Assembly (NCBI GenBank): GCA_008330645.1
Contig: VLTN01000001.1
Coordinates: 1,054,001-1,118,000, forward strand
Origin: Cafeteria roenbergensis
Taxonomy: Eukaryota; Sar; Bigyra; Bicosoecida; Cafeteriaceae
DNA: 64,000 nt
Direction of reading: 5' to 3'
Shown here one piece after another: positions 1 to 64,000 of this stretch (within the stretch, counting starts at the first letter, position 1; each line of letters opens with the position of its first letter). The notes below the pieces were generated by a model that was given only the letters and a program-made list of their open reading frames with translations, searched no databases and was not told the origin of the DNA. The position numbers were made by a program, and so were the translations under genes.

Positions 1-940
1 CCCGTCTCCCGCGCACAGGGGGGCGTTGGATCGGTCTGCTCTCGCTTTGACTCCGCCCGCGCCTCGCAAAGCAGCGCCGGCACTGCGGGCTTGCATGGGC
101 GCTCCCTCCGAATCGCACGACTCCAAAGCCGCAGCGCGCTCAGTTGGAGCGGGGGCGCTCGGGGGAGCGGGGGCCCGTCCGGCCGGCTCGAGGCGCGACT
201 CCGCTGCAGCGTCACAACAATTGCATGCGCCACTCGCGCCCCTGGGCTTGCTTTGCGGGCTGCCAGCCTGCCCGCATAGGGCACCGCCGAGGGATCCTGC
301 CTCGGAAGACCTTCGCACGGGTGCCGGGCGACCGCCTCCACAACCGCCGGACCTGCAGGTTGGGTCGGGCTTGGTCTCCCGTTTGGAAGGCTCTCTTTCA
401 CCCTCGGCTTGCGCCGGCTCCGCTTGGCACGGCTTGGATCGCGGGGCCGCCGCGTTCGAAGGGCTCGACCCACGAGTGGCAGCACACCGGTCATCCTCAC
501 GAATCCTCCTGTGGACTTCCTTGGTCGCCCACTTCCAAGCCCTCAGATGCCAGGGACCGTGGTCAGGATATCCACTCCCTCGGAAGCTGCCCTCATCGGA
601 ACTCGGCAGGCACGGCAAACCCGTCCCCGCGGGGCTGCCAGCGCGCTCCACCTCGCAATGCTCCACAGCTGGATGCGCCAGCCCGGGCATGTTCCCGGGT
701 GTGCCAGGGCGCTTCCAAGCGTTCTGGCGGTGCGCGATTTCGCGGCCTGGGGCTCTGCAGCAAATGCTCATGTGGCCAGACCGTTCGGAAACGAAGCGAG
801 TGGGTGCGCGCCGGTTTGCATGCGTGCGCGAGTGTGCGTGCGCGCGCGCAAGCCTGAATCAGCACGCAACGCAGCGCGTTGCTTGCAACGGCCGCCAATA
901 AATCACGCTCAAGAAAGGTGAGGCTGGAGGCTGGGGGCTG
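1..940. other. No supported gene (left edge)
   Basis: The 940 bases before the SulP stop codon are open in several frames at once, as expected for very GC-rich DNA. None of the translations (for example plus-strand 26-901) shows a domain, periodic hydrophobicity or a start context I would trust. An AATAAA lies on the plus strand at 897-902, just downstream of a GT/GC-alternating stretch around 820-850. It could be the polyadenylation signal of a plus-strand gene whose body lies to the left, converging on the SulP gene. That is only a possibility. Confidence 0.4.
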
Positions 941-3900
941 CTACGCCTCGTCGGCGGGATCGTCGATGCCGCCCAACGCCTCCCAAGCGGGCACGAGCTG
1001 CAACAGCGGCGACCCGCCCTCTGGAACGGCCCGCACCGCGTCCGCCGCGGCCTCGGACACCTGCCACCGCGTCACGGTGCCTTCCGTAACCCCACGCTCG
1101 GCCTGCTCGCGCCGCTTGGCCGCGGCTCGGCGCCGCAAGTCGAGGACCATGGGCGAGAGCGGCACGCCGATGCCACCCTTGCCCAGGCCAAGCGCTGCAT
1201 AGTCGCTCTCCTTGTCGCCAGCGCCAGCTACGTCGCCGTTTCCGCCGTCTGGCACAGCAGCAGCGGCTGCGGCGGCGCCCGCTGCGGAGTGGCTGCCGCC
1301 GGACGCTGCCGCTGCCGCGGCTGAGGTCGCCAGAACTGTCGCGTGCCTCAGAGCGGCCCCCACGGATGCAAACATCGCCACGTCCCCGATGCACACGGCC
1401 AGACCGGCGGCCACAGCCGGGCTGTGCTCGTGCGGAGCACCGGCTGCATCGTCGCGCTCTGAGCAGCTCCCCGCCGCGGCTCCACCGGAGGCCACCGAGC
1501 CTGCCTTGGCCGGCGAGGTCGGGGAGCGCAGGGCCACGCCCGATTCGACGGCGCCGTCTGTGCTGCTGCCGTCGTCCATCTCCGGGAGGGCAGGCTTGGG
1601 GCCGCAGCAAGGCAGGTCCACGCCGCAGCACCGGAACCGGGTCAGCTGCGGGCCGTGCATGACCGCGTGAACCTGCAGCGACCGCTCCATGATGGCACCT
1701 TCCTCCTTGCCGAGGCCCGCAACCAGCACGGACGACCCGCGCTTGCCCGCGTCTGACGCCGACACCCTCAGCGCGTTCGCCCCTGACACGTCCACGCCGT
1801 TGACGCCCCGGCAGTCCAGCACCAGGACCCTCGGCTGGAACACTGCGAGGGCCTCGTCGACGACGGTGCGGAGCTTCTCGTTGTTGTTGAAGGTGATGTC
1901 GGCGTTGAAGGGGACGACGCAGATGCGGGCCTGGGAGCGCGCCGCGTCGGCCGAAGGGTTGGCAAGCAGGGCGGCGAAGCCAGGCGCGGCGAGGTCAACG
2001 AGCCGCAGGCCCGCGGGAGGGGGGGGCAGGTGAAGGCGCCGGTCCCTGGGCACAGCGATGGGGCCCGAGGAGAGCGCTCTGCCCAGGGCCGGCGGCGGAA
2101 GCGCCGACCCCTCTTCGACAGCGCCGGGGCTTGCGGAGGCTGGCGAGGGGGGCGTTGAGGCCAGCCGCCGCGTCGAGCTCATCGCCCGGGCGAGGGGAGG
2201 GGCGGCTCTGCGGCGGCCACCGGACGACGCTTGGGGGGAGAGCGGAGGCGGCGTCGGGGAGCAGTCGGCCGTCGCGTCGTCCTCGCCAACCACCAGCATG
2301 CCCTCCTCGCCCACGCGGCGCGCCTCTCGCTCGCTCACGAAGCCCATCACGGCCACAGGGTTCTTCAGCGAGTGGGTGAGCGTGAGGGCAAAGAGCCAGT
2401 GCAAAATGATGCCCGCGATGAGGGCAGCCTCCACGCCGAGCACCAGCACCAGGACGAACACGACGGCGAACACGATGAAGTCCCTGGTGGAGGTGCGCCA
2501 CAGGAAGACGGCCTCCTCCACCTCGATGAGGTTCACGGCGGCCACGAGGATGATCGAAGCAAGCACCACCTTGGGCAGGCTGGCGAGCACGCCCGTGAGA
2601 GCGAGGCAGGCCACTCCCACCACCACCGCGGAAATGAGCGATGCCAGGCCGGAGGCCGCGCCAGAGTCGGCGTTCACGGCGGTGCGCGAGAAGGAGCCGG
2701 TGACTGGGTATCCGGTAAACTGCGAGCAGACGAGGTTGCACACGCCGAGCGCGGTGAGCTCCTGCGACGGGTCGATCTTGTAGCCGCCCTGCTGGCGGGC
2801 CACAGTCTTGGCGATGGTCATGGCCTCCATGTACCCCAGCGCAGCCACGGTGACGGCGGAGGGGAGCAGGCCCAGCGTGTCCCCAAAGGTCAGGTTCTCA
2901 AAGATGTTCGTGAAGCCAGGCAGGCCGGGCTGGATGTGGCCGACGAGCTTGATGCCGACGGCCTCCATCTGCGGGCCGATGCTGGCGCCGATGGGGATCA
3001 TGATGACGAGGAGCACGAGCCCTGCGGTGTTGGCCAGCACCTTCAGGTGCTTCGGCAGGGCTGGCTTGAGCGCGAACTTGAAGGCGACGAGGAGCGCGAC
3101 GCAGAGCACTCCGGCTAGGAGGACGAACCCCTTGACCTCGTGCAGGTGGGTGAACACGTGCCCGACGTCTTGGTAGAACTCGCACTTGCCTTGCGCGTCC
3201 GGCAGCGCCTTGAGCGTGGCGTTGACCAGCGCCTGGGCGGCCTTGGGGTCGTTGACGCCGGGAGAAAGGTCCGCTTGGGCCTCCACGAGCATCTTGGTGA
3301 GCGACGGCACGTTGACGGATCCGAACGTGGAGACGGTGCACTTGGACACGCCGAGCAGCGAGGAGAACTGCGTGGCCACGATGAGGAACGCGGCGGCAGA
3401 GGTGAAGCCCACGATGACAGGCTGGGACACGAGGTTGATGACGAAGCCGAGGCCTGACACACCCAGCCCGATCTGGATCAGTCCCGCCAGGAAGGCGAGG
3501 AGGAACGTCAGCCGCGCGAACTGAAAGTCATCCGGGTCCGACGTCATCGGGAGCACGGGCTGGCCGTTCCACATGGCCGGCACGGCAGAGCGAGTCACAA
3601 GCGACATGACGGCAGTTGGGCCCGAGATGAGGTGGGGCGAGGTGCCGAAGACCACGTACGGCAGCAGCCCCACGAAGGCGTTGTACAGGCCGTACTGGGC
3701 CGAGAGGCCGGCCACTGCGGCATACGAGAGCGCCTGCGGCACGGCCATGAAGCCCACTGTGAGCCCCGCCACTATGTCGCGGGGCAGGTTCGTGGACACC
3801 TGCGGGCCAACAGACGGGCCACCGCGAAGCCCAGCGGGGGAGGGGTTGCACAAGTCCGCACCTTGGCCGAGCAACCGCCGGCGCCGGGCAGGCGGGCGGC

Positions 3901-4291
3901 CTGCACAGGGGGCGGGGGCGGGCCGTGCGGACCGCGCAGGCCCAAGCGCGCGCCTTCGTGGGCCATCGGGGCGCATTCACACGATCAGCAGGCAAGCAAA
4001 GGGGCTGCGAGCTCACCTTGTAGAGCGGCACCCAGCGAAAGATTGGCATGTAGTGCTGCACGAGAAGCCAGGCCCTGCGTGGTCGAGGGGCGCGTACCAC
4101 CGGCAGTGCACGTTGCGCCGAGGGGTGCCCGCCAGAGGCACTGCGCGTGGAACGGCTCGCGCGAGAGCCCAGCTGCCGCCACTCGCGACTTCTGGCGCCG
4201 CCTTGTTGAACTGTGCTCACCTCTCCCTCGTTGACTGGGCCTGCGGCCGCGCATCCCCCGCCAGCGGAGCATGCAGCTCTGAGTATTCCAT
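941..4291 (-). CDS. SulP/SLC26 family anion transporter with C-terminal STAS domain
   Basis: Multi-span membrane transporter of the sulfate permease family, expected to move sulfate or related anions (bicarbonate, chloride or oxalate in relatives). Exons on the minus strand: 4291-4221, 4074-4017 and 3799-941, giving about 995 residues. Phases match, donors are GTGAGC and acceptors end CGCAG. The start MEYSELHAPL was chosen because this short exon joins in frame to AWLLVQHYMPIFRWVPLYK and then to STNLPRDIVAGLTVGFMAVP, the classical SulP entry to the first membrane helix. The core with about a dozen hydrophobic segments spans roughly residues 45-580. A STAS domain begins near residue 668 (RICVVPFNADITF, then VLVLDCRGVNGVD) and is interrupted and followed by Ala/Ser-rich low-complexity sequence. 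Family is certain; substrate is not readable from sequence. Confidence 0.93.
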
Positions 4292-4546
4292 ACCGCCCCG
4301 CGGCGCGCCCGGCCAAAGGCAGTCCCCTGGGCCAGTCGGGGAGTGCGCAGTTTGTTGATGCGTGTGGTCGCTGAGGCAGAGCTCCGCGGCAGTCGAGCGC
4401 GGGCTCAGCGCTGCCACGGGCCGGGACCCCAGCAGCGTCCTGCCCAGGCGTGTGGTTGACCAGCAAGCAGACTGCTGCGCATCCCAGCGAGGCAGCGGGC
4501 GGGCCCGGCCATCCGGCCATTTGAGGTGCGCGGCGCGCATCGCGAG

Positions 4547-7401
4547 TCAGTCGAACACAGACTCGAGCCCCTCGGGGAGCGGCACAAACTTGGCATCCGG
4601 AACATCGCGCCGTGCTGGGGCCGCGTATGCCGCCTCCCAGCACCGCGGGCACAAGCCTAGCCACACGTTTTGCTTGGGGGGCCCCGGCGCCGCCTCGGCA
4701 GAGCCCTCGCCGGCCCCGGAAGAGTCTTCCGGATCGGCGCGCGCCGTGACGGCCGCAAGCATGGCCTCGAACCCCTCGTCGTCGTCCAGAGGCGCGCTTG
4801 AGCCCGAGCCGTCGGCCGCGCGCCCGCGGGCGCCGTCCCGGTGGCGCGCCGCGTCCACGCCGGGGCGGTCCATGGCCAATGAGGCCATCGCGACGGCAGA
4901 GGGCAGCGCTGCGTGTGAGGGGTCCGACGTGGCGGGGCTGTCGCCGCGTGGGCTTGCCATGTCCGTCGGGAGGGCGCGGAACAGGCTCGCGATGGCGCCC
5001 AAGAGGCCAGAGGGCGCGCTCTGGCCAGAGGAGGCGGTGGCCGCGGCGGCGGCGGCGGCGGCGGCGCTGCCAGCCTTGGCCGAGGGTGAGGCTGCTGCGA
5101 TGGCCTGCGCGGTGAGCTTGATGCCGCAGCCGATGCAGTAGGGCAGGTTGGGCGGCGCGACCATGCCCGGGATGATGGCCAGCCGCGCTGCCGCCTCCGG
5201 CGACACAGCCTCGCAGGGGCCAAGGAGCACCCGTTCCAGGGCGGGCGACCGCTCGTAGGCGGCGGGGACGGGGAGGCGGGCGAGGCCGAGCCGTACAAGG
5301 GGTGCGGTTTCAGCGAGCGACTCCCTGAGCGACGCCAGGGCCTCGAGAAACTCCGTTTCGGTCATCCTGGCCAGGCGGGCCACCTCGTCGGCAATGGCGT
5401 CGATGCTGACGGGGTCGGTGCTGGGCGGCACGTGCCTGCCTCTCCAGGTGTCGTTGAAGGGGATGAAGGCCGCGACGAGGCCCCAGAGGCCGGCGCCGCC
5501 CCGCACCCTGCCCGAGGTGCGGTGCGTGGCATGGTGGCGGCGCTCCTGCAAGCAGTGGACCGGCTGCCCCGGGTGGTCCACGGCCGTGGTGCCGGGCGCG
5601 TCGTATACGGCGCAGCAGGGCGCGATGGAGTCGAGGTAGCGCCGGACGCAAGCAACGGTCTCCTCGACGACGGAGCGGATGCGGTCGGGAACCAGGAGGC
5701 CGCGGTCGAGGGCGCGCAGCCTGCAGGCGAGCACGCGCCCCGCGACTGCCAGAGCGGCGTGTTGGTGCTGCCGGTGCCGCTCCGCCACGTCGGCGCCGAC
5801 CGCTGGCGAGGAGGACGAGAGGCTGCGGGCGGGCCGCAGCGCGCTGGCGAGCATGGTGAAGGCGTCCATGGCGCCCTCGTCCGCCGACGCCCGGCCCTGG
5901 GTGGCCTCCTGCCAGGCCTCGTCCAGCAGCCTGCCGACGTCCACGCCCCTTCCCGCGTTTAGCTCCTCGACCACGCGTGGGAGCAGGCCGAACCAGACGC
6001 CGTGCCGCTGGGACAGGGCGACCGACCGGCCCTTCCGGCGCTTGCCTCCGAGGCCGGCGCCTGCCCCAGAGTCGGCCCGGGCAGCCCCTGCCGCCTCGCA
6101 GTCCTCCTCACTCCCCGACTCCCCATCGCCGGCCTCCTCGTCCTCGTCCTCGTCCTCCTCGGTGGGATCCAGCCCCTTCCCCTCGGCGCGCCGCCTTCCC
6201 AGCACGGCCAGGATGTTCCTCAGCTTGCCAAGCTGCAGCTCACAGGCCGTCGCGCCGTCCAGCGTCCTCGACGGGTCGTCCGGGTCGGTCCACACAGAGG
6301 ACTTGTGCGGCACATACACGCACAGGATGGCCGAGAAGAACGAGTCCAGCTCCTGCGCGTCGTCGCCCCAGCAGTCGAAAAAAGCCGTGGTCGAAGCGTC
6401 GACGTCCAGCACGACCTCATCGCCTGGGAGCTTGTTGCCAACCAGAACGAGCGCGGGGCGCTGCACGTTGGCCACGCCGCTGTTGGCGCGCTTGGCCAGC
6501 TGGATGCACCGGTCGAGGTATCGTCGGTTGTAAAAGGGCTCCCTGGCAACCATGACGATCACGTCCGAGGTTGTGTAGGCGAGGCGCGGGAAGTGGCTGG
6601 CCACCTGCTCGCTCCGCGACACCTTGGATCCCTCCCGCAAGACGAGGCTCCGAGCCTGCGGCAAGCGAGGCGGCACAGTGGCAGAGCGCAACCGCAGGTG
6701 GGGGACGGACGAATGCTAGCGCATCGGGGGCGAGACAACGGGGCTCGGCGACTTGCCGACGAACGCGAATCAAGCTGCGACTCGAGGCGCGCTGCCCGGG
6801 CTCCGCCCCTCTCCCGCGCCCGGGAAGGGGTCGGACTCACAGCCATCATCACAGGGGTGTTGCTCCCGTTCTCCCCTTCGTAGTCCACGAGGTGAACGAC
6901 CATTCCGGGGGCAATGCTGGTGCACGGAAAGAGATTCACGTTGAACGTCGTGGCCATGCTTTGACCCCGAGCGTTTTGGCAGAACGGCCGGCTTTCCGAC
7001 GCAGACATGAGCTGGCGGATCGTGTGGCTCTTCCCTGCAGACGTGTCCCCCAGAAACGAAACGATCAGGGCGGGGGCGTCCGGGTCCACGGAGCTTTTAA
7101 GCGCTGCAAGGTTTTCCTCGTTGACGACGAGCCGCTCGCCCAGGCCGATGATCTCGTGCTTCATCTCCTCCGTTGCCGCGCCCCGCACGCGGGGGTCAAG
7201 CAGCGCAGCCATGGGGGCGTCGCGAGCCGAGGCAGCGTCCAGCGGCTCGGCCACGGACATGAGGGAAGCAAGGTAACGCCCAGAGCGCTTGATGCGAAGG
7301 TCGTCCCTGGACCCGTCGCCCGCTCCCGGCCGAGGCGCCCGAGGCGCGGCCCCTGCGTCTGCCGCTGAGGAGCGCTTGTCGCCGGAGGGGGCGCTTGCCA
7401 T
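4547..7401 (-). CDS. Large P-loop GTPase-like protein with C-terminal CxxC pairs
   Basis: Two exons, 7401-6841 and 6655-4547, are joined in phase 0 across a 185-base intron (GTGAGT...CCGCAG), giving about 889 residues. An in-frame upstream ATG at 7497 would add 32 residues. Residues 112-119 form a Walker A/G1 motif (GDTSAGKSHTIRQLM). DYEGENG near 171 fits a G3 motif, and LVGNKL near 258 fits G4. This order resembles dynamin/GBP-like large GTPases. The middle carries an acidic Glu/Asp tract. The C-terminal part has two CxxC pairs (CIGCG near 690 and CPRC near 858) that could bind zinc. I do not recognise the family. It probably binds GTP and may act on membranes, but that is inference. It lies 255 bases upstream of the SulP gene on the same strand. 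Confidence 0.75.
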
Positions 7402-7895
7402 GGTCGCGAGGGAATTCGCGTAGCGCTGGGGGCCGGACTGCTTTTCGAACGTGCGCGCTTCGCCAGGCAAGTCGGCCCGGTGCCTCAGCCGCGCCAAAGA
7501 CTTGCGCTGGAAGCCCCGGGACGGGTTCGCAGCGGCTTCCGCCGGGAGGCGCAGGAAGTGCAGCGGACGCGCGCGGAACGCTGGGCAGTTCTTCTGGTCA
7601 AGTTCCCGCGCTCGTCAGCGGCAGAGGCGGCGTCGCTGCGGAATCGCGACCGGTTCAGGCTTTCGTCAGGCGCGCCCTGGCTCGCACGCGCCCGCCGGAC
7701 AAGGAGGTTCTCGAGGCACAAGCAGCACTCGGCTTGGGCGCGCAGGCAGCGCACAGCGCGTTTGCCCGTGGCAGTCATTTGCTCGCGAGCTGCGAACCGC
7801 GGGCGACGGCGATGCCCGTTCGCGACAACAACAAGCCAAATACGAAGCAGGGCAGCAAACCACGACCGGCTGCGTGCGCGCTGGTTCCAATACAC
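7402..7895. other. Intergenic stretch between tandem minus-strand genes
   Basis: About 494 bases lie between the stop of the Sfi1-like gene (7896) and the ATG of the GTPase gene (7401; alternative ATG at 7497). No GTGAG-type donor is seen on the minus strand here, so an additional 5' exon of the GTPase is not supported. I see nothing else recognisable. Confidence 0.4.
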
Positions 7896-10800
7896 TCATC
7901 TTCTGACCCCCCGGGAAGAGGCACGCGCTGGCGCGGGCCTGGAGGTCTTGGTTGCCTTTGGCGCGGTTGCTGTTCCAGCGACCTTGGCAGTCGCCTTCGG
8001 GCGGGAGGCTGCACGGGCACGGGGGCGTGGCTGCGCCAACCCCTTGGTCCCGGTCTCACCCCCGCGCTGAAGGGGTCGGCGCGTGGGCCCGGGCCTCGAG
8101 ACTGGGACGCCTGTCGAGGTTTGCGACTTTCGCTTGGCAGAGGGCGTCGCCGAGGCTTTGGCCGCCGCTTTCGGCCGAAGACGAGTGGCACTTTCCTTGC
8201 CGCTGCCGTCCACGGATGACCTGGACTTTGCTTCCGGTTCGGCCTTGGTCTTCGCCTTACTCTTGGCCAGGGCCCTGGCCTTGGCCGCAGTTTTGGCCCT
8301 GGGAGCGCCGGCGGCGGAAGTTGCTCTCGCTGCGACGGGCTTTTGCTTCTCCGATGAAACGCGGTTGCTGCGGCGTTTCGTGCGGGCCGGTGCCGGGGCA
8401 TGCTCTTGCGCAGCAGACCCGTCAATCGCAGACAGAACGCGCCGGGACGGCTGTGCAATGCGGCTGGTCGGGCGGGCTCCTTGCGAGGGGTTCGGAGGCG
8501 GGGGCGGAGGCGGAGGCGGGGCTCTCCGGGTGCGAGCGGGCAGTGCTGGCTCGCCGCCCACGACCGCTGCCTGCCCGCCAGTGCCGTGGCGGCCCACGGC
8601 TGCCTTGTAGTCGAAAACCGGAATGCCGTGCTCGAGAGGAATCCCGCCGCTTGGTCGCATGGCGGAAGCGCTGGGGAGCGGCGGGGGTGCCAGCGGCGAT
8701 GGAGCGCGAGGAAGCGGGGCGGCCGGCAAGCTTAGGGCCAGTGGGCTCGTCCCTGCGGCGCTGCTGCCGCGCTGGGCGGACACCCGCGATCCGAACGATG
8801 CCGGGGAGGGGCTGTGTCCAGGAGTGGGGGCGGGCGACGGCTCCGCGCTGAGACTGCGGTGGCGCGAGGTCGCCTGCCGCTGGCGTCCCCCAGGGGACGC
8901 TGGCCGCGACGCTGACACCCGCCGCAGCGCGCGTGACCGCCTGCGAATGCGCGCTGGGGACGCCTCCGCGGCAGCTGCAGCGGCCCGCAGGGACGGCGAC
9001 GACGAAGAGGAGGACACTCGCAAGGACGGCGAAAGATCCGCTGAAGCCGGCACAGAGCCGGCGGCGGAGTCGCTGTGCGTTCCCGAGGCAAAATCCGTGC
9101 CAGCCGAGCGAGAGCTGGAGCCTGATCGGGAGCCGCTGCCAGCCGAGCGGCCGTCCGAGCCTTCACGAGACGCGCGGCCTGCCGTGTGGAAGCCGGCGCT
9201 GCAGCGAGCGCCAGCCTGCGAGCTTGAGGCGCCGCCCGAGCTCGAACCGGACGCCGACCCGTCCACCGTGAGCGGCGGCAGCTGCGCCGGCGAAGCCCAG
9301 CCCTCATGGCTTCTCACGACTGCCGCGCGTCCTGACGCGTGCCGCTCCGGCACGGAGGTGCCCAGCCTGCGCAAGCGGGCAGCCACAAGCACGGAGCGCC
9401 GCGCCGCGCGCCGAGGCTCCTGCGGCGAAGGGGCGCTCTCTGCGCCCACCGCGGTGGCCAAATCGTCGTCTGCGACCACAGGCATACCCGCTTCCGTGAC
9501 ATCGTCGGCCGATGCGGAGCTGTTCGGAGACGCCGGTTGTTGCTCCCAGGCCGCAGACGGAGCGAACCCGCTGGCCGCCGAGTCCCGCGTGCCGGGCGCC
9601 TGGCCCGACGAGGGGGCAGCAGCTGCTACCGTCGCGGGGCTGCTGCGGCAAGGCGCCTTCGCTGTCGGAGGGGCAGCGAGCTGGAGCGAGCGGAGCCGGG
9701 AGGAGACCTTGACCCGGAGGCCGGGAGTGACGGGCTCCGGCCCAATGGCTTGGCCCGGCACGTCCTCCCGACCCGCCCCGGCCAGGGTAGACGCCTCTGA
9801 TTGGGAGTACACCGCAGCGCTGGCTTCAGACCCCAGGGGCAGGTTCTCCGGGGCGCGCGGCAGAGTGCGGGAGCCCCAGCTTGACACGCTCGAAGGGCCG
9901 CTCGGAAGGGGCGAGGAGGCTCCGACTGGGCCGCCCACGCGAGACGGCGGGGCGGAGGCGCGTGCGCGGGCCGACGACCGCTTGGGCTTGGACCGAGGCG
10001 GCGTTCGCTGCGCCGACTGATGCTTGCGCGCGGCGGGGGCAGCCGTGTCTCTCGACCTCGAGGCAGCTGCGGGCTTGCTGGACGCGCCGACCGCCCGCTT
10101 GGCGCGGGAGGCAGCGGCTGCGCCCCTGTTTCCGGCAGTTGCAGACTTGACGCTACCGGCCTTCTTGGCCGCCCCTGCCGCCGTTCCGCGCGCCCGGCGG
10201 GATGGAGACGCCGCGGACGACGGCCGCGAGCTGCGGCTGCCGGCGGCGGAGCGACGAACAAGCCGCACGCTCGGGGCAGGTGACCGGCCCCTCGGAGACC
10301 GCGCATTGGCGACTGACGAACGCGCGCTGCGCCGCCTTGCCGAAGCGGCCGACGGCGCAACGCTCGCGACTGCAGGTCTGCGGAGGGATCGCGTCGACGA
10401 CGTGGACGCTCTGCTGACTGCGGTGCCCGGTCGTCTCGCAGTGGCTGACACCGCAGGTCGCGCCTTGCGAGCCGACGACGACACGCTGCCGCCCGCCCGC
10501 GCCTTGCGAGCCGACGACGCCACGCTGCCGCCCGCCCGCGCCTTGCGAGCCGACGACGCCACGCTGCCGCCCGCCCGCGCCTTGCGAGCCGACGGCGCCA
10601 CGCTGGCTACCGGCCGCGATCGACGGAGTGCGACGGCCGACGTCAGACGGGTTGGCCGCGCCGTTGCTGGCGTGGATGCTACGCTGGCCGGGCGAGTGCG
10701 TCTCGCGGGGGTGCGAGCCTGCGCCCCGAAGCCGTCGCCTTGGACGCGGGAGCGAACGCTCGCCGAGTGGCTCGCGAGCGTGGATGCGGGGGACGGCGGA

Positions 10801-13800
10801 GCCGCCCCGACCTTGGAACGAGCGGCCGCCGAGCTCGCAGGCCGCACTCTGCTCGACGAGGCAGAACGGCTCTGCCGGGCCGAGGCCACTGATCGAGACC
10901 GAGAGGACGAGTGGGCGCGGCGCGGGGCAGGGGTGGCAGCCTCCGATGCAGGGCTTGGAGGGGCGCGCAGGGGGCGACGCGGGGAAGGCGGAGGGCGCGA
11001 CGCGGAGCCGATGCGACCGGCAGAGCCAGCCGACGACGAGGCCGCTCGTTGTCTGGATCCTGCCGCGCTCGAAGCGGGGCGACGGGCTGACGTGGCGCGG
11101 AGCGAGCGGCTGTGAGATGACCGCTTCGGTGTCGCGCGCGACGCCACTGAACGACCCCTCCTCCTCCTCCTCCTGGCGGCCGATAGCAGGGCTTGGTACT
11201 GCCACGCGGCCAGCACGGCGGCAAGTCGCTCGCCTTGGGCGTGCTCCCTGAGGCGGAGGGCGCGGCTCACAACAGCACGGGCGCGATCGAGAGCTCCCCA
11301 TGACGCAAGCCCGGGAGCCGGCGGGGGCGCGTTCGTGGCGGCCGCGGCAGCGACGACAGCTGGCGACGTCGACCCCAGCGCCAGCGCCTCCTGCGCAGCA
11401 AGGCGCTGCCGCCGCAGCCGCCGCCTCCTTGCGGTGGCCGCGAGCCAGGCTCGTACGCGCGCTGCCTTCTCAGCGTGGCTCTCCTTCTGGCCTGGGCGCC
11501 GCAGCGCTGATGCGCCGCTGACTGCGCCCTCGAGCGCGGCACCGTGCCCAGCCATCTCTGCGGCAGAGGCAGCGGCCAGCACGGCCGCCGCCGCACTGGC
11601 GACGGTTGGCTCCGTGCGAGCGCCGGCCCCAGCGCCCGCACCCGCAGGTGGCCCGGCACGAGAACCAGCCCTTGCTCCGCCAGCTTGTCCGTTGCCGATC
11701 TGCGCTCGGCCTGCCTCTGTCGTCCCGGCCACGGACGAGCTCCCACTGGGCGGCGCAAGCACGGTGACGACGGCCCATCGGTCGAAGCACCGTCGCTTCA
11801 GCGCGTCAGGGAACATCCGCTGCTCCACCGCGCGGCACAGCCGCCCCCACGCCTGAGCAGCGCTGCGCATCTTTGCAACGGCGGTGCCCAGCGCTCTAGA
11901 GCGCACAACATGAGCCAGCAGAGCCGCCGCGCGGCGCTTGGCTGCCCAGCAGCGCCACGCCCGGAATAGTCGGGCCGAGACTGCCCGCCCCCCGGCAGCA
12001 GCGGCAAGGGCCCGGACGGAAGCCTCGCCGGCGAAGACGCCTTCACGCGAGCCGCTCTCCGCGGCGAGGCTCCCTTCGAACCGGCAGCCCGGGCGGAAGC
12101 GGGGCAGAGACCTCGGCCGAAACCATGCGACCGCGGCGGCTGCCGCCGCGGCACGATGGCCCAGCAGCCCGGAGGACGGACACCGCGCCTCGGCCGGCGC
12201 GCTGGGAGGCGCCTCGGAGAGGGCCGTATCCATCAAGAGGGCGGCGCCGTGCCGGCCGACTGCTGTCCTGGCCACCGGGGTCGACGCCCCGAGTGACGCA
12301 GCGTCGGCGTGAGCCGCAGCAAATGCGGTCGAGAGTAGGGCGGATCCAACTCGAGGAAAGGCGCCGCGGGCCGGGGGTGAGAGGAACACGAAGCGCACAC
12401 TGCACCGGCGGGGCAAGGGCCACATCCGCGGATCGGGCGCTCGACCAGCAGCTCGCAGGGCCGCGAGTCGCATTCGGGCACTGGCTCCGGCGGGCATGGT
12501 CGCCTGGCCGGCTTCGACCAGCGCGCTGTAAGATATGGGGCACACCATGCCCTCGCCGCCACTGGCCTGAGCCGGGGCGCCCGGGCCACGGTCGCCGGCT
12601 GCACGGTCGCGGTCGCGGCAAGCCTGCGCCGCTGCGACGCACGCCCGGGGCTGCATGAGCGAGCGAGCCTGCGCCACGAGCGACGCAATGTCCCTCCTCA
12701 TCGCTTGCCGCCCGAGCGCTGCGCGGGGGACGCAGGCCGCCGTCGCCCGTCGGCGGGCCCCCGGCCGCATCGTGTTCCGTCTGCGCGCAGCCAGCGACCG
12801 AGCTGCAGCCGACGAAGGCGACTTGGCCGCAGCGGCGACGGCGCCCGGGGCCAGCCCCTCGAACGGCGCGGACGAGAGCCCGACCGAGGTGTCCGAGCCC
12901 TCACTGGGGGGCGGAGGCCGCATGCCCACCCGGCGCTCAAGGCGCTCTCGCTGCAGCGCCCATCGAGCCGTGACCGCCCCCCACGCAACGAGGACCCGAC
13001 GCGAGCGCGCCGACGCCGCCAGGGAGGCCGCTGCCACTGCCTGAATCCTCGCCGCCCTGCCGGCGCGCGCCGCCGCTCCCCACCCGCGAAAGGCTCTGCT
13101 AGCAATGCGCGCCTCGCTGAGAGACTCTGCCCCACGTACCGCCAGCCGATCGCTGCGAACTCTCGCGGCGGCATCCCTCCAAGCGCGAAACCGCCGCTTC
13201 ATGCGCTGGGCGGCGCACACGTTGCCGCGAGCGCGTGCCTGCTCGCCCCGGAGCCGGCCAGCGGCTGTATGCGCCTTGATAGCAGCAAACGCCGCGTGCA
13301 GCCGCGCCTGGCCCGCTCTCCGAGCCGCAATGCTAGCCAGCGAGGCGCGACAGCGCCGAGCGGCTGCGTGCGTTCGCAAGGTTGCAAAGGCTGCGGCCGC
13401 CACCTGGCGCGTCGCAAAGGCTCTGCTGGCTGCCGCAGCCGCCCTGGCCGCGGTCAACGCCGAGCCTGAAACGTGCGGCCGGGGCGCAATTGCGTCCACC
13501 GCAGCTGCTGCGGACGAGCTGGCCTGGACCGCCCCCGCAGCGTGCGCCCCGCCCCACTTGCGCAAGGCAGACCAGTGACGCTGGGCGCCGACGGCCCGCC
13601 ACTCTCCCGCCCCCGGCTCCGCCTGCAGCTCTGAGCCCGCGAGCACCGCAACGGGCGCAATGCCCCGGTCCGCTCTGACGGGCCCGCGCTCCCAGGCTGC
13701 CAGGCCGGACGCGCCGCCGCTGCCCGCGGCGCTCCAAGGCGCGTCGCCTCCCGCCACCGCGGCGTCCGCTGCTGCCTGGAGTACCTGCCTCGCGAAGCGT

Positions 13801-16259
13801 GCCGCCAGGCTGCCGCGAGCGTGCCTGCCGCCCGCGCTGCGCAGCCGCCCGTGGGCGGCAACTGCAGCTGCGGCGCGCCTTCGGTCCAACAGGCCGTTGC
13901 CCGCACCAGCCCCGGCGTCTCCTCCGGGCGGGGACGAGGCGGCGCCGGAGCCGCGACGAGCACGCGGCCGCGCGGCCGACGATCGCGCCGAATTGCCGCC
14001 TCCGTCGCCCAGCGCAAGCGACCGACGAAGGCGGCGAAGCGCCTCCTCCGCCGTTGCGGCCTCCATCAGCGCCCGCTGCAGCGCAACCAGCCGCTCCCCG
14101 ACGAGCACGGAGTCCTGCCTGCCCGCGATCCTGGCCAGAGTGGCCGCGAGCCTGAGCGAGTCTGCAGGCGCCGTCATGGCCTGTCTCGCCAGATGAAAGG
14201 CGTGGGCATGGAGCAGCCCGGCGCGCAGCCACGCCGCGTTGAGCGCGGCTGGGACTTGCGAGCGCCACTCGCGCTGCAGCGGGCCGTCGGTAGACTCGGC
14301 ATCAGCGAGGGCCATCGAAGCCCGGCCAAGCGCGCGCCGCGTGCTCGCGGCCAGCTCTGCAAGAAGGCCGCGATACCGCGCCGCAGGCGGCACGCTGACG
14401 CTGGGGTCCGTGGCTCGGTCACCGGCAGCCCTCGTCGTGGCAGCCGGCGGCGACAGCACGCCGCGTGGCGCGGGCCCGAGCGCCGCCTCCTCCTCAAACT
14501 CCTGCAGAGCCGTTGTCGCCGGCCGCGCGATCATCGCAGCGACCTCCGCGGCGCTGGCTGGGCCTCCACGGCCTCTGCTCCGAGAGCGCTGCTCAGCGAT
14601 GGTGCGGACGAGGGCGTGGGCGTGGGCGTGGGCGTGGGCGTGGGCGTTGGCGTGGGCGCCGAAGGTCTCGCCTCCAGCCCGTTCGGGGAACGATGGCTGC
14701 GCGGGGGGGCTTGGCGGCGGCGAGGGCAGCGCTGCCCCCAGCGTGGCCGACGACACGGCCACCCCATCGGAGGGGGCGGCAGTGGCCGGAGACTCAGGCC
14801 GTCGGGCCAGGCTCGGCCCGCTGCCAGGGGCGGCGGCAGCCAGCCCTGCCCGGTGTCGCTGTTGCCCTGAGGGGGCGAAGGCAGCCGGACGCCCGGCGGG
14901 GCAGCCAGTACGCTCTAGCGCACACCCGCGCTTGCTGCAGCGCAGCCATCGCGAAGCAGCCGCTGCCGATCGCGGCCGAGGACCTCCGCCCCCTTCACTG
15001 CCACTGCGCCCGCTGCTGTTGAAGCCATGCTCTGGGGTAGCTTGAACCGACTGACCGGACGGCTGTGCCCGGCGGCGGGCCAGCGCTAGCACCGCAGCCG
15101 GCACCCTCGCGGCAGGCAGCACGGGAGCTTCCGGCAGCGCATTGGCGCCCCCCGGCCGGCGCCTCGGCCTGGCTCCCAGGTGCGGGTGCAGCCTCACCAC
15201 CGGCCTGCTCTCCCACGCCGCCGACAGGGACGGCGCGGCGAAACGTTGCGCCGACGACGTCCAGTCAGGATCCGCCTCCCCCGCCGACAGCCAGGACGCT
15301 GCTGAGACTGCAGGCCGCTGTCGAGGGCGGTTGTTTGGGGGCGGGGGAGAGGCGCCGCGCTGCTGCGAGCGCGATCCCGACTGCGAGCGACGCGCGCCTC
15401 TCCGGGGCAGCGGCGGATTCGACAGGCCCGTGGCCGGGCCAACAGCCTGGCGGGTGAGCGACACCGGGCCGCCGGCAAGCGAAGAGTCCACCGTTTCGCG
15501 CCGAAAGAGCGTGTCGTCGTCGGCAATGGCGGCCGCCGCGCACCGCGCCCCGGCCGGCGCCGACTCTGCAGCCAGCGCCTCCTGCCCGCGACGCGGTTGC
15601 TCCCTCCTCGAGCGTCCGGGGCAGGGCGTCGCGCCTCGGGGCAGGGGCGCGCAGCCAGCGGCGCCGCGCTGCGCTGCCTCCGGGCGTCCGGCGCCGCTGC
15701 TCCGGGAGCGGCGGTTGCCGCGGCCGCGTGCGCTCGCGAGGGATCCGGACCGAAACGTGGCGCCACCGCCGCTCATTGGGCCGTGCAGGGTCTCCAGGCG
15801 TGCAAGAAGCGCCGCGGGGCCCACGGAGCCGTCTCCCTCTCGCAGCCAAGCGATCTGGCCCAGCGCAACGTCTGTCGCAGCCACCCTCTCCCAGCCGGGG
15901 AGCGGCGGCCCGGGGCGCAAGGGCCAGCCCGGGGAGGGCGGTACAGGCTCCGGGGTCGGGCCCCGGATGAAGCGAGGCACGGGGAAGGGCGCCGATCGCC
16001 TCCGGGCGGGAGCGGCGGGGCGTTGCATGTCAGGGGCAGAGGCCTGCCTGCCAGTTGCGGCAGGCCTGGGCGCAGCGCGCCGGCCGGGAGGGCCAGCCCC
16101 CCATGGCACACGCTCGCGGGGTGAACCGCTCGGCCTTTTACTGTTGCCACGCTCCAGCTGGTCCAGCAAGGAGTCCAGGCTGAACTCTGTCGCGCTGTCG
16201 CTGCCGAGCGCCAGGTCCTCGCCCTCCAGCAGCTCGCGTGTTTCCGAGCCAGCGGCCAT
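7896..16259 (-). CDS. Giant Ala/Ser/Arg-rich protein with Sfi1-like (centrin-binding) repeats
   Basis: A single uninterrupted frame of 2787 codons, starting MAAGSETRELLEGEDL. Most of it is low complexity. Around residues 935-1110 there are repeated short helices with the pattern AF-x-x-W/L followed by basic/alanine sequence (AAFATLRTHAAARR, LHAAFAAIKAHTAAGR, RRFRAWRDAAARV, ASRAFRGWGAAARAG, RRVLVAWGAVTARW). More occur near 1428-1495 (LFRAWRCWAAKRR, RRCFDRWAVVTVL) and 1686 (LAAVLAAWQYQALLSAARRR). This is the Sfi1 repeat pattern, whose members bind centrin at centrosomes, basal bodies or spindle poles. A (His-Ala)n run, a 13-residue tandem repeat and a histone H1-like Lys/Ala-rich C-terminus are also present. 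In-frame introns cannot be excluded. It is head-to-head with the gene at 16538, 278 bases away. Confidence 0.65.
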   Translation of the reverse strand: MAAGSETRELLEGEDLALGSDSATEFSLDSLLDQLERGNSKRPSGSPRERVPWGAGPPGRRAAPRPAATGRQASAPDMQRPAAPARRRSAPFPVPRFIRGPTPEPVPPSPGWPLRPGPPLPGWERVAATDVALGQIAWLREGDGSVGPAALLARLETLHGPMSGGGATFRSGSLASARGRGNRRSRSSGAGRPEAAQRGAAGCAPLPRGATPCPGRSRREQPRRGQEALAAESAPAGARCAAAAIADDDTLFRRETVDSSLAGGPVSLTRQAVGPATGLSNPPLPRRGARRSQSGSRSQQRGASPPPPNNRPRQRPAVSAASWLSAGEADPDWTSSAQRFAAPSLSAAWESRPVVRLHPHLGARPRRRPGGANALPEAPVLPAARVPAAVLALARRRAQPSGQSVQATPEHGFNSSGRSGSEGGGGPRPRSAAAASRWLRCSKRGCALERTGCPAGRPAAFAPSGQQRHRAGLAAAAPGSGPSLARRPESPATAAPSDGVAVSSATLGAALPSPPPSPPAQPSFPERAGGETFGAHANAHAHAHAHAHALVRTIAEQRSRSRGRGGPASAAEVAAMIARPATTALQEFEEEAALGPAPRGVLSPPAATTRAAGDRATDPSVSVPPAARYRGLLAELAASTRRALGRASMALADAESTDGPLQREWRSQVPAALNAAWLRAGLLHAHAFHLARQAMTAPADSLRLAATLARIAGRQDSVLVGERLVALQRALMEAATAEEALRRLRRSLALGDGGGNSARSSAARPRARRGSGAASSPPGGDAGAGAGNGLLDRRRAAAAVAAHGRLRSAGGRHARGSLAARFARQVLQAAADAAVAGGDAPWSAAGSGGASGLAAWERGPVRADRGIAPVAVLAGSELQAEPGAGEWRAVGAQRHWSALRKWGGAHAAGAVQASSSAAAAVDAIAPRPHVSGSALTAARAAAAASRAFATRQVAAAAFATLRTHAAARRCRASLASIAARRAGQARLHAAFAAIKAHTAAGRLRGEQARARGNVCAAQRMKRRFRAWRDAAARVRSDRLAVRGAESLSEARIASRAFRGWGAAARAGRAARIQAVAAASLAASARSRRVLVAWGAVTARWALQRERLERRVGMRPPPPSEGSDTSVGLSSAPFEGLAPGAVAAAAKSPSSAAARSLAARRRNTMRPGARRRATAACVPRAALGRQAMRRDIASLVAQARSLMQPRACVAAAQACRDRDRAAGDRGPGAPAQASGGEGMVCPISYSALVEAGQATMPAGASARMRLAALRAAGRAPDPRMWPLPRRCSVRFVFLSPPARGAFPRVGSALLSTAFAAAHADAASLGASTPVARTAVGRHGAALLMDTALSEAPPSAPAEARCPSSGLLGHRAAAAAAAVAWFRPRSLPRFRPGCRFEGSLAAESGSREGVFAGEASVRALAAAAGGRAVSARLFRAWRCWAAKRRAAALLAHVVRSRALGTAVAKMRSAAQAWGRLCRAVEQRMFPDALKRRCFDRWAVVTVLAPPSGSSSVAGTTEAGRAQIGNGQAGGARAGSRAGPPAGAGAGAGARTEPTVASAAAAVLAAASAAEMAGHGAALEGAVSGASALRRPGQKESHAEKAARVRAWLAATARRRRLRRQRLAAQEALALGSTSPAVVAAAAATNAPPPAPGLASWGALDRARAVVSRALRLREHAQGERLAAVLAAWQYQALLSAARRRRRRGRSVASRATPKRSSHSRSLRATSARRPASSAAGSRQRAASSSAGSAGRIGSASRPPPSPRRPLRAPPSPASEAATPAPRRAHSSSRSRSVASARQSRSASSSRVRPASSAAARSKVGAAPPSPASTLASHSASVRSRVQGDGFGAQARTPARRTRPASVASTPATARPTRLTSAVALRRSRPVASVAPSARKARAGGSVASSARKARAGGSVASSARKARAGGSVSSSARKARPAVSATARRPGTAVSRASTSSTRSLRRPAVASVAPSAASARRRSARSSVANARSPRGRSPAPSVRLVRRSAAGSRSSRPSSAASPSRRARGTAAGAAKKAGSVKSATAGNRGAAAASRAKRAVGASSKPAAASRSRDTAAPAARKHQSAQRTPPRSKPKRSSARARASAPPSRVGGPVGASSPLPSGPSSVSSWGSRTLPRAPENLPLGSEASAAVYSQSEASTLAGAGREDVPGQAIGPEPVTPGLRVKVSSRLRSLQLAAPPTAKAPCRSSPATVAAAAPSSGQAPGTRDSAASGFAPSAAWEQQPASPNSSASADDVTEAGMPVVADDDLATAVGAESAPSPQEPRRAARRSVLVAARLRRLGTSVPERHASGRAAVVRSHEGWASPAQLPPLTVDGSASGSSSGGASSSQAGARCSAGFHTAGRASREGSDGRSAGSGSRSGSSSRSAGTDFASGTHSDSAAGSVPASADLSPSLRVSSSSSSPSLRAAAAAAEASPARIRRRSRALRRVSASRPASPGGRQRQATSRHRSLSAEPSPAPTPGHSPSPASFGSRVSAQRGSSAAGTSPLALSLPAAPLPRAPSPLAPPPLPSASAMRPSGGIPLEHGIPVFDYKAAVGRHGTGGQAAVVGGEPALPARTRRAPPPPPPPPPNPSQGARPTSRIAQPSRRVLSAIDGSAAQEHAPAPARTKRRSNRVSSEKQKPVAARATSAAGAPRAKTAAKARALAKSKAKTKAEPEAKSRSSVDGSGKESATRLRPKAAAKASATPSAKRKSQTSTGVPVSRPGPTRRPLQRGGETGTKGLAQPRPRARAASRPKATAKVAGTATAPKATKTSRPAPARASSRGVRR
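10459..10605 (-). repeat. 39-bp tandem repeat within the Sfi1-like gene
   Basis: Three full copies and one partial copy of a 39-base unit encode, on the minus strand, a 13-residue repeat (SARKARAGGSVAS). Copies are nearly identical at the DNA level, so expansion is recent or homogenised. The repeat is basic and serine-rich and lies in the low-complexity C-terminal half. Confidence 0.9.
14613..14658. repeat. GGGCGT hexanucleotide repeat
   Basis: About seven copies of GGGCGT (one GGGCGTT variant) on the plus strand. They encode an alternating Ala-His run on the minus strand inside the Sfi1-like protein. Confidence 0.9.
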
Positions 16260-16537
16260 TGCGGCGCAACCAGTCCAGGCAAGCTCGCCGCTGGTGCATG
16301 CGGCGGGCAGGACAGGCGCCGCTGCGCTCGCAGTTGGTGCGCAAGTCGGGGGGCTTGCGCTTGGCCGCCGTTAAACCGGCGGCGCGTTGCTGCAGAGCCG
16401 CGCGCTCGCACGCCCGGCGTCCTGCCCCGGAAGGCAACCGCACACTCCCGCCAGGGCAGCTCCAAGCCCGACCGCGCTCGGACGCCTCTGCGGTTGCGGG
16501 GACCGGGCGCAGGCCTGGCCGGCCCTGCCCTCCGGGA
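16260..16537. promoter_or_regulatory. Candidate bidirectional promoter region
   Basis: 278 bases separate the start codons of two head-to-head genes, the Sfi1-like gene on minus and the gene at 16538 on plus. No TATA-like element stands out in this GC-rich DNA. The call rests only on geometry. Confidence 0.35.
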
Positions 16538-17668
16538 ATGGCCTCGGCCGGCAAGGATGCTGCGTGGAAGGGCCGCGTGGAGCAAATCGAGGAGCTGGCG
16601 CAGACGGACCCCGTGCTTGGGCAGCGACTGCGGGCCGCGCGCTCTCTCGAGCTCCTCAAAGCGCACGACTCTCGGGAACGGGACTCCGAGTCTGACTTTG
16701 CAGCCGCGATGATGCGCCGAGAGAAGGAGGACTTGCTGCGGATAAACGCGCGCGTCAGGCAGGTGAACCAGTGGTGCAAGCAGCTCGGAGAGGACAGGCG
16801 CTACACACTCGTCAAGTACCCCTCGGACTTGACAACGCCGTACGGTCGGCTGATGGCGAAGCACGATGCCAGCGTGGCGCAAAAGGCCGCGCTCCTGAAG
16901 CCGCACCTTGCGCTGCCCGCGGCGCCGTCCTCCCCGCGGCAGCGGCCGTCTCGCGAAGACGTATACCACTCCGCCACCGCTGCAATGCGGTCACCAGAGC
17001 GGCAGCGAGCCGGCTCCGCCGCGCCGCCCGGGCGGAGCGCAGCCAGGCCGACGTCAGCCAGCTCGGCAGGAGGCGCCAAGGCCGCCGCACCGCCTGTGGG
17101 CGAGACAGCGCGCCCAGCTTCGGCGGCCCTTGCCAGGGCGACCGTTCCTCCAGTCACGACGTCGCGGGTGGTGATCCGGCTCGCGCAGGCCTCTGGGGAG
17201 CCGCGGCAGCTGTCGGTTGCGCTGTTTGAGAGGGAGGTCGCGAAGCTGTCGCGCCGAGTTGCAGAAGCTCGCGCTGCGGGGACGCTTGGACAAGGCGCTG
17301 GGGCAGGCGGCAGCAGCGCCGAGCCATCTTCCCAGGGCGCTGCAGCAGCGCGGAGCAAGCGAGGCGCGGACAGGCTGCTGATTTCCGAGGCATCGGCCCT
17401 CGTGGACGCACGTGCGTCGCCCATGGCCGCCACCGCGGCAGCGGCAGCGCGCGCCAGGCAAAGCAAGGCGCAAGTTCAAGCCGAGCTGCGGCGCGCGCTG
17501 CGGGAGACGGCTTTTTTGACACAAGCGCTGCGCACGCAGGCAAAGGTGCTGCGTGACAAGGGCTGGAACGCTGGCGGTCGTGCTGGGGCGGTGCCGCGGG
17601 CCCCAGAAGGGGCGGCGGAACTTGCACGAACTATCGCTCGCTCGGGAACCGCTCCGTGGGAGGACTGA
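16538..17668 (+). CDS. Unrecognised protein, charged N-terminus and Ala-rich body
   Basis: 376 residues from MASAGKDAAWKGRVEQ. The frame is open further upstream, but this ATG begins the charged, helix-like sequence and leaves room for a divergent promoter. The first 120 residues look well ordered: REKEDLLRINARVRQVNQW, then CKQLGEDRRYTLVKYPSD. A Ser/Pro/Ala-rich linker follows, then a segment near residues 205-250 (VVIRLAQASGEPRQLSVALF) and a C-terminal helix (QVQAELRRALRETAFLTQAL) that could form a coiled coil. I do not recognise the family. Its head-to-head pairing with a likely centrin-binding protein makes a cytoskeletal or flagellar role worth considering, but that is only context. Confidence 0.6.
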   Translation: MASAGKDAAWKGRVEQIEELAQTDPVLGQRLRAARSLELLKAHDSRERDSESDFAAAMMRREKEDLLRINARVRQVNQWCKQLGEDRRYTLVKYPSDLTTPYGRLMAKHDASVAQKAALLKPHLALPAAPSSPRQRPSREDVYHSATAAMRSPERQRAGSAAPPGRSAARPTSASSAGGAKAAAPPVGETARPASAALARATVPPVTTSRVVIRLAQASGEPRQLSVALFEREVAKLSRRVAEARAAGTLGQGAGAGGSSAEPSSQGAAAARSKRGADRLLISEASALVDARASPMAATAAAAARARQSKAQVQAELRRALRETAFLTQALRTQAKVLRDKGWNAGGRAGAVPRAPEGAAELARTIARSGTAPWED

Positions 17669-17980
17669 CGGCGGCCACTTGCGCTGCGGTGGCCCGATCC
17701 GCGGTTTTGGCTGGTTTCAAGGATTGCGCGACCCAGCAGCGAGAGATTTTGTGGCCAGGACCAATGGACGCCGTGAACCGCGCTCCCACGCACGTGTCAC
17801 ACGTCCTCCTGCTTCCCGGGGTCGGACCCCAAGCGGAGGAGTCGGTTCGTTCGCTTCGAAGCCGCTGCCGGAATGCACTCGACCCGTTTCGTCGCGTCCG
17901 CGTCCGCGTCCGCGTCCGTGTCCATGCCACCGAGCCCGCCCTTCCCCCGATCACCGAACCTCGCGGCGTTGCGCCTCGGC
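17669..17980. other. Convergent intergenic region with hexanucleotide repeat
   Basis: The 3' ends of the plus-strand gene (stop 17668) and HRQ1 (stop 17981) face each other. The only structure seen is a short run of CGTCCG-type hexamers at about 17895-17925. Confidence 0.5.
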
Positions 17981-20900
17981 TCACGTGGACCCGCCGGGGG
18001 GCTCTGTTGCAGCTGCCGCAGCACATGAGGCCTCGAGCTCGGCGGCTAGGCGCGCTGCCTCGGCGCCGTATACGTGCACGCCGGGGGGGAAGACCCCAAG
18101 CACCCCGCGCAGGATGATGATGGCAGCAGGCTTGTCTATCACGTAGTTGTAGCCTCTGCACGCAGGATCATGGCAGCAGCTGGGGCAGCCAGGCACGCAC
18201 GGGCAGCTCTCCAAAATGGCGAGCGCCTGCCTGAACATGCGGCGCGCGCGCTGGAAAGCGGCCGCGGCGACGCCGATCCCCCCCATTCGGTTGTCGTACA
18301 CCATCACGCGAAGGGGACGGGCGCGCTCGGCCAGCGGGTTGGCGCAGTCCATGCCAAGGTCGGACCTGTCGCAGAGCACGAACTGCGGCAGCGCCGCCAC
18401 GAGGGCGTGCGAAGCAGCGTGGCACCCCCCAATGAAGTCCATGCCGTGGGCGTCGAGGTACAGCTTGACTGCGAGCGGGACATCGGCCCACATGGCGTGA
18501 GTGACGAACTCATGCGGCGGCATGTCCACGTCGCACATGTCAAGGAGCTTGCCGCTCTTCTTCCAGATCTTCCGATAGCCGAACACCCGCCGAATGCACT
18601 GAATTCGCCCAAAGTGCGTCCGCCCGTCGGCCCCAGTGCGAGTGCGCGAAAGGACGTTCACATCTGTAAAGTCTCGCGTGTCAGTGTAGTACTGCTCGCT
18701 GGTCACCCTGGCGCTTGCAACGCCCCGCCCCAGATCCAGCTTCACAATCTGCGAACGCAGAGACGGAACAAACCGGCCAAGGCGGCAAGCGATCGGCTCG
18801 AGTCGAGCTGGTGGGGGCCGGCCAGTCCAGGTTTCGCGAGATGCAAGGCGTCAGCTGGAGCAACCGGGCGTCGTCGCGCAGCCAGCTGCTGTACCCGCCC
18901 CCCCGAAAAAAACGCACACAAAAACAGCCTCAGCGCTTGCGCATGGCGCGATGCGCTCTCTCACCTTGTACGTCACCCCCTGGTTCATGTATATTGCGCC
19001 TTCGTACGCCTCCCACAGCGCGCTGCTGTACTCGATGTCGTCGATCAGCCGATTCCGGTCGCCGGCGTCGACAACGAGCACACGCTTCTCGTCCACTGAT
19101 CGGAGCGAAACGTTCCGCTGCGCTTCGTGGACCCAGGGAGCAGGCCCGAACGCGCGAGGCTTCAGCTCGCGGCCCCGAGGCCCATGCCTCGTGGCGCCCG
19201 CGCCCGGAGCAGCAACGGCGGCCTCACCCAGCACACCGAACCCGCCGTCCTGATGGTCAGGAACCCGTGTCAAGATGCCCTGCTTGCGCAGCCCAGCCAA
19301 AGTTGTACCCAGCTCTGGCCCGAACAGCGATAGGTCCCAGGGAGCGAGGGGTGCCTCGCAGGCTGCGCAAATGGCGTGCGCGCGAAGCACGTGAGGGTTT
19401 CCCGTGTCAATCAGGGCTGCTTCCGGGGGTTTCCTCACGAGCGCTTCAGGCTGCCTGACGAAGAACTGCTCGGTCGGAGACGCGAACGTGACGAGAATCG
19501 CAACAGCCGGTCGGCCGCCCCGTCCGGCACGGCCAGCCTGCTGCCACATGGACGCGGCGGATCCAGGATACCCAAGCAGCACGACGCAGTCCAGCGAGCC
19601 GATGTCGACGCCCAGCTCAAGTGCGTTTGTGGCCACCACTCCAAGCAAAGCGCCACCGAACAGCTGCTTCTCGATGGCGCGACGGTGCTCCTTGATGTAC
19701 CCGCCCCGGTAGGACTTGACCTTGGAGATGAGGTGCGGCGCTTTTGCGCTCAAACGCTCGTGCGCGTACTGCAGCGTGAGCTCGGCCACGCGTCTGACTT
19801 TGCAAAACAGGAGGGTGCGCATGCCTCCCTCGACCAAAGCAGCGAGCAGCGCTGAGGCCTCCACAATGGCCGACTTCCGGGACGGCGCGCTTGCGGCTTG
19901 CGTCTCCAGCAGCGCCGACGCCCAGCCCGCGGGAGGAACGAGGCTCTGTCCGGCGCCGCCTGGGAGGCATCCCGCTCTGGGGTGGCCTGTTGAGGCAGCG
20001 GCTGCAGCGGCAGGCGTCTCGCCGCCTGCAGCTGGCGAGGAAGCGGAGTGCTGGGCCTGGCCGGCTGGACCCGACCCGCCAAGGTTGCCTTTGGCGCAGC
20101 TCGGCAGGGAGCTTGGCTCCCTGGGCAGCTCGTGTTCCAGCGGCAAAGGCCAGGCGTCGCCGTCAGGCCAGCGCAAGCGCGCCTCACCGCCCAGTTGGGC
20201 AGCGATTTGCACACCTCGCGCAGCCTTGCCTCCGGTCACGGCTTCCCATCCACGAGCGGCGGAGCGTGACCTGTCGCGAAACGCGCCCTTGTACATTGCC
20301 GTGCTGCCGCGAAAGCGTGAGTGTGCACCTCGAGCAGGTGACCGACTGCCAGCTGGGCTGCTTGCTGTTCGCGAGCGCGCAGCGAGCTCGTCTCTGAGCG
20401 CGACGGCGCCAGCTTGAGACTTGCTTGGCGAACGCTCGTCGGGCGAGTCGGCACGGGCATGGCCACCGCCTCTGTCGGAGGCTTGCCCATCACCTCGTGG
20501 CACCTTGGCGGTGTGCGGGCTGGAGTCTGACGGCCGTCGTTCTCGCTTCCGCCGCTTCACTTCCTGCCTGGCATCAACCAGAGCTCGGCCGCCCCACTCC
20601 TCGGCCTCTGCCTTGTTGCGCTCGATCAAGTCTGCAACGAGCGGGGGATTCCATAGCAGGAGCTTGCGTCCACCTGCAGCCGATGTGTCACGAGAAACGA
20701 CCACGTAGCCACCGCAGTCCGAGATAGCATCTTCAGCAGCCGTCGGCGCAGGGGTTGAGCTAGCTTCGCTCCGAGTGGGCTCCCAAGCGGTCCAGTGCCC
20801 GCCTGGGCGTGGCAGCCCTGCCGTCGCAGTCGATTCGGCTCCCGAATCGGCGCCTCTCGCAGCCATGCTTCGCGCCTCCACGGCCGTCCCCTGGGTGGTC

Positions 20901-23588
20901 CCAAACCGGCAAGCGGGCCCGGTGCCGCCTTTGCCAGGCAAAGAGCACGGCTCCGCTAACTCCTCGTGTCCGTCAGCAGCCACCGCGGGTTGCGGAACGG
21001 CCCCAATGGGCACTAGCTGAGCAAAGTGCTCAGCAGGATTCGCAATGGTGGCGGAGCAGCAGAAGAATCGAGGGTCTGCCCCGTACCGGCGGCACAGCCG
21101 CACGAGCCTCCTCAGCACCATGGCCACGTGCGTTCCAAACACTCCTCGGTACGAGTGAGACTCGTCCAGGACCACGAACGCCAGCGACGAAAGGACCCGC
21201 TTCCATTGGGAGTGGCGCGGCAGCACAGACGCATGCAACATGTCGGGGTTGGTGAGAATCAAGTTTGCGCCCAGGCAGGCGGCCTCGCGCTCGGCTGGCG
21301 ACGAGTCGCCATCCAGCGTGGCCGCCCGGACGGCACTTGCCAGCGTTGCCGAACCCCGACAAAACTCGCGAACTGCGCGAAGCTGGTCCTGCGCCAGCGC
21401 CTTGGTGGGAAAGATGAGGATTGCGACTGCGGCTCGGTCGCGGAGCAGACGGTCGAACACTGGCACGCTGAACACGAGGCTCTTGCCGCTGCTGGTCGAG
21501 GTCGAGATGACCACGTGCTTTCCCGCCAGTGCGGCGTCGATGGCCAGGCTCTGGTGCTCGAAGAACTTTGTGATCCCCCTGCGCGGAGGCCGCCATGGGC
21601 AAACGGCGAGGGAGCATCAATCAGCAAGCGCTCACGTCCAGCACCAGGTGCAGTTGCAGGCCGGCAAGCGTTGCCCTGCCAGCTGATCGCGCCGCGCTTC
21701 CCATCCTGCCTCCCGCCAATGCTGTTCGCCCAGGCAAGGGCCGCTGCGAGCGCAGCTGCTTTCTTACCTTGCGTGCATCGCCATGCGAATTGCGGGGTGA
21801 ACGGGACGCTCCACGTCCCGAAACTTTGCGGGACGCGGCAAGATGGTGTGAACGTGCCGCAGCTGGTCAACGTACCAGGGCTGGGCGCGCAGGTATGTCT
21901 CCACACTTGCAAACGTGCAATCGGGGTGCAGGGTTGCTGCTGCTGACGGCAGCCCCGGCCGCGCAGCCGCGACTTGGGAGTCGCAAGCCGAACTCGCAGA
22001 AGCAGCTGCCGAGCCGACCAACGGGCCCTGGTCGTCGCGCGGGTGCGATGCGGCGCACGACACCGCGAACTCGTAGTCATCCGCGGGAACAGGTAAGCCG
22101 CACAAGCAGCCCACTCCGATCACATGGGCGGGCGGCGGAAGAGCAACGCTCTCCGGCTGAAAGTTCTCCCGCCAGGCTTTCGGATCAGGCAAACGGCCGC
22201 GCTCTGCGCCCCCCGCAACACGCCGTTGGGTGGGAGGCTTGCCTCCCGGGGCAATAGTCCGCTGCACCAGCGCAATCGAAGCGCCGTCGTGCGCGGCCTG
22301 GAGCCGCCACAGCAGCTTCGCTCGGAACTGTCTCACGCGCAGGCTCGAGCGCTGCATCGAGGACCCCACCGGCCGCAGCGTCAGCTCGACCATGGAAAGA
22401 TCGGGCTTGCTCGGGCCATTTGCTCCCAGACACTCGGCCTCCGTGGGTGCCGACGGCGATGTCGTCCCCAGGCGCTGCGATTCCTCCGCGATGCCCGGCC
22501 GGCGCAGAATGTCCACGCGAGGGGGGTGCGAGACTTCGAGCGCCACGTGGGGAGCAGACGCAGCAGAGGCGCCCCCCGTGGCGCGAGCAAGGAAGCCACC
22601 ACCCCCGTCGCTGTCGGAGTCGGAAACGGAATCCCGGTCTGAAGTTAGGCCGTCATCCTCGCTCCGGGACTCGTCTCGAGGAAGGGCCGGGCTTGGCACT
22701 GCGCCGGCGTGATGCGGTATGACGCTGCTAGCACGGGCTGTTGGCCCATACGTTTCCCCTTGAGCAGAAGCGTCCATGCCTGGCGCCGGAGAGAGGGCGC
22801 CGAGCCGTGCCGCCGTGCAGAGCGTCAACCCGCCCTCCGGGGAACCACGGACCGCTGGTAAACGCGGCGCCCCCCCCACGAAGCCGGGAAGCGCGTCTTC
22901 ATCCAGCGCGCCGCTGTCAACGAGGCGTCGCGCCCCGCCCGCCAGCGGCAGCGCCGCTGAAAGTCGCTGCGCTTCCACCGCCTCGCGCTCGGCTGCCTCC
23001 GCAGGGCCGACGGCACCCGTGGGAGAGGCCGGGCGCGAGCCTACAACACGGACGCGCTTCGACGGGGCTGCGGACGCGAGGTTGCGGCGCACGCGCCGAG
23101 TTGTTGGCCGCAGAGGCGCGCGGCTGCCGCTGGGCGAGTCTTCAAACTCGGGGCCAGCGGCCGCCGCCCACGCCGCGGTTGCTCTCCGCTCGGGACTCTG
23201 TTCCAGCGCTCCTTCATCTGGGCGCGCCAAGATTTCCCTGACGGCAAAGTTCTCCGGGCAGGCGGCATAGATGCGTCGGAAGCGCGTCAGCGTCATTCTC
23301 TGCGGGTGCGCCTCGGGCTGCCCCCTCCGCTGCGCATGGGGGCCGCTCCCGTTCACGACCGCGAAGATCGCTGCAAGCGACGTTTGAATGTGCTTCCTGG
23401 TGAGGAAGGAGCTGCGGCTCAGGGGCGGGAGGGGGACTGCGCTGCTGGTTCTTGCGTTGCGCCAGGCATTGCCGCTCCGACGGCCCTGCAGCGCCGTGCG
23501 CACGTGCTCACACAGCAAAGTCTATGGCCCTGTAGTCATCCAGCAGCCTCAGGTAGTGCGGCGGCAGGCCGGCGTCCTCGCCCGCCAT
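17981..23588 (-). CDS. HRQ1: HRQ1-type superfamily 2 DNA helicase (RecQ4-like, DUF1998/MZB)
   Basis: Four exons, 23588-23512, 23411-21768, 21578-18965 and 18748-17981, give 1700 residues with all phases matching. HRQ1 is a 3'-5' DNA helicase implicated in crosslink repair and genome stability in fungi and plants. The N-terminus (LPPHYLRLLDDYRAIDFAV joined to SFLTRKHIQTSLAAIF) matches the conserved N-terminal motif of fungal HRQ1. Walker A is STSTSSGKS (about 597-605). The DEAH-like motif is DESHSYRGVFGTH (about 711), motif III SATIANP (752) and motif VI QQAGRAGRGG (about 1251). The last exon holds the DUF1998 domain ending in the cysteine cluster CPCVPGCPSCCHDPAC (about 1624). Two long low-complexity insertions enlarge it beyond the usual 1100-1200 residues. 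One follows the N-terminal motif and one separates the two helicase lobes. Confidence 0.93.
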
Positions 23589-23861
23589 GGCGTGCCTCCG
23601 CGAGTGGCAAGCCAAGAGTGGCACACTCTGCACGCAGGTCAGTCGGGAATTATCCCCCAGTCAGTCGGGAAACGAGCGAACCCCCTCCCCGCGAGTGCTT
23701 GGCGTGGCGCGCATGAGGAAGCGCCGGGTTCGCACGCGGTGGCACGCAGTGTTGCTCTCGCAAGCCCAAGCCGTCACGCATCCGTCCGTCTATTTTCGGG
23801 AACGCTCTGGTTTCGCTTCGCCCGGCGTGCAGCTGCTCGATCGCCGGGCCGGCCGCCCAGC
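23589..23861. other. Short gap between tandem genes HRQ1 and photolyase-START
   Basis: 273 bases separate the stop of the photolyase-START gene (23862) from the HRQ1 start (23588), both on the minus strand. It must hold the terminator/3' UTR of the first and the promoter of the second. No motif is recognisable. Confidence 0.35.
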
Positions 23862-26800
23862 TCAAGCGAGGAAGGCCTCGCGTGCGGCCGTGCTGCACGT
23901 GTCGCGCCAGCTGACGGGCAGGCTCTTTCCGATGAAATTGATGATCCACGCGGGGATGTTCCCGCGCGCGTCCGCTGCAGTGACGAAGCTGACGCGGCAG
24001 GCTGGGGGCTCTCCCGCTGCTGTTGGCACGTCCTGAACGGTGAAGCCGATGACTCCCAGAGTCAGGCCACGCGTGTGGTTCTTCCTCGGCGGGCACAGCT
24101 CGTGCTCAGCTGAGCGGAACATGATCACGTGCTCGCCGCGCTCGTTGTCGCTCATCACGTGCCTCACCATCGGAAAGTCCCTGGCCTGCACGAACGGGAC
24201 CGGTGGCGTTTGGGTCACGAAGTACAGGGCCTCGTTGTCGTCGTTGATGCGCCGCACCGGACGCACGTCCGCCCAGGACCGGTCCCACAGCGTGTATAGC
24301 TCCAGGTCGGCAATGACTGCTGCGACGGCAGAAGCAGGCAGTCCGTGAGACGTGAAGATGGCCGCACCCTTGCGGATGGCCGGGTTCTCCTCCGACGGTC
24401 GCATCCACGCGCGCAGCTCGCTGGATGGGTCGTCGATGGTCTGCGTCCAGCCGTGGCCGAGGGCGTCCGCGTCGCTCATCTCGAACACCAGCGCCGCGTC
24501 TTCCTCCACGAGCAGCGGCAGCGGCGCGCCGTCTGTGCTGTCCACAGACACGCCCCACGCTGCCGCGTCGGGGTGGACTTCCCTCAAGCGCCAGCCAGAC
24601 GAGGCCTCCAGCCAGGGGCCGTCGGCCTGCATGGCCGCGAAGGAGTCCGCGGGGCGTCCCGCTGCGGTGGCCCCCGTGTCGGCATCGCCCAGGGAGTCGC
24701 TGGTGCGGCAGCTGGCCGAGGCGCTGTCGCTGACGGGGCACTCGCTCCCGGCGCTGGCGGTGGAAGCGCCGTCGCCGCCACGGCGAGCGGCCAGGATGCG
24801 GCGCGCCTCGGGCCCGAAACCGTCTCGCAGCGCCTTGAGTCGATCAGCCCTGCTCGGGGCCGCGCCCTCCCAGGCCGGGGTGCCCGCGCCACGGGCCGCG
24901 GCAGCCCCCTTGGCGGCGGACTTGGCTGTCGCCGCGGGCGAGGAGCTCGAGCTGCTCCCAGCATCGGCGTGGGGCGCCGCGGCGTGAAACCATGCTCCGA
25001 CGCTGCCCCATCCGCTCGACTGAGGGGACCCAGCTCCGGCGGCGGCGGCCGCGGCGGCGCCCCCGCGGTGGGAAGGCGGTACCGCCGCTGCGGCAGCAGC
25101 AGGCTCCGACCCCGGCGACGACGCCGGGGCTGCCTGTGCCGCCTCCCGCTCAGCGGCCCGGCGGAGGGCGCGCCTCTCTGCGGCCGCCCCCGACCGGTAT
25201 GCGGCCATGACGTGGCTCAGAACCGCCTTGCGCGCACGGGGCCGGCTGACGCAGGGGCGCAAGAGAGTCGTGGCGCCCACCGCCAGGAGCGCCTCTGCGT
25301 CTGTGGGAGCCTCGCTCGCGGCCCGGGCCGAGTCCGTCGGCGCGGCCGACGCGAGCGTGGGGTCCCAGTGGGCAGGGTGGGGCACGAGCTTGGGGGCCAC
25401 CGCGGCATCGCTCCCGCCTGCGGCGTCGGGCGTGCCGGGGGCCCCGCCAGCGGGCTGGCATCGGGCTCCCGAGGAGAAGGGGGCGTAGCGCCAGTGCTCG
25501 GGAATGCCGGCCGCATCCAGCTCTGGGCACCAAGCAGCCGCAAAGCGGCCAGAAGGGTCGCGGTGCCGGGCGAAGCGGCCGGCGGCGGGGTCGGCCATTT
25601 GGTGGGGGTGGGAGGCGGGCGCCTCGGGCTCCAGGAGCAGGCCCAGGCTCCACTGCGCCCGGACGGCAAGGGCCGGCAACAGCGCCGCGCCCCCGACAAG
25701 CAGGCCCGCGAGCCACCGCACTGCCGCCTGCCATGGCAGGTGCATGTATTGGCACGCGTGCACGATAACGAGCGTCTGCAGGTCGGCCGAGAGCAGCCCG
25801 CAGGACGCCGCGCAGCGGACGGCCGCGTCAACGGCTGGGTACCCCGTGCGGCCCGATGCAAGCCAGGCCGCCCGCGCGGGCATGGAAGCGACAGCGGCGC
25901 TGGTCGCCTCTGCCCTCTGGTCGGCTGCCGTCGCGTCGGCCGCAGCGAAGGCGCGTGACACGACCGCCATGGCGTCGCCAATCGCCGCTGGACCAGAGAC
26001 AGCTGCGGCGGCCGCCCACTCGCCCGCCGACGCCGTGAGCGGCGACTTGGGCGCCCACGCGGGCACGCCGTGCCCGTCCAGGCAGCCGTCTGCGCCTGCC
26101 CAGGGCAGGCTGTGGAGGGCCATCCAGCGCTCTGGGACAGCTGCGTCAGCCGGTCGCCGATCGACGCGGCGACGGCAGTACTCGTCCCAGGTCAGCGCCT
26201 GGCGCACTGCAGCCTGCACGGAGAGGGCGCGCTTCGGGATGCCGCGCGTGCTTGAAGCGCTGGCGGCGTGCGAGCCCTCGGCACGCGCGCTCGCCTCGGC
26301 CAGCAGCATGGCTTCGCTCACAGCGCCCAGCAGCAAACAGCTGCTCAGCCCAGACGCAAGCAGGTCCACGGTGCCTGGCGCGGCGCCGCAGAGCGCCGCC
26401 GGGGTGCCGGCGGAAAGGTCAGCCGGCGTTGCTGCGCCCTCGGCCACGTGGTGCAGCGCCGCCTTCCACCCGCCCAGCGCCAGGGCCTTGGCGCACAGCC
26501 GCCCCCGGTCCGCAAAGGACAGCTCCGCACTCTTGGAAGCCACCCGGGCGGCAAAGCGCTCTCGCTCCTCGCGCCACAGGAGCTCCGAAGGCAATCCATC
26601 GGGAGACTCGACAGCGGAAACCAATGCGCCCGCCAGTGTTGAGTCGTCGCCGCGCTCGCGCCGCTCCACAGCCGCCAGCGAGAGCGCCATGCGCACGCAG
26701 CTCATCTCTCCAGGCCCGGCACATGCCCTGCGCGGGGCGGCGGTTCCAGGCTGGGGCGTCCCGGCGGGCCCAGCGGCGGCCGTGTCGGAACGGCCCGTGT

Positions 26801-27612
26801 CCAAAGACGCGCCGGGGGCGGCCGGCTGCGAACTGCAGGTCGAGCCGGCCGAGTCGCGTGCGCAGGGCCCACGCGAGACGCCTCCTGCAGACACGAGCTT
26901 CGCCTCAATACCGGCTGCGGCCGCTAGCTTGCGCAGCTCGTCAAGGCCGCTGCGCTCCTCGCCAACCAGCAAGGTCGTTGCCCCTGCCGCTGCGACGAGC
27001 TCCTGCGGCAACGGCAAGAGAGCGCAGCAAACGGGGCGGGGTCGGCTCCGAAGCGCGCCAGCCGGAGGAGCGCGCGAGGCAAGAGAGGGCGCGCGTCAAA
27101 GGGAGCCGGCGGAGGCGGCAACCCGCGGGAAACTGGTGCTGCGAGGTGCACGTCAGCAGTCCGCGCAGCGCCCGGACGACGCCCAGAGGGCATGGCCTTG
27201 CGCCCCGCCGACGGCAGCGCCCCCTGGCAGCTGCTCCGTGCGCAGCAAGCGCGGGCAGCGGGGCTCTGCGGTTGAGGAGGCGCCACCACGGCGCCACGAC
27301 CCCGGAACACCCGGCTGCGCGTGCCGGGCCAGCTCGGACGGCCTGCACCGAGTGGGGGCGGGCCCGGCTCACCCGAAACGCAGCATGGGACACGTCTCCG
27401 CCCTTCATCACGGCAAGGCCGCTACATAAGGCCTCGAGCCTCTCGTCCAAGGCGTCAAAGACGCCTCGCTCCCATGGAGCCGTCGCAGGGCAGCCGGCCC
27501 ACTCCTGCGTCGCAAAGGGAACGCAGGCCGCACCGGCGACGTGCTCCAGGAGCGGGTTGTCGTCGAGCCTCAAGCTCCCGTTGAGGAGGACAACCGCACA
27601 GGGGTCGGGCAT
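23862..27612 (-). CDS. Cryptochrome/photolyase-like protein fused to a START domain
   Basis: Two exons, 27612-27373 and 27002-23862, joined in phase 0 across a 370-base intron (GTGAGC...CCGCAG), give about 1126 residues. The N-terminus is the photolyase alpha/beta domain: VVLLNGSLRLDDNPLLEH, then FDALDERLEALCSGLAVMKG, then ELVAAAGATTLLVGEE. FAD-domain landmarks follow in family order: SGLSSCLLLGAVS (about 297), LTWDEYCRRR (348), GRTGYPAVDAAVR (463), DPSGRFAAAWCPEL (561) and PRARKAVLSHVMAAY. The HNR after GRTGYP and the NGGWQW segment of active photolyases are not conserved, so flavin chemistry may be altered or lost. An Ala/Ser-rich linker leads to a START domain (about 940-1126): LYTLWDRSWADVRPVRRI, QARDFPMVRHVM and ARGNIPAWIINFIGKSLP. 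START domains bind lipids. I know of no such fusion. Confidence 0.85.
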
Positions 27613-28022
27613 TGCCAGGGCACTGTGTCCGCGCCTTGCAGGTGCGGAGACCGCAACGCCATGGCGGCAGAGCAGTGCGCCAGAGTTGCAGCAGGTCCGA
27701 CGAAAATTGCCCCCAGCGCCCTGACAAAAAATCAAGCGCCTGCTCACCATGGGGGCCGGAGGCGAGCAATTGCTGGGCCGGGCAGCCCAGGCGACGCTGT
27801 CCAATGCGGAGCCAGCGACCCTCGGCAAGACCGGTCGTCGGCTGCCTCTGACTTGGCAGAGCGGCGATGCTCGCGTGCCAAGGCTTTGCGGGCGCACTCC
27901 AAGCCGCGGGGCCATTGCGCTCCCGCCTCGACCTGCCGGCAGTCGCCCGGGCAAGACGGTGGGGTCCTGCGCGGTCCTGACCAGCCGCCAGGCCCGCTGC
28001 TCGACAGAGGCGGGCGCTGGCC
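27613..28022. promoter_or_regulatory. Divergent intergenic region, possible bidirectional promoter
   Basis: 410 bases lie between the head-to-head photolyase-START gene (ATG 27612, minus) and the C2H2 gene (first ATG 28023, plus; the real start may be 28134 or 28245). No specific promoter element is recognisable. Confidence 0.35.
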
Positions 28023-30038
28023 ATGCTCCCGGGGAATCTTCGGGGTGGTGGCTGGCATGTTCCAGTGCGCTCGGGATCGGGCCCAGATGGACAGCCATCA
28101 TCGCTGCTCGCTTCCCACCACGCCGGGGCGCCCATGCTCCAGTTCGTGCGGACGTGTGTCTTTTATGGCTGGCGCGCCCCAACGGGGTACGGGGCGGCCG
28201 CTGCTTCGCCCGTGTCAGCAGCACCTCCACCGCACCATCAATGGATGTCCCTGGCCCGAGCCGACGTTGCGCGGCCGTTCCAGCCAGCCCCAGGCAGGGG
28301 GGCGGTGCCCTTCCCGTTTGGCTTCCCCGGCTTCGCGCCGGGCATGGCGATGCTTCCCATAGGGACTGGGGCGTGCCCGCCCCAGTTCCCGATGGCCTGC
28401 GAGCCGCCACCGCAGCAGCTGGTGACGCCACCGGAATCGGCCAGACTGCCGCCGGCTCGCCATGTGCTTCCCGAGCGAGCCCCGTCCGCGCGCCCGACCA
28501 TCGCGCCGCCTTCTCTTGCGTTTGAGCACAAGCTCGTCGAAGAGGGCGCCCAGCAACGGCCGCGCGGCACAAGCTGGTCGGTGCCGAATCGCGACCCCGC
28601 GAGCGGCAGCTCACGTCCGGCCGATTTGCCGTTGGTCCGCCCGCGACATCCGCACCAGGAGCGGACCCCCGCTTCCGATGCCCTCGCGGGGGGCACCTCC
28701 CCCCAAAAGACAGAGCCCGAGGCGGCGGGTGGGCAGGCCGCCCCTTCGCCCGCTGGGCCGAGCGCCAGAGACCTCGTCGAACTGCTCAGCCAGGGAGCAG
28801 CAACGAAATCGGGACACGGCGAGGAGTTCCTCTGCTCAATTGGCTCCTGCCCAAGGTCCCGGCCTTCAAACGGGTTCTCGCACCTGTCCAACCTCCGCCA
28901 GCACCTGCGCGCACACCTTGGGCACAGGCCGTACCGCTGTCGGTACCCGGGGTGCAGCAAGGCGTATGCCCACCCCACAAGCCGGAATGACCACGAGGCG
29001 GTCTTTCATCGCGGCGAGCGGCCGTACTCGTGCACGGTTTCAGGGTGCAGTCGGGGATTCACAAGCAGGGCCAACCTGTCGCGCCATCTTCGGGATGTGC
29101 ATGACGTGGGCGCGCGCAGGCGGAGGCGTCGGAAGGGAAGCGCCTCGCCGGACTCAGATCCGCAGGAGCTCTCCAGCCTCGTGAACGGGCATCAGCCGGC
29201 GGCAGCGCACGGCAGTGCAAGCGTGCCTCCCACGCCCGGGATGGAGGCTGCGTCCGCGACGCCAGAGGTCCCGCACGAGGCCGCCGCCCAGTTCCAGCCG
29301 TCGGCGCCGACCCCCGACGGGCAACCCGGGGGGGCAGCCTCTCTGACGCCGGGAGCAGGGCTGGCGTCGCCTGCCTCGGGGACGGCTGCGAGCTCCGTCG
29401 CAGGGTCCGCAACCACCGAGCAGGGGGACGGGGAGCACGCAGCCCAGGCAGCCCTCGCGTGCGCAGCGGCGGGAGACTTGGACCGTGGAGGCGTCGCCAT
29501 GCAAAGAGGGACGTTGCGTCCCAAAATCAGGAGGCGGCCGCGCCGGCGTGGGTTCGCGCGCGCGGCGTTGGAGGCCGTCATCGCCGACACGCTCGGCGGC
29601 GTCGTTGCGCCTCCGCCAGCCGGCCGCGCGGCCAGGCTGCCCCACCCGAGCGTGCAGGCCGCGCCTCGGCGCATGTCGCGCGAGAGCGAGACGGTTGAGG
29701 CTGCTCTCCTGAGGGATTCGCTGCCCAGCCTGGCGTTCGCGGCGGAGGCGACCTCCAGCGCGCCGTTGCAGCCCAGCGCGAGCAGTGGCTCCGACCATGC
29801 TGCGCATGTATCCATGGACCTTCCCCTTGGCACCCCGTTTGAATGGCGAGAGAGCGCGCTGCCCAGTCGCAAGCGGCCGCGCGCCGAGCCCAGCGAGCGT
29901 GCTGACGGCTCTGAGCTGCCTGGCAAGCGCGTCCGGCCCGGTTTGGAGGAAGAGGGAGACGGCAGCCCCGCTCCGCCCTCCGCACCCTCAAGCTCGTCTC
30001 GTTCCGTGGGGGCTTGGCAGCCGCAACAATGCTGGTAG
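28023..30038 (+). CDS. C2H2 zinc-finger protein, three tandem fingers
   Basis: Up to 671 residues. Three adjacent C2H2 fingers lie at about residues 270-360. Each has a C-x4-C knuckle (CSIGSC, CRYPGC, CTVSGC) and paired histidines (HLRAH, H-x4-H in HEAVFH, HLRDVH). They are linked by GHRPYRC and GERPYSC, typical of TFIIIA/YY1/ZIC-like DNA-binding arrays. The protein is therefore probably a sequence-specific transcription factor. The N-terminus is Pro/Gly-rich and the C-terminus Ser/Ala-rich, with a basic segment (IRRRPRRRGFARAA) that may be a nuclear localisation signal. Start uncertain: methionines at 28023, 28134 and 28245 are in frame, and the last begins the more protein-like MSLARADVARPFQPAPG. 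The gene stands head-to-head with the photolyase-START gene and converges on UBE2H. Confidence 0.8.
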   Translation: MLPGNLRGGGWHVPVRSGSGPDGQPSSLLASHHAGAPMLQFVRTCVFYGWRAPTGYGAAAASPVSAAPPPHHQWMSLARADVARPFQPAPGRGAVPFPFGFPGFAPGMAMLPIGTGACPPQFPMACEPPPQQLVTPPESARLPPARHVLPERAPSARPTIAPPSLAFEHKLVEEGAQQRPRGTSWSVPNRDPASGSSRPADLPLVRPRHPHQERTPASDALAGGTSPQKTEPEAAGGQAAPSPAGPSARDLVELLSQGAATKSGHGEEFLCSIGSCPRSRPSNGFSHLSNLRQHLRAHLGHRPYRCRYPGCSKAYAHPTSRNDHEAVFHRGERPYSCTVSGCSRGFTSRANLSRHLRDVHDVGARRRRRRKGSASPDSDPQELSSLVNGHQPAAAHGSASVPPTPGMEAASATPEVPHEAAAQFQPSAPTPDGQPGGAASLTPGAGLASPASGTAASSVAGSATTEQGDGEHAAQAALACAAAGDLDRGGVAMQRGTLRPKIRRRPRRRGFARAALEAVIADTLGGVVAPPPAGRAARLPHPSVQAAPRRMSRESETVEAALLRDSLPSLAFAAEATSSAPLQPSASSGSDHAAHVSMDLPLGTPFEWRESALPSRKRPRAEPSERADGSELPGKRVRPGLEEEGDGSPAPPSAPSSSSRSVGAWQPQQCW

Positions 30039-30591
30039 TTGCCCTCGGGTGGGACGGGGCTGAGCATGTTGCCGCGCTCGACCTCCCAGCGGCTCGAACC
30101 GCTTCCGCCGCGAAGCGCAGCGTTCTCTCGTTTGTGTGTGTGCGGGTGTGGGCGCTCGTGTGCCTGTGCCATAGAGAGTGTGGCTGTGGTGGCGGGGGGC
30201 GGGAAGGGATGGATTGCGGACGCGCTCCTCGCCAGGTCTGCCACTGCATTGTTGTCGTTGAAGTTGAGGCCGCCGCGAAGGAGCTGTCGTGCGTCTTTTG
30301 AGACCGTCGAACCAAGCGCAAGGCGTTCGGAGGCCGGGCCTGCCCGCCTTTCCAGCGCGCAGCCAGAGGCGCCAGAATGGAGGAGGTAGCAGTGCGCAAA
30401 CGGGCCCGCTGGCAAGCGTGCCGGGGCCGTGCGGGTGTTCGAGGGCGACAGGGACAAAGCCAACGCCTCAACTGAGGAGAGCGAGGCTCTGCGCGGAGCC
30501 ATGGTGGCAGCCTGACTCTCCCCGCTATCACGCGTACGCCAATACAGACAACCCAACGCAGCCGTGGCGGTGTGCCGAGCAGGCGGGGGCC
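30039..30591. other. Convergent intergenic region
   Basis: 553 bases lie between the stops of the C2H2 gene (30038) and UBE2H (30592). There is a GT-rich patch at about 30131-30168 and nothing else I can support. Open frames here (for example minus 29192-30595) lie antisense to the zinc-finger gene and look spurious. Confidence 0.4.
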
Positions 30592-32350
30592 TCACAGGTC
30601 GCTCATTACGGAGGCATCGTCGTCAAAACCGGCGTCGTCAATGTCACCGCCGTCGTCAAAGCCGTGCCACTCGCTCAGCTGGTCCCAGGCTACAGCCCCG
30701 GGCGCCTCGCAGGCTCCCGACAACCGAGCCCCAGCTTGTAGGACGGTGGAGGCTGAGCGGCCGCTGCCTGGGAGCGATCCCGCCGGCGCGCCCGGCAAAA
30801 GTTCTGCGGCGCCTTGCCCCGCGCTTGCCGACCGTGCGCCGGCTGCTCCAGCGGCAGGACCAGCCGCAACTGCCGCCCGCGAAAGCACAAACGAGCTCGG
30901 TGCGGCCCCGTCAGCGGCAGATGCCGCGCCCGAGCTGCTGGGAGGCTCCGCCGGGCAAAGGAGCGGCGTGCGCGAGGCTTCGGCAATTGCCGCGTCATCA
31001 CCGCACTTGATCGCCGCAAACAGGCGCTCGACGAACGCGTCGTTTGCAAAGCTGGCAATGGTTTGCTTGATGCGCCGAGAGTATTGCGCCGGCTGCTGAG
31101 TCATGAGCTGGGCAGCAACGCTGTTCAGGGGGTCTGCGCGACTCGCGCACGAGCGGGCAGCAAGAGACTCCGAGTCGTCACGCTGGGTCGCTGGCTGTCA
31201 CATCTGCCCCTCGTTGCCCGGCCGGCGGGCTAGCGCCCAGCCATGAGCGCGGTCGCGTGCGCGCGGCAGGCGTGCGCCGACAGGGCGCGCTCTGGCTCAC
31301 CCGACGGGTTGGGGTAGCGCAGCAGCTGCGGCAAAAGCGCCGAAAAAATGTTCACGAGGTCTGCGAAGAGCAACGCGGCGAGCGGCAGAAAAAATCGCTG
31401 CGCGTTGGCCCGCGCGCCGACGGGCACTGCGCGGGCCCGCCCCGCGCACGCCCCTCCCATGGCGCTCCGCGAGCGCCATGGAAGTCGCCGCGAGAGGCCC
31501 ACGGCCTCTGGGCGCGGCGACGGCCGCGCCCGCGTGCAGCGCAGCTGACTTCGGCCGGCCAGCAAATGCAAGCGACCCCGACCGTGGGCGTGGGCATCTG
31601 ACCTCGAGCAAACAAACAACAACTCTCCACTCACCGTACATCGGCGTCCAGGTTGAGTTCAGCACGTCAAGGCAGATGCTGCCACTCCTCTCGCACACGT
31701 TTGGGTGCGTCATTTTGTTGCAGAACCCGACGGACGGGCTCTTGAACGGGTACTCAGCCGGGAGAACGACGCGAACAAGCCAGACCCCGCCCTCGTAGTG
31801 GGCTGCGGAGGCGGCCGGGTGCGCGGCATGAGACTCGCGGGGGACGCACGGGGAGGCCGCGTGAGCAAGGAGAGCGCCGAGCCGCGAGGGCTGCCCAAGA
31901 ACAAGCGAGAAAGCCGCTGCCAGCGCTGCAAGGGCAACACGAGCGGGCAGGCTCCGAGTGCCCCAGCCCCCAGCCCCCAAGCCAGGGGAAGCAGCTACAC
32001 GCCAGCCTTTTGGCACCGGACCCGGACCTGCGGGTGCCGGTGTCCACGGGCCGCAGCGGCGAGGTCGTGGAACTTTTGCGGCAGCTCACTCTCGGGCGGC
32101 CCTGGGAAGCGAACGATGAACTCGTAGCGCTCCTTCGACGGCCGGAACACCTCAAAGTCGCTCATCATTCTGCGAGGTGGCCATAAACCGCGGCGCCGGG
32201 ACTGCGGCGGGCCGGCGGTGGAGAGCGACCAAGGCGCCCGCGACCGGCTGCCACGACCCCCGATGACTGCGCCAGGGCGCATGCGGACGCTCACAGCTTC
32301 ATGATGTCGGTCTCGCGGCGGCGGGCAGCGCGCATCGCCGCGGCAGCCAT
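30592..32350 (-). CDS. UBE2H: Ubiquitin-conjugating enzyme E2, UBE2H type
   Basis: Five exons, 32350-32295, 32169-32090, 31802-31635, 31360-31301 and 31133-30592, give 301 residues. Every junction keeps phase, with GTGAG donors and CGCAG acceptors. The spliced protein follows human UBE2H nearly segment by segment. It has an N-terminal [46 protein letters not shown], then the active-site region [20 protein letters not shown] with the catalytic cysteine in [24 protein letters not shown] follows, then helix [19 protein letters not shown]2H is the E2 partner of the CTLH/GID ubiquitin ligase (known for the family). The C-terminal extension is longer than in animals (Ala/Ser-rich) but ends in a comparable acidic Ser/Asp tail ([10 protein letters not shown]). 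It is head-to-head with the methyltransferase gene. Confidence 0.96.
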
Positions 32351-32768
32351 CTGCCTTTGGGAAAAGTCAGGAACGCGGCTTTGTCGTGGGTGCGGGGGTG
32401 GGGCAGAGAGACGGGCGCTTCCAAACACAGCCAGAGTTGCGAGCTCGCCCACGTCATCGGAGGCGAATGCGTGCAACTCAACAGATATTGGGCTGGGGCC
32501 AAGCAACGCGGCAGCCTGGGCCTCGGCGTGTCGACACTGCATCCGGCCTCCAGCTCGGCTGAGGCGGTCCAGACCTCGGGGCGGCAACGAGATCGCGGGT
32601 CTCGGCACGCCCAGGGGGTACGGGGCAGCGGGGCTTGAACAGCCGGCCAGGCCATCGTCGGGTGCGGAACGCAGTCCCGCCTTCGGCTGCAGGCGCGGGG
32701 CTGCTGGGGGCAAGGCAACGAGACCGGTGCCAGCCTCGGGGAGGGGGGCTTCCGGTCAGCGCGCTGGT
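32351..32768. promoter_or_regulatory. Divergent intergenic region UBE2H / methyltransferase
   Basis: 418 bases lie between the UBE2H ATG (32350, minus) and the preferred methyltransferase ATG (32769, plus). The methyltransferase frame stays open back to 32301, across UBE2H exon 1 on the other strand. That makes the far-upstream start unlikely and leaves this interval as a candidate shared promoter. Confidence 0.4.
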
Positions 32769-34193
32769 ATGTACGGCGGCCCAGAAGGGGGCGGCGGCCG
32801 ACCAAGCGCAGTTAGCGGCGGGAGTCAAGCGGACGCCAGTGGAGGAGCGGCGCCGTTGCCCAGAGGCGCATGGATGAACCGGGGCACGCTCACGGGCCCG
32901 CCCGTGCCTGGCTGGAGGGCCCTTCCCACGTTGCAGCTGGTGGCGAGCGCGGCAAGGAGCGCCATCCTCTCCTGTGGCAGCGCACAGGCTGGCTGGGACG
33001 ACTTGCCAGACTCGTGGACCTGCGTCGGCTCAGCCCAGGATTCCCGCGGAACCCGCCGCAAGGGCAGCGTGTTCATGTCGCCCGAGGGCGCAACGTTTCA
33101 CAGTCACCGCGACGCGCTGGCCCACGAGCGGGCGCGCCAGCGCTTCGCTCCCCTCGCTGCCCCCGTTGGCTCGGGGCCCCACTGGCGCTGGGGCAGGCGG
33201 GAGTTCCCCCCTCTAGGGCGGTCCGGCACAGCTCCGTGGTACGCGGCGCCCACGCTCACCGTGCCCCGCGGCCCCGCGGCGGACGGGAGCGCTGCCCCGC
33301 CGACTCAGCCGCACCAGCAGCCTGACGAGGCCACCTCCCGCCGGTCCAGGCCGGCGGCCAGGCAAGCTGCAGACACGGTCGTAGCAGTGATTGGTGGGGA
33401 GTCGGCCCTTCGGTACGAGCGCTGGCAGGATGCGTTCGTGATGGCTGCCCAGCGCGAGTGGGTCGATTCCACAGCGGCGAGGCGAGGCGCCCTGCCCAAC
33501 GGCGCAGCGGCGGCGCCTGACGGAGCGGGCGCGCGTGCCGCTGTCCCAGGCACTGACACCAGCCAAGGCAGTGTGGGGGTCGGCGTTCCTCAGCGCTCGG
33601 AAGGGTCGGCGCGCGCTGCGCCGTCGAGGCTCCTTATGGCGCGCCAGGCTTTGGAGGCGCCAGTCCACCCTGACCTCGGGCCAGCCTACTTCGGCATCGC
33701 GCCAGAGGCGAACCGCCCTGGCTTTATGGCCGCCCCGCTGGCCAGCGCGACCGTTGAGGCAGTGGGCGGCTGGCAGCGGGGCGAGGCTTCGGCGGCCCTG
33801 GCGCGATGGCGGGCGGCAGGCGGGGCCCTGCATGGTGGCAGCGGAAGCGGCAGCGGCAGCGGCAGCGGCAGCTCCGAGTGGTTCTGCGCCGTGTCGCTGG
33901 GCAATTGCGCGGCAGCGCAGGCAGCGGTGGAGCACGTCGCGGACGACGACCACGAGTCCTTCTGCGGGGCGTGCGGGACCGGCGGGGAGGTCGTTTGCTG
34001 CGACCGGTGCACCTCCTCGTGGCATCAGCACTGCGACCCAGGGCTAGCGAAGGGGGTTCCGACGGGGGATTGGTTTTGCGGGGCGTGTAGGGCGGAGGCT
34101 CTGCTCCGGCGGGCCATTCGGCAGGAGGTCCGGCGCCGGCACGCGGTGTCGAGGGCCCTTCTTGCGACTCTTTCGCAGGCCGTGGTGGAACCG

Positions 34194-34231
<38 letters not shown>

Positions 34232-37200
34232 ACAGGGCAGGCCTGCGAGCGACATCTCTCTCGGCCCTCCGGAAAACGGAGGCCACGGCGACGACGTTGA
34301 TGGAGACGACAGGGACGACGCAGCGAGCCTCGGTGGTGGATCCACTTGGGGGCGAGAGGGAGACGACGAGTCAGACGCTGGCGGTGCCAGCGCCGGTGTC
34401 GGCGTCGGCGTCGGTGGCGGTGTCGGCGTCGGTGGCGGTGGCGGTGGCGGTGGCGGTGTCGGCGTCGGCGGCGGTGGCGGTGTCGGCGTCGGCGGCGGTG
34501 CAGGCAACGGCAGCGACTCCTCCCCCAGCCCAGTGATGCAGCGGTTCCACGACTTACTTGCGCTGACCGGCGCCGTGCCCAAGGCCCTGGCATCGGTGCG
34601 AAGCGTTGCTGGAGGCGGAGCTCACCCGGCGAGCGGAGCAGCAGCTGCTTCCGTTGCAGCAGCGAGCTCTGCCGGCGGGCCGGGTGATGCAGCCCATGCA
34701 GCCATCGGTCACGCTGGCGGTGTGGGCCCACCGGGCGCGCTGCAGGCGCCGCTTATGCCCATAAACCCCGACGGCAAGCCGGGGAAAGCCATCTCGGACT
34801 GGCGTCCGTGGGCCGAGAACAACGCCTGCCTCTCGTCTGTCGTGGCTCTGCCGCGAGCAGAGCCGATCCCGGCACCATTGCTGCCCTTTCCGCAGTCCGG
34901 AAGGGAGCAGGCTCTGCGCGTGCTGCTGACAGCCTTGCTGGCTGTGGGGCCGGACGGTCAAGTCGCCTCCCGCTTCCTGCTGTTCTCGCCGCCGCCGGGT
35001 TCCTGCCTGCGCTCGGCGCGTGCGCCGCCCTTGCCGCCCCGCGGGTTCTTGTTCGGGCTCGTGGAGGCCCTGGCGGGCGCCACGGCCGAGGCGGGCGAGG
35101 ACCTGGCTCACCTGTCGGCATGCAAGTGCCTCCAGCCCGGCGGGGCCTGGGTGCGCGCCTTTCACCCCGCGGCGCAGCCTTCGATGCGCGCCTCGGAGGC
35201 AGAAGCCTCGGTGCTGGCTCGCGTGAGCCCCGCCACCGCTCAGGCTGCTGAGGCGCTCGTGGCTGTCACGCCAGAGACTGTGCTCTCGGCGGTGTCCGAG
35301 GTGGCGGGCTGGGCGAAGTCGCTCTACGTGCGCGGCGTCAAGCCGCACACGCACTGCGACACGGTCGTGTGCGCCTGCAGCGATGCGGTGAAGCACGCCA
35401 GCGAGGGTTTCAGGGCAGCCTGGGCTGCATGCAGCCAGCTTTCCGAGGCAGCAAACCAGCCCCAGCCCAAGTCGGACATCCTGACCGTTGCCCAGTCGCT
35501 GATGGCACTGAGCGCAGATCGGCGCGCCAGCAAAATCTCCAGCCTGCTGAAGCGTCAGATCTGGAGGCTGTCGTCCACGGCGCGCGCCTACAAGGCCGCT
35601 CAACTGCCGGGAGCTGCCGCCGTGCCGCCGCGCGTGGAGGCTGTGGCGCGCGGCGTCGAGCTGCAGCAGCGCGCGGCGATGGAGCTCGGCTGCTGGACTG
35701 ACCGCGGAATGGTGGAGGACGCGGTGCTGCTCGGCAAGGTGGACAGCGTGGTCGTGCAGCAGCTGCTCAACGGCCCGGCGCGGCCCCACTGCTTCGAGTT
35801 CGCAGAGACGGCGAGCGAGGCGGCTGCGTTCTTGCTCGACCGCGTGCGGGCAGAGCTCGGGATCAACGCCCCTCTGCCGTTCTTCCTCCGCCCCGCCGTC
35901 GTGGCAGCCCTTGCTGGCAGCGCCGCGGCTCCGGGTGCGGGCGTTGATCAGCGGGCTGACTCATCGTGGGGGCCAGCAGCCAAATCGACCCCGCACTCGT
36001 TCGTCGCCGCTGCCGCCCGGCCAGCTGAGGCGCTCCCCTCTCCAGATGCCACCTCCTTCGCGCCCGCCCCGCCGCTCAGCGACACTGCGCCGTTCAGCTC
36101 GGCGGTTCCCGTGTCGCTCGGAGGCCGCGCGCCCTCTGCAGGCGCGGGACAAGTCACGGCGAACGGCAACGGCGCTGGGCCGCAGCCGCCCTCCGGCACC
36201 ACGTGGGGCGCCAGCGAAGCTGCCGCATCGGTCGCGCATGGCGGGTACGGCCGCCTTCGGCAAGGCGCAACCGCGGCGCCACAGTCGTCCTCGTTCGCCT
36301 CGGGCGCATTCGTGCCCGTGGGGCCACCCCCCATGCCTGCGCTGCTGCCAGTGCCTCAGTCGCTCCTGCCGCCGTCGACGTTTGACCAGCCCGTGGCGGT
36401 GCCTGCGTCGCAGCAAGGCTCTGCGCCGATGCGTCCCACGGTGGACGTCAGCGCCCTGCCCCGAGACACCGCTGCCCTCGCTTTTCCGCCTGGCGTTGTC
36501 GACCCTCGCTGGGGCGACACGCCCGGCGCCAGCGGGAGCAAGGAGGCGCGCCTGGCAACGGGGGGGCACCGCGCCCCTCCGCATCAAGGTGGCGCGCCCC
36601 CCCAGCCCCCCATGGGTCAACGGCTCAGCTCCAACGGCCAGGGGCTGCCGCTCGACGCATCCGGAGTTCCCGCCTGGCCGGGCGCGAGCCCGACCGGATC
36701 CACCCACACCAGCGCGATGCACGGCGAGGCGCCCGCGGGTGCGAGGCCAGCCCCGCGAGGACTCCGCCATGCTGCGGCAGTGGCGGCCGCAGCCGACGCG
36801 ACCTCGGCCGCGGTCCTTCCCAGAGCCCAGGCTCCTGGTCAGGAGGCAGATCACCATCTGTACACGCCCGCTCACGCGCCGGGCGGCGTGCGGGGCGGGC
36901 TCGGGCCGGCGTTCTATCCGCCGGCACCGTCCCCGACGCACATGCTGCCCAGCTCGGCTGCTTCCCAGAGCGCAGTGCCCTGGCATGGCCAGCCGCTCCC
37001 CCCTGTTCCCCCCTTCACCGCGCAGCGGGTCTCAGAGGCGGGGTCTGCTGGCGCCGCTGCGCCAGCACAGAGCCCTCCTGCCTCGTCACTTGCGGCAGAC
37101 ACGACACCCGTTGCGTCCCCCGGCCCTGACCCCACCTCTGCGGCTCAGGCAGATTCGCTGCCGGCGACGGAGGCGGCTGCTGGCGCCGGCGCCGGCGCAG

Positions 37201-40200
37201 GCGGCGCTGGCGGCGCGGCCGCTTCGGAAGCTGTGGGCGTTGACTCTGTCACCGCCCTGGCGCCCACAGACCCGCTCTTCGCCGCCTTGCCGAGCTGGGC
37301 GGGAGCGGCCGACAACGCGGTGCAGCGGCCGTTCGAGCCGGCGGACCGGGACGGCGCCGAAGCGCCCCTTGGGCAGCTGTCCAGGCGAGTGCACCGGTTG
37401 GCAAGAAAAATCGCGAGCGCTGCCGCAGCCGCGGGGCGGCCGATCAAGGAGGCGTCGCACGAGGACCTGGCGCTGCTCTCGGCAGCGGCCATGCTCAAGC
37501 ACCCCGGCGCCGCGGCCGCGGCCAGCCTGTGCGTGGACTGGCGGTTCGCGGCTCCAGGCAGCACGGATCCGCTCCCTGCTCCGTCCCAGGACGCCAACCG
37601 GGCGCTGCTGCTGCTCGCCGCAGAGGCTGCGTCGGTGGAGAGCGTGGCTTCCGACAGCGCCAGCGCGTCGCGAGGCAAGGCTTCGGCTCGGGAGGCAAGC
37701 TGGACTCTCGCGGGATTGCTTCGCTCCTCTGGGCTGTCTGACGCTCCCGCGCGCGAGGGGGCGCTTGCGGCGGCGCGGTTGCCATCGGATGCCCCCATCG
37801 TGGAAGAGGCGCCCGGCCCCACGCCCCCCGCTGAGCCTCCAAGCGGCGAGCGAAAGCTCGTCGCCTCGGACGCCGACACCGTGATCCGCACGCTCTCGGG
37901 CGGCATTCCCGCGCGAGGCCTGACAGAGTGGGGCGAGCGGCGGCGACCGCGGCGCTGGCACCGGCACCACTGGCCGGTGAGCGAACTTGCCCCGCTGGAC
38001 GACGCCCGTGCGATGGAGGCCGACCTGGGAGCCATCCTCGCGCCGCAGCTTGGAAGCGCCATGCGCGGCGACGCCGCCCCCCCCTTCCTCGCTCTCGTGC
38101 GCGCGATGGCGGCCGGAGCCAAGTGCGCATGGGACCTCCACGAGGTTGCAAGGAGCCCAGCGAAGCCGGGGGACGATACCGAGCTTTCGCGAGGCGGGCG
38201 GGGCGAGCCAGGAACGGCCGCCGCCGCCGCCAGCCGCGCAACGCGAAGCACGTTCTCAAGGGCCGTGCTCCGTGCCTCAGACAAGGCAGTCGCGGACTGG
38301 TCGCTTGCCGACCCTGGCGTGACCGCGGTCAACGCGCTCCTGCCGCCGGCGATGGCAGCCGCCATGGCCGGCCTTGACGCCGCCGCCTGTGGCCCACCCG
38401 GTGCCGGCAGCAGGGCCGGCCTGGCCACCCTGTGCGCTTCGCCCCTGCCCCCGCTGTGGGCGCACTCGCTCAAGGCCGCCTCGCCATTTGCGAACTCTGC
38501 CCACGACCCCACGGGCGGCGTGGCCATGGCGGCGTCGCTGGCCTCGCTGGGCAGCGATGCCTGCCGCTTGTACGAGCAGAGGCCAGACACGGGCTCCGCC
38601 CAGTCAGACACTCACTCGGCTTCCAGCGCAGGCAGAGCCGCGCTTGGGCTGCTGGCCAGGCCGCCCATGCCACCGCTCCTGCTCTCAGAGATCGCGTCAG
38701 CAGCCGCCGTGCGCATCGACCGGTCGGTGATCGATGCGGCCGCATCAGCAGTGCGAGCCGCGGGCCTGACTGCGTCCGCCGACGCTGGAGACGAGCCGCC
38801 CCGCATGGACCCCCGCCTGCCGCCCCTTCGCTGCGTGTCCTTGCTGTCAGGCGACCCCGCCAACTGCTGCGGCTGCCTCTTCGGCTGGACTCACGACTGC
38901 CCGTACGAAGCCGTCGTCTGCCGCCTCATGTCCTCCCAGGCAGTGCTGTCGCCGGTGTCAGCGGCCGAGGCAGCCCGCGTCCGCGCCGCTCTCCGGGCGA
39001 CCCGGCGGCTGGTCCAGTGGCTGGACCCGGCATCGGGCGCGCCATCATCCCGCAAAGCCGAAGACGCCCCGGCCAGCCACCAAGCCGAAGGCCAGTCTGT
39101 TCCCTCCAGGGCTATGCCAGCCCGGCATCGCAGCAGCAGCTCCCATGGGCAGCCTGACCGCCTGTGTATGCGGCTCTGCAGCCGTGCAGAGAGCAGCGAC
39201 GCTGCGCGGGCATTGGCCACCTGCGGCCCCGATGCCCTCTCGGCAGAGCTGGCACACGCCGCGCAGGTCGTGGCGCGCGGAGCGGCGGGCTCGGCCGGGG
39301 CAGCGGCTCCCGCCCGTGCTGAGCGCGCCGCCCCGGGACCGCCGCCAGGGTCTCTGGGGCGCTTTGTGGCGGATTGCAAGGCAGCAACAACCCTCCTGCC
39401 GGCTGCGGCGGCGTCGGTCCAAGGCTTGACCGCACTTGCAGCAGCGTGCGCGGATATTCAGGCTCGCGCGGCGAGCGTGGCAGTGGCTGAGTTTGCAAGC
39501 AGCGGTCGCGGGCTCGGCAACCGCGTGCCCAGTGACGGCGCCAACGCGCCGTTCAGGGAAGGATCCACCCTCGGCAGCTGCATCAACTCGCTTGTCTGCG
39601 TGCTGGGGGCGGTGTCCTCGGCTTGCAGCCACCTCCTGCGCGGCCCGCAGGCGGAGCCTTCGTCGGTCTCATCCGCGCGGGGGCACGCGCGGGCTGCGTG
39701 CAAGAGGCCACGGGACGAGCAGCCGCCGCGACCCGAGCACGGCCAGACCAGTAGCAGCGCGGGCAGCAACAGCGCGGGAAGCAGCAGCGCGGGATGCAGC
39801 AGCAGCAAGCGCCCGCGCTCTGACGTGGCTTCCAGCGCCCCTGCGGCGCGGCAGGCCTCCCAGCACGGCCTCGAGCGCGCCGTCTCCCAACGTCCCCACC
39901 CCCCTGGCAGCGCAGACGCGTTGCACCCCGCCGCCATGCCCGTGGGCGGCGTGCGCCCTGCCCCTCCGCCGACCAACCCAATCCCGCAGGCGGAGGCAGG
40001 CGCCCTTGACGCCATCGCCTCCAGCTCGCTCGCCGCCCTGGGCAGCGGCCCCCTTCGCCCGACTCCCGCCGCCGAGCTGGTGACCGCGTTCCTCAGCACC
40101 CGCGCGCGCTGCGGCGTGGTCGCAGGCGACGAGCCCCTCTCGCAGGGGCAGCTCGTGGCCAAAGCGGAGGCGTGGCGCTCCAGCCCGCAAGCAACGGCGC

Positions 40201-42590
40201 AGGCGGCCGACCAGCAGGACGACAGCTCTGCCGCACCGGCGGCGCGACGGCCAGAGGTCCGCGTGCGAGTGTCGCCGCTTGCCGGCGCCCAGAGGAGCGG
40301 GCGCGCGGCGGCCGACAGCGGGACGGGGGCAGCCGAAGAGCCCGCCCCTGTGCGGGCCTGGACGGAGCAGTGGGAGAGCCGGTCGCACACGCGGGTCACT
40401 CCCGCCGGCCACCCCAGCATCAGCGCCGCCGGCGAGCACGCAGTCTTCTGGGACCTGTGGTCGAAGGGCGTGCTGGGGGTGGCGGTTCTCGAGCGACGGC
40501 TGGAGGTGGAGGTGACCGCCAGGCCGCTCACGCAGGGCGAGCTCGTTGCTCTTGCCGTGCGCAGAGCCGCCACGGCGGGGCTGGAGAACGACCGCCTGTC
40601 CAAGTCGCTCGGAGTGCGACTCGGGGCGGGCGACGGACCCCATCTCCCGCCGCTCCCCTCCTTCACCGGCGCCTTCGTGCGGTGCCTCTGGGCCTCGCTC
40701 TGGGGAACTCTGGCAGCCGCCCCGCGCGGGAGCGGCCCCGCTGGCCTGGCCCCGCCGTTGGCAGCCATGCCTGCCCCTGTGGCGCCGGACGCTGGGCCCT
40801 GTCCAGACGAAGCGATCGTGCGTGACCGTCCCAGCGATGACCAGCCAAGGAGTCACGGCAGCTTCGCCGCCCCTGGCGCGCCAGAGGGCCGCGAGCGCCG
40901 CGCCCAGTTGTCCTTGCGGGCGCCCTGGCGAGGCCCGCTGCCTGCGGCCAGCTTCTCGGCGCAGCGCATGCCCGGCACGCCGTCGGACGGCGGCGCTGCG
41001 CTTGCGCTGCGGCGGGGGGTCACGCCCTTGAGCGAGGACGCTCACTTTGCAGCCTTGGCGCTGAGACTGGCAGCCGCCGGCATGGAGCGACCCGACGGTA
41101 TGGGCAGCGCGGACGTATACCGTCACGCTGGCAGAGCCCTGCTTCGGCAGGCCGCGATGCATCGCGTGCGGCCGCCCGCGTCGATGCCGGGCGTGCAGGG
41201 CGCACCGGCGCACGCTCCGGGCGGCGCAGCGGCGGTGCCTTCGCGGGAGGCGCTGCTGATTGCGGAGGAGGTGGTCCAGGCGGGCGCGGCCAGAGGCGCA
41301 GCGGGGGGCGCAGTCCCCGCTGTCACGGCGCAGCTGGCCGTGATGGGCGCTTCCTGTGCCGTGAGGGCGGCGCAGCGGCCAGCGGACGTGTGCCCGGCCC
41401 TGCTGGCAGCGGCCGTCGCGGCGTGGCCCCGAGCCGCGCCGCCCGCGCCTGCGCCCGCGCCTGGCGAGGGTGCAAGCGTCGAAGGCAGCGCGGCCGGCGA
41501 CGTGAGCCGCTGCGAGTCTGCCCAGGCGCGGGCGCTGGCATCTCTGCGCAGCCGCTTGTGGGGGCGCGGGGCCAAGCTTCCCCCGGCTGCGGCCGGCCTC
41601 AGCCACGCAGACGAGGACGAGCAAGGCTCGCCGTCGGCCTCTGACGACAGCGAGGGCACCTGCGCCACAAAGCAGCAGCCTCAGGGCACGGCGGGCCAGC
41701 CGCCGCCGAACCTGCTCACGCTGGCTGGGAGCAGCGACGCGCCACCGCCCCTCGCCCCAGCCATTCGTGAGGCGCTCAGGCTGGTGCCGGGCGTGGGGCC
41801 CGAGCGGCTCGTCCCGCTCTCTGCGCTCGCCCGCCGCGCGCGGTGGAACTGCGACAGACTGCGCTGCGGCCGGAGCCGCATCGACGGCACCGGCCTCTTC
41901 GCTACCGCCCCCATTGCGGCGGAGGACGTCATTGCGGAGTATGTTGGCGAAGTGGTGTCCGACTCAGAGGCTGACAAGCGGCAGAGCCGGTACAAGGCGG
42001 CCGGGCTTGCAGACTTTATGTTCCGGGTGGACAAGGACTGCGTCATCGACGCAACGCTGCTGGGCGGGCGAGCGCGGTACATGAATCACTGCTGCGAACC
42101 CAACTGCTTCGCCGTGGCCACCATGCCAGAGGTCAGCCACCCGGCATCGAAGGTGCTTGGGGTGGTGGGACACCGGGTCGCGGACCCGGCGCGCGCCCCC
42201 TACGTCGCTCTGGTCGGCCAGGGCGACGTCACGCCGCTGAGCGGGGCAGCACAGGCCGCTCTCCAGGCGCAGCAGGCCGAGACATCAGCAAGCCTGGACC
42301 TGCTCGGTGACCGGCTTTCCCGCTCCGACCCAGGCCTGGCCTTGCCTCCGCCGGACTTGCGTGCATGGGGAGCCGCCTCGGGGTCGCCCGCTCGCTCTCC
42401 CGCTGCGGCAGCTGCTGCGCCTCCCGGGGCAAGGCTGCGCCGCGTTTTCGTCTACGCCGCGCGCGCCATCGCGGAGGGCGAGGAAATCACATACGACTAC
42501 CAATTCGCCCCTGACTCGGCGCCCGTGGCATGCAACTGCGGGGCTCGGTCCTGCCGGGGGTCCCTCAACCTGCCGCCAACGGACGTGTGA
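32769..42590 (+). CDS. Very large histone methyltransferase: MBD-like, PHD finger, SET and post-SET
   Basis: About 3273 residues in one uninterrupted frame. Start MYGGPEGGGG chosen because the frame upstream overlaps UBE2H exon 1. Residues about 75-115 resemble a methyl-CpG-binding domain (DDLPDSWTCVGS, VFMSPEGATFHSHRDALAHE). A PHD finger follows at about 396-445 (FCGACGTGGEVVCCDRCTSS, WHQHCDPG, WFCGAC). Then come 14 glutamines (476-489) and a Gly/Val repeat (about 540-578). A Cys-rich patch (CCGCLFGWTHDC) lies near 2031. The C-terminal SET domain starts near 3025 (RIDGTGLFATAPIAAEDVIA, EYVGEVVSDSEADKRQSRY, YMNHCCEPNC) and resumes after an insertion of about 110 residues with AIAEGEEITYDYQF and the post-SET CNCGARSCRGSLN. 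The SET type is MLL/Trithorax/SET1-like, so H3K4 methylation is the likely activity. The centre is Ala/Pro/Ser-rich, with no recognisable FYRN/FYRC. Confidence 0.88.
34194..34235 (+). repeat. Polyglutamine (CAG/CAA) tract in the methyltransferase gene
   Basis: Fourteen consecutive glutamine codons, mostly CAG with two CAA interruptions, in frame just after the PHD finger. Confidence 0.95.
34388..34505 (+). repeat. Gly/Val-encoding GGCGTC/GGTGGC repeat
   Basis: An imperfect array of GGCGTC and GGTGGC hexamers encodes an alternating Gly-Val and poly-Gly stretch in the methyltransferase, about residues 540-578. Confidence 0.9.
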
Positions 42591-42807
42591 GCGGGGGCTC
42601 TTGCACGTTCGGGAGGCCGCCCACGGCCCACCCCTTGAGGGGCAGTCTTGTCGTCGAAGTGACCTTTGTGTGCGTGTGCCTTGCGTGCTTGCGCGGGTTT
42701 GTCGGTCACCGCGAGCGCGATTTCCGTAGTGCGTCTTGGCGCCAACAGAAGATTGCAGCGATCGCACAAGCCCACTCCACTCCGCTGCGTCAGCCTGCCT
42801 GCCTACC

Positions 42808-42839
<32 letters not shown>

Positions 42840-42943
42840 GGGCCAAGCGCGTGTACTTCCGGTCGCTTGGCGAGAGACATTAGCGGGTTCGCAGCCGGCG
42901 CAGCGGCAGGCGCCGCACAACCCGCAGCAACTGCCACACCCAC
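42591..42943. other. Convergent intergenic region
   Basis: 353 bases lie between the stops of the SET gene (42590) and the claudin-like gene (42944). It contains a tetranucleotide microsatellite (listed separately) and nothing else recognisable. Confidence 0.5.
42807..42839. repeat. (CTGT)n microsatellite
   Basis: Eight uninterrupted CTGT units, preceded by degenerate CTGC units, between the convergent 3' ends of the SET and claudin-like genes. Confidence 0.95.
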
Positions 42944-43841
42944 TCAGCGGCGCCCGCCGGACGCGCGACCCATGGCCCGGCCGGCACGCTTAGCAGCAGC
43001 CCAGCCCTTTCTGTTGATGCTGGCTGGCACCGCCTCGCGCCGCTTCAGCACGTACGCGTGAATGCCCAGTGCCGCCCCAAACAGGAAGCAGACCCAGCCG
43101 GCGTTGAACGTCAGGAAAGCCGGCCCGTACTGGGTCATTGTCGAAGCTAGCACCACGGGGTGTGCGGTGGACGCTGCGCCGCGGGGAGGAGCAGGAGCAA
43201 GAGAGGCAACAAGCACGGCGCTGGGCGCATTCGAGGCGCTGGGGAAGCCAAGCGCAGCGCTGTCGACTGGGGCATCGGCTTCCAGGCGCGCAAGGCATTC
43301 GGAAGCCGTTGGCAAGCCTCGCGCGAACATCGCGCAGCTGCCTCACCGAAGGAAATCACGGCCAGCACGCCAAGGGCGGCGGCGCCCAGAGTGACGACCA
43401 GGGTGACGAACAGCATCACGGAGTACGGCAACACCGTCACGGTCGTGACCGACAACAAGATGGCGGCAAAGCCCACCACGCATTGCAGGATGGAGAGCCA
43501 GCGTGCAACCATGACCGAGGAGGAGGGCTCGATAATGCCGTCGCACTGGTCAGTGATGAACGGCACGTTGCGGGAGCACACCGCCCACAAGCCGCTCTCC
43601 ACCACCGCATCTCCCACGCTCGACGTGGTCCACGCCGGCAACACCAGCCCTGTGATGGTCAGCGCTGTCGCGCACGCGCTCACCACGCCGCCTGCGGGCA
43701 AGGGGGGGAGGGGGGGCAAGGGCAAGCGCGGTGCTTGGCGAGAGCGAGACGGCGTCCGCTTATCAGTCGCCTCGAGACCCAGCTGATTTTGTTCGGCCGC
43801 AGCCGCGCCTCACCGTACGTTGCCGTGCTGGCAACAGCCAT
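42944..43841 (-). CDS. Four-span membrane protein of claudin/PMP22 type
   Basis: Three exons, 43841-43814, 43691-43347 and 43173-42944, give about 200 residues. Phases match and donors are GTGAGG. The start MAVASTATYG lies on a 28-base coding exon. There are four hydrophobic segments: TALTITGLVLPAW, WLSILQCVVGFAAILLSV, YSVMLFVTLVVTLGAAALGV and FLTFNAGWVCFLFGAALGIH. After the first segment comes W-x(n)-GLW-x2-C-x(n)-C (GLWAVCSRN, then QCDG). That is the W-GLW-C-C signature of the PMP22/claudin superfamily. The tail is basic (KRREAVPASINRKGW). Members organise membrane contacts or channels; function here is unknown. An alternative acceptor (CTAG, exon from 43146) keeps the frame but lacks the CGCAG consensus. 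Confidence 0.75.
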
Positions 43842-43961
43842 GCGAAAGCGCTTGGGCCCCGAAGCGCCCTGCGCGGCAGCTTGAGTGGAGGTCTCGTGTG
43901 CTGCGTCCGGCCGCAACGCCAGTTGCAGGCTCTGCTCTCGCGTTGTGCAACTGGGCGGCTT

Positions 43962-46788
<2,827 letters not shown>

Positions 46789-47024
46789 GGCCCAACGCCG
46801 GCCCGGTGGCGGACTATTGCGCCCGCCGTTTGGCGGTTGTTGTCGTGGGCGCGCTGCTCTGCCACAGCGGCCGACTGCCCAAGAGTTGGCAAGCCCGGCG
46901 GCTCCCGTTGGACGCAGCGGAACACGCACCCCACCCAGCGGACGCTGGCCGGGAACCGCTTGGGGAGGGATTTCCCTGCTCCGTCTCGCTCGGCTGGGCC
47001 GCAGGCGGGGGAGTACAGGCGGCA
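46789..47024. promoter_or_regulatory. Candidate bidirectional promoter, sirtuin / TMEM135
   Basis: 236 bases lie between the start codons of head-to-head genes. The TMEM135 frame is open upstream across this interval and over sirtuin exon 1. The ATG at 47025 is preferred because it avoids that overlap. Confidence 0.35.
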
Positions 47025-49493
47025 ATGAACCGTGTGCTCTCGGCCGTATTCTGGCAACCAGCTCAGTCTCGCGAGCGGCTGGCCCCGCAAAGTCCCGCGC
47101 CCGCTGCCGCGCCCGAGGAGGCGGCGCCTGCCGGACATGTACCGCCAGTCGAGCTGCCAGCGGCCGCCCCGGCCCCCGCTTGGGGCGAGGACGTGGATCG
47201 CCGCCACCGGGCTGCGATTGAGCAGCTACACGAGGACTTTCGCGCCGCCGCGCAGCAGCGCCGGTCGCGCATCTGCAAGCACCAGGGCCCGTGTGCGACC
47301 AACGCGCTGTGGCTCGCTGCTCGGGCGGGGCTCGGGGGCTTCGCAGCCAAGGCCCTGCTGGAAGCTGCAGTTGCCTTGCTGCGCAAGAGGTCGCTGGCGG
47401 CTGCCGGCCAGGCGCTCTCCAGCCGCGACACGGCCCGTTTCGCGCTGTTCCTGTCGGCCATGGTGGGCGGCGCTGCTGGCACCCGGTGCCTCCTGGTGTG
47501 GCTCCGGGGCCGCGATGACCGGCTCAACGCGGCGGTTGCGGGCGCTGTTGCAGGCGCGGCGTCGCTTCTCGACTCGCCCGCCCGCCGGCGCGGCGTGGCC
47601 CTCTACCTGCTCGTCCGCTCTCTCTACGCGCTGGTCCACGCCCTGATGCGCCGCCGCGTGCTCACGCGCATTCCCGGGTCCGCCACCGCGCTCTTCGCCT
47701 CGGCAAACGCCCTCATCATGTACGCCTTCATCGCGGAGCCTCAGCTGCTGGACCGCTCCTACTACGCGTGGATGCTGCGCACTGCCAACATCACCGGCGC
47801 CGTGATCAGCTACACCATGCGCGAGACCCGGCTCGGCATCCACCCCGGAGTGCCCGGAGTCACGCCCACCCCTCCGGGCTGCAGCTGCCCCGACCCGGCG
47901 GCGGTTTCGCCTGCGTCCGGGTCGCCGGCTGGGGTGGACGTGCTCTCGGGCGTGGTGGAGCTGGCCGCGCTGCTGGGCGCCGCAGCGGGAGCCCCCGCCC
48001 CCCGCCTGCGCGCCGGCCTGGGGCTCAACCCCGCCGCCGCCCCGTCCGCCTCCGCCGCGTTTTCCGCCGAGGCGACCGGTGGAGTGGGCGCCGGCGTGGA
48101 GGGCGTCGCGCGCGACCGCGACGCCGTGCTCAGCTACAGCGCTGCCATGAACACGCCCCTGGACGCGACGAGCGGGGCTCTGCCGGAACTGAGCGACGCG
48201 GCAGGGGGCGCCGACGCCCCCTCGCTGCTGGGGCCGGCGCGGCCGGTTCAGGCCGGCTCGTCGGCGAGTGCGGTGGCGACCGGCCCGCTGACCACGTCGG
48301 ACGGGTCGGTGACTGAGGTCGGGTCTGGGTCCCACCACTTCGGCTTCCACACCACGGGCAAGGCGGTGCGCGAGGCAACGGGCGTGGACTTTATGACTGC
48401 CAACGGGTGGGGCGACCTGCCCGGCGGGGGCAGGCAGCTACGCAAGGGTGGCGGCGGCTCGACGGCCATCGCGCGGCTCTACTCTGCGGCAGAGCTCGGT
48501 GTGAGCGAGCTCTGGGCAACAGCCCCGGCGCCGGACAGGGGGGCTCGGGGTGACGGAGCCCCCGCTCCTCGGCTGCGGCTGGTGCCAGCCGCGCGCGAGC
48601 GGGTGTGGCGGGCCGCGCTGCCCCCGGACCAGCGGTCTCGGAGGCTTCCCTCGCAGGCAGAGCTGGCTGCGCGCGGCGCGCTTCTGCGGCAGGCGCCGCC
48701 GCGGGCGCTGCTCCCCGGCGTTCCCTGCGGTCCCGCCTTCTTCCGGCGCTGCGACGAAGTGTACCACCCTGGCGAGAGCTGCGCTGTGGCGCACGCCAAG
48801 GACCTGCCGGCGCTGGTTGGCCGCTGCCTGCGGCTCTACGCGCCGGTGCACCTCGTTCCGCTGCTTCTGTTCCGGGCTCGCGCCGCCATCGCCGACCCCG
48901 TCAACACGTCGATTCGCGCTGCGACGGCCATCGCCCGGTCCACCGCCTTCCTCACCACGTACGTGTCTGTGGTCAAGGCTTCGCTGTGCCTCGAGCGAAA
49001 CGTTCGAACTGCTGACTCGTGGTGGCAGGCGTCGCTGGCGGGCGTGCTGAGCGGCCTCGCGCTGTCGTTCGAGGCTCCGAAGCGCGCCTCCGAGCTCATG
49101 CTGTACTGCCTGCCCAAAGGCCTGGACGTGGGCTTCCAGCTCCTCGAGCGGCGGGGCCTGGTGAAGCGCATGCCCTACGGGAGCGTTGTCATGTTCAGCG
49201 CCGCCATGGCCATTGTGCTTGCGCTGGACCGGTCGGACTTTCGGCCGGCATACTCCTCGTTGCTCGGGCTGCTCTTCGGCAATGACCAGAGCACGTTCAA
49301 CTCCGACCCCGTGGCCGCGGGAACAGCCGTGCGCTCTGCTCGGCGGGCCCTCCGCCCCGCCCCGCCGGGGCCTCGCGGCCGGGACCCGCCCGGTGGCGAA
49401 CAGACCGCTCGCGCGAGGGCGCTGCCAGCCCTGCCGGAAGCCTCCGACGGCGAAGAGGAGGCTGCCACCCCGCGGGCAAGTCCCTCCCCGTAG
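47025..49493 (+). CDS. TMEM135: TMEM135-like multi-span membrane protein
   Basis: About 822 residues from MNRVLSAVFWQP; a longer reading from 46617 is possible but overlaps the sirtuin's first exon. TMEM135 proteins are membrane proteins of mitochondria and peroxisomes, linked to organelle dynamics and lipid handling in animals. The N-terminal half shows the family's Cys-containing entry (CKHQGPC, about residue 84) and RFALFLSAMVGG. Then come CLLVWLRGRDDRLNAAVAGA, which closely matches the animal motif, and hydrophobic ALYLLVRSLYALVHAL. A low-complexity insertion of about 270 residues separates this from the C-terminal half. There the family blocks reappear: RRCDEVYHPGESC (about 577), LRLYAPVHLVPLLLF, LSFEAPKRASELMLYCLPKG and a final hydrophobic segment. 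It is followed in tandem by the RABGGTA gene after 197 bases. Confidence 0.85.
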   Translation: MNRVLSAVFWQPAQSRERLAPQSPAPAAAPEEAAPAGHVPPVELPAAAPAPAWGEDVDRRHRAAIEQLHEDFRAAAQQRRSRICKHQGPCATNALWLAARAGLGGFAAKALLEAAVALLRKRSLAAAGQALSSRDTARFALFLSAMVGGAAGTRCLLVWLRGRDDRLNAAVAGAVAGAASLLDSPARRRGVALYLLVRSLYALVHALMRRRVLTRIPGSATALFASANALIMYAFIAEPQLLDRSYYAWMLRTANITGAVISYTMRETRLGIHPGVPGVTPTPPGCSCPDPAAVSPASGSPAGVDVLSGVVELAALLGAAAGAPAPRLRAGLGLNPAAAPSASAAFSAEATGGVGAGVEGVARDRDAVLSYSAAMNTPLDATSGALPELSDAAGGADAPSLLGPARPVQAGSSASAVATGPLTTSDGSVTEVGSGSHHFGFHTTGKAVREATGVDFMTANGWGDLPGGGRQLRKGGGGSTAIARLYSAAELGVSELWATAPAPDRGARGDGAPAPRLRLVPAARERVWRAALPPDQRSRRLPSQAELAARGALLRQAPPRALLPGVPCGPAFFRRCDEVYHPGESCAVAHAKDLPALVGRCLRLYAPVHLVPLLLFRARAAIADPVNTSIRAATAIARSTAFLTTYVSVVKASLCLERNVRTADSWWQASLAGVLSGLALSFEAPKRASELMLYCLPKGLDVGFQLLERRGLVKRMPYGSVVMFSAAMAIVLALDRSDFRPAYSSLLGLLFGNDQSTFNSDPVAAGTAVRSARRALRPAPPGPRGRDPPGGEQTARARALPALPEASDGEEEAATPRASPSP

Positions 49494-49690
49494 AGCGATG
49501 CGCTTGTTTCGCAGTGGCCGAGAGCGCGTATGCCACCGGCCCTGTGCTTGCGTCGCTGCATCGGCCAAACACTGTCCAATTCGCTTCACTCGCGGGGGAT
49601 TCCTTGCGCGCCGCAAAGATGGGACGCTCCTTGCGCGATGCTTCCAGCATTCATTTTGCGCCCCCACACCGCCCCCAAGTTCAAAGGCCC

Positions 49691-50901
49691 ATGGTGAGCA
49701 GCCAGGGCGCGAGGGCTTGAACCCTTCCCCGGCGTCGCGACGGGATGCTGCAATCGGCTCGCGCCTCTCGGTCTCTCCCCCTCGCAGCACGGGCGCAAGC
49801 GCGCCTCGCTCCGCGAGCAGCTCTCGGCAGAAGCGCGCGAAGAGAAGGCCAAGAAGCTGGCCATCTACAAAAAGGCTATTCGGGTGGCCCTCCATCACGT
49901 GAGCTGGGGAGGTGGGCGCGTGGCCGCGGAGCGCGGGCCTGCCGGGCCGGTTCGAGCAAGCCGCAGGTGCGCTCCCTCAATGCCGCCCCCGCAGTGCGCG
50001 ACCAACAACAGGGAAGGGACTGCATGGGAGGTGAACTCGAAGATGATTGCCATGAACCCGGACGACTACGAGCTCTGGAACCACCGCCGGCCGTGGTACC
50101 TCCACATCTGGAACTCCAGTCCGTGAGCGGCGCCTCCCCCCCCTCGCGCCCCTGGTGTCTGCGCCGCGTCGCGCACGCGCAGGCAGTGCGCCCCCCGCCC
50201 TAGCACGTGCCTGGCCCCTTCCCGTTCTGCCACGGGCTCCTTGCGCAGCCAGAGCCGTGCGCGGCTCCTGGCTGGCGAGCTGGGGCTCACCCAAATGGCC
50301 CTCAAGCGTCAGCCCAAGTCGTACCTGGCGTGGCTGCATCGCCGCCGCATCATCGCACTCGCGTTCGACACAGACGCCGAGGCAGCGGCAGCGGCGGCAG
50401 TTGCCTCGGAAGATGCCGGGACCGCGGCCGCCGCCGCTGAACCCGCGGCCGGTGGCACAGCTGCTTCGCCGGATGCGGATGCGGATGCGGATGCGGATGC
50501 GGATGCGGATGCGGAAGTAGACGCAGAGGCGGCAGCCTCTGCCGCAGTTCCTGGGGCCGCTGCTCTCCCGGCCGCCCCTGCCGCGCCCCTGTGCGACCTG
50601 TCGGCAGAGCTCGCCCTGTGCGCCACCTTCCTGGAGCTCGACCAGCGCAACTTCCACTGCCACAACTACCGCCGCTGGCTCCTGGCCAGGTCGGGGACCC
50701 CTCCAGCGGACGACGCAGCCTTTTGCGAGGCCCTGATCGCTAGAAGCCCCTCCAACTACTCGGCGTGGCACCAGCGGTCCCAGGCCCTGTCTCGACTGGC
50801 GGCAGAGACGAGGGAGCCTGGGACCCCTGCGGCTGGCGCAGCGCTCGGCCTCACAATGTGAGTTTGCGAGCCGGCCAGGTCCGCTCCCCTCCCGCGCCCC
50901 C

Positions 50902-50987
<86 letters not shown>

Positions 50988-51701
50988 TGCTGCCGTGGCC
51001 GCTGCCGTGCCTGGTGGCCTGCGACTTCATCCCGCCCCCGCCCCCGCCCCCGCCTCCGTCCCTTGAACGGTATGCTCTGCAGGGTTGCCTCCGAGCTGGA
51101 GCTTGTGCGCGGCGCCATCTTCACGGAGCCCGATGACTCCTCCCCGTGGTTCTACCACAGGTGGCTGCTGGCGCAGCTGGCGGCGAGCCTGGGCGTGTCG
51201 GGCGCCCCAGTGCCGTCGATGCTCGTGGCGACAGCTGCGGGACGGGGACACTGCCCAGCCGACGACTGCGACCCGGGGCTGGCCGGCTGGCAGAGCGTGC
51301 GCGCGGCACCGAGCCCCGAAGCCCTGCCCGAGGCAGCGGGGACCGAAACGGACGAGGCGGTGCGGCTGCTGCGGGCAGAGCTTGCGGCCTGCCGGGAACT
51401 GCGCGCGCTGGAGGAGGAGGCGGGCGCTGGAGCGGCCCCCGCACACCTCGGGACCGTGGGGCTGGGGCCGGGCAAATGGCCTTCGCTGGCCGAGGCGACT
51501 GTGCTGCAGCTGCTTCGGGAGGCAGGGCGTGCGGACGACGCGGACCTCAAGGCGGAGGAGGCGGCGTTTGACCGTCTGCTGGCCGTTGACCCGCGTCACG
51601 CGGCGTTTTACAGGTACGCTCGACGGAAGGGCAGCTCTGCCCTGGCGCGGGGGCTGATGCGCGAGGCGCGAGCCATGCCGGCAGGCGGCGCAGCGACCTG
51701 A
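49691..51701 (+). CDS. RABGGTA: Rab geranylgeranyltransferase (GGTase II) alpha subunit
   Basis: Five coding exons, 49691-49693, 49788-49898, 49995-50122, 50249-50857 and 51083-51701, total 489 residues with every phase matching. The first coding exon is just the ATG, directly followed by donor GTGAGC. After splicing the protein begins MHGRKRASLREQ, matching the conserved MHGR start of the family. Five PPTA helix-pair repeats are visible: NPDDYELWNHRR, QPKSYLAWLHRR, RNFHCHNYRRWLL, SNYSAWHQR and PWFYHRWLL. With a beta subunit and the Rab escort protein, the enzyme prenylates Rab GTPases for membrane trafficking. Near the C-terminus, LLAVDPRHAAFYRYARR matches the region preceding the LRR domain of mammalian enzymes; the LRR itself is absent. 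Exon 4 carries an Asp-Ala repeat insertion, and intron 4 a long CTG repeat. Confidence 0.95.
50472..50513 (+). repeat. GGATGC hexanucleotide repeat in RABGGTA exon 4
   Basis: About seven copies of GGATGC encode an alternating Asp-Ala run in a low-complexity insertion between two PPTA repeats. Confidence 0.95.
50903..50992. repeat. (CTG)27 trinucleotide repeat in RABGGTA intron 4
   Basis: Twenty-seven uninterrupted CTG units (50903-50983), then TTG and two more CTG. It lies within the 225-base intron 50858-51082 on the sense strand of the gene, so the pre-mRNA carries CUG repeats. Confidence 0.97.
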
Positions 51702-52218
51702 GCTGCACGGCCGCGGGCGCTCCAGGCTGTCGCCCCGTCTGCAATCCTCCGCGTCGGTGACTGTGCACGAGGGGCACGCGAAAGGGGGTCAGGCCCGGCG
51801 TCGCCAGGGTGTGCTTGCGTGCGGCGCATGCGCTCCTGCAGCTATGGCTCGAAGCGCGCTGAGGCTTGCATCATCTTCGAGGCACAAAGCAACGCAGCTG
51901 GTGCAGAGCGGAGCGGAGCGAAGGCTCGAACGACACGCCAGGTGCTCCCAATGGGCCACACCCGAAGCGCCCCACTGTCGCCGTCTTCCACCTCGCAACG
52001 TGCTTCAATCGGGATCAGCTACCACACGCACGCACAAGCAGCGAGCAGCGAGCGGTTGCACGCCAGCAAACAAATCAACCCACGCATTGCATTCACGGCG
52101 CTCCTGCGCCTGAGACGAGAAACCAACGAATCCGAGACAGGAGTGTGGGGCAAAGGGAACAACAGACATCGGGTGGACGGGATGCCCACCGCTGTCGGGC
52201 TAGCGGGCTGTCCGAGTG
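51702..52218. other. Convergent intergenic region
   Basis: 517 bases lie between the stops of RABGGTA (51701) and the single-span protein gene (52219). It is somewhat less GC-rich than its surroundings, with no repeat, RNA gene or motif I can support. Confidence 0.45.
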
Positions 52219-53133
52219 TCAATCGTCAGGAGGGTGGTCGTCAAGCACGGGCGGCCTCAAAATCCTCTTCACATTGGTTGGAGCTCGAGAGAGCCGCGTG
52301 AGGCCGGTCCCAGAGGCCCACTCGGTCCTTGCCCGGGCGGCCCCAGCTTGTCCCGTGGCCAGGCCCGCGTCCGCGCCAGGGTTTGACTTCCATTTCCCCA
52401 CCGGCGGCAGCTCCGCTCGGAGCTTGCCTCGCTCAGCAGGTGCCGCCGCTCCCCCGTCTGAATTGTCAGAACTTGCAGAGTCCATGCTCGTCCCCATGGC
52501 CAGGGCGCTGGCGAGAACGCGCTGTGAGCCGATGACGAGCTCGCGAGGTTTTGCAGCAGCTCCAGCTTCTGCAGGGTTTGCGGCCGTGGCCAGAGGAGCC
52601 TCACGCGGATTCCTCACAACTCCAGGAGGGGCCGCTCCCATGGGATTGCGAGTTAGTGTGCGCTTGGGGCTTGGGCGGCCCGAGCGCATCGCAAAGGGGG
52701 GCGCATCCTTGCCCTTGCTGAGCCTGCGCTGCTTGCCTCGAAGCGGGTTGCTCCCTGACCAGCCTTTGCCAGCGGCAAGGCTGGCTTGCATTGTCATTGC
52801 TGCCTCCACGACCTTCGGGACTGGCCGCCCGGAGGCATAGTGACTGCGCGATGCGGCTGCGGCTTGCGCTCCCGCCTTCGACGGCGCGCGCTGCGGAGGG
52901 GCCCGCGCCGCCGCCTGGGCCTGTCGCGGGCAGCAGCAGTGGCAGCAGCAGCAGCCCAGGCGCCTGCTCACGAAGTAGGCCCCGACGACCAGCACGGACA
53001 GTCCGATGACGGCGCCAAAGCCGATTGCTACGCCAAAGCCAAAATCGGGGTCGGCGGTGATGTGCGTCTCCCCGGATTGCAGCCGCCTCCCGCGCGAAAT
53101 GGCCGCCCCCCACACACCCGGGTGCGAAGACAT
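52219..53133 (-). CDS. Single-span membrane protein with juxtamembrane cysteine cluster
   Basis: 304 residues, starting MSSHPGVWGAAISRGRRLQS. This is the first ATG in the frame, and no GTGAG donor is seen upstream, so a further exon is not supported. One hydrophobic segment (about residues 31-55, FGFGVAIGFGAVIGLSVLVV then GAYFVSRR) is followed at once by GCCCCHCCC (60-68), a likely palmitoylation or metal-binding cluster. The long remainder is basic, Ser/Pro/Ala-rich and without recognisable domains (SNPLRGKQRRLSKGKDAPP). The helix with its following basic residues faintly resembles the first span of sodium:solute symporters such as DUR3, but the rest of such a transporter is absent. Function unknown; probably a membrane-anchored cytoplasmic-tail protein. 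Confidence 0.6.
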   Translation of the reverse strand: MSSHPGVWGAAISRGRRLQSGETHITADPDFGFGVAIGFGAVIGLSVLVVGAYFVSRRLGCCCCHCCCPRQAQAAARAPPQRAPSKAGAQAAAASRSHYASGRPVPKVVEAAMTMQASLAAGKGWSGSNPLRGKQRRLSKGKDAPPFAMRSGRPSPKRTLTRNPMGAAPPGVVRNPREAPLATAANPAEAGAAAKPRELVIGSQRVLASALAMGTSMDSASSDNSDGGAAAPAERGKLRAELPPVGKWKSNPGADAGLATGQAGAARARTEWASGTGLTRLSRAPTNVKRILRPPVLDDHPPDD

Positions 53134-53459
53134 TGCGCAAGCGGCGGTGCTGTCGCCCCAGCCTCCGCCCCGTCCTGCCCCTCTGCCTGGGCTGGGTGTG
53201 GCAAGGGCTGCGGAGGCAACCGCTGCTGCCGTTTCTGCCAGCTCTGCTCCCGTGATTGCGCCGCTCGAGCACCGGCGGCTGGGCAATGCGACGTGGACGG
53301 CGCGTGTCGCGCGGACGGGTTTCTCGCCGGGAGGGAGGCCCTGCTGCGCTTGGATTGTGGCCTTTGGGCGGCGGCGGGGGTGTTGCCGTGCTCAGTTCGG
53401 CCGCGCAAACGCTACTGCAACCGGCCGGTTTGTCTCGCCGCCCGCACGCACCCCGCACG
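53134..53459. other. Intergenic gap between tandem minus-strand genes
   Basis: 326 bases lie between the AP2-PHD stop (53460) and the ATG of the single-span gene (53133). No GTGAG donor is present on the minus strand, and no other feature is seen. Confidence 0.4.
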
Positions 53460-56400
53460 TCAAGAGCTGCAGGCAGCAGCGAGGACTTCGGCCACGCAAG
53501 CGAGGTCGTCGTCGTCGCTGGGAAGCAGCGCCCCTGCGACCAGCGGGTGCTGCCTGGGCGCGCTTTGCGGAGGCAGCAAGGGCAGCCCTTGCAGAGTGCG
53601 CACGGCCGACTCGTACAAGCCAGGCGCTTGCCCCGACAACACGGCCGCGGGGGAGCTCCCCATGATCCCAGCGGCCCCCGCCCCTGAGAAGGGTCCGGCT
53701 TTGGCTCGAGGCTTGGCAGCGCCTGCCGAAGCCTCCGCTGGCTCCGGCGGCAGCGTCTGCTCGGCCCCGCCCTCGACCGCATTGCGGCTTGCCAGTCGAG
53801 TGGATCGCGTGGACGCCGCCGCCCCCGCAGCCGCCTTCCCAGCGGTGGCGCTGCCAGCAGATGGCGCGCTCCCACGGCGGGCGCCAGCGCAGTGGTGGCT
53901 GTCCCCGTCGTCCGCGTCCTCGTCCTCGTCCTCGTCCTCGTCGTCAGCCTCATCGTCTGTGGACGCGGCGTCTGGCAGGAGCGCGTCCCACGACAAGCTC
54001 CAGGCCTTCCTCTTCGCGGACGCGCCAGTGGCCCACATGGCGTCGCCCGAGTCGCCGGCTGGCTCCGTGACCGGCACGCCCCCGCTGTTTTGCCCGGGCA
54101 AGAGGGTGAAGGCGCAAGCAGAGAGAAGCACCAGCCCGCCCTCCTCTGCCCAGCGGCGGGCGGCCATCGCCTGTGCCTCAGGCCGTACCAGCAAGCGACG
54201 CTTCGGCGCCGGAGACGGGGTTGCGCCCGAACGGGCAGATGGTGGCGCCGCGGCTTGGGGCACGGACAGCGCGGCGGGCCGGCCGTCGCGAGCCAGGGGG
54301 GCAGCGTCGCTGCTGGAGCTGCTTCCGGCGGGCGGGGGCACGGGCTCCGCCTTGGCTACAACATCGGCTGCCGCAGCAGCGGCGGCTGGGCCGGCAGCAG
54401 CGGCTTCGGCGGCCTCGCCGGGCTCTGCCACGCTCCGCCGGCGCTTCCGCGCGCGGTGAAGGCGGATGGTCACACTGGCTCCGCTGGCAGCCTCGGGCGT
54501 CTTGTCGGCGTCCGCCGCCGTTGCGCTTGCCCGCTCGGCGCCCGGACTGGGCGCTGGCCCTTGTGCCGCCACAGCAGCTGCGCCGCTCGCTGCAGCAGCG
54601 GGCTTCGCGCCAGAGGGGGGGGGCTGCGTCGCAGACGAGTCTGCTGCCCTGCCGGCCGCGGCATGCGACCCGGCCGCAGGGGGCTTTCCGCCTGCTTCGG
54701 CTTCGCGCGCGGGCGTGCCGTGGCCTTGTGGCTGCGCCTGCCTGGAGCGCTTTGCAGCCGGCGCGGCAGCCGAAGCAGCTGGCTCCGCGCCCTCCGCGGC
54801 CCCATTCCTCTGGGCCTCTGCCTGGGCCTCGAGAGCAACGATGCGCTTCGTCTCCTTTCGCGCCCAGAAGTGGAGCGTGGCCACCACTGTGGACGAGGCG
54901 TGGCCAATGAGCTCCGACACGGCGCTCCTCGCCCCCCCCGTGCCGCTGGCGAGCGCGGCGGGCCCGAAGCAGTCGGGCCGCTCCCTCGCTGCCAGGGCAG
55001 CGATGCGGCGCCAGGCCGCCGCCGAGCCCCGCACGGGAGCCGATCCTCCAGGGAGGCTGCCCACTGGCACCGTCCCCGACCCGACCAGCGGGACGACGTT
55101 GCAGCCGCCTCCGGCTGGCCACTTGGCGGACTTGCCGTCCGCGAGGTCGCGCAGCTGCCGAGCAACGTCGGACATGGACTGCGCCTCGCTGCCGAGGCCC
55201 ACGGCGCCGACTCGGCTCTGGGCCGCGGCCACGTTGGCAGCGAGGGCTGCGGCGCTGAGGTCTCGCGTGGAGCCGGGAAGCCAGGTGTGGGTGCGGCCGG
55301 GGCGCGACGGCCCAATTGCCGACGACTCCACGCCCCGGAACGGGAGCGGAATGGGGCCCTCCGTGGCCACCTGGCTCCCGATGGCCGCGGGCTCGGACCA
55401 AGCCTCGAAACTGCAGAGCTCGCGGCTGCCAGCGCTGCGAAGGACGCCGTTGACCACGCGAGGGGCGCCGTGTTTTCCAGGCGCCGGCCATCCTGACGTG
55501 GGCACGATGGCGACAGAGCCGCAGATGTCAACGGTCGTGGGCGTGGACAGCTTGCCGGCCGGCTGCGTGGGGGCGGTCCAGGGAGCGCTGCCGATGCTGC
55601 TGGGCTGGGAGGCGAGCGGCGAGCGCAGGTCGGCCGCTGCCGGCGCCCCTGCGGGCGAGGCAGACGATGAGGGCGTGCGCGCTTCGTCGCCGGCAGGGGC
55701 GGTGGAGCCGTGCTCCTCCTGGCCATCGCCGTTGAGCCAGCGAGGCGTGTCCATCGCGGGGCCAAGCTGGGCGCTGCTGCCCGCGATGGCGGCTGCGAGG
55801 CTGCGAGTGGCGTTGTCGAGGTGGGAGGGGAGGCCGATGACGGCGCTGGCCGGGTGCATGGACGGGGGCATGGGCCCGGCCAGCGCGACGGTGAGAGCGG
55901 CGGTGGCCTGGGATTGCTTGTCGCGCGCGCCCTGCCCCAGCCACGAGGCGTGGATGTCCGCCGGGGAAGTGAGCGTCGACCCGTCGCTCAGCGCGGCCGC
56001 GGCCGCGGACTGCCACGCCGGAGGCGGAGCGCGGCGCAGCTCTGCATCGAAGCCGTGGAGGCGGAGGTACGCGACGACCTGGGCTGTCGTGGCGAGTGCA
56101 AGGGGCGCGCCCTCGCAGCTGCCGACGCGCTTCTCGAACTTTTGGATGGCCCGCATGGCGGCCACCAGGAGGCCCGAGGGGGTGCGCAGCCAGCTGGCCA
56201 GCCACGTCGGCGCCCACTCCTTGGCGCCCAGCTTGTGCAGGCGCCACGCGAGCGTCGCGGCGGCCACGTACTCTGGAAGGCGGCCGGGAAAGTTCAGCCA
56301 CATGCGCAGGGGGGGCACCTTCACGCCTGGCACGGGCGAGTGCGGGGCCTCCCCGGGCTTGGTCATGGCGATGCCGCCAAACACGGCGACTGTGGCCACG

Positions 56401-59400
56401 TCGTAGCAGCGGGCGGCCACGACGCGCTCGGGAACCTGCAGGAGGTAGAACGAGTCGGAACCAGCGGAGAGCATCACCCGGTGCGAGCGGGCGCTGCGGG
56501 GGTTGAGCCCGCGGAAGGGGAGGTCGTGCATGGCCTCCACGATGGCCTCCTCGCGGCTGAGGACGGCGCCGGGGCTGGTGGGCGAGGCGCCGGAGATGAA
56601 CTCCGTCCTCTTGGCCAGGAGGTTGGCCGCTTCGATTCTGGACTGGAGGTCGTGGGGCAGAGGGCTGCAGCGGCGGGAGGCCGCGTAGCGGAAGCTGTCG
56701 GAGGGAGCTCGCGAGCCTCCCGGCGCGTGCCCGATGCGGGTGATGACCGTGGTGTTTACGCACTGCCAGAGCGGCTTGAGGCGCGCGGTCCAGTCCCCCA
56801 TAGGCCCCACCAGCATCCCGCCCGTAACTTCGGAGCAGCGGCCGATGGAGTGGGCGTCCGAGGGGAGCGTCTGACCCGGGGCGAGCAGGCCGGGCGGAAT
56901 CCCGAGGGAAACGTCTGTGAACTCCGGAGTGTGGCCGCGGGCGCCGCCTGCCGCTGGCCCTGCTGCCAGGCCCTGGGCGCCCGAGGGTGGCGCCGGCAGC
57001 CCGCTGTTCGCGGAGGCGGGTTGGGCAGCGGGCTGGTCGCCCCCACCGGAGCGGGGCACCGGCACCGGAAAGTCCGAGGGCGACGATGGCTCTCCGCCGT
57101 CCTCCTCCCGCATCTCGGCCACGAGCCGCTTGGCGTGGCGGGGGAAGAGAACGCAGAGCGGGCAGCGCCAGGTGCCGTTGGGCACGCCGGTGTGCGCCAG
57201 GTCGGGGGAGCAGCGCTCGTGCCAAACGCACGGGCAGGTGTCGCACATCACCACGCTGCCACCGCAGCCGCATCCCGCGCAGATGCCAAAGTGGCTGTCC
57301 TCCGATCCCAGCTTGTCCACAAAGTAGAGCCCCGCAAGCAGCCTGTCGACGTCGGGGCGGCGCATCTCGCTGTGCTCGCCAAAGGTCTGCCGGTACTTGC
57401 GCAAGTCGGTCTTGGAGGCGGCGGCAGGCACGACCCCACCCGCGCTGTGGCCGGCAAACGCGCGAACCAGATGCGGCTCGGCCTCGTCTTCGTCGTCCTC
57501 GCCGACCTCGAGGCCAGCAGCGCGCAGCACGGTGCGGCGCCGGCTGATCATTGCGCCGTGGAGCTCCGCGTCCTCCTGGACGTGCTCGAACATGCGCGCC
57601 GGGGGCGGCAGCGACTTGCGCTGGAACGGTGCCTGGCGCCAGTGCTGCAGCTCGGGGTCCTCGCCCACTCCCGGCTCGCCGTAGAGCGCGGAGCCGTAAG
57701 GGGTGGCTATGGGCTGCTCGGGGTCCTCTGGGCGCGGCATCGCGCGCGGCGTGCCGATGCGGGCCTGCTGCACCCTGCGTAGCACCCGGAAGCGCCACTC
57801 GCAGCCGCGCTCGCCGTGCCAGAGGGGGGGGTTGGCGGCCTCCACCGCTGCGGCCTCGGAGCTCTCCAGCTCCATCTCCGCCACGGCCGCGGCCTCCGCC
57901 GGGTCGGCTGACGGAACTCCGACGTGGGCAAGGAGCGCCGGGCGAGGCAGCTCGCCGTGCCCTTCGTGAAGGGTCCACCCGGTGTAGGTGCGGCCGGTGT
58001 AGCGTCGCTCCTGCCGCCGAGCCCTGCGCTGCCTGGGGCGGTCAATGTCCACGTCGAAGTGTCCTCGCGTCGCACGGGTTCGAGGGGGGAGGGCGATGAC
58101 CGCCGCTGCCTGGGGGGGCGGCACCACGGGCGCAGGTTTCGCGGCCGCACGGGCTCGCGCGGCAGCAGCTGCAGCTGCAGCTGCAGCTGCTGCAGACGCG
58201 GCGGACGACGACGACGACGAAAACGATGAGGAAGACGAAGCGGCCGTCGCTTGAGCCGCCCCGCCAATCACTGCCTCCCAGCCACCAGTGTCGACCGTGG
58301 CCTCGCGTTGCTCTGGGGCCGCTCCCTTGGCGGCCGCCGGGCTCGCTGAGCGAGGCCCAGAGTCGGAAGGGGTGATTCCTCCGCTCTCGGCTCCCGGGGT
58401 GCGGCCCTCGTCGTCCCCGGGAGCCGATCTGCTGTCTCCGTTGTCGTCCAGGGCCTCGTCGCCGTCAGCATCGCGCGACTGGCTGGAGTCGCCCCCGAGG
58501 CAGTCGTCGTCCACGCCGTCGCCAGCATCCTGTTCGCTGAAGGGCGTGTCGCCAGGACCCTCAGACTCGGAAGCGGGCGTTGCCGAGGACTGCTGGGAGG
58601 ACGCCAGCGGCGGCTTGGCCACAGTCAGCCCGGCGCTGGCGCCCTCCCGCGCTCCGCTGCTAGCCGAGCTGGAAGCGGAAGTCGAGCCCGCAGCGCCGCC
58701 CCCTGCCGATTTGCTCCGCCCAGATGTGGGAGTCCAGACCGAGCGGCCCTGCAGCGCACGCCTCGCTTCCAGCTCTGCCGCCGCCCCGGCCTCGAATCCG
58801 TATTCCTCGAACGTGGGAGCAGCTGCCAGCGCGGCCTGAGCCTCGGCAGCGGTTGAAACGCCGCGCTCAACCAGCCAGCTGGCCAGCTCCCTGGAGCGCG
58901 TGAGCCGGAACCGCCGCAGCGCAGCTGGGTCCGATCCGGCAACGAATGCCACCTCCCCGTCGCGCGGAAAGTTGAGAGGGGCCCCGCGCTCGTGAGAGCG
59001 CGAAAGCGCGTCGAACGCATGCGCGGCCTCTGTCGGGGACGGGAAGACGTTGGTGGTGACCGTGCGCCGCTTCGCGCGCAGGTAGAGGCTGCCGCGCCAC
59101 TTGCGGTTGTGCCGAGCAATGCCGCGATAGCGGAGCAGGGGGTGCGTGAGGTCCGGCGCGATCGCCTGCGTGTTGACAAGTCGCAAAATGTCCAGGGGCG
59201 TGCTGATCGGGGGCGGGCGCCGATCCTGCGCCTGGGCTGAAGCGGGCTGTTGCGCCGCAGCCGCTGCCCCCGCCGTCGCTGGTGCTGCGGCCGGCGGGGC
59301 TGCGCTGCTGGCTGCACCTGGCGCATTTGCCGCCGCGCTGGCTGCGGGCGCGTCGCCCAGGCCACCCCGAGCGGCTGCTCTCGGCTGCGGCGGTGGCAGG

Positions 59401-60772
59401 TACTGCTTCTCGTCTGCCCGAATCGGAAAATTCAGCTCCTGTCCGATGCTCCCCTTGAACCGGCGAACAAGCGAGTCGAAGACACGCGCGGCCAGCTCGG
59501 CAGTTGGCACAGACTGCGAAAGCAGAACAAAGTGGGCAACGTCCATCGCGGCGGTTGCGGGGCTTGCCGCAGCGCTGGTGCCGTCGACGAGACGGGCGCT
59601 CTGGGTGCGTCGGAAGCGCTGGTGGTTGGGTCGGGGAGAAGGGGGGGAGGCAACGGCTGCCCCGAGCCGACGAGCAGCGGCAAACGCGACGGGAAGCGCG
59701 GCGCGGCTGCGCGAAGTCCCACGGCTTCCGGCTGCCGGTGCCGGCGTCGGTCGGGCGCGCGTGCTGCGGCCCCGAGGGTTGCGCGAGCCCGCGCGGCGCG
59801 AGACATGGCGCGCGATGAGGCCGCAACGCGCTGCTGAGCAGCGCATGCGCGGCCGGGAAAGGCGGGGCGCTGGCGGGACGGCATCGCAAGGGCGGTCCAG
59901 CAGCTGCGAACTCTGCCCTTCGTCTGGGAAGCCGGCAGTCAGCGAGGCTTGCTTTGTTGCGCCCGACGGCGTCGACTCGCGCGCCGCGTGCCCGCCCCCG
60001 ATCGCGGCGGCGCGCCACGCGAGGCACAGGAAACGCAATTTGGGCCTGGAGTGCAGGCAGGGCGCGGCCGGCCGCGGCGGGTGCGGCGCGGGGCGCGGGG
60101 GAGGCTGCGCAATCCAAGACGCGTTTGCGACGGCGCACTCACCCTGCAGTGCTGCATCCGCCCGGAGTGCCACAGGGACGCTCGGTAGCCCCCGCGAGTG
60201 AGGTAGACGCCCTTGTACTTCTTCGTCCACCAGGGGAGGGCCGCCAACTCGTTCAGGCGCGCCTGCTGCGGCGGCGGAAGCGGGAGGGAGGCGCGCTCCA
60301 CAGCCTGCACGCGCTCCTCCATGCTGGTGAGGCCCGCGTCCGCCGTCGCGGCGACGGATGCGGCCGAACCCGGCCCACTGGCCAAGCAGGCACGCAGGGC
60401 GGGGGTGAGGAGCTCCACGGGCACCGGCACGGTGTCGTCGGCGACCGTCAGGGGCGTGCCTCCGCGGCTGGCGGCCGCGGTGGCGGAGGAGCCGGTGGCG
60501 CTGCTGCCACGCGACCCGTGCATCGCATGGAGCGCAGCTGAGGCGGCGCCGAGCGGGGTTCGGCGAGCTGCCACGCGCCCTGCCCCGCCGCGGCGCGCAA
60601 GCAGCACGTGGCTGACCACGTTTCCGGGCGGCTCGAGGCTGCCCCCGCCCGGTCGCGGGCCCTGCTCGCCATTTGGCGCCGAATCCAGCGCAGAGGTGCC
60701 ATGGGAGGGCACCTGCGACCCGCCCCCGGCGCGGGCAGCGGGCAGCGGGGTGCGCCTCGGTGGAGGATGCAT
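53460..60772 (-). CDS. Large nuclear protein with three AP2-like domains and a PHD finger
   Basis: Two exons, 60772-60143 and 59513-53460, joined in phase 0 across a 629-base intron (GTGAGT...TTTCGCAG), give about 2227 residues. The splice rebuilds the first AP2 domain: YKGVYLTRGGYRASLWHSGR in exon 1, then SVPTAELAARVFDSLVRRF and IGQELNFP in exon 2 (about 190-245). AP2-2 spans about 333-392 (YRGIARHNRKWRGSLYLRAK, TEAAHAFDALSRSH, LNFPRD). A PHD finger lies at about 951-998 (CAGCGCGGSVVMCDTCPCVW, HERC, WRCPLC). A divergent AP2-3 with an internal insertion lies at about 1208-1292 (FRGLNPRSARSHRVMLSAG, VAARCYDVATVAVFGG, WLNFPGRLPEY). AP2 domains bind DNA and PHD fingers read histone tails, so it is probably a transcription or chromatin regulator. 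A C-terminal Asp/Glu run and basic patches fit a nuclear protein. The start ATG at 60772 is the least certain point. Confidence 0.85.
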
Positions 60773-61791
60773 CAGCGGGGCTGGAGGCGCCCGGCCGGCG
60801 CAGCAGCTGCTGCGGAGTGGACTCTAGGTCGGGTTTGCGCCCGCGCCTGGCCAAGGCTCGCCGCCCCCGTTCAGAGAGCAGCGGCGGTGCGCCTCGCGAT
60901 CGGCCGCACGGAGCAGCGACAAGTGCGGGGCTCTGCCGGGCGCCGCTGCTTCAAACCGGGCGCCTCCGTGCCCCAACCTGGCCCGCAAGGCAGCGACCCG
61001 GCCCGCATCTCCGCCAGGAGGTGCCCGATTCTTGTGGCTCGCGGTTTGCCGGCTGCGGGCGGGAAGGGCGGGGCAAGAACCCGCTCCTCCGGAGCGCGGG
61101 GCCGGCGCCGCAGTTCGGCAGAGGCCCTCGCCGGTTCTCACCGCCTGCCGAGAAACCGGTCCGCTGACCTCGCCGCTTGCCGGCGGGGGTCAGCTCCTGC
61201 GCTCCCCCGCAAGAGCGCCCTCCTGTCGAAAATTCGTCCCTGCGCCTCCCCGAGGCGCGAGGCGCGCCCCTCCAGACGCGTCCCGAGCGGGGCGCTGTCG
61301 CGCGTCGGTAGCGCAGGGCTGCAGAAAAAAAAAGTACAGGCTGGTCGCAGCGACGTCGGACGCCAGACGCGAGCGGTCGCTCGGCGGGCCGGCCTCGGGC
61401 GGGGCTGGGAGCGCGCCGAAACGCCGGAGGGGGCTCAGGGGGTCCAAACGGCACCCCCTCGCAACCGCAGTTGCGCAGTGCGGGCGATGCAAGCGCGCCC
61501 TCCTGACCACTCTCGGCGCCGCGGGCAGCGCGGCGCGCCACGCACGCGGCCGGCCTCCCCGACCGGCTCCTGCAGCATGCCTTGCCCGGTCCAGTGCGGC
61601 GCCCCCCAAACGGCCGAGCGAGCAATGCCAAGGCACAGGGCGCCCGCCCGGGGGAAGCCTTGCCCCGGCCCTCAGTTCGGGGCACGCGCTCCTCGACTGG
61701 GTGACGAATCAACAACTGCTCGCCTCTGCTTCAACTGCTGCGTCTGGGAGAACCTCGCACTCGCTCCGAGCCAACGAACCGCCGCCGCACA
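60773..61791. promoter_or_regulatory. Long divergent intergenic region
   Basis: 1019 bases lie between the head-to-head AP2-PHD (minus) and CREG-like (plus) genes. It should contain both promoters and perhaps a 5' UTR exon of the AP2-PHD gene: a GTGAGA donor-like site occurs on the minus strand near 61141. A run of nine A lies at about 61324-61332. Open frames here (for example plus 60608-61795) show no protein-like features. Confidence 0.4.
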
Positions 61792-62727
61792 ATGAGAGTC
61801 GCGACCATCCTCGCCGCATCTTGCGCCAGTGAGATTCCGCCCGGGCCGGGGCTCGTTGCGGCCCCGCGTCGCGCGTTCTGAGCGGCCAGGAGTGCTAGTC
61901 ACAGGTGCCGCCCCATCACGGCGCTTCCATTCCGCGCCTGGCGGGGCCGCGGCCCCGCCTGGGTGCCTGCAGCGGCACGGCCGCCCCAGCGCCCTGTTTG
62001 ACTGCGCCTTGTGTGCGCCCGCCCTTGCGTGCGCGCGCAGTGCTGGCCGCCCCCGCGGCCCTGGCCGCGGTCGGACCCAAGCCGCCCATCGACGACAAGG
62101 TCGCCACCGCCCGCTGGATTGTTGCAAACACGCGCTGGGCCTTCATCGCGACCATCGCCCACGACCGGCCTGGCAGCCCGTTCAACAACGTGATTTCGAC
62201 TGCCAACATCACCATGCCGTCCACCGGCCACCAGGTGAGCGCAAGCGCTGGCGGCGGCGGCTTTCGGCCGCGTCGCAAGTTCAAGGCAAGCCGCCCTCAC
62301 ACGCATGCGCCGAATTGCGTTGCTCACCGCTGCTCGCGCACACTCGCAGGGCGTGCCGGTGTTCTACACGTCGGCAATGGACGCGTCCTCCAAGGACATC
62401 GCCGTGAACAACAACGTCTCGCTCGGGCTCTCCGAGGCGCAGCTCGGGCTGTGCGGGGAGGACGGCTCGGACGACGTCCCCGACCCCGAAAGCCCGCTGT
62501 GTGCTCGCCTGGTCCTCTCCGGCCGCTTCATGAACGTGTCCAGCACAGACCGCGACGCAGCCGTCACCCAGCTCTTCACCGAGCACCCCGAGATGAAGAG
62601 CTGGCCGACGGGTCACGACTGGCTTGTCAGCTACCTGCAGCTTGACCAGATCTGGCTCATCGACACCTTTGGGGGCGCGAGCATTGTGCCGCCCGAGGTG
62701 TACTGGGCGTGGAATCCTTCCCACTGA
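61792..62727 (+). CDS. CREG1: CREG-like secreted/lysosomal protein (FMN-binding split-barrel fold)
   Basis: Three exons, 61792-61828, 62041-62234 and 62350-62727, give 202 residues in phase, with GTGAG donors and CGCAG acceptors. After splicing the N-terminus is MRVATILAASCAMLAAPAAL, a clear signal peptide assembled across intron 1. The mature part matches the cellular repressor of E1A-stimulated genes (CREG) family: ARWIVANTRWAFIATIAHDR, GSPFNNVIS, GVPVFYTSAMDASSKDI, VNNNVSLGLSEAQLGLCGED, ESPLCARLVLSGRFMNVS and HPEMKSWPTGHDWLVSYLQL. It ends QIWLIDTFGGASIVPPEVYW. CREG proteins are small glycoproteins of the secretory/endolysosomal system with a flavin-reductase-like fold that usually lacks flavin. 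The length is close to that of animal CREG1 (about 220). NVS is a possible N-glycosylation site. Confidence 0.93.
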
Positions 62728-62843
62728 GTGACCGGCCGCGTGCCACGCCGCCATCGCCCCACCCCCGCCCGTGGTGCGTCTCCCGTTGTCTCCTTGAGGC
62801 GGCGCGAGCCACTCTCGTCCGCCGCCGCCCACACAAAACGATG

Positions 62844-62870
62844 CACACACACACACACACACACACACAC
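62844..62870. repeat. (CA)n dinucleotide microsatellite
   Basis: About 13 CA units between the convergent ends of the CREG-like gene (stop 62727) and the right-edge gene (stop 62910), probably in a 3' UTR. Confidence 0.95.
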
Positions 62871-62909
62871 GCGCCCCGTCGCTGGCAGCCGTGCTTGTCC
62901 CGCTCCATC

Positions 62910-64000
62910 TCACTCCATCGTTTCGTCGTCATCGTCGTCGTCTCCGCCTCCGCCTCGACCTGCTCCGTGCGCGCCCGCAAAGGCAAACGCCCCGGCCATT
63001 GCCTGGCCCTGCGGCCCTGCACCAGCCCCGCCAGCACCTGCAGCAGACGACGCCCGCGCACTGCAACAGCCGTCGCCCGGGCCCCGCGCAGCTGAGCGGG
63101 AGTCAGCACGAGCACTGGACGCCTCCGCGTTGGCGCTGACGGCCACGAGGGGGCTCTCCGCTCCTACCGCATGGGCGCGCTTGCACGCCGCCCCGGTCCA
63201 CGGGGACGAGCCTACGCCACCGCTGGCCCCTGGCCGCGGCCCGGCGCCGCTGGCGGGCCCATGCGGCAAGGCTCCCTCTGCGGGGCGCAGCTGGGTGCCA
63301 GAGCTGGCGGAAGCTGGCGTCTGCTGGGCCCCCGCAGATGCGCCCTTGCTTGCGTTCGCCGCAGCGATTCGGTGCATGCGGTCAGCCGCGTCAAAGAAGC
63401 GGAAGGTGGGCGTGCCCGCTCCGGTCGCAGCTGGCTTGGACGCGCGGACGTTCCACGTGGAACGCGCGCAGAGAAGTCGCTCACTGCTGAGGCTGGAGAG
63501 CGTCGTCCCTGCCCCGGACCTCCCTGCCGCAGCTGCGCGGGGGGCCATGAATTCGAAGAAATCCGCCACGCTGCCACCGTTCCAGCCGTAGCATGCTTGC
63601 GGAACTGCCGGAAGCTTGGCGAACTGGCGGCACGAGGGAAGCGTGTGGTGCGCCTCGACAAGGGCCTCCTGGAGCACGGCCTCGGCTGCCGCCTGCGCGG
63701 CGTCCCCTGTCGCACCGGGGCCGAGCGGCGTCGAGCTGAGATGCAGCACGTAGGAGGAAAACTGGTCCATCACCACCACGAGGGCACGGGAAACGTGAGC
63801 AGCCAGCGTCAGGTTCACGCCAACGATCCATGCATCCATCGGCCCTCGGGCTGGGTGCGGGGGCGGGCCGGGGATGAGGCCGAAGCGGGCGCGCTGCGCC
63901 CGATGGAACGATTCCACGTCGCCGTCGCAAGCGGCCGCCCCAGCCGGCGCCAGCCCGCCGAAGCCACGGCCTGGCGCGTCGTCTCCGTCAGACCGCGGCC
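62910..64000 (-). CDS. Unrecognised protein, 5' end beyond the window
   Basis: The minus-strand frame is open from the window edge (64000) to the stop at 62910, so this is the C-terminal part of a longer gene, at least 362 residues. The sequence near the edge looks like real coding (ESFHRAQRARFGLIPGPPPH, then MDAWIVGVNLTLAAHVSRAL and VVVMDQFSSYVLHLSS). A Cys/Trp-containing segment follows (LPAVPQACYGWNGGSVADFF). The last 150 residues are Ala/Gly/Ser-rich and end in an Asp run. A GTGAGC site near 63478 could be a donor, so the C-terminal part may be spliced differently. I do not recognise a family. Confidence 0.5.
   Translation of the reverse strand, partial: PRSDGDDAPGRGFGGLAPAGAAACDGDVESFHRAQRARFGLIPGPPPHPARGPMDAWIVGVNLTLAAHVSRALVVVMDQFSSYVLHLSSTPLGPGATGDAAQAAAEAVLQEALVEAHHTLPSCRQFAKLPAVPQACYGWNGGSVADFFEFMAPRAAAAGRSGAGTTLSSLSSERLLCARSTWNVRASKPAATGAGTPTFRFFDAADRMHRIAAANASKGASAGAQQTPASASSGTQLRPAEGALPHGPASGAGPRPGASGGVGSSPWTGAACKRAHAVGAESPLVAVSANAEASSARADSRSAARGPGDGCCSARASSAAGAGGAGAGPQGQAMAGAFAFAGAHGAGRGGGGDDDDDDETME

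Follow-up and report, generated by a model that had tools for sequence, protein, structure and literature searches.

Work on cryptochromes treats them as light sensors that use flavin and pass the signal on through their C-terminal tails. What, then, is a protein in which a cryptochrome/photolyase (CPF) module ends in a lipid-binding domain, and can its CPF part still work with flavin? The question is raised by a minus-strand gene of Cafeteria roenbergensis that lies in the 64,000-nucleotide stretch analyzed here (the window). The original prediction read this gene as a CPF module followed by a linker and a START domain, and it saw two possible functions: a coupling of light or redox sensing to lipid binding or membrane recruitment, or a photolyase scaffold without flavin chemistry. 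The architecture was borne out by two independent domain matches above their cut-offs and by the codon signal. The functional readings fared differently.

Gene Structure and Coding Signal

The gene was modeled as two exons on the minus strand (Table 1), with an ATG at 27612 and a GTGAGC donor ending exon 1 and with CCGCAG at the 3′ end of the intron, all read from the sequence. The spliced product has 1126 amino acids in one open frame. Because the window is ~72% GC, an open frame is weak evidence of coding, and it is the codon signal that carries the argument for continuity. We scored codon usage after training on 5171 codons from seven further coding stretches, with dinucleotide shuffles as the control. 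The score rose from −0.25 to +0.24 at the ATG at 27612, and the frame signal extended from there to the stop codon. Exon 1 gave z 3.6 and four further pieces of the CPF module gave z 4.5 to 6.0, with none of 500 shuffles reaching the score of any of these five pieces; the START part, at z 8.0, had the strongest signal along the gene. The intron carried no codon signal in its three frames (z −1.7 to 0.6), and z did not exceed 0.8 in any of the three frames of the 5′ or the 3′ flank. A start at the upstream in-frame ATG at 27750, which might have added a targeting sequence, is disfavored because the score, negative at that position, becomes positive at 27612.

Table 1. Features of the predicted gene in window coordinates
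Feature	Positions	Strand	Description
Exon 1	27373..27612	−	Residues 1–80 (80 codons); first part of a putative diverged photolyase alpha/beta domain
Proposed GT-AG intron	27003..27372	−	370 bases; boundaries from sequence
Exon 2	23862..27002	−	Residues 81–1126 plus stop codon; remainder of the CPF module, then linker and START; open frame and codon signal
CPF FAD-domain core	25467..25877	−	Residues 456–592; GRTGYP and DPSGRF..W.PEL shell intact, flavin pocket altered
SAD in place of HNR	25782..25790	−	Residues 485–487; HNR is the sequence here in many CPFs; from alignment
Pocket substitution Arg to Gln489	25776..25778	−	Arg in 76/76 bacterial CPFs and in the genome's own CRY-DASH and (6-4)-type protein
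Pocket substitution Asp to Gly517	25692..25694	−	Asp in 76/76 bacterial CPFs and in both own paralogues compared; alignment looser than near 489
Probable C-terminal CPF helices	25176..25466	−	Residues 593–689; codon z 4.5; helical in AlphaFold model, partly low confidence
Ala/Ser/Gly-rich linker	24543..25175	−	Residues 690–900; probably disordered; same-frame codon signal
START domain	23922..24437	−	Residues 936–1107; PF01852 50.7 bits, cut-off 22; nearest solved relative STARD10

Evidence for the Two Domains

A profile search of the N-terminal part found a CPF domain, as had been anticipated: Pfam FAD_binding_7 matched residues 456–589 at 48.8 bits against a curated cut-off of 27 (E 7.4e-13), and the window gene reached 52.5 bits in a genome-wide profile search. 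In the PDB, a sequence search with the CPF part returned Cryptochrome-2 (E 5e-7), and the closest match among bacterial CPFs (locus L009) was 34% identical. The NCBIfam models crypt_chrom_pln and crypto_DASH gave 26.5 and 9.9 bits in the exon 2 frame, against cut-offs of 603.85 and 317.05 that are meant for full-length proteins. PF00875 matched exon 1 alone with E 0.088 and the spliced residues 1–220 with E 5.8e-4 (match 7–106, 20.3 bits, below the cut-off of 26.6); a colinear CPF-HMM segment in this region scored 8.4 bits. The N-terminal Rossmann-like photolyase domain had been described as split by one intron; the intron model stood, but the domain match is weaker than that description implied, and an alpha/beta domain at this position is weakly supported by the sequence. 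Similarly, the FAD-domain landmarks SGLSSCLLLGAVS and LTWDEYCRRR do occur in family order, but they are supportive rather than significant because the CPF HMM scores the SGLSSCLLLGAVS stretch at just −2.2 bits.

Downstream of the FAD core, the CPF module probably extends to about residue 689, where LLRPCVSRPRARKAVLSHVMAAYR was judged by eye to be similar to the final CPF helix and the AlphaFold model is helical. This model, built on the CPF alignment, had an overall pLDDT of 64, with about 90 in most of the FAD core and 74 and 56 at residues 531–550. Foldseek matches to it were weak (best E 4.6e-4; five at E 0.001 or better). The START match (E 1.9e-13) covered profile positions 11–188 of 207, and a PDB search with this part returned STARD10 (E 2.8e-9) and STARD3 (E 3.6e-5); a single-sequence AlphaFold model of the region had a pLDDT of 37. 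Scans of viral contigs with START alone, the CPF alignment, and the START alignment yielded no confirmed homologue.

Other CPF and START Genes in the Genome

Family profile searches of the same genome (36,303,456 bases in 167 contigs) scored the best candidates only, so the resulting counts are lower bounds: at least five other CPF genes and at least three START places, the window's included. One of the CPF genes is a CRY-DASH on contig C53 (crypto_DASH 476.5 bits, cut-off 317.05). Another, on C20 (FAD_binding_7 240.4 bits), we take to be of the (6-4) type by motif, and those on C49, C2, and C31 presumably resemble class II photolyases, again by motif. A Pfam scan of one frame each of C53, C31, and C2, three of C49, and one of the two C20 frames found no START hit in these CPF frames. 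Further genes that may serve in DNA repair and light sensing would leave the window gene free to change.

Several frames were recorded in the course of this survey. At L091:900-3611 (G000:C31), a 904-aa frame scored 36.4 bits with DNA_photolyase, vs. 78 for the C2 gene, and its C-terminal half looks class II-like by eye; it is possibly another altered photolyase. The (6-4)-type FAD domain at L008:1724-2764 (G000:C20) has an extra ~50 residues between its LNNGE and GNWMW segments, perhaps an in-frame intron. A START domain also occurs in a 1289-aa frame at L006:1249-5118 (G000:C5:656248-660117, +), together with ACBP-like and PH-like matches below cut-off and a 2-oxoacid dehydrogenase acyltransferase domain; this frame represents two genes or else another unusual fusion with a lipid domain. 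Within the window, the divergently oriented neighbor at 28023-30038 (+) has C2H2 zinc-finger matches below cut-offs, and a 3429-aa open frame at 32301-42590 (+) has a SET domain at its end. Farther along, a Sir2-family match at 43962-45908 (−) falls in two stretches that, by eye, are separated by a long insert of low complexity, and a 958-aa frame at 46617-49493 (+) matches Tim17/Tim22/Tim23/Pmp24 just above the cut-off (34.7 vs. 32.7 bits).

The Flavin Pocket

We compared the pocket with those of 76 bacterial CPFs and of the genome's own CRY-DASH and (6-4)-type proteins. At the 51 columns at least 85% conserved among the bacterial sequences, the window protein kept 33 residues and the CRY-DASH 43; the (6-4)-type protein kept 37 of the 50 columns that it spans. 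Since this total is barely below that of a presumably working paralogue, the identity of the lost positions matters more than their number. The loss of HNR and NGGWQW, noticed at the outset, was confirmed by alignment. No other frame of 23862-27700 scored above −1.2 bits with the CPF HMM, and therefore no frameshift conceals these motifs. Their loss had also been taken as a possible sign of lost flavin chemistry, but it is not decisive because 41 of the 76 bacterial CPFs, the closest match L009 among them, are also without both Asn residues. Position 486, Ala in the window protein, is Phe in 41 bacterial CPFs, Asn in 33, and Gly in 2; position 525, here Leu, is His in 41 and Asn in 35; and position 487, here Asp, is occupied by Arg in the bacterial set and by Leu in the genome's (6-4)-type protein. 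As an observation on the bacterial set itself, 41 sequences (loci L009 and L012 included) have Phe for the HNR Asn, and three further positions of the pocket show the same count of 41, for His, Glu, and Leu; these equal counts suggest one bacterial group sharing the variants.

The replacements at residues 489 and 517 (Table 1) fall on positions without variation in the bacterial set. That of Arg by Gln489 is firm because the alignment at 483–489 is free of gaps against the bacterial sequences shown. Where the alignment is looser, Ala519 stands in the place of an Asp or Glu found in 76/76 bacterial CPFs. Gln548 aligns with an Arg (1.00 in bacteria) that both own paralogues share, and Ala282 in place of the family Tyr is alignment-dependent, with a gap in one alignment. 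Retained pocket residues comprise the phosphate-side serines S297 and S300, W352, and, on one gap-dependent alignment, Q348.

Mapping through the own (6-4)-type protein by motif, we take R356 of ErCry4a (robin Cry4a) to be the position aligned with Gln489; the window protein has Gln in place of Arg there, a change that differs from the charge reversal of R356E. The available passages on ErCry4a list W350, H353, R356, D385, and D387 among its FAD contacts and describe the R356E protein as still folded and FAD-free (PMC13051451). For Drosophila CRY, excerpts of another paper report that single substitutions near the pyrophosphate and the adenine had small effects and that a double one cut occupancy by ~58%, and they describe type II animal cryptochromes as lacking the requirements for secure FAD binding (PMC5357904). 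Judged from these sequence comparisons, retention of FAD by the window protein is unlikely because the Arg is lost together with the acids.

What could a CPF part so altered be for? It may be a decaying relic, with the START domain doing the work while the N-terminal module drifts. The modest domain score, the many family-conserved residues that are gone, the peak of codon signal in the START part, and the other CPF genes of the genome would all fit decay, and the absence of stop codons from the CPF frame counts little against it because GC is high. However, the codon signal of all five CPF pieces is still clear, and GRTGYP and the DP.G...W.PEL shell are intact, and we regard decay as unlikely. 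Improbable, too, is a working light or redox sensor, in which FAD would be held by alternative residues and photochemistry would alter the lipid loading of START or its recruitment to membranes. The CPF shell and GRTGYP elements and the phosphate-side serines speak for such a sensor, as does the fact that 41 or more of the 76 bacterial CPFs likewise have no Asn at 486 or 525. Nevertheless, the light-sensing reading is disfavored because the pocket Arg and Asp are replaced, and the FAD-free state of ErCry4a R356E, as given in the available passages (PMC13051451), also argues against it. By the same pocket substitutions, the scaffold without flavin chemistry is the better supported of the two functions that the original prediction had offered.

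Continuity through the Linker

The CPF and START domains could also belong to separate genes that happen to share a frame, the START gene beginning, for example, at Met871 (in-frame ATG at 24632). Several results accommodate this. The linker frame remained open in 202 of 1000 shuffles, and of 1308 windows of equal length, taken in all frames of the 64 kb and including coding stretches, ~7% reached the linker's score. Divided into pieces and scored with full training, the linker gave z 2.2 at residues 690–760 (9/500 shuffles), 2.8 at 760–830 (0/500), and 4.0 at 830–900 (0/500); under the strictest training, on Pfam-matched segments only, the first two fell to 1.3 (43/500) and 1.5 (33/500). The codon signal is weak at residues 690–830. 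Against two genes, the CPF frame runs without a stop codon to 23862, and the linker as a whole gave z 5.2, matched by 0 of 1000 shuffles, and z 4.2 under the strictest training (0/500), with 0 of 500 shuffles reaching its score under either reduced training set. Two genes are very unlikely in our estimation. Continuity from CPF to START is likely but not certain on the codon signal, and the fusion is likely real, as one continuous protein. The emptied pocket might instead hold a different ligand, such as a nucleotide, a lipid, or a small metabolite, to be passed to START or to gate it. This would suit the change of charged positions to neutral or small residues within a kept shell, but the model has low confidence in the pocket stretch 531–550, and we give the idea little credence.

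Proposed Role of the Protein

The explanation we favor, with a confidence somewhat better than even, is that the 1126-residue protein is a pseudo-cryptochrome, a CPF fold without FAD, joined by a flexible linker to a STARD10-like START domain. The CPF shell would serve as a light-independent, flavin-free binding scaffold, much like the flavin-poor vertebrate clock cryptochromes, and the START domain would bind one lipid molecule, probably a phospholipid or a sterol. Such binding would serve lipid delivery, lipid sensing, or membrane docking of the complex; the linker would give the lipid module access to a membrane while the CPF scaffold holds a partner. Weighing against this pseudo-cryptochrome are a conservation total near that of a paralogue, losses common to relatives, a Gln rather than an acid at 489, the retained S297 and S300, weak models, and an N-terminal domain below cut-off. 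More tentatively, and at rather less than even confidence, a former light sensor may have become a lipid-sensing or lipid-delivering adaptor: a CPF protein of a heterotrophic protist that is flavin-free and light-independent, with START as its fixed output. If true, the favored explanation would show reuse of the CPF shell after loss of light chemistry in a heterotrophic protist lineage. Cafeteria strains are in culture, according to the available part of PMC6972860, which makes transcript, flavin content, and lipid binding directly accessible.

Comparison with Known Systems

Plant CRY1 and CRY2 and the class I and III photolyases differ from the window protein in its replaced pocket Arg and Asp and its weak N-terminal domain; where they usually have a poorly structured C-terminal extension, it has START. 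STARD10 and STARD3 have START domains matching that of the window protein in sequence, and we know of no cryptochrome module attached to either. Type II animal cryptochromes keep the pocket Arg and Asp, unlike the window protein, and to our knowledge have no START domain. In excerpts of PMC5357904, they are vestigial flavoproteins that combine a CPF fold with poor FAD retention and a light-independent function, the same combination as proposed here. A possible precedent is chain Ff of PDB 7pua/7pub, annotated "DNA photolyase, putative," in a Trypanosoma brucei mitoribosome assembly intermediate; there is no indication that the window protein acts in the mitoribosome, and a literature search for this chain found no paper. 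A search for the CPF–START architecture, which reached few subscription papers, likewise found none: the returned passages of cryptochrome and photoreceptor papers carried no mention of START, and no such fusion appeared in the titles and abstract openings of the stramenopile CPF, NewPHL, and plankton photoreceptor literature. As far as the available passages describe it, the dualchrome DUC1 of a marine unicellular eukaryote also joins a cryptochrome to another module, its partner being a phytochrome photoreceptor, in contrast to the lipid-binding domain of the window protein (PMC8591175). Cryptochrome fusions (PMC8591175) and flavin-poor cryptochromes (PMC5357904) are thus already known separately in this literature, as far as its accessible parts go, and what would be new here is the pairing of CPF with START.
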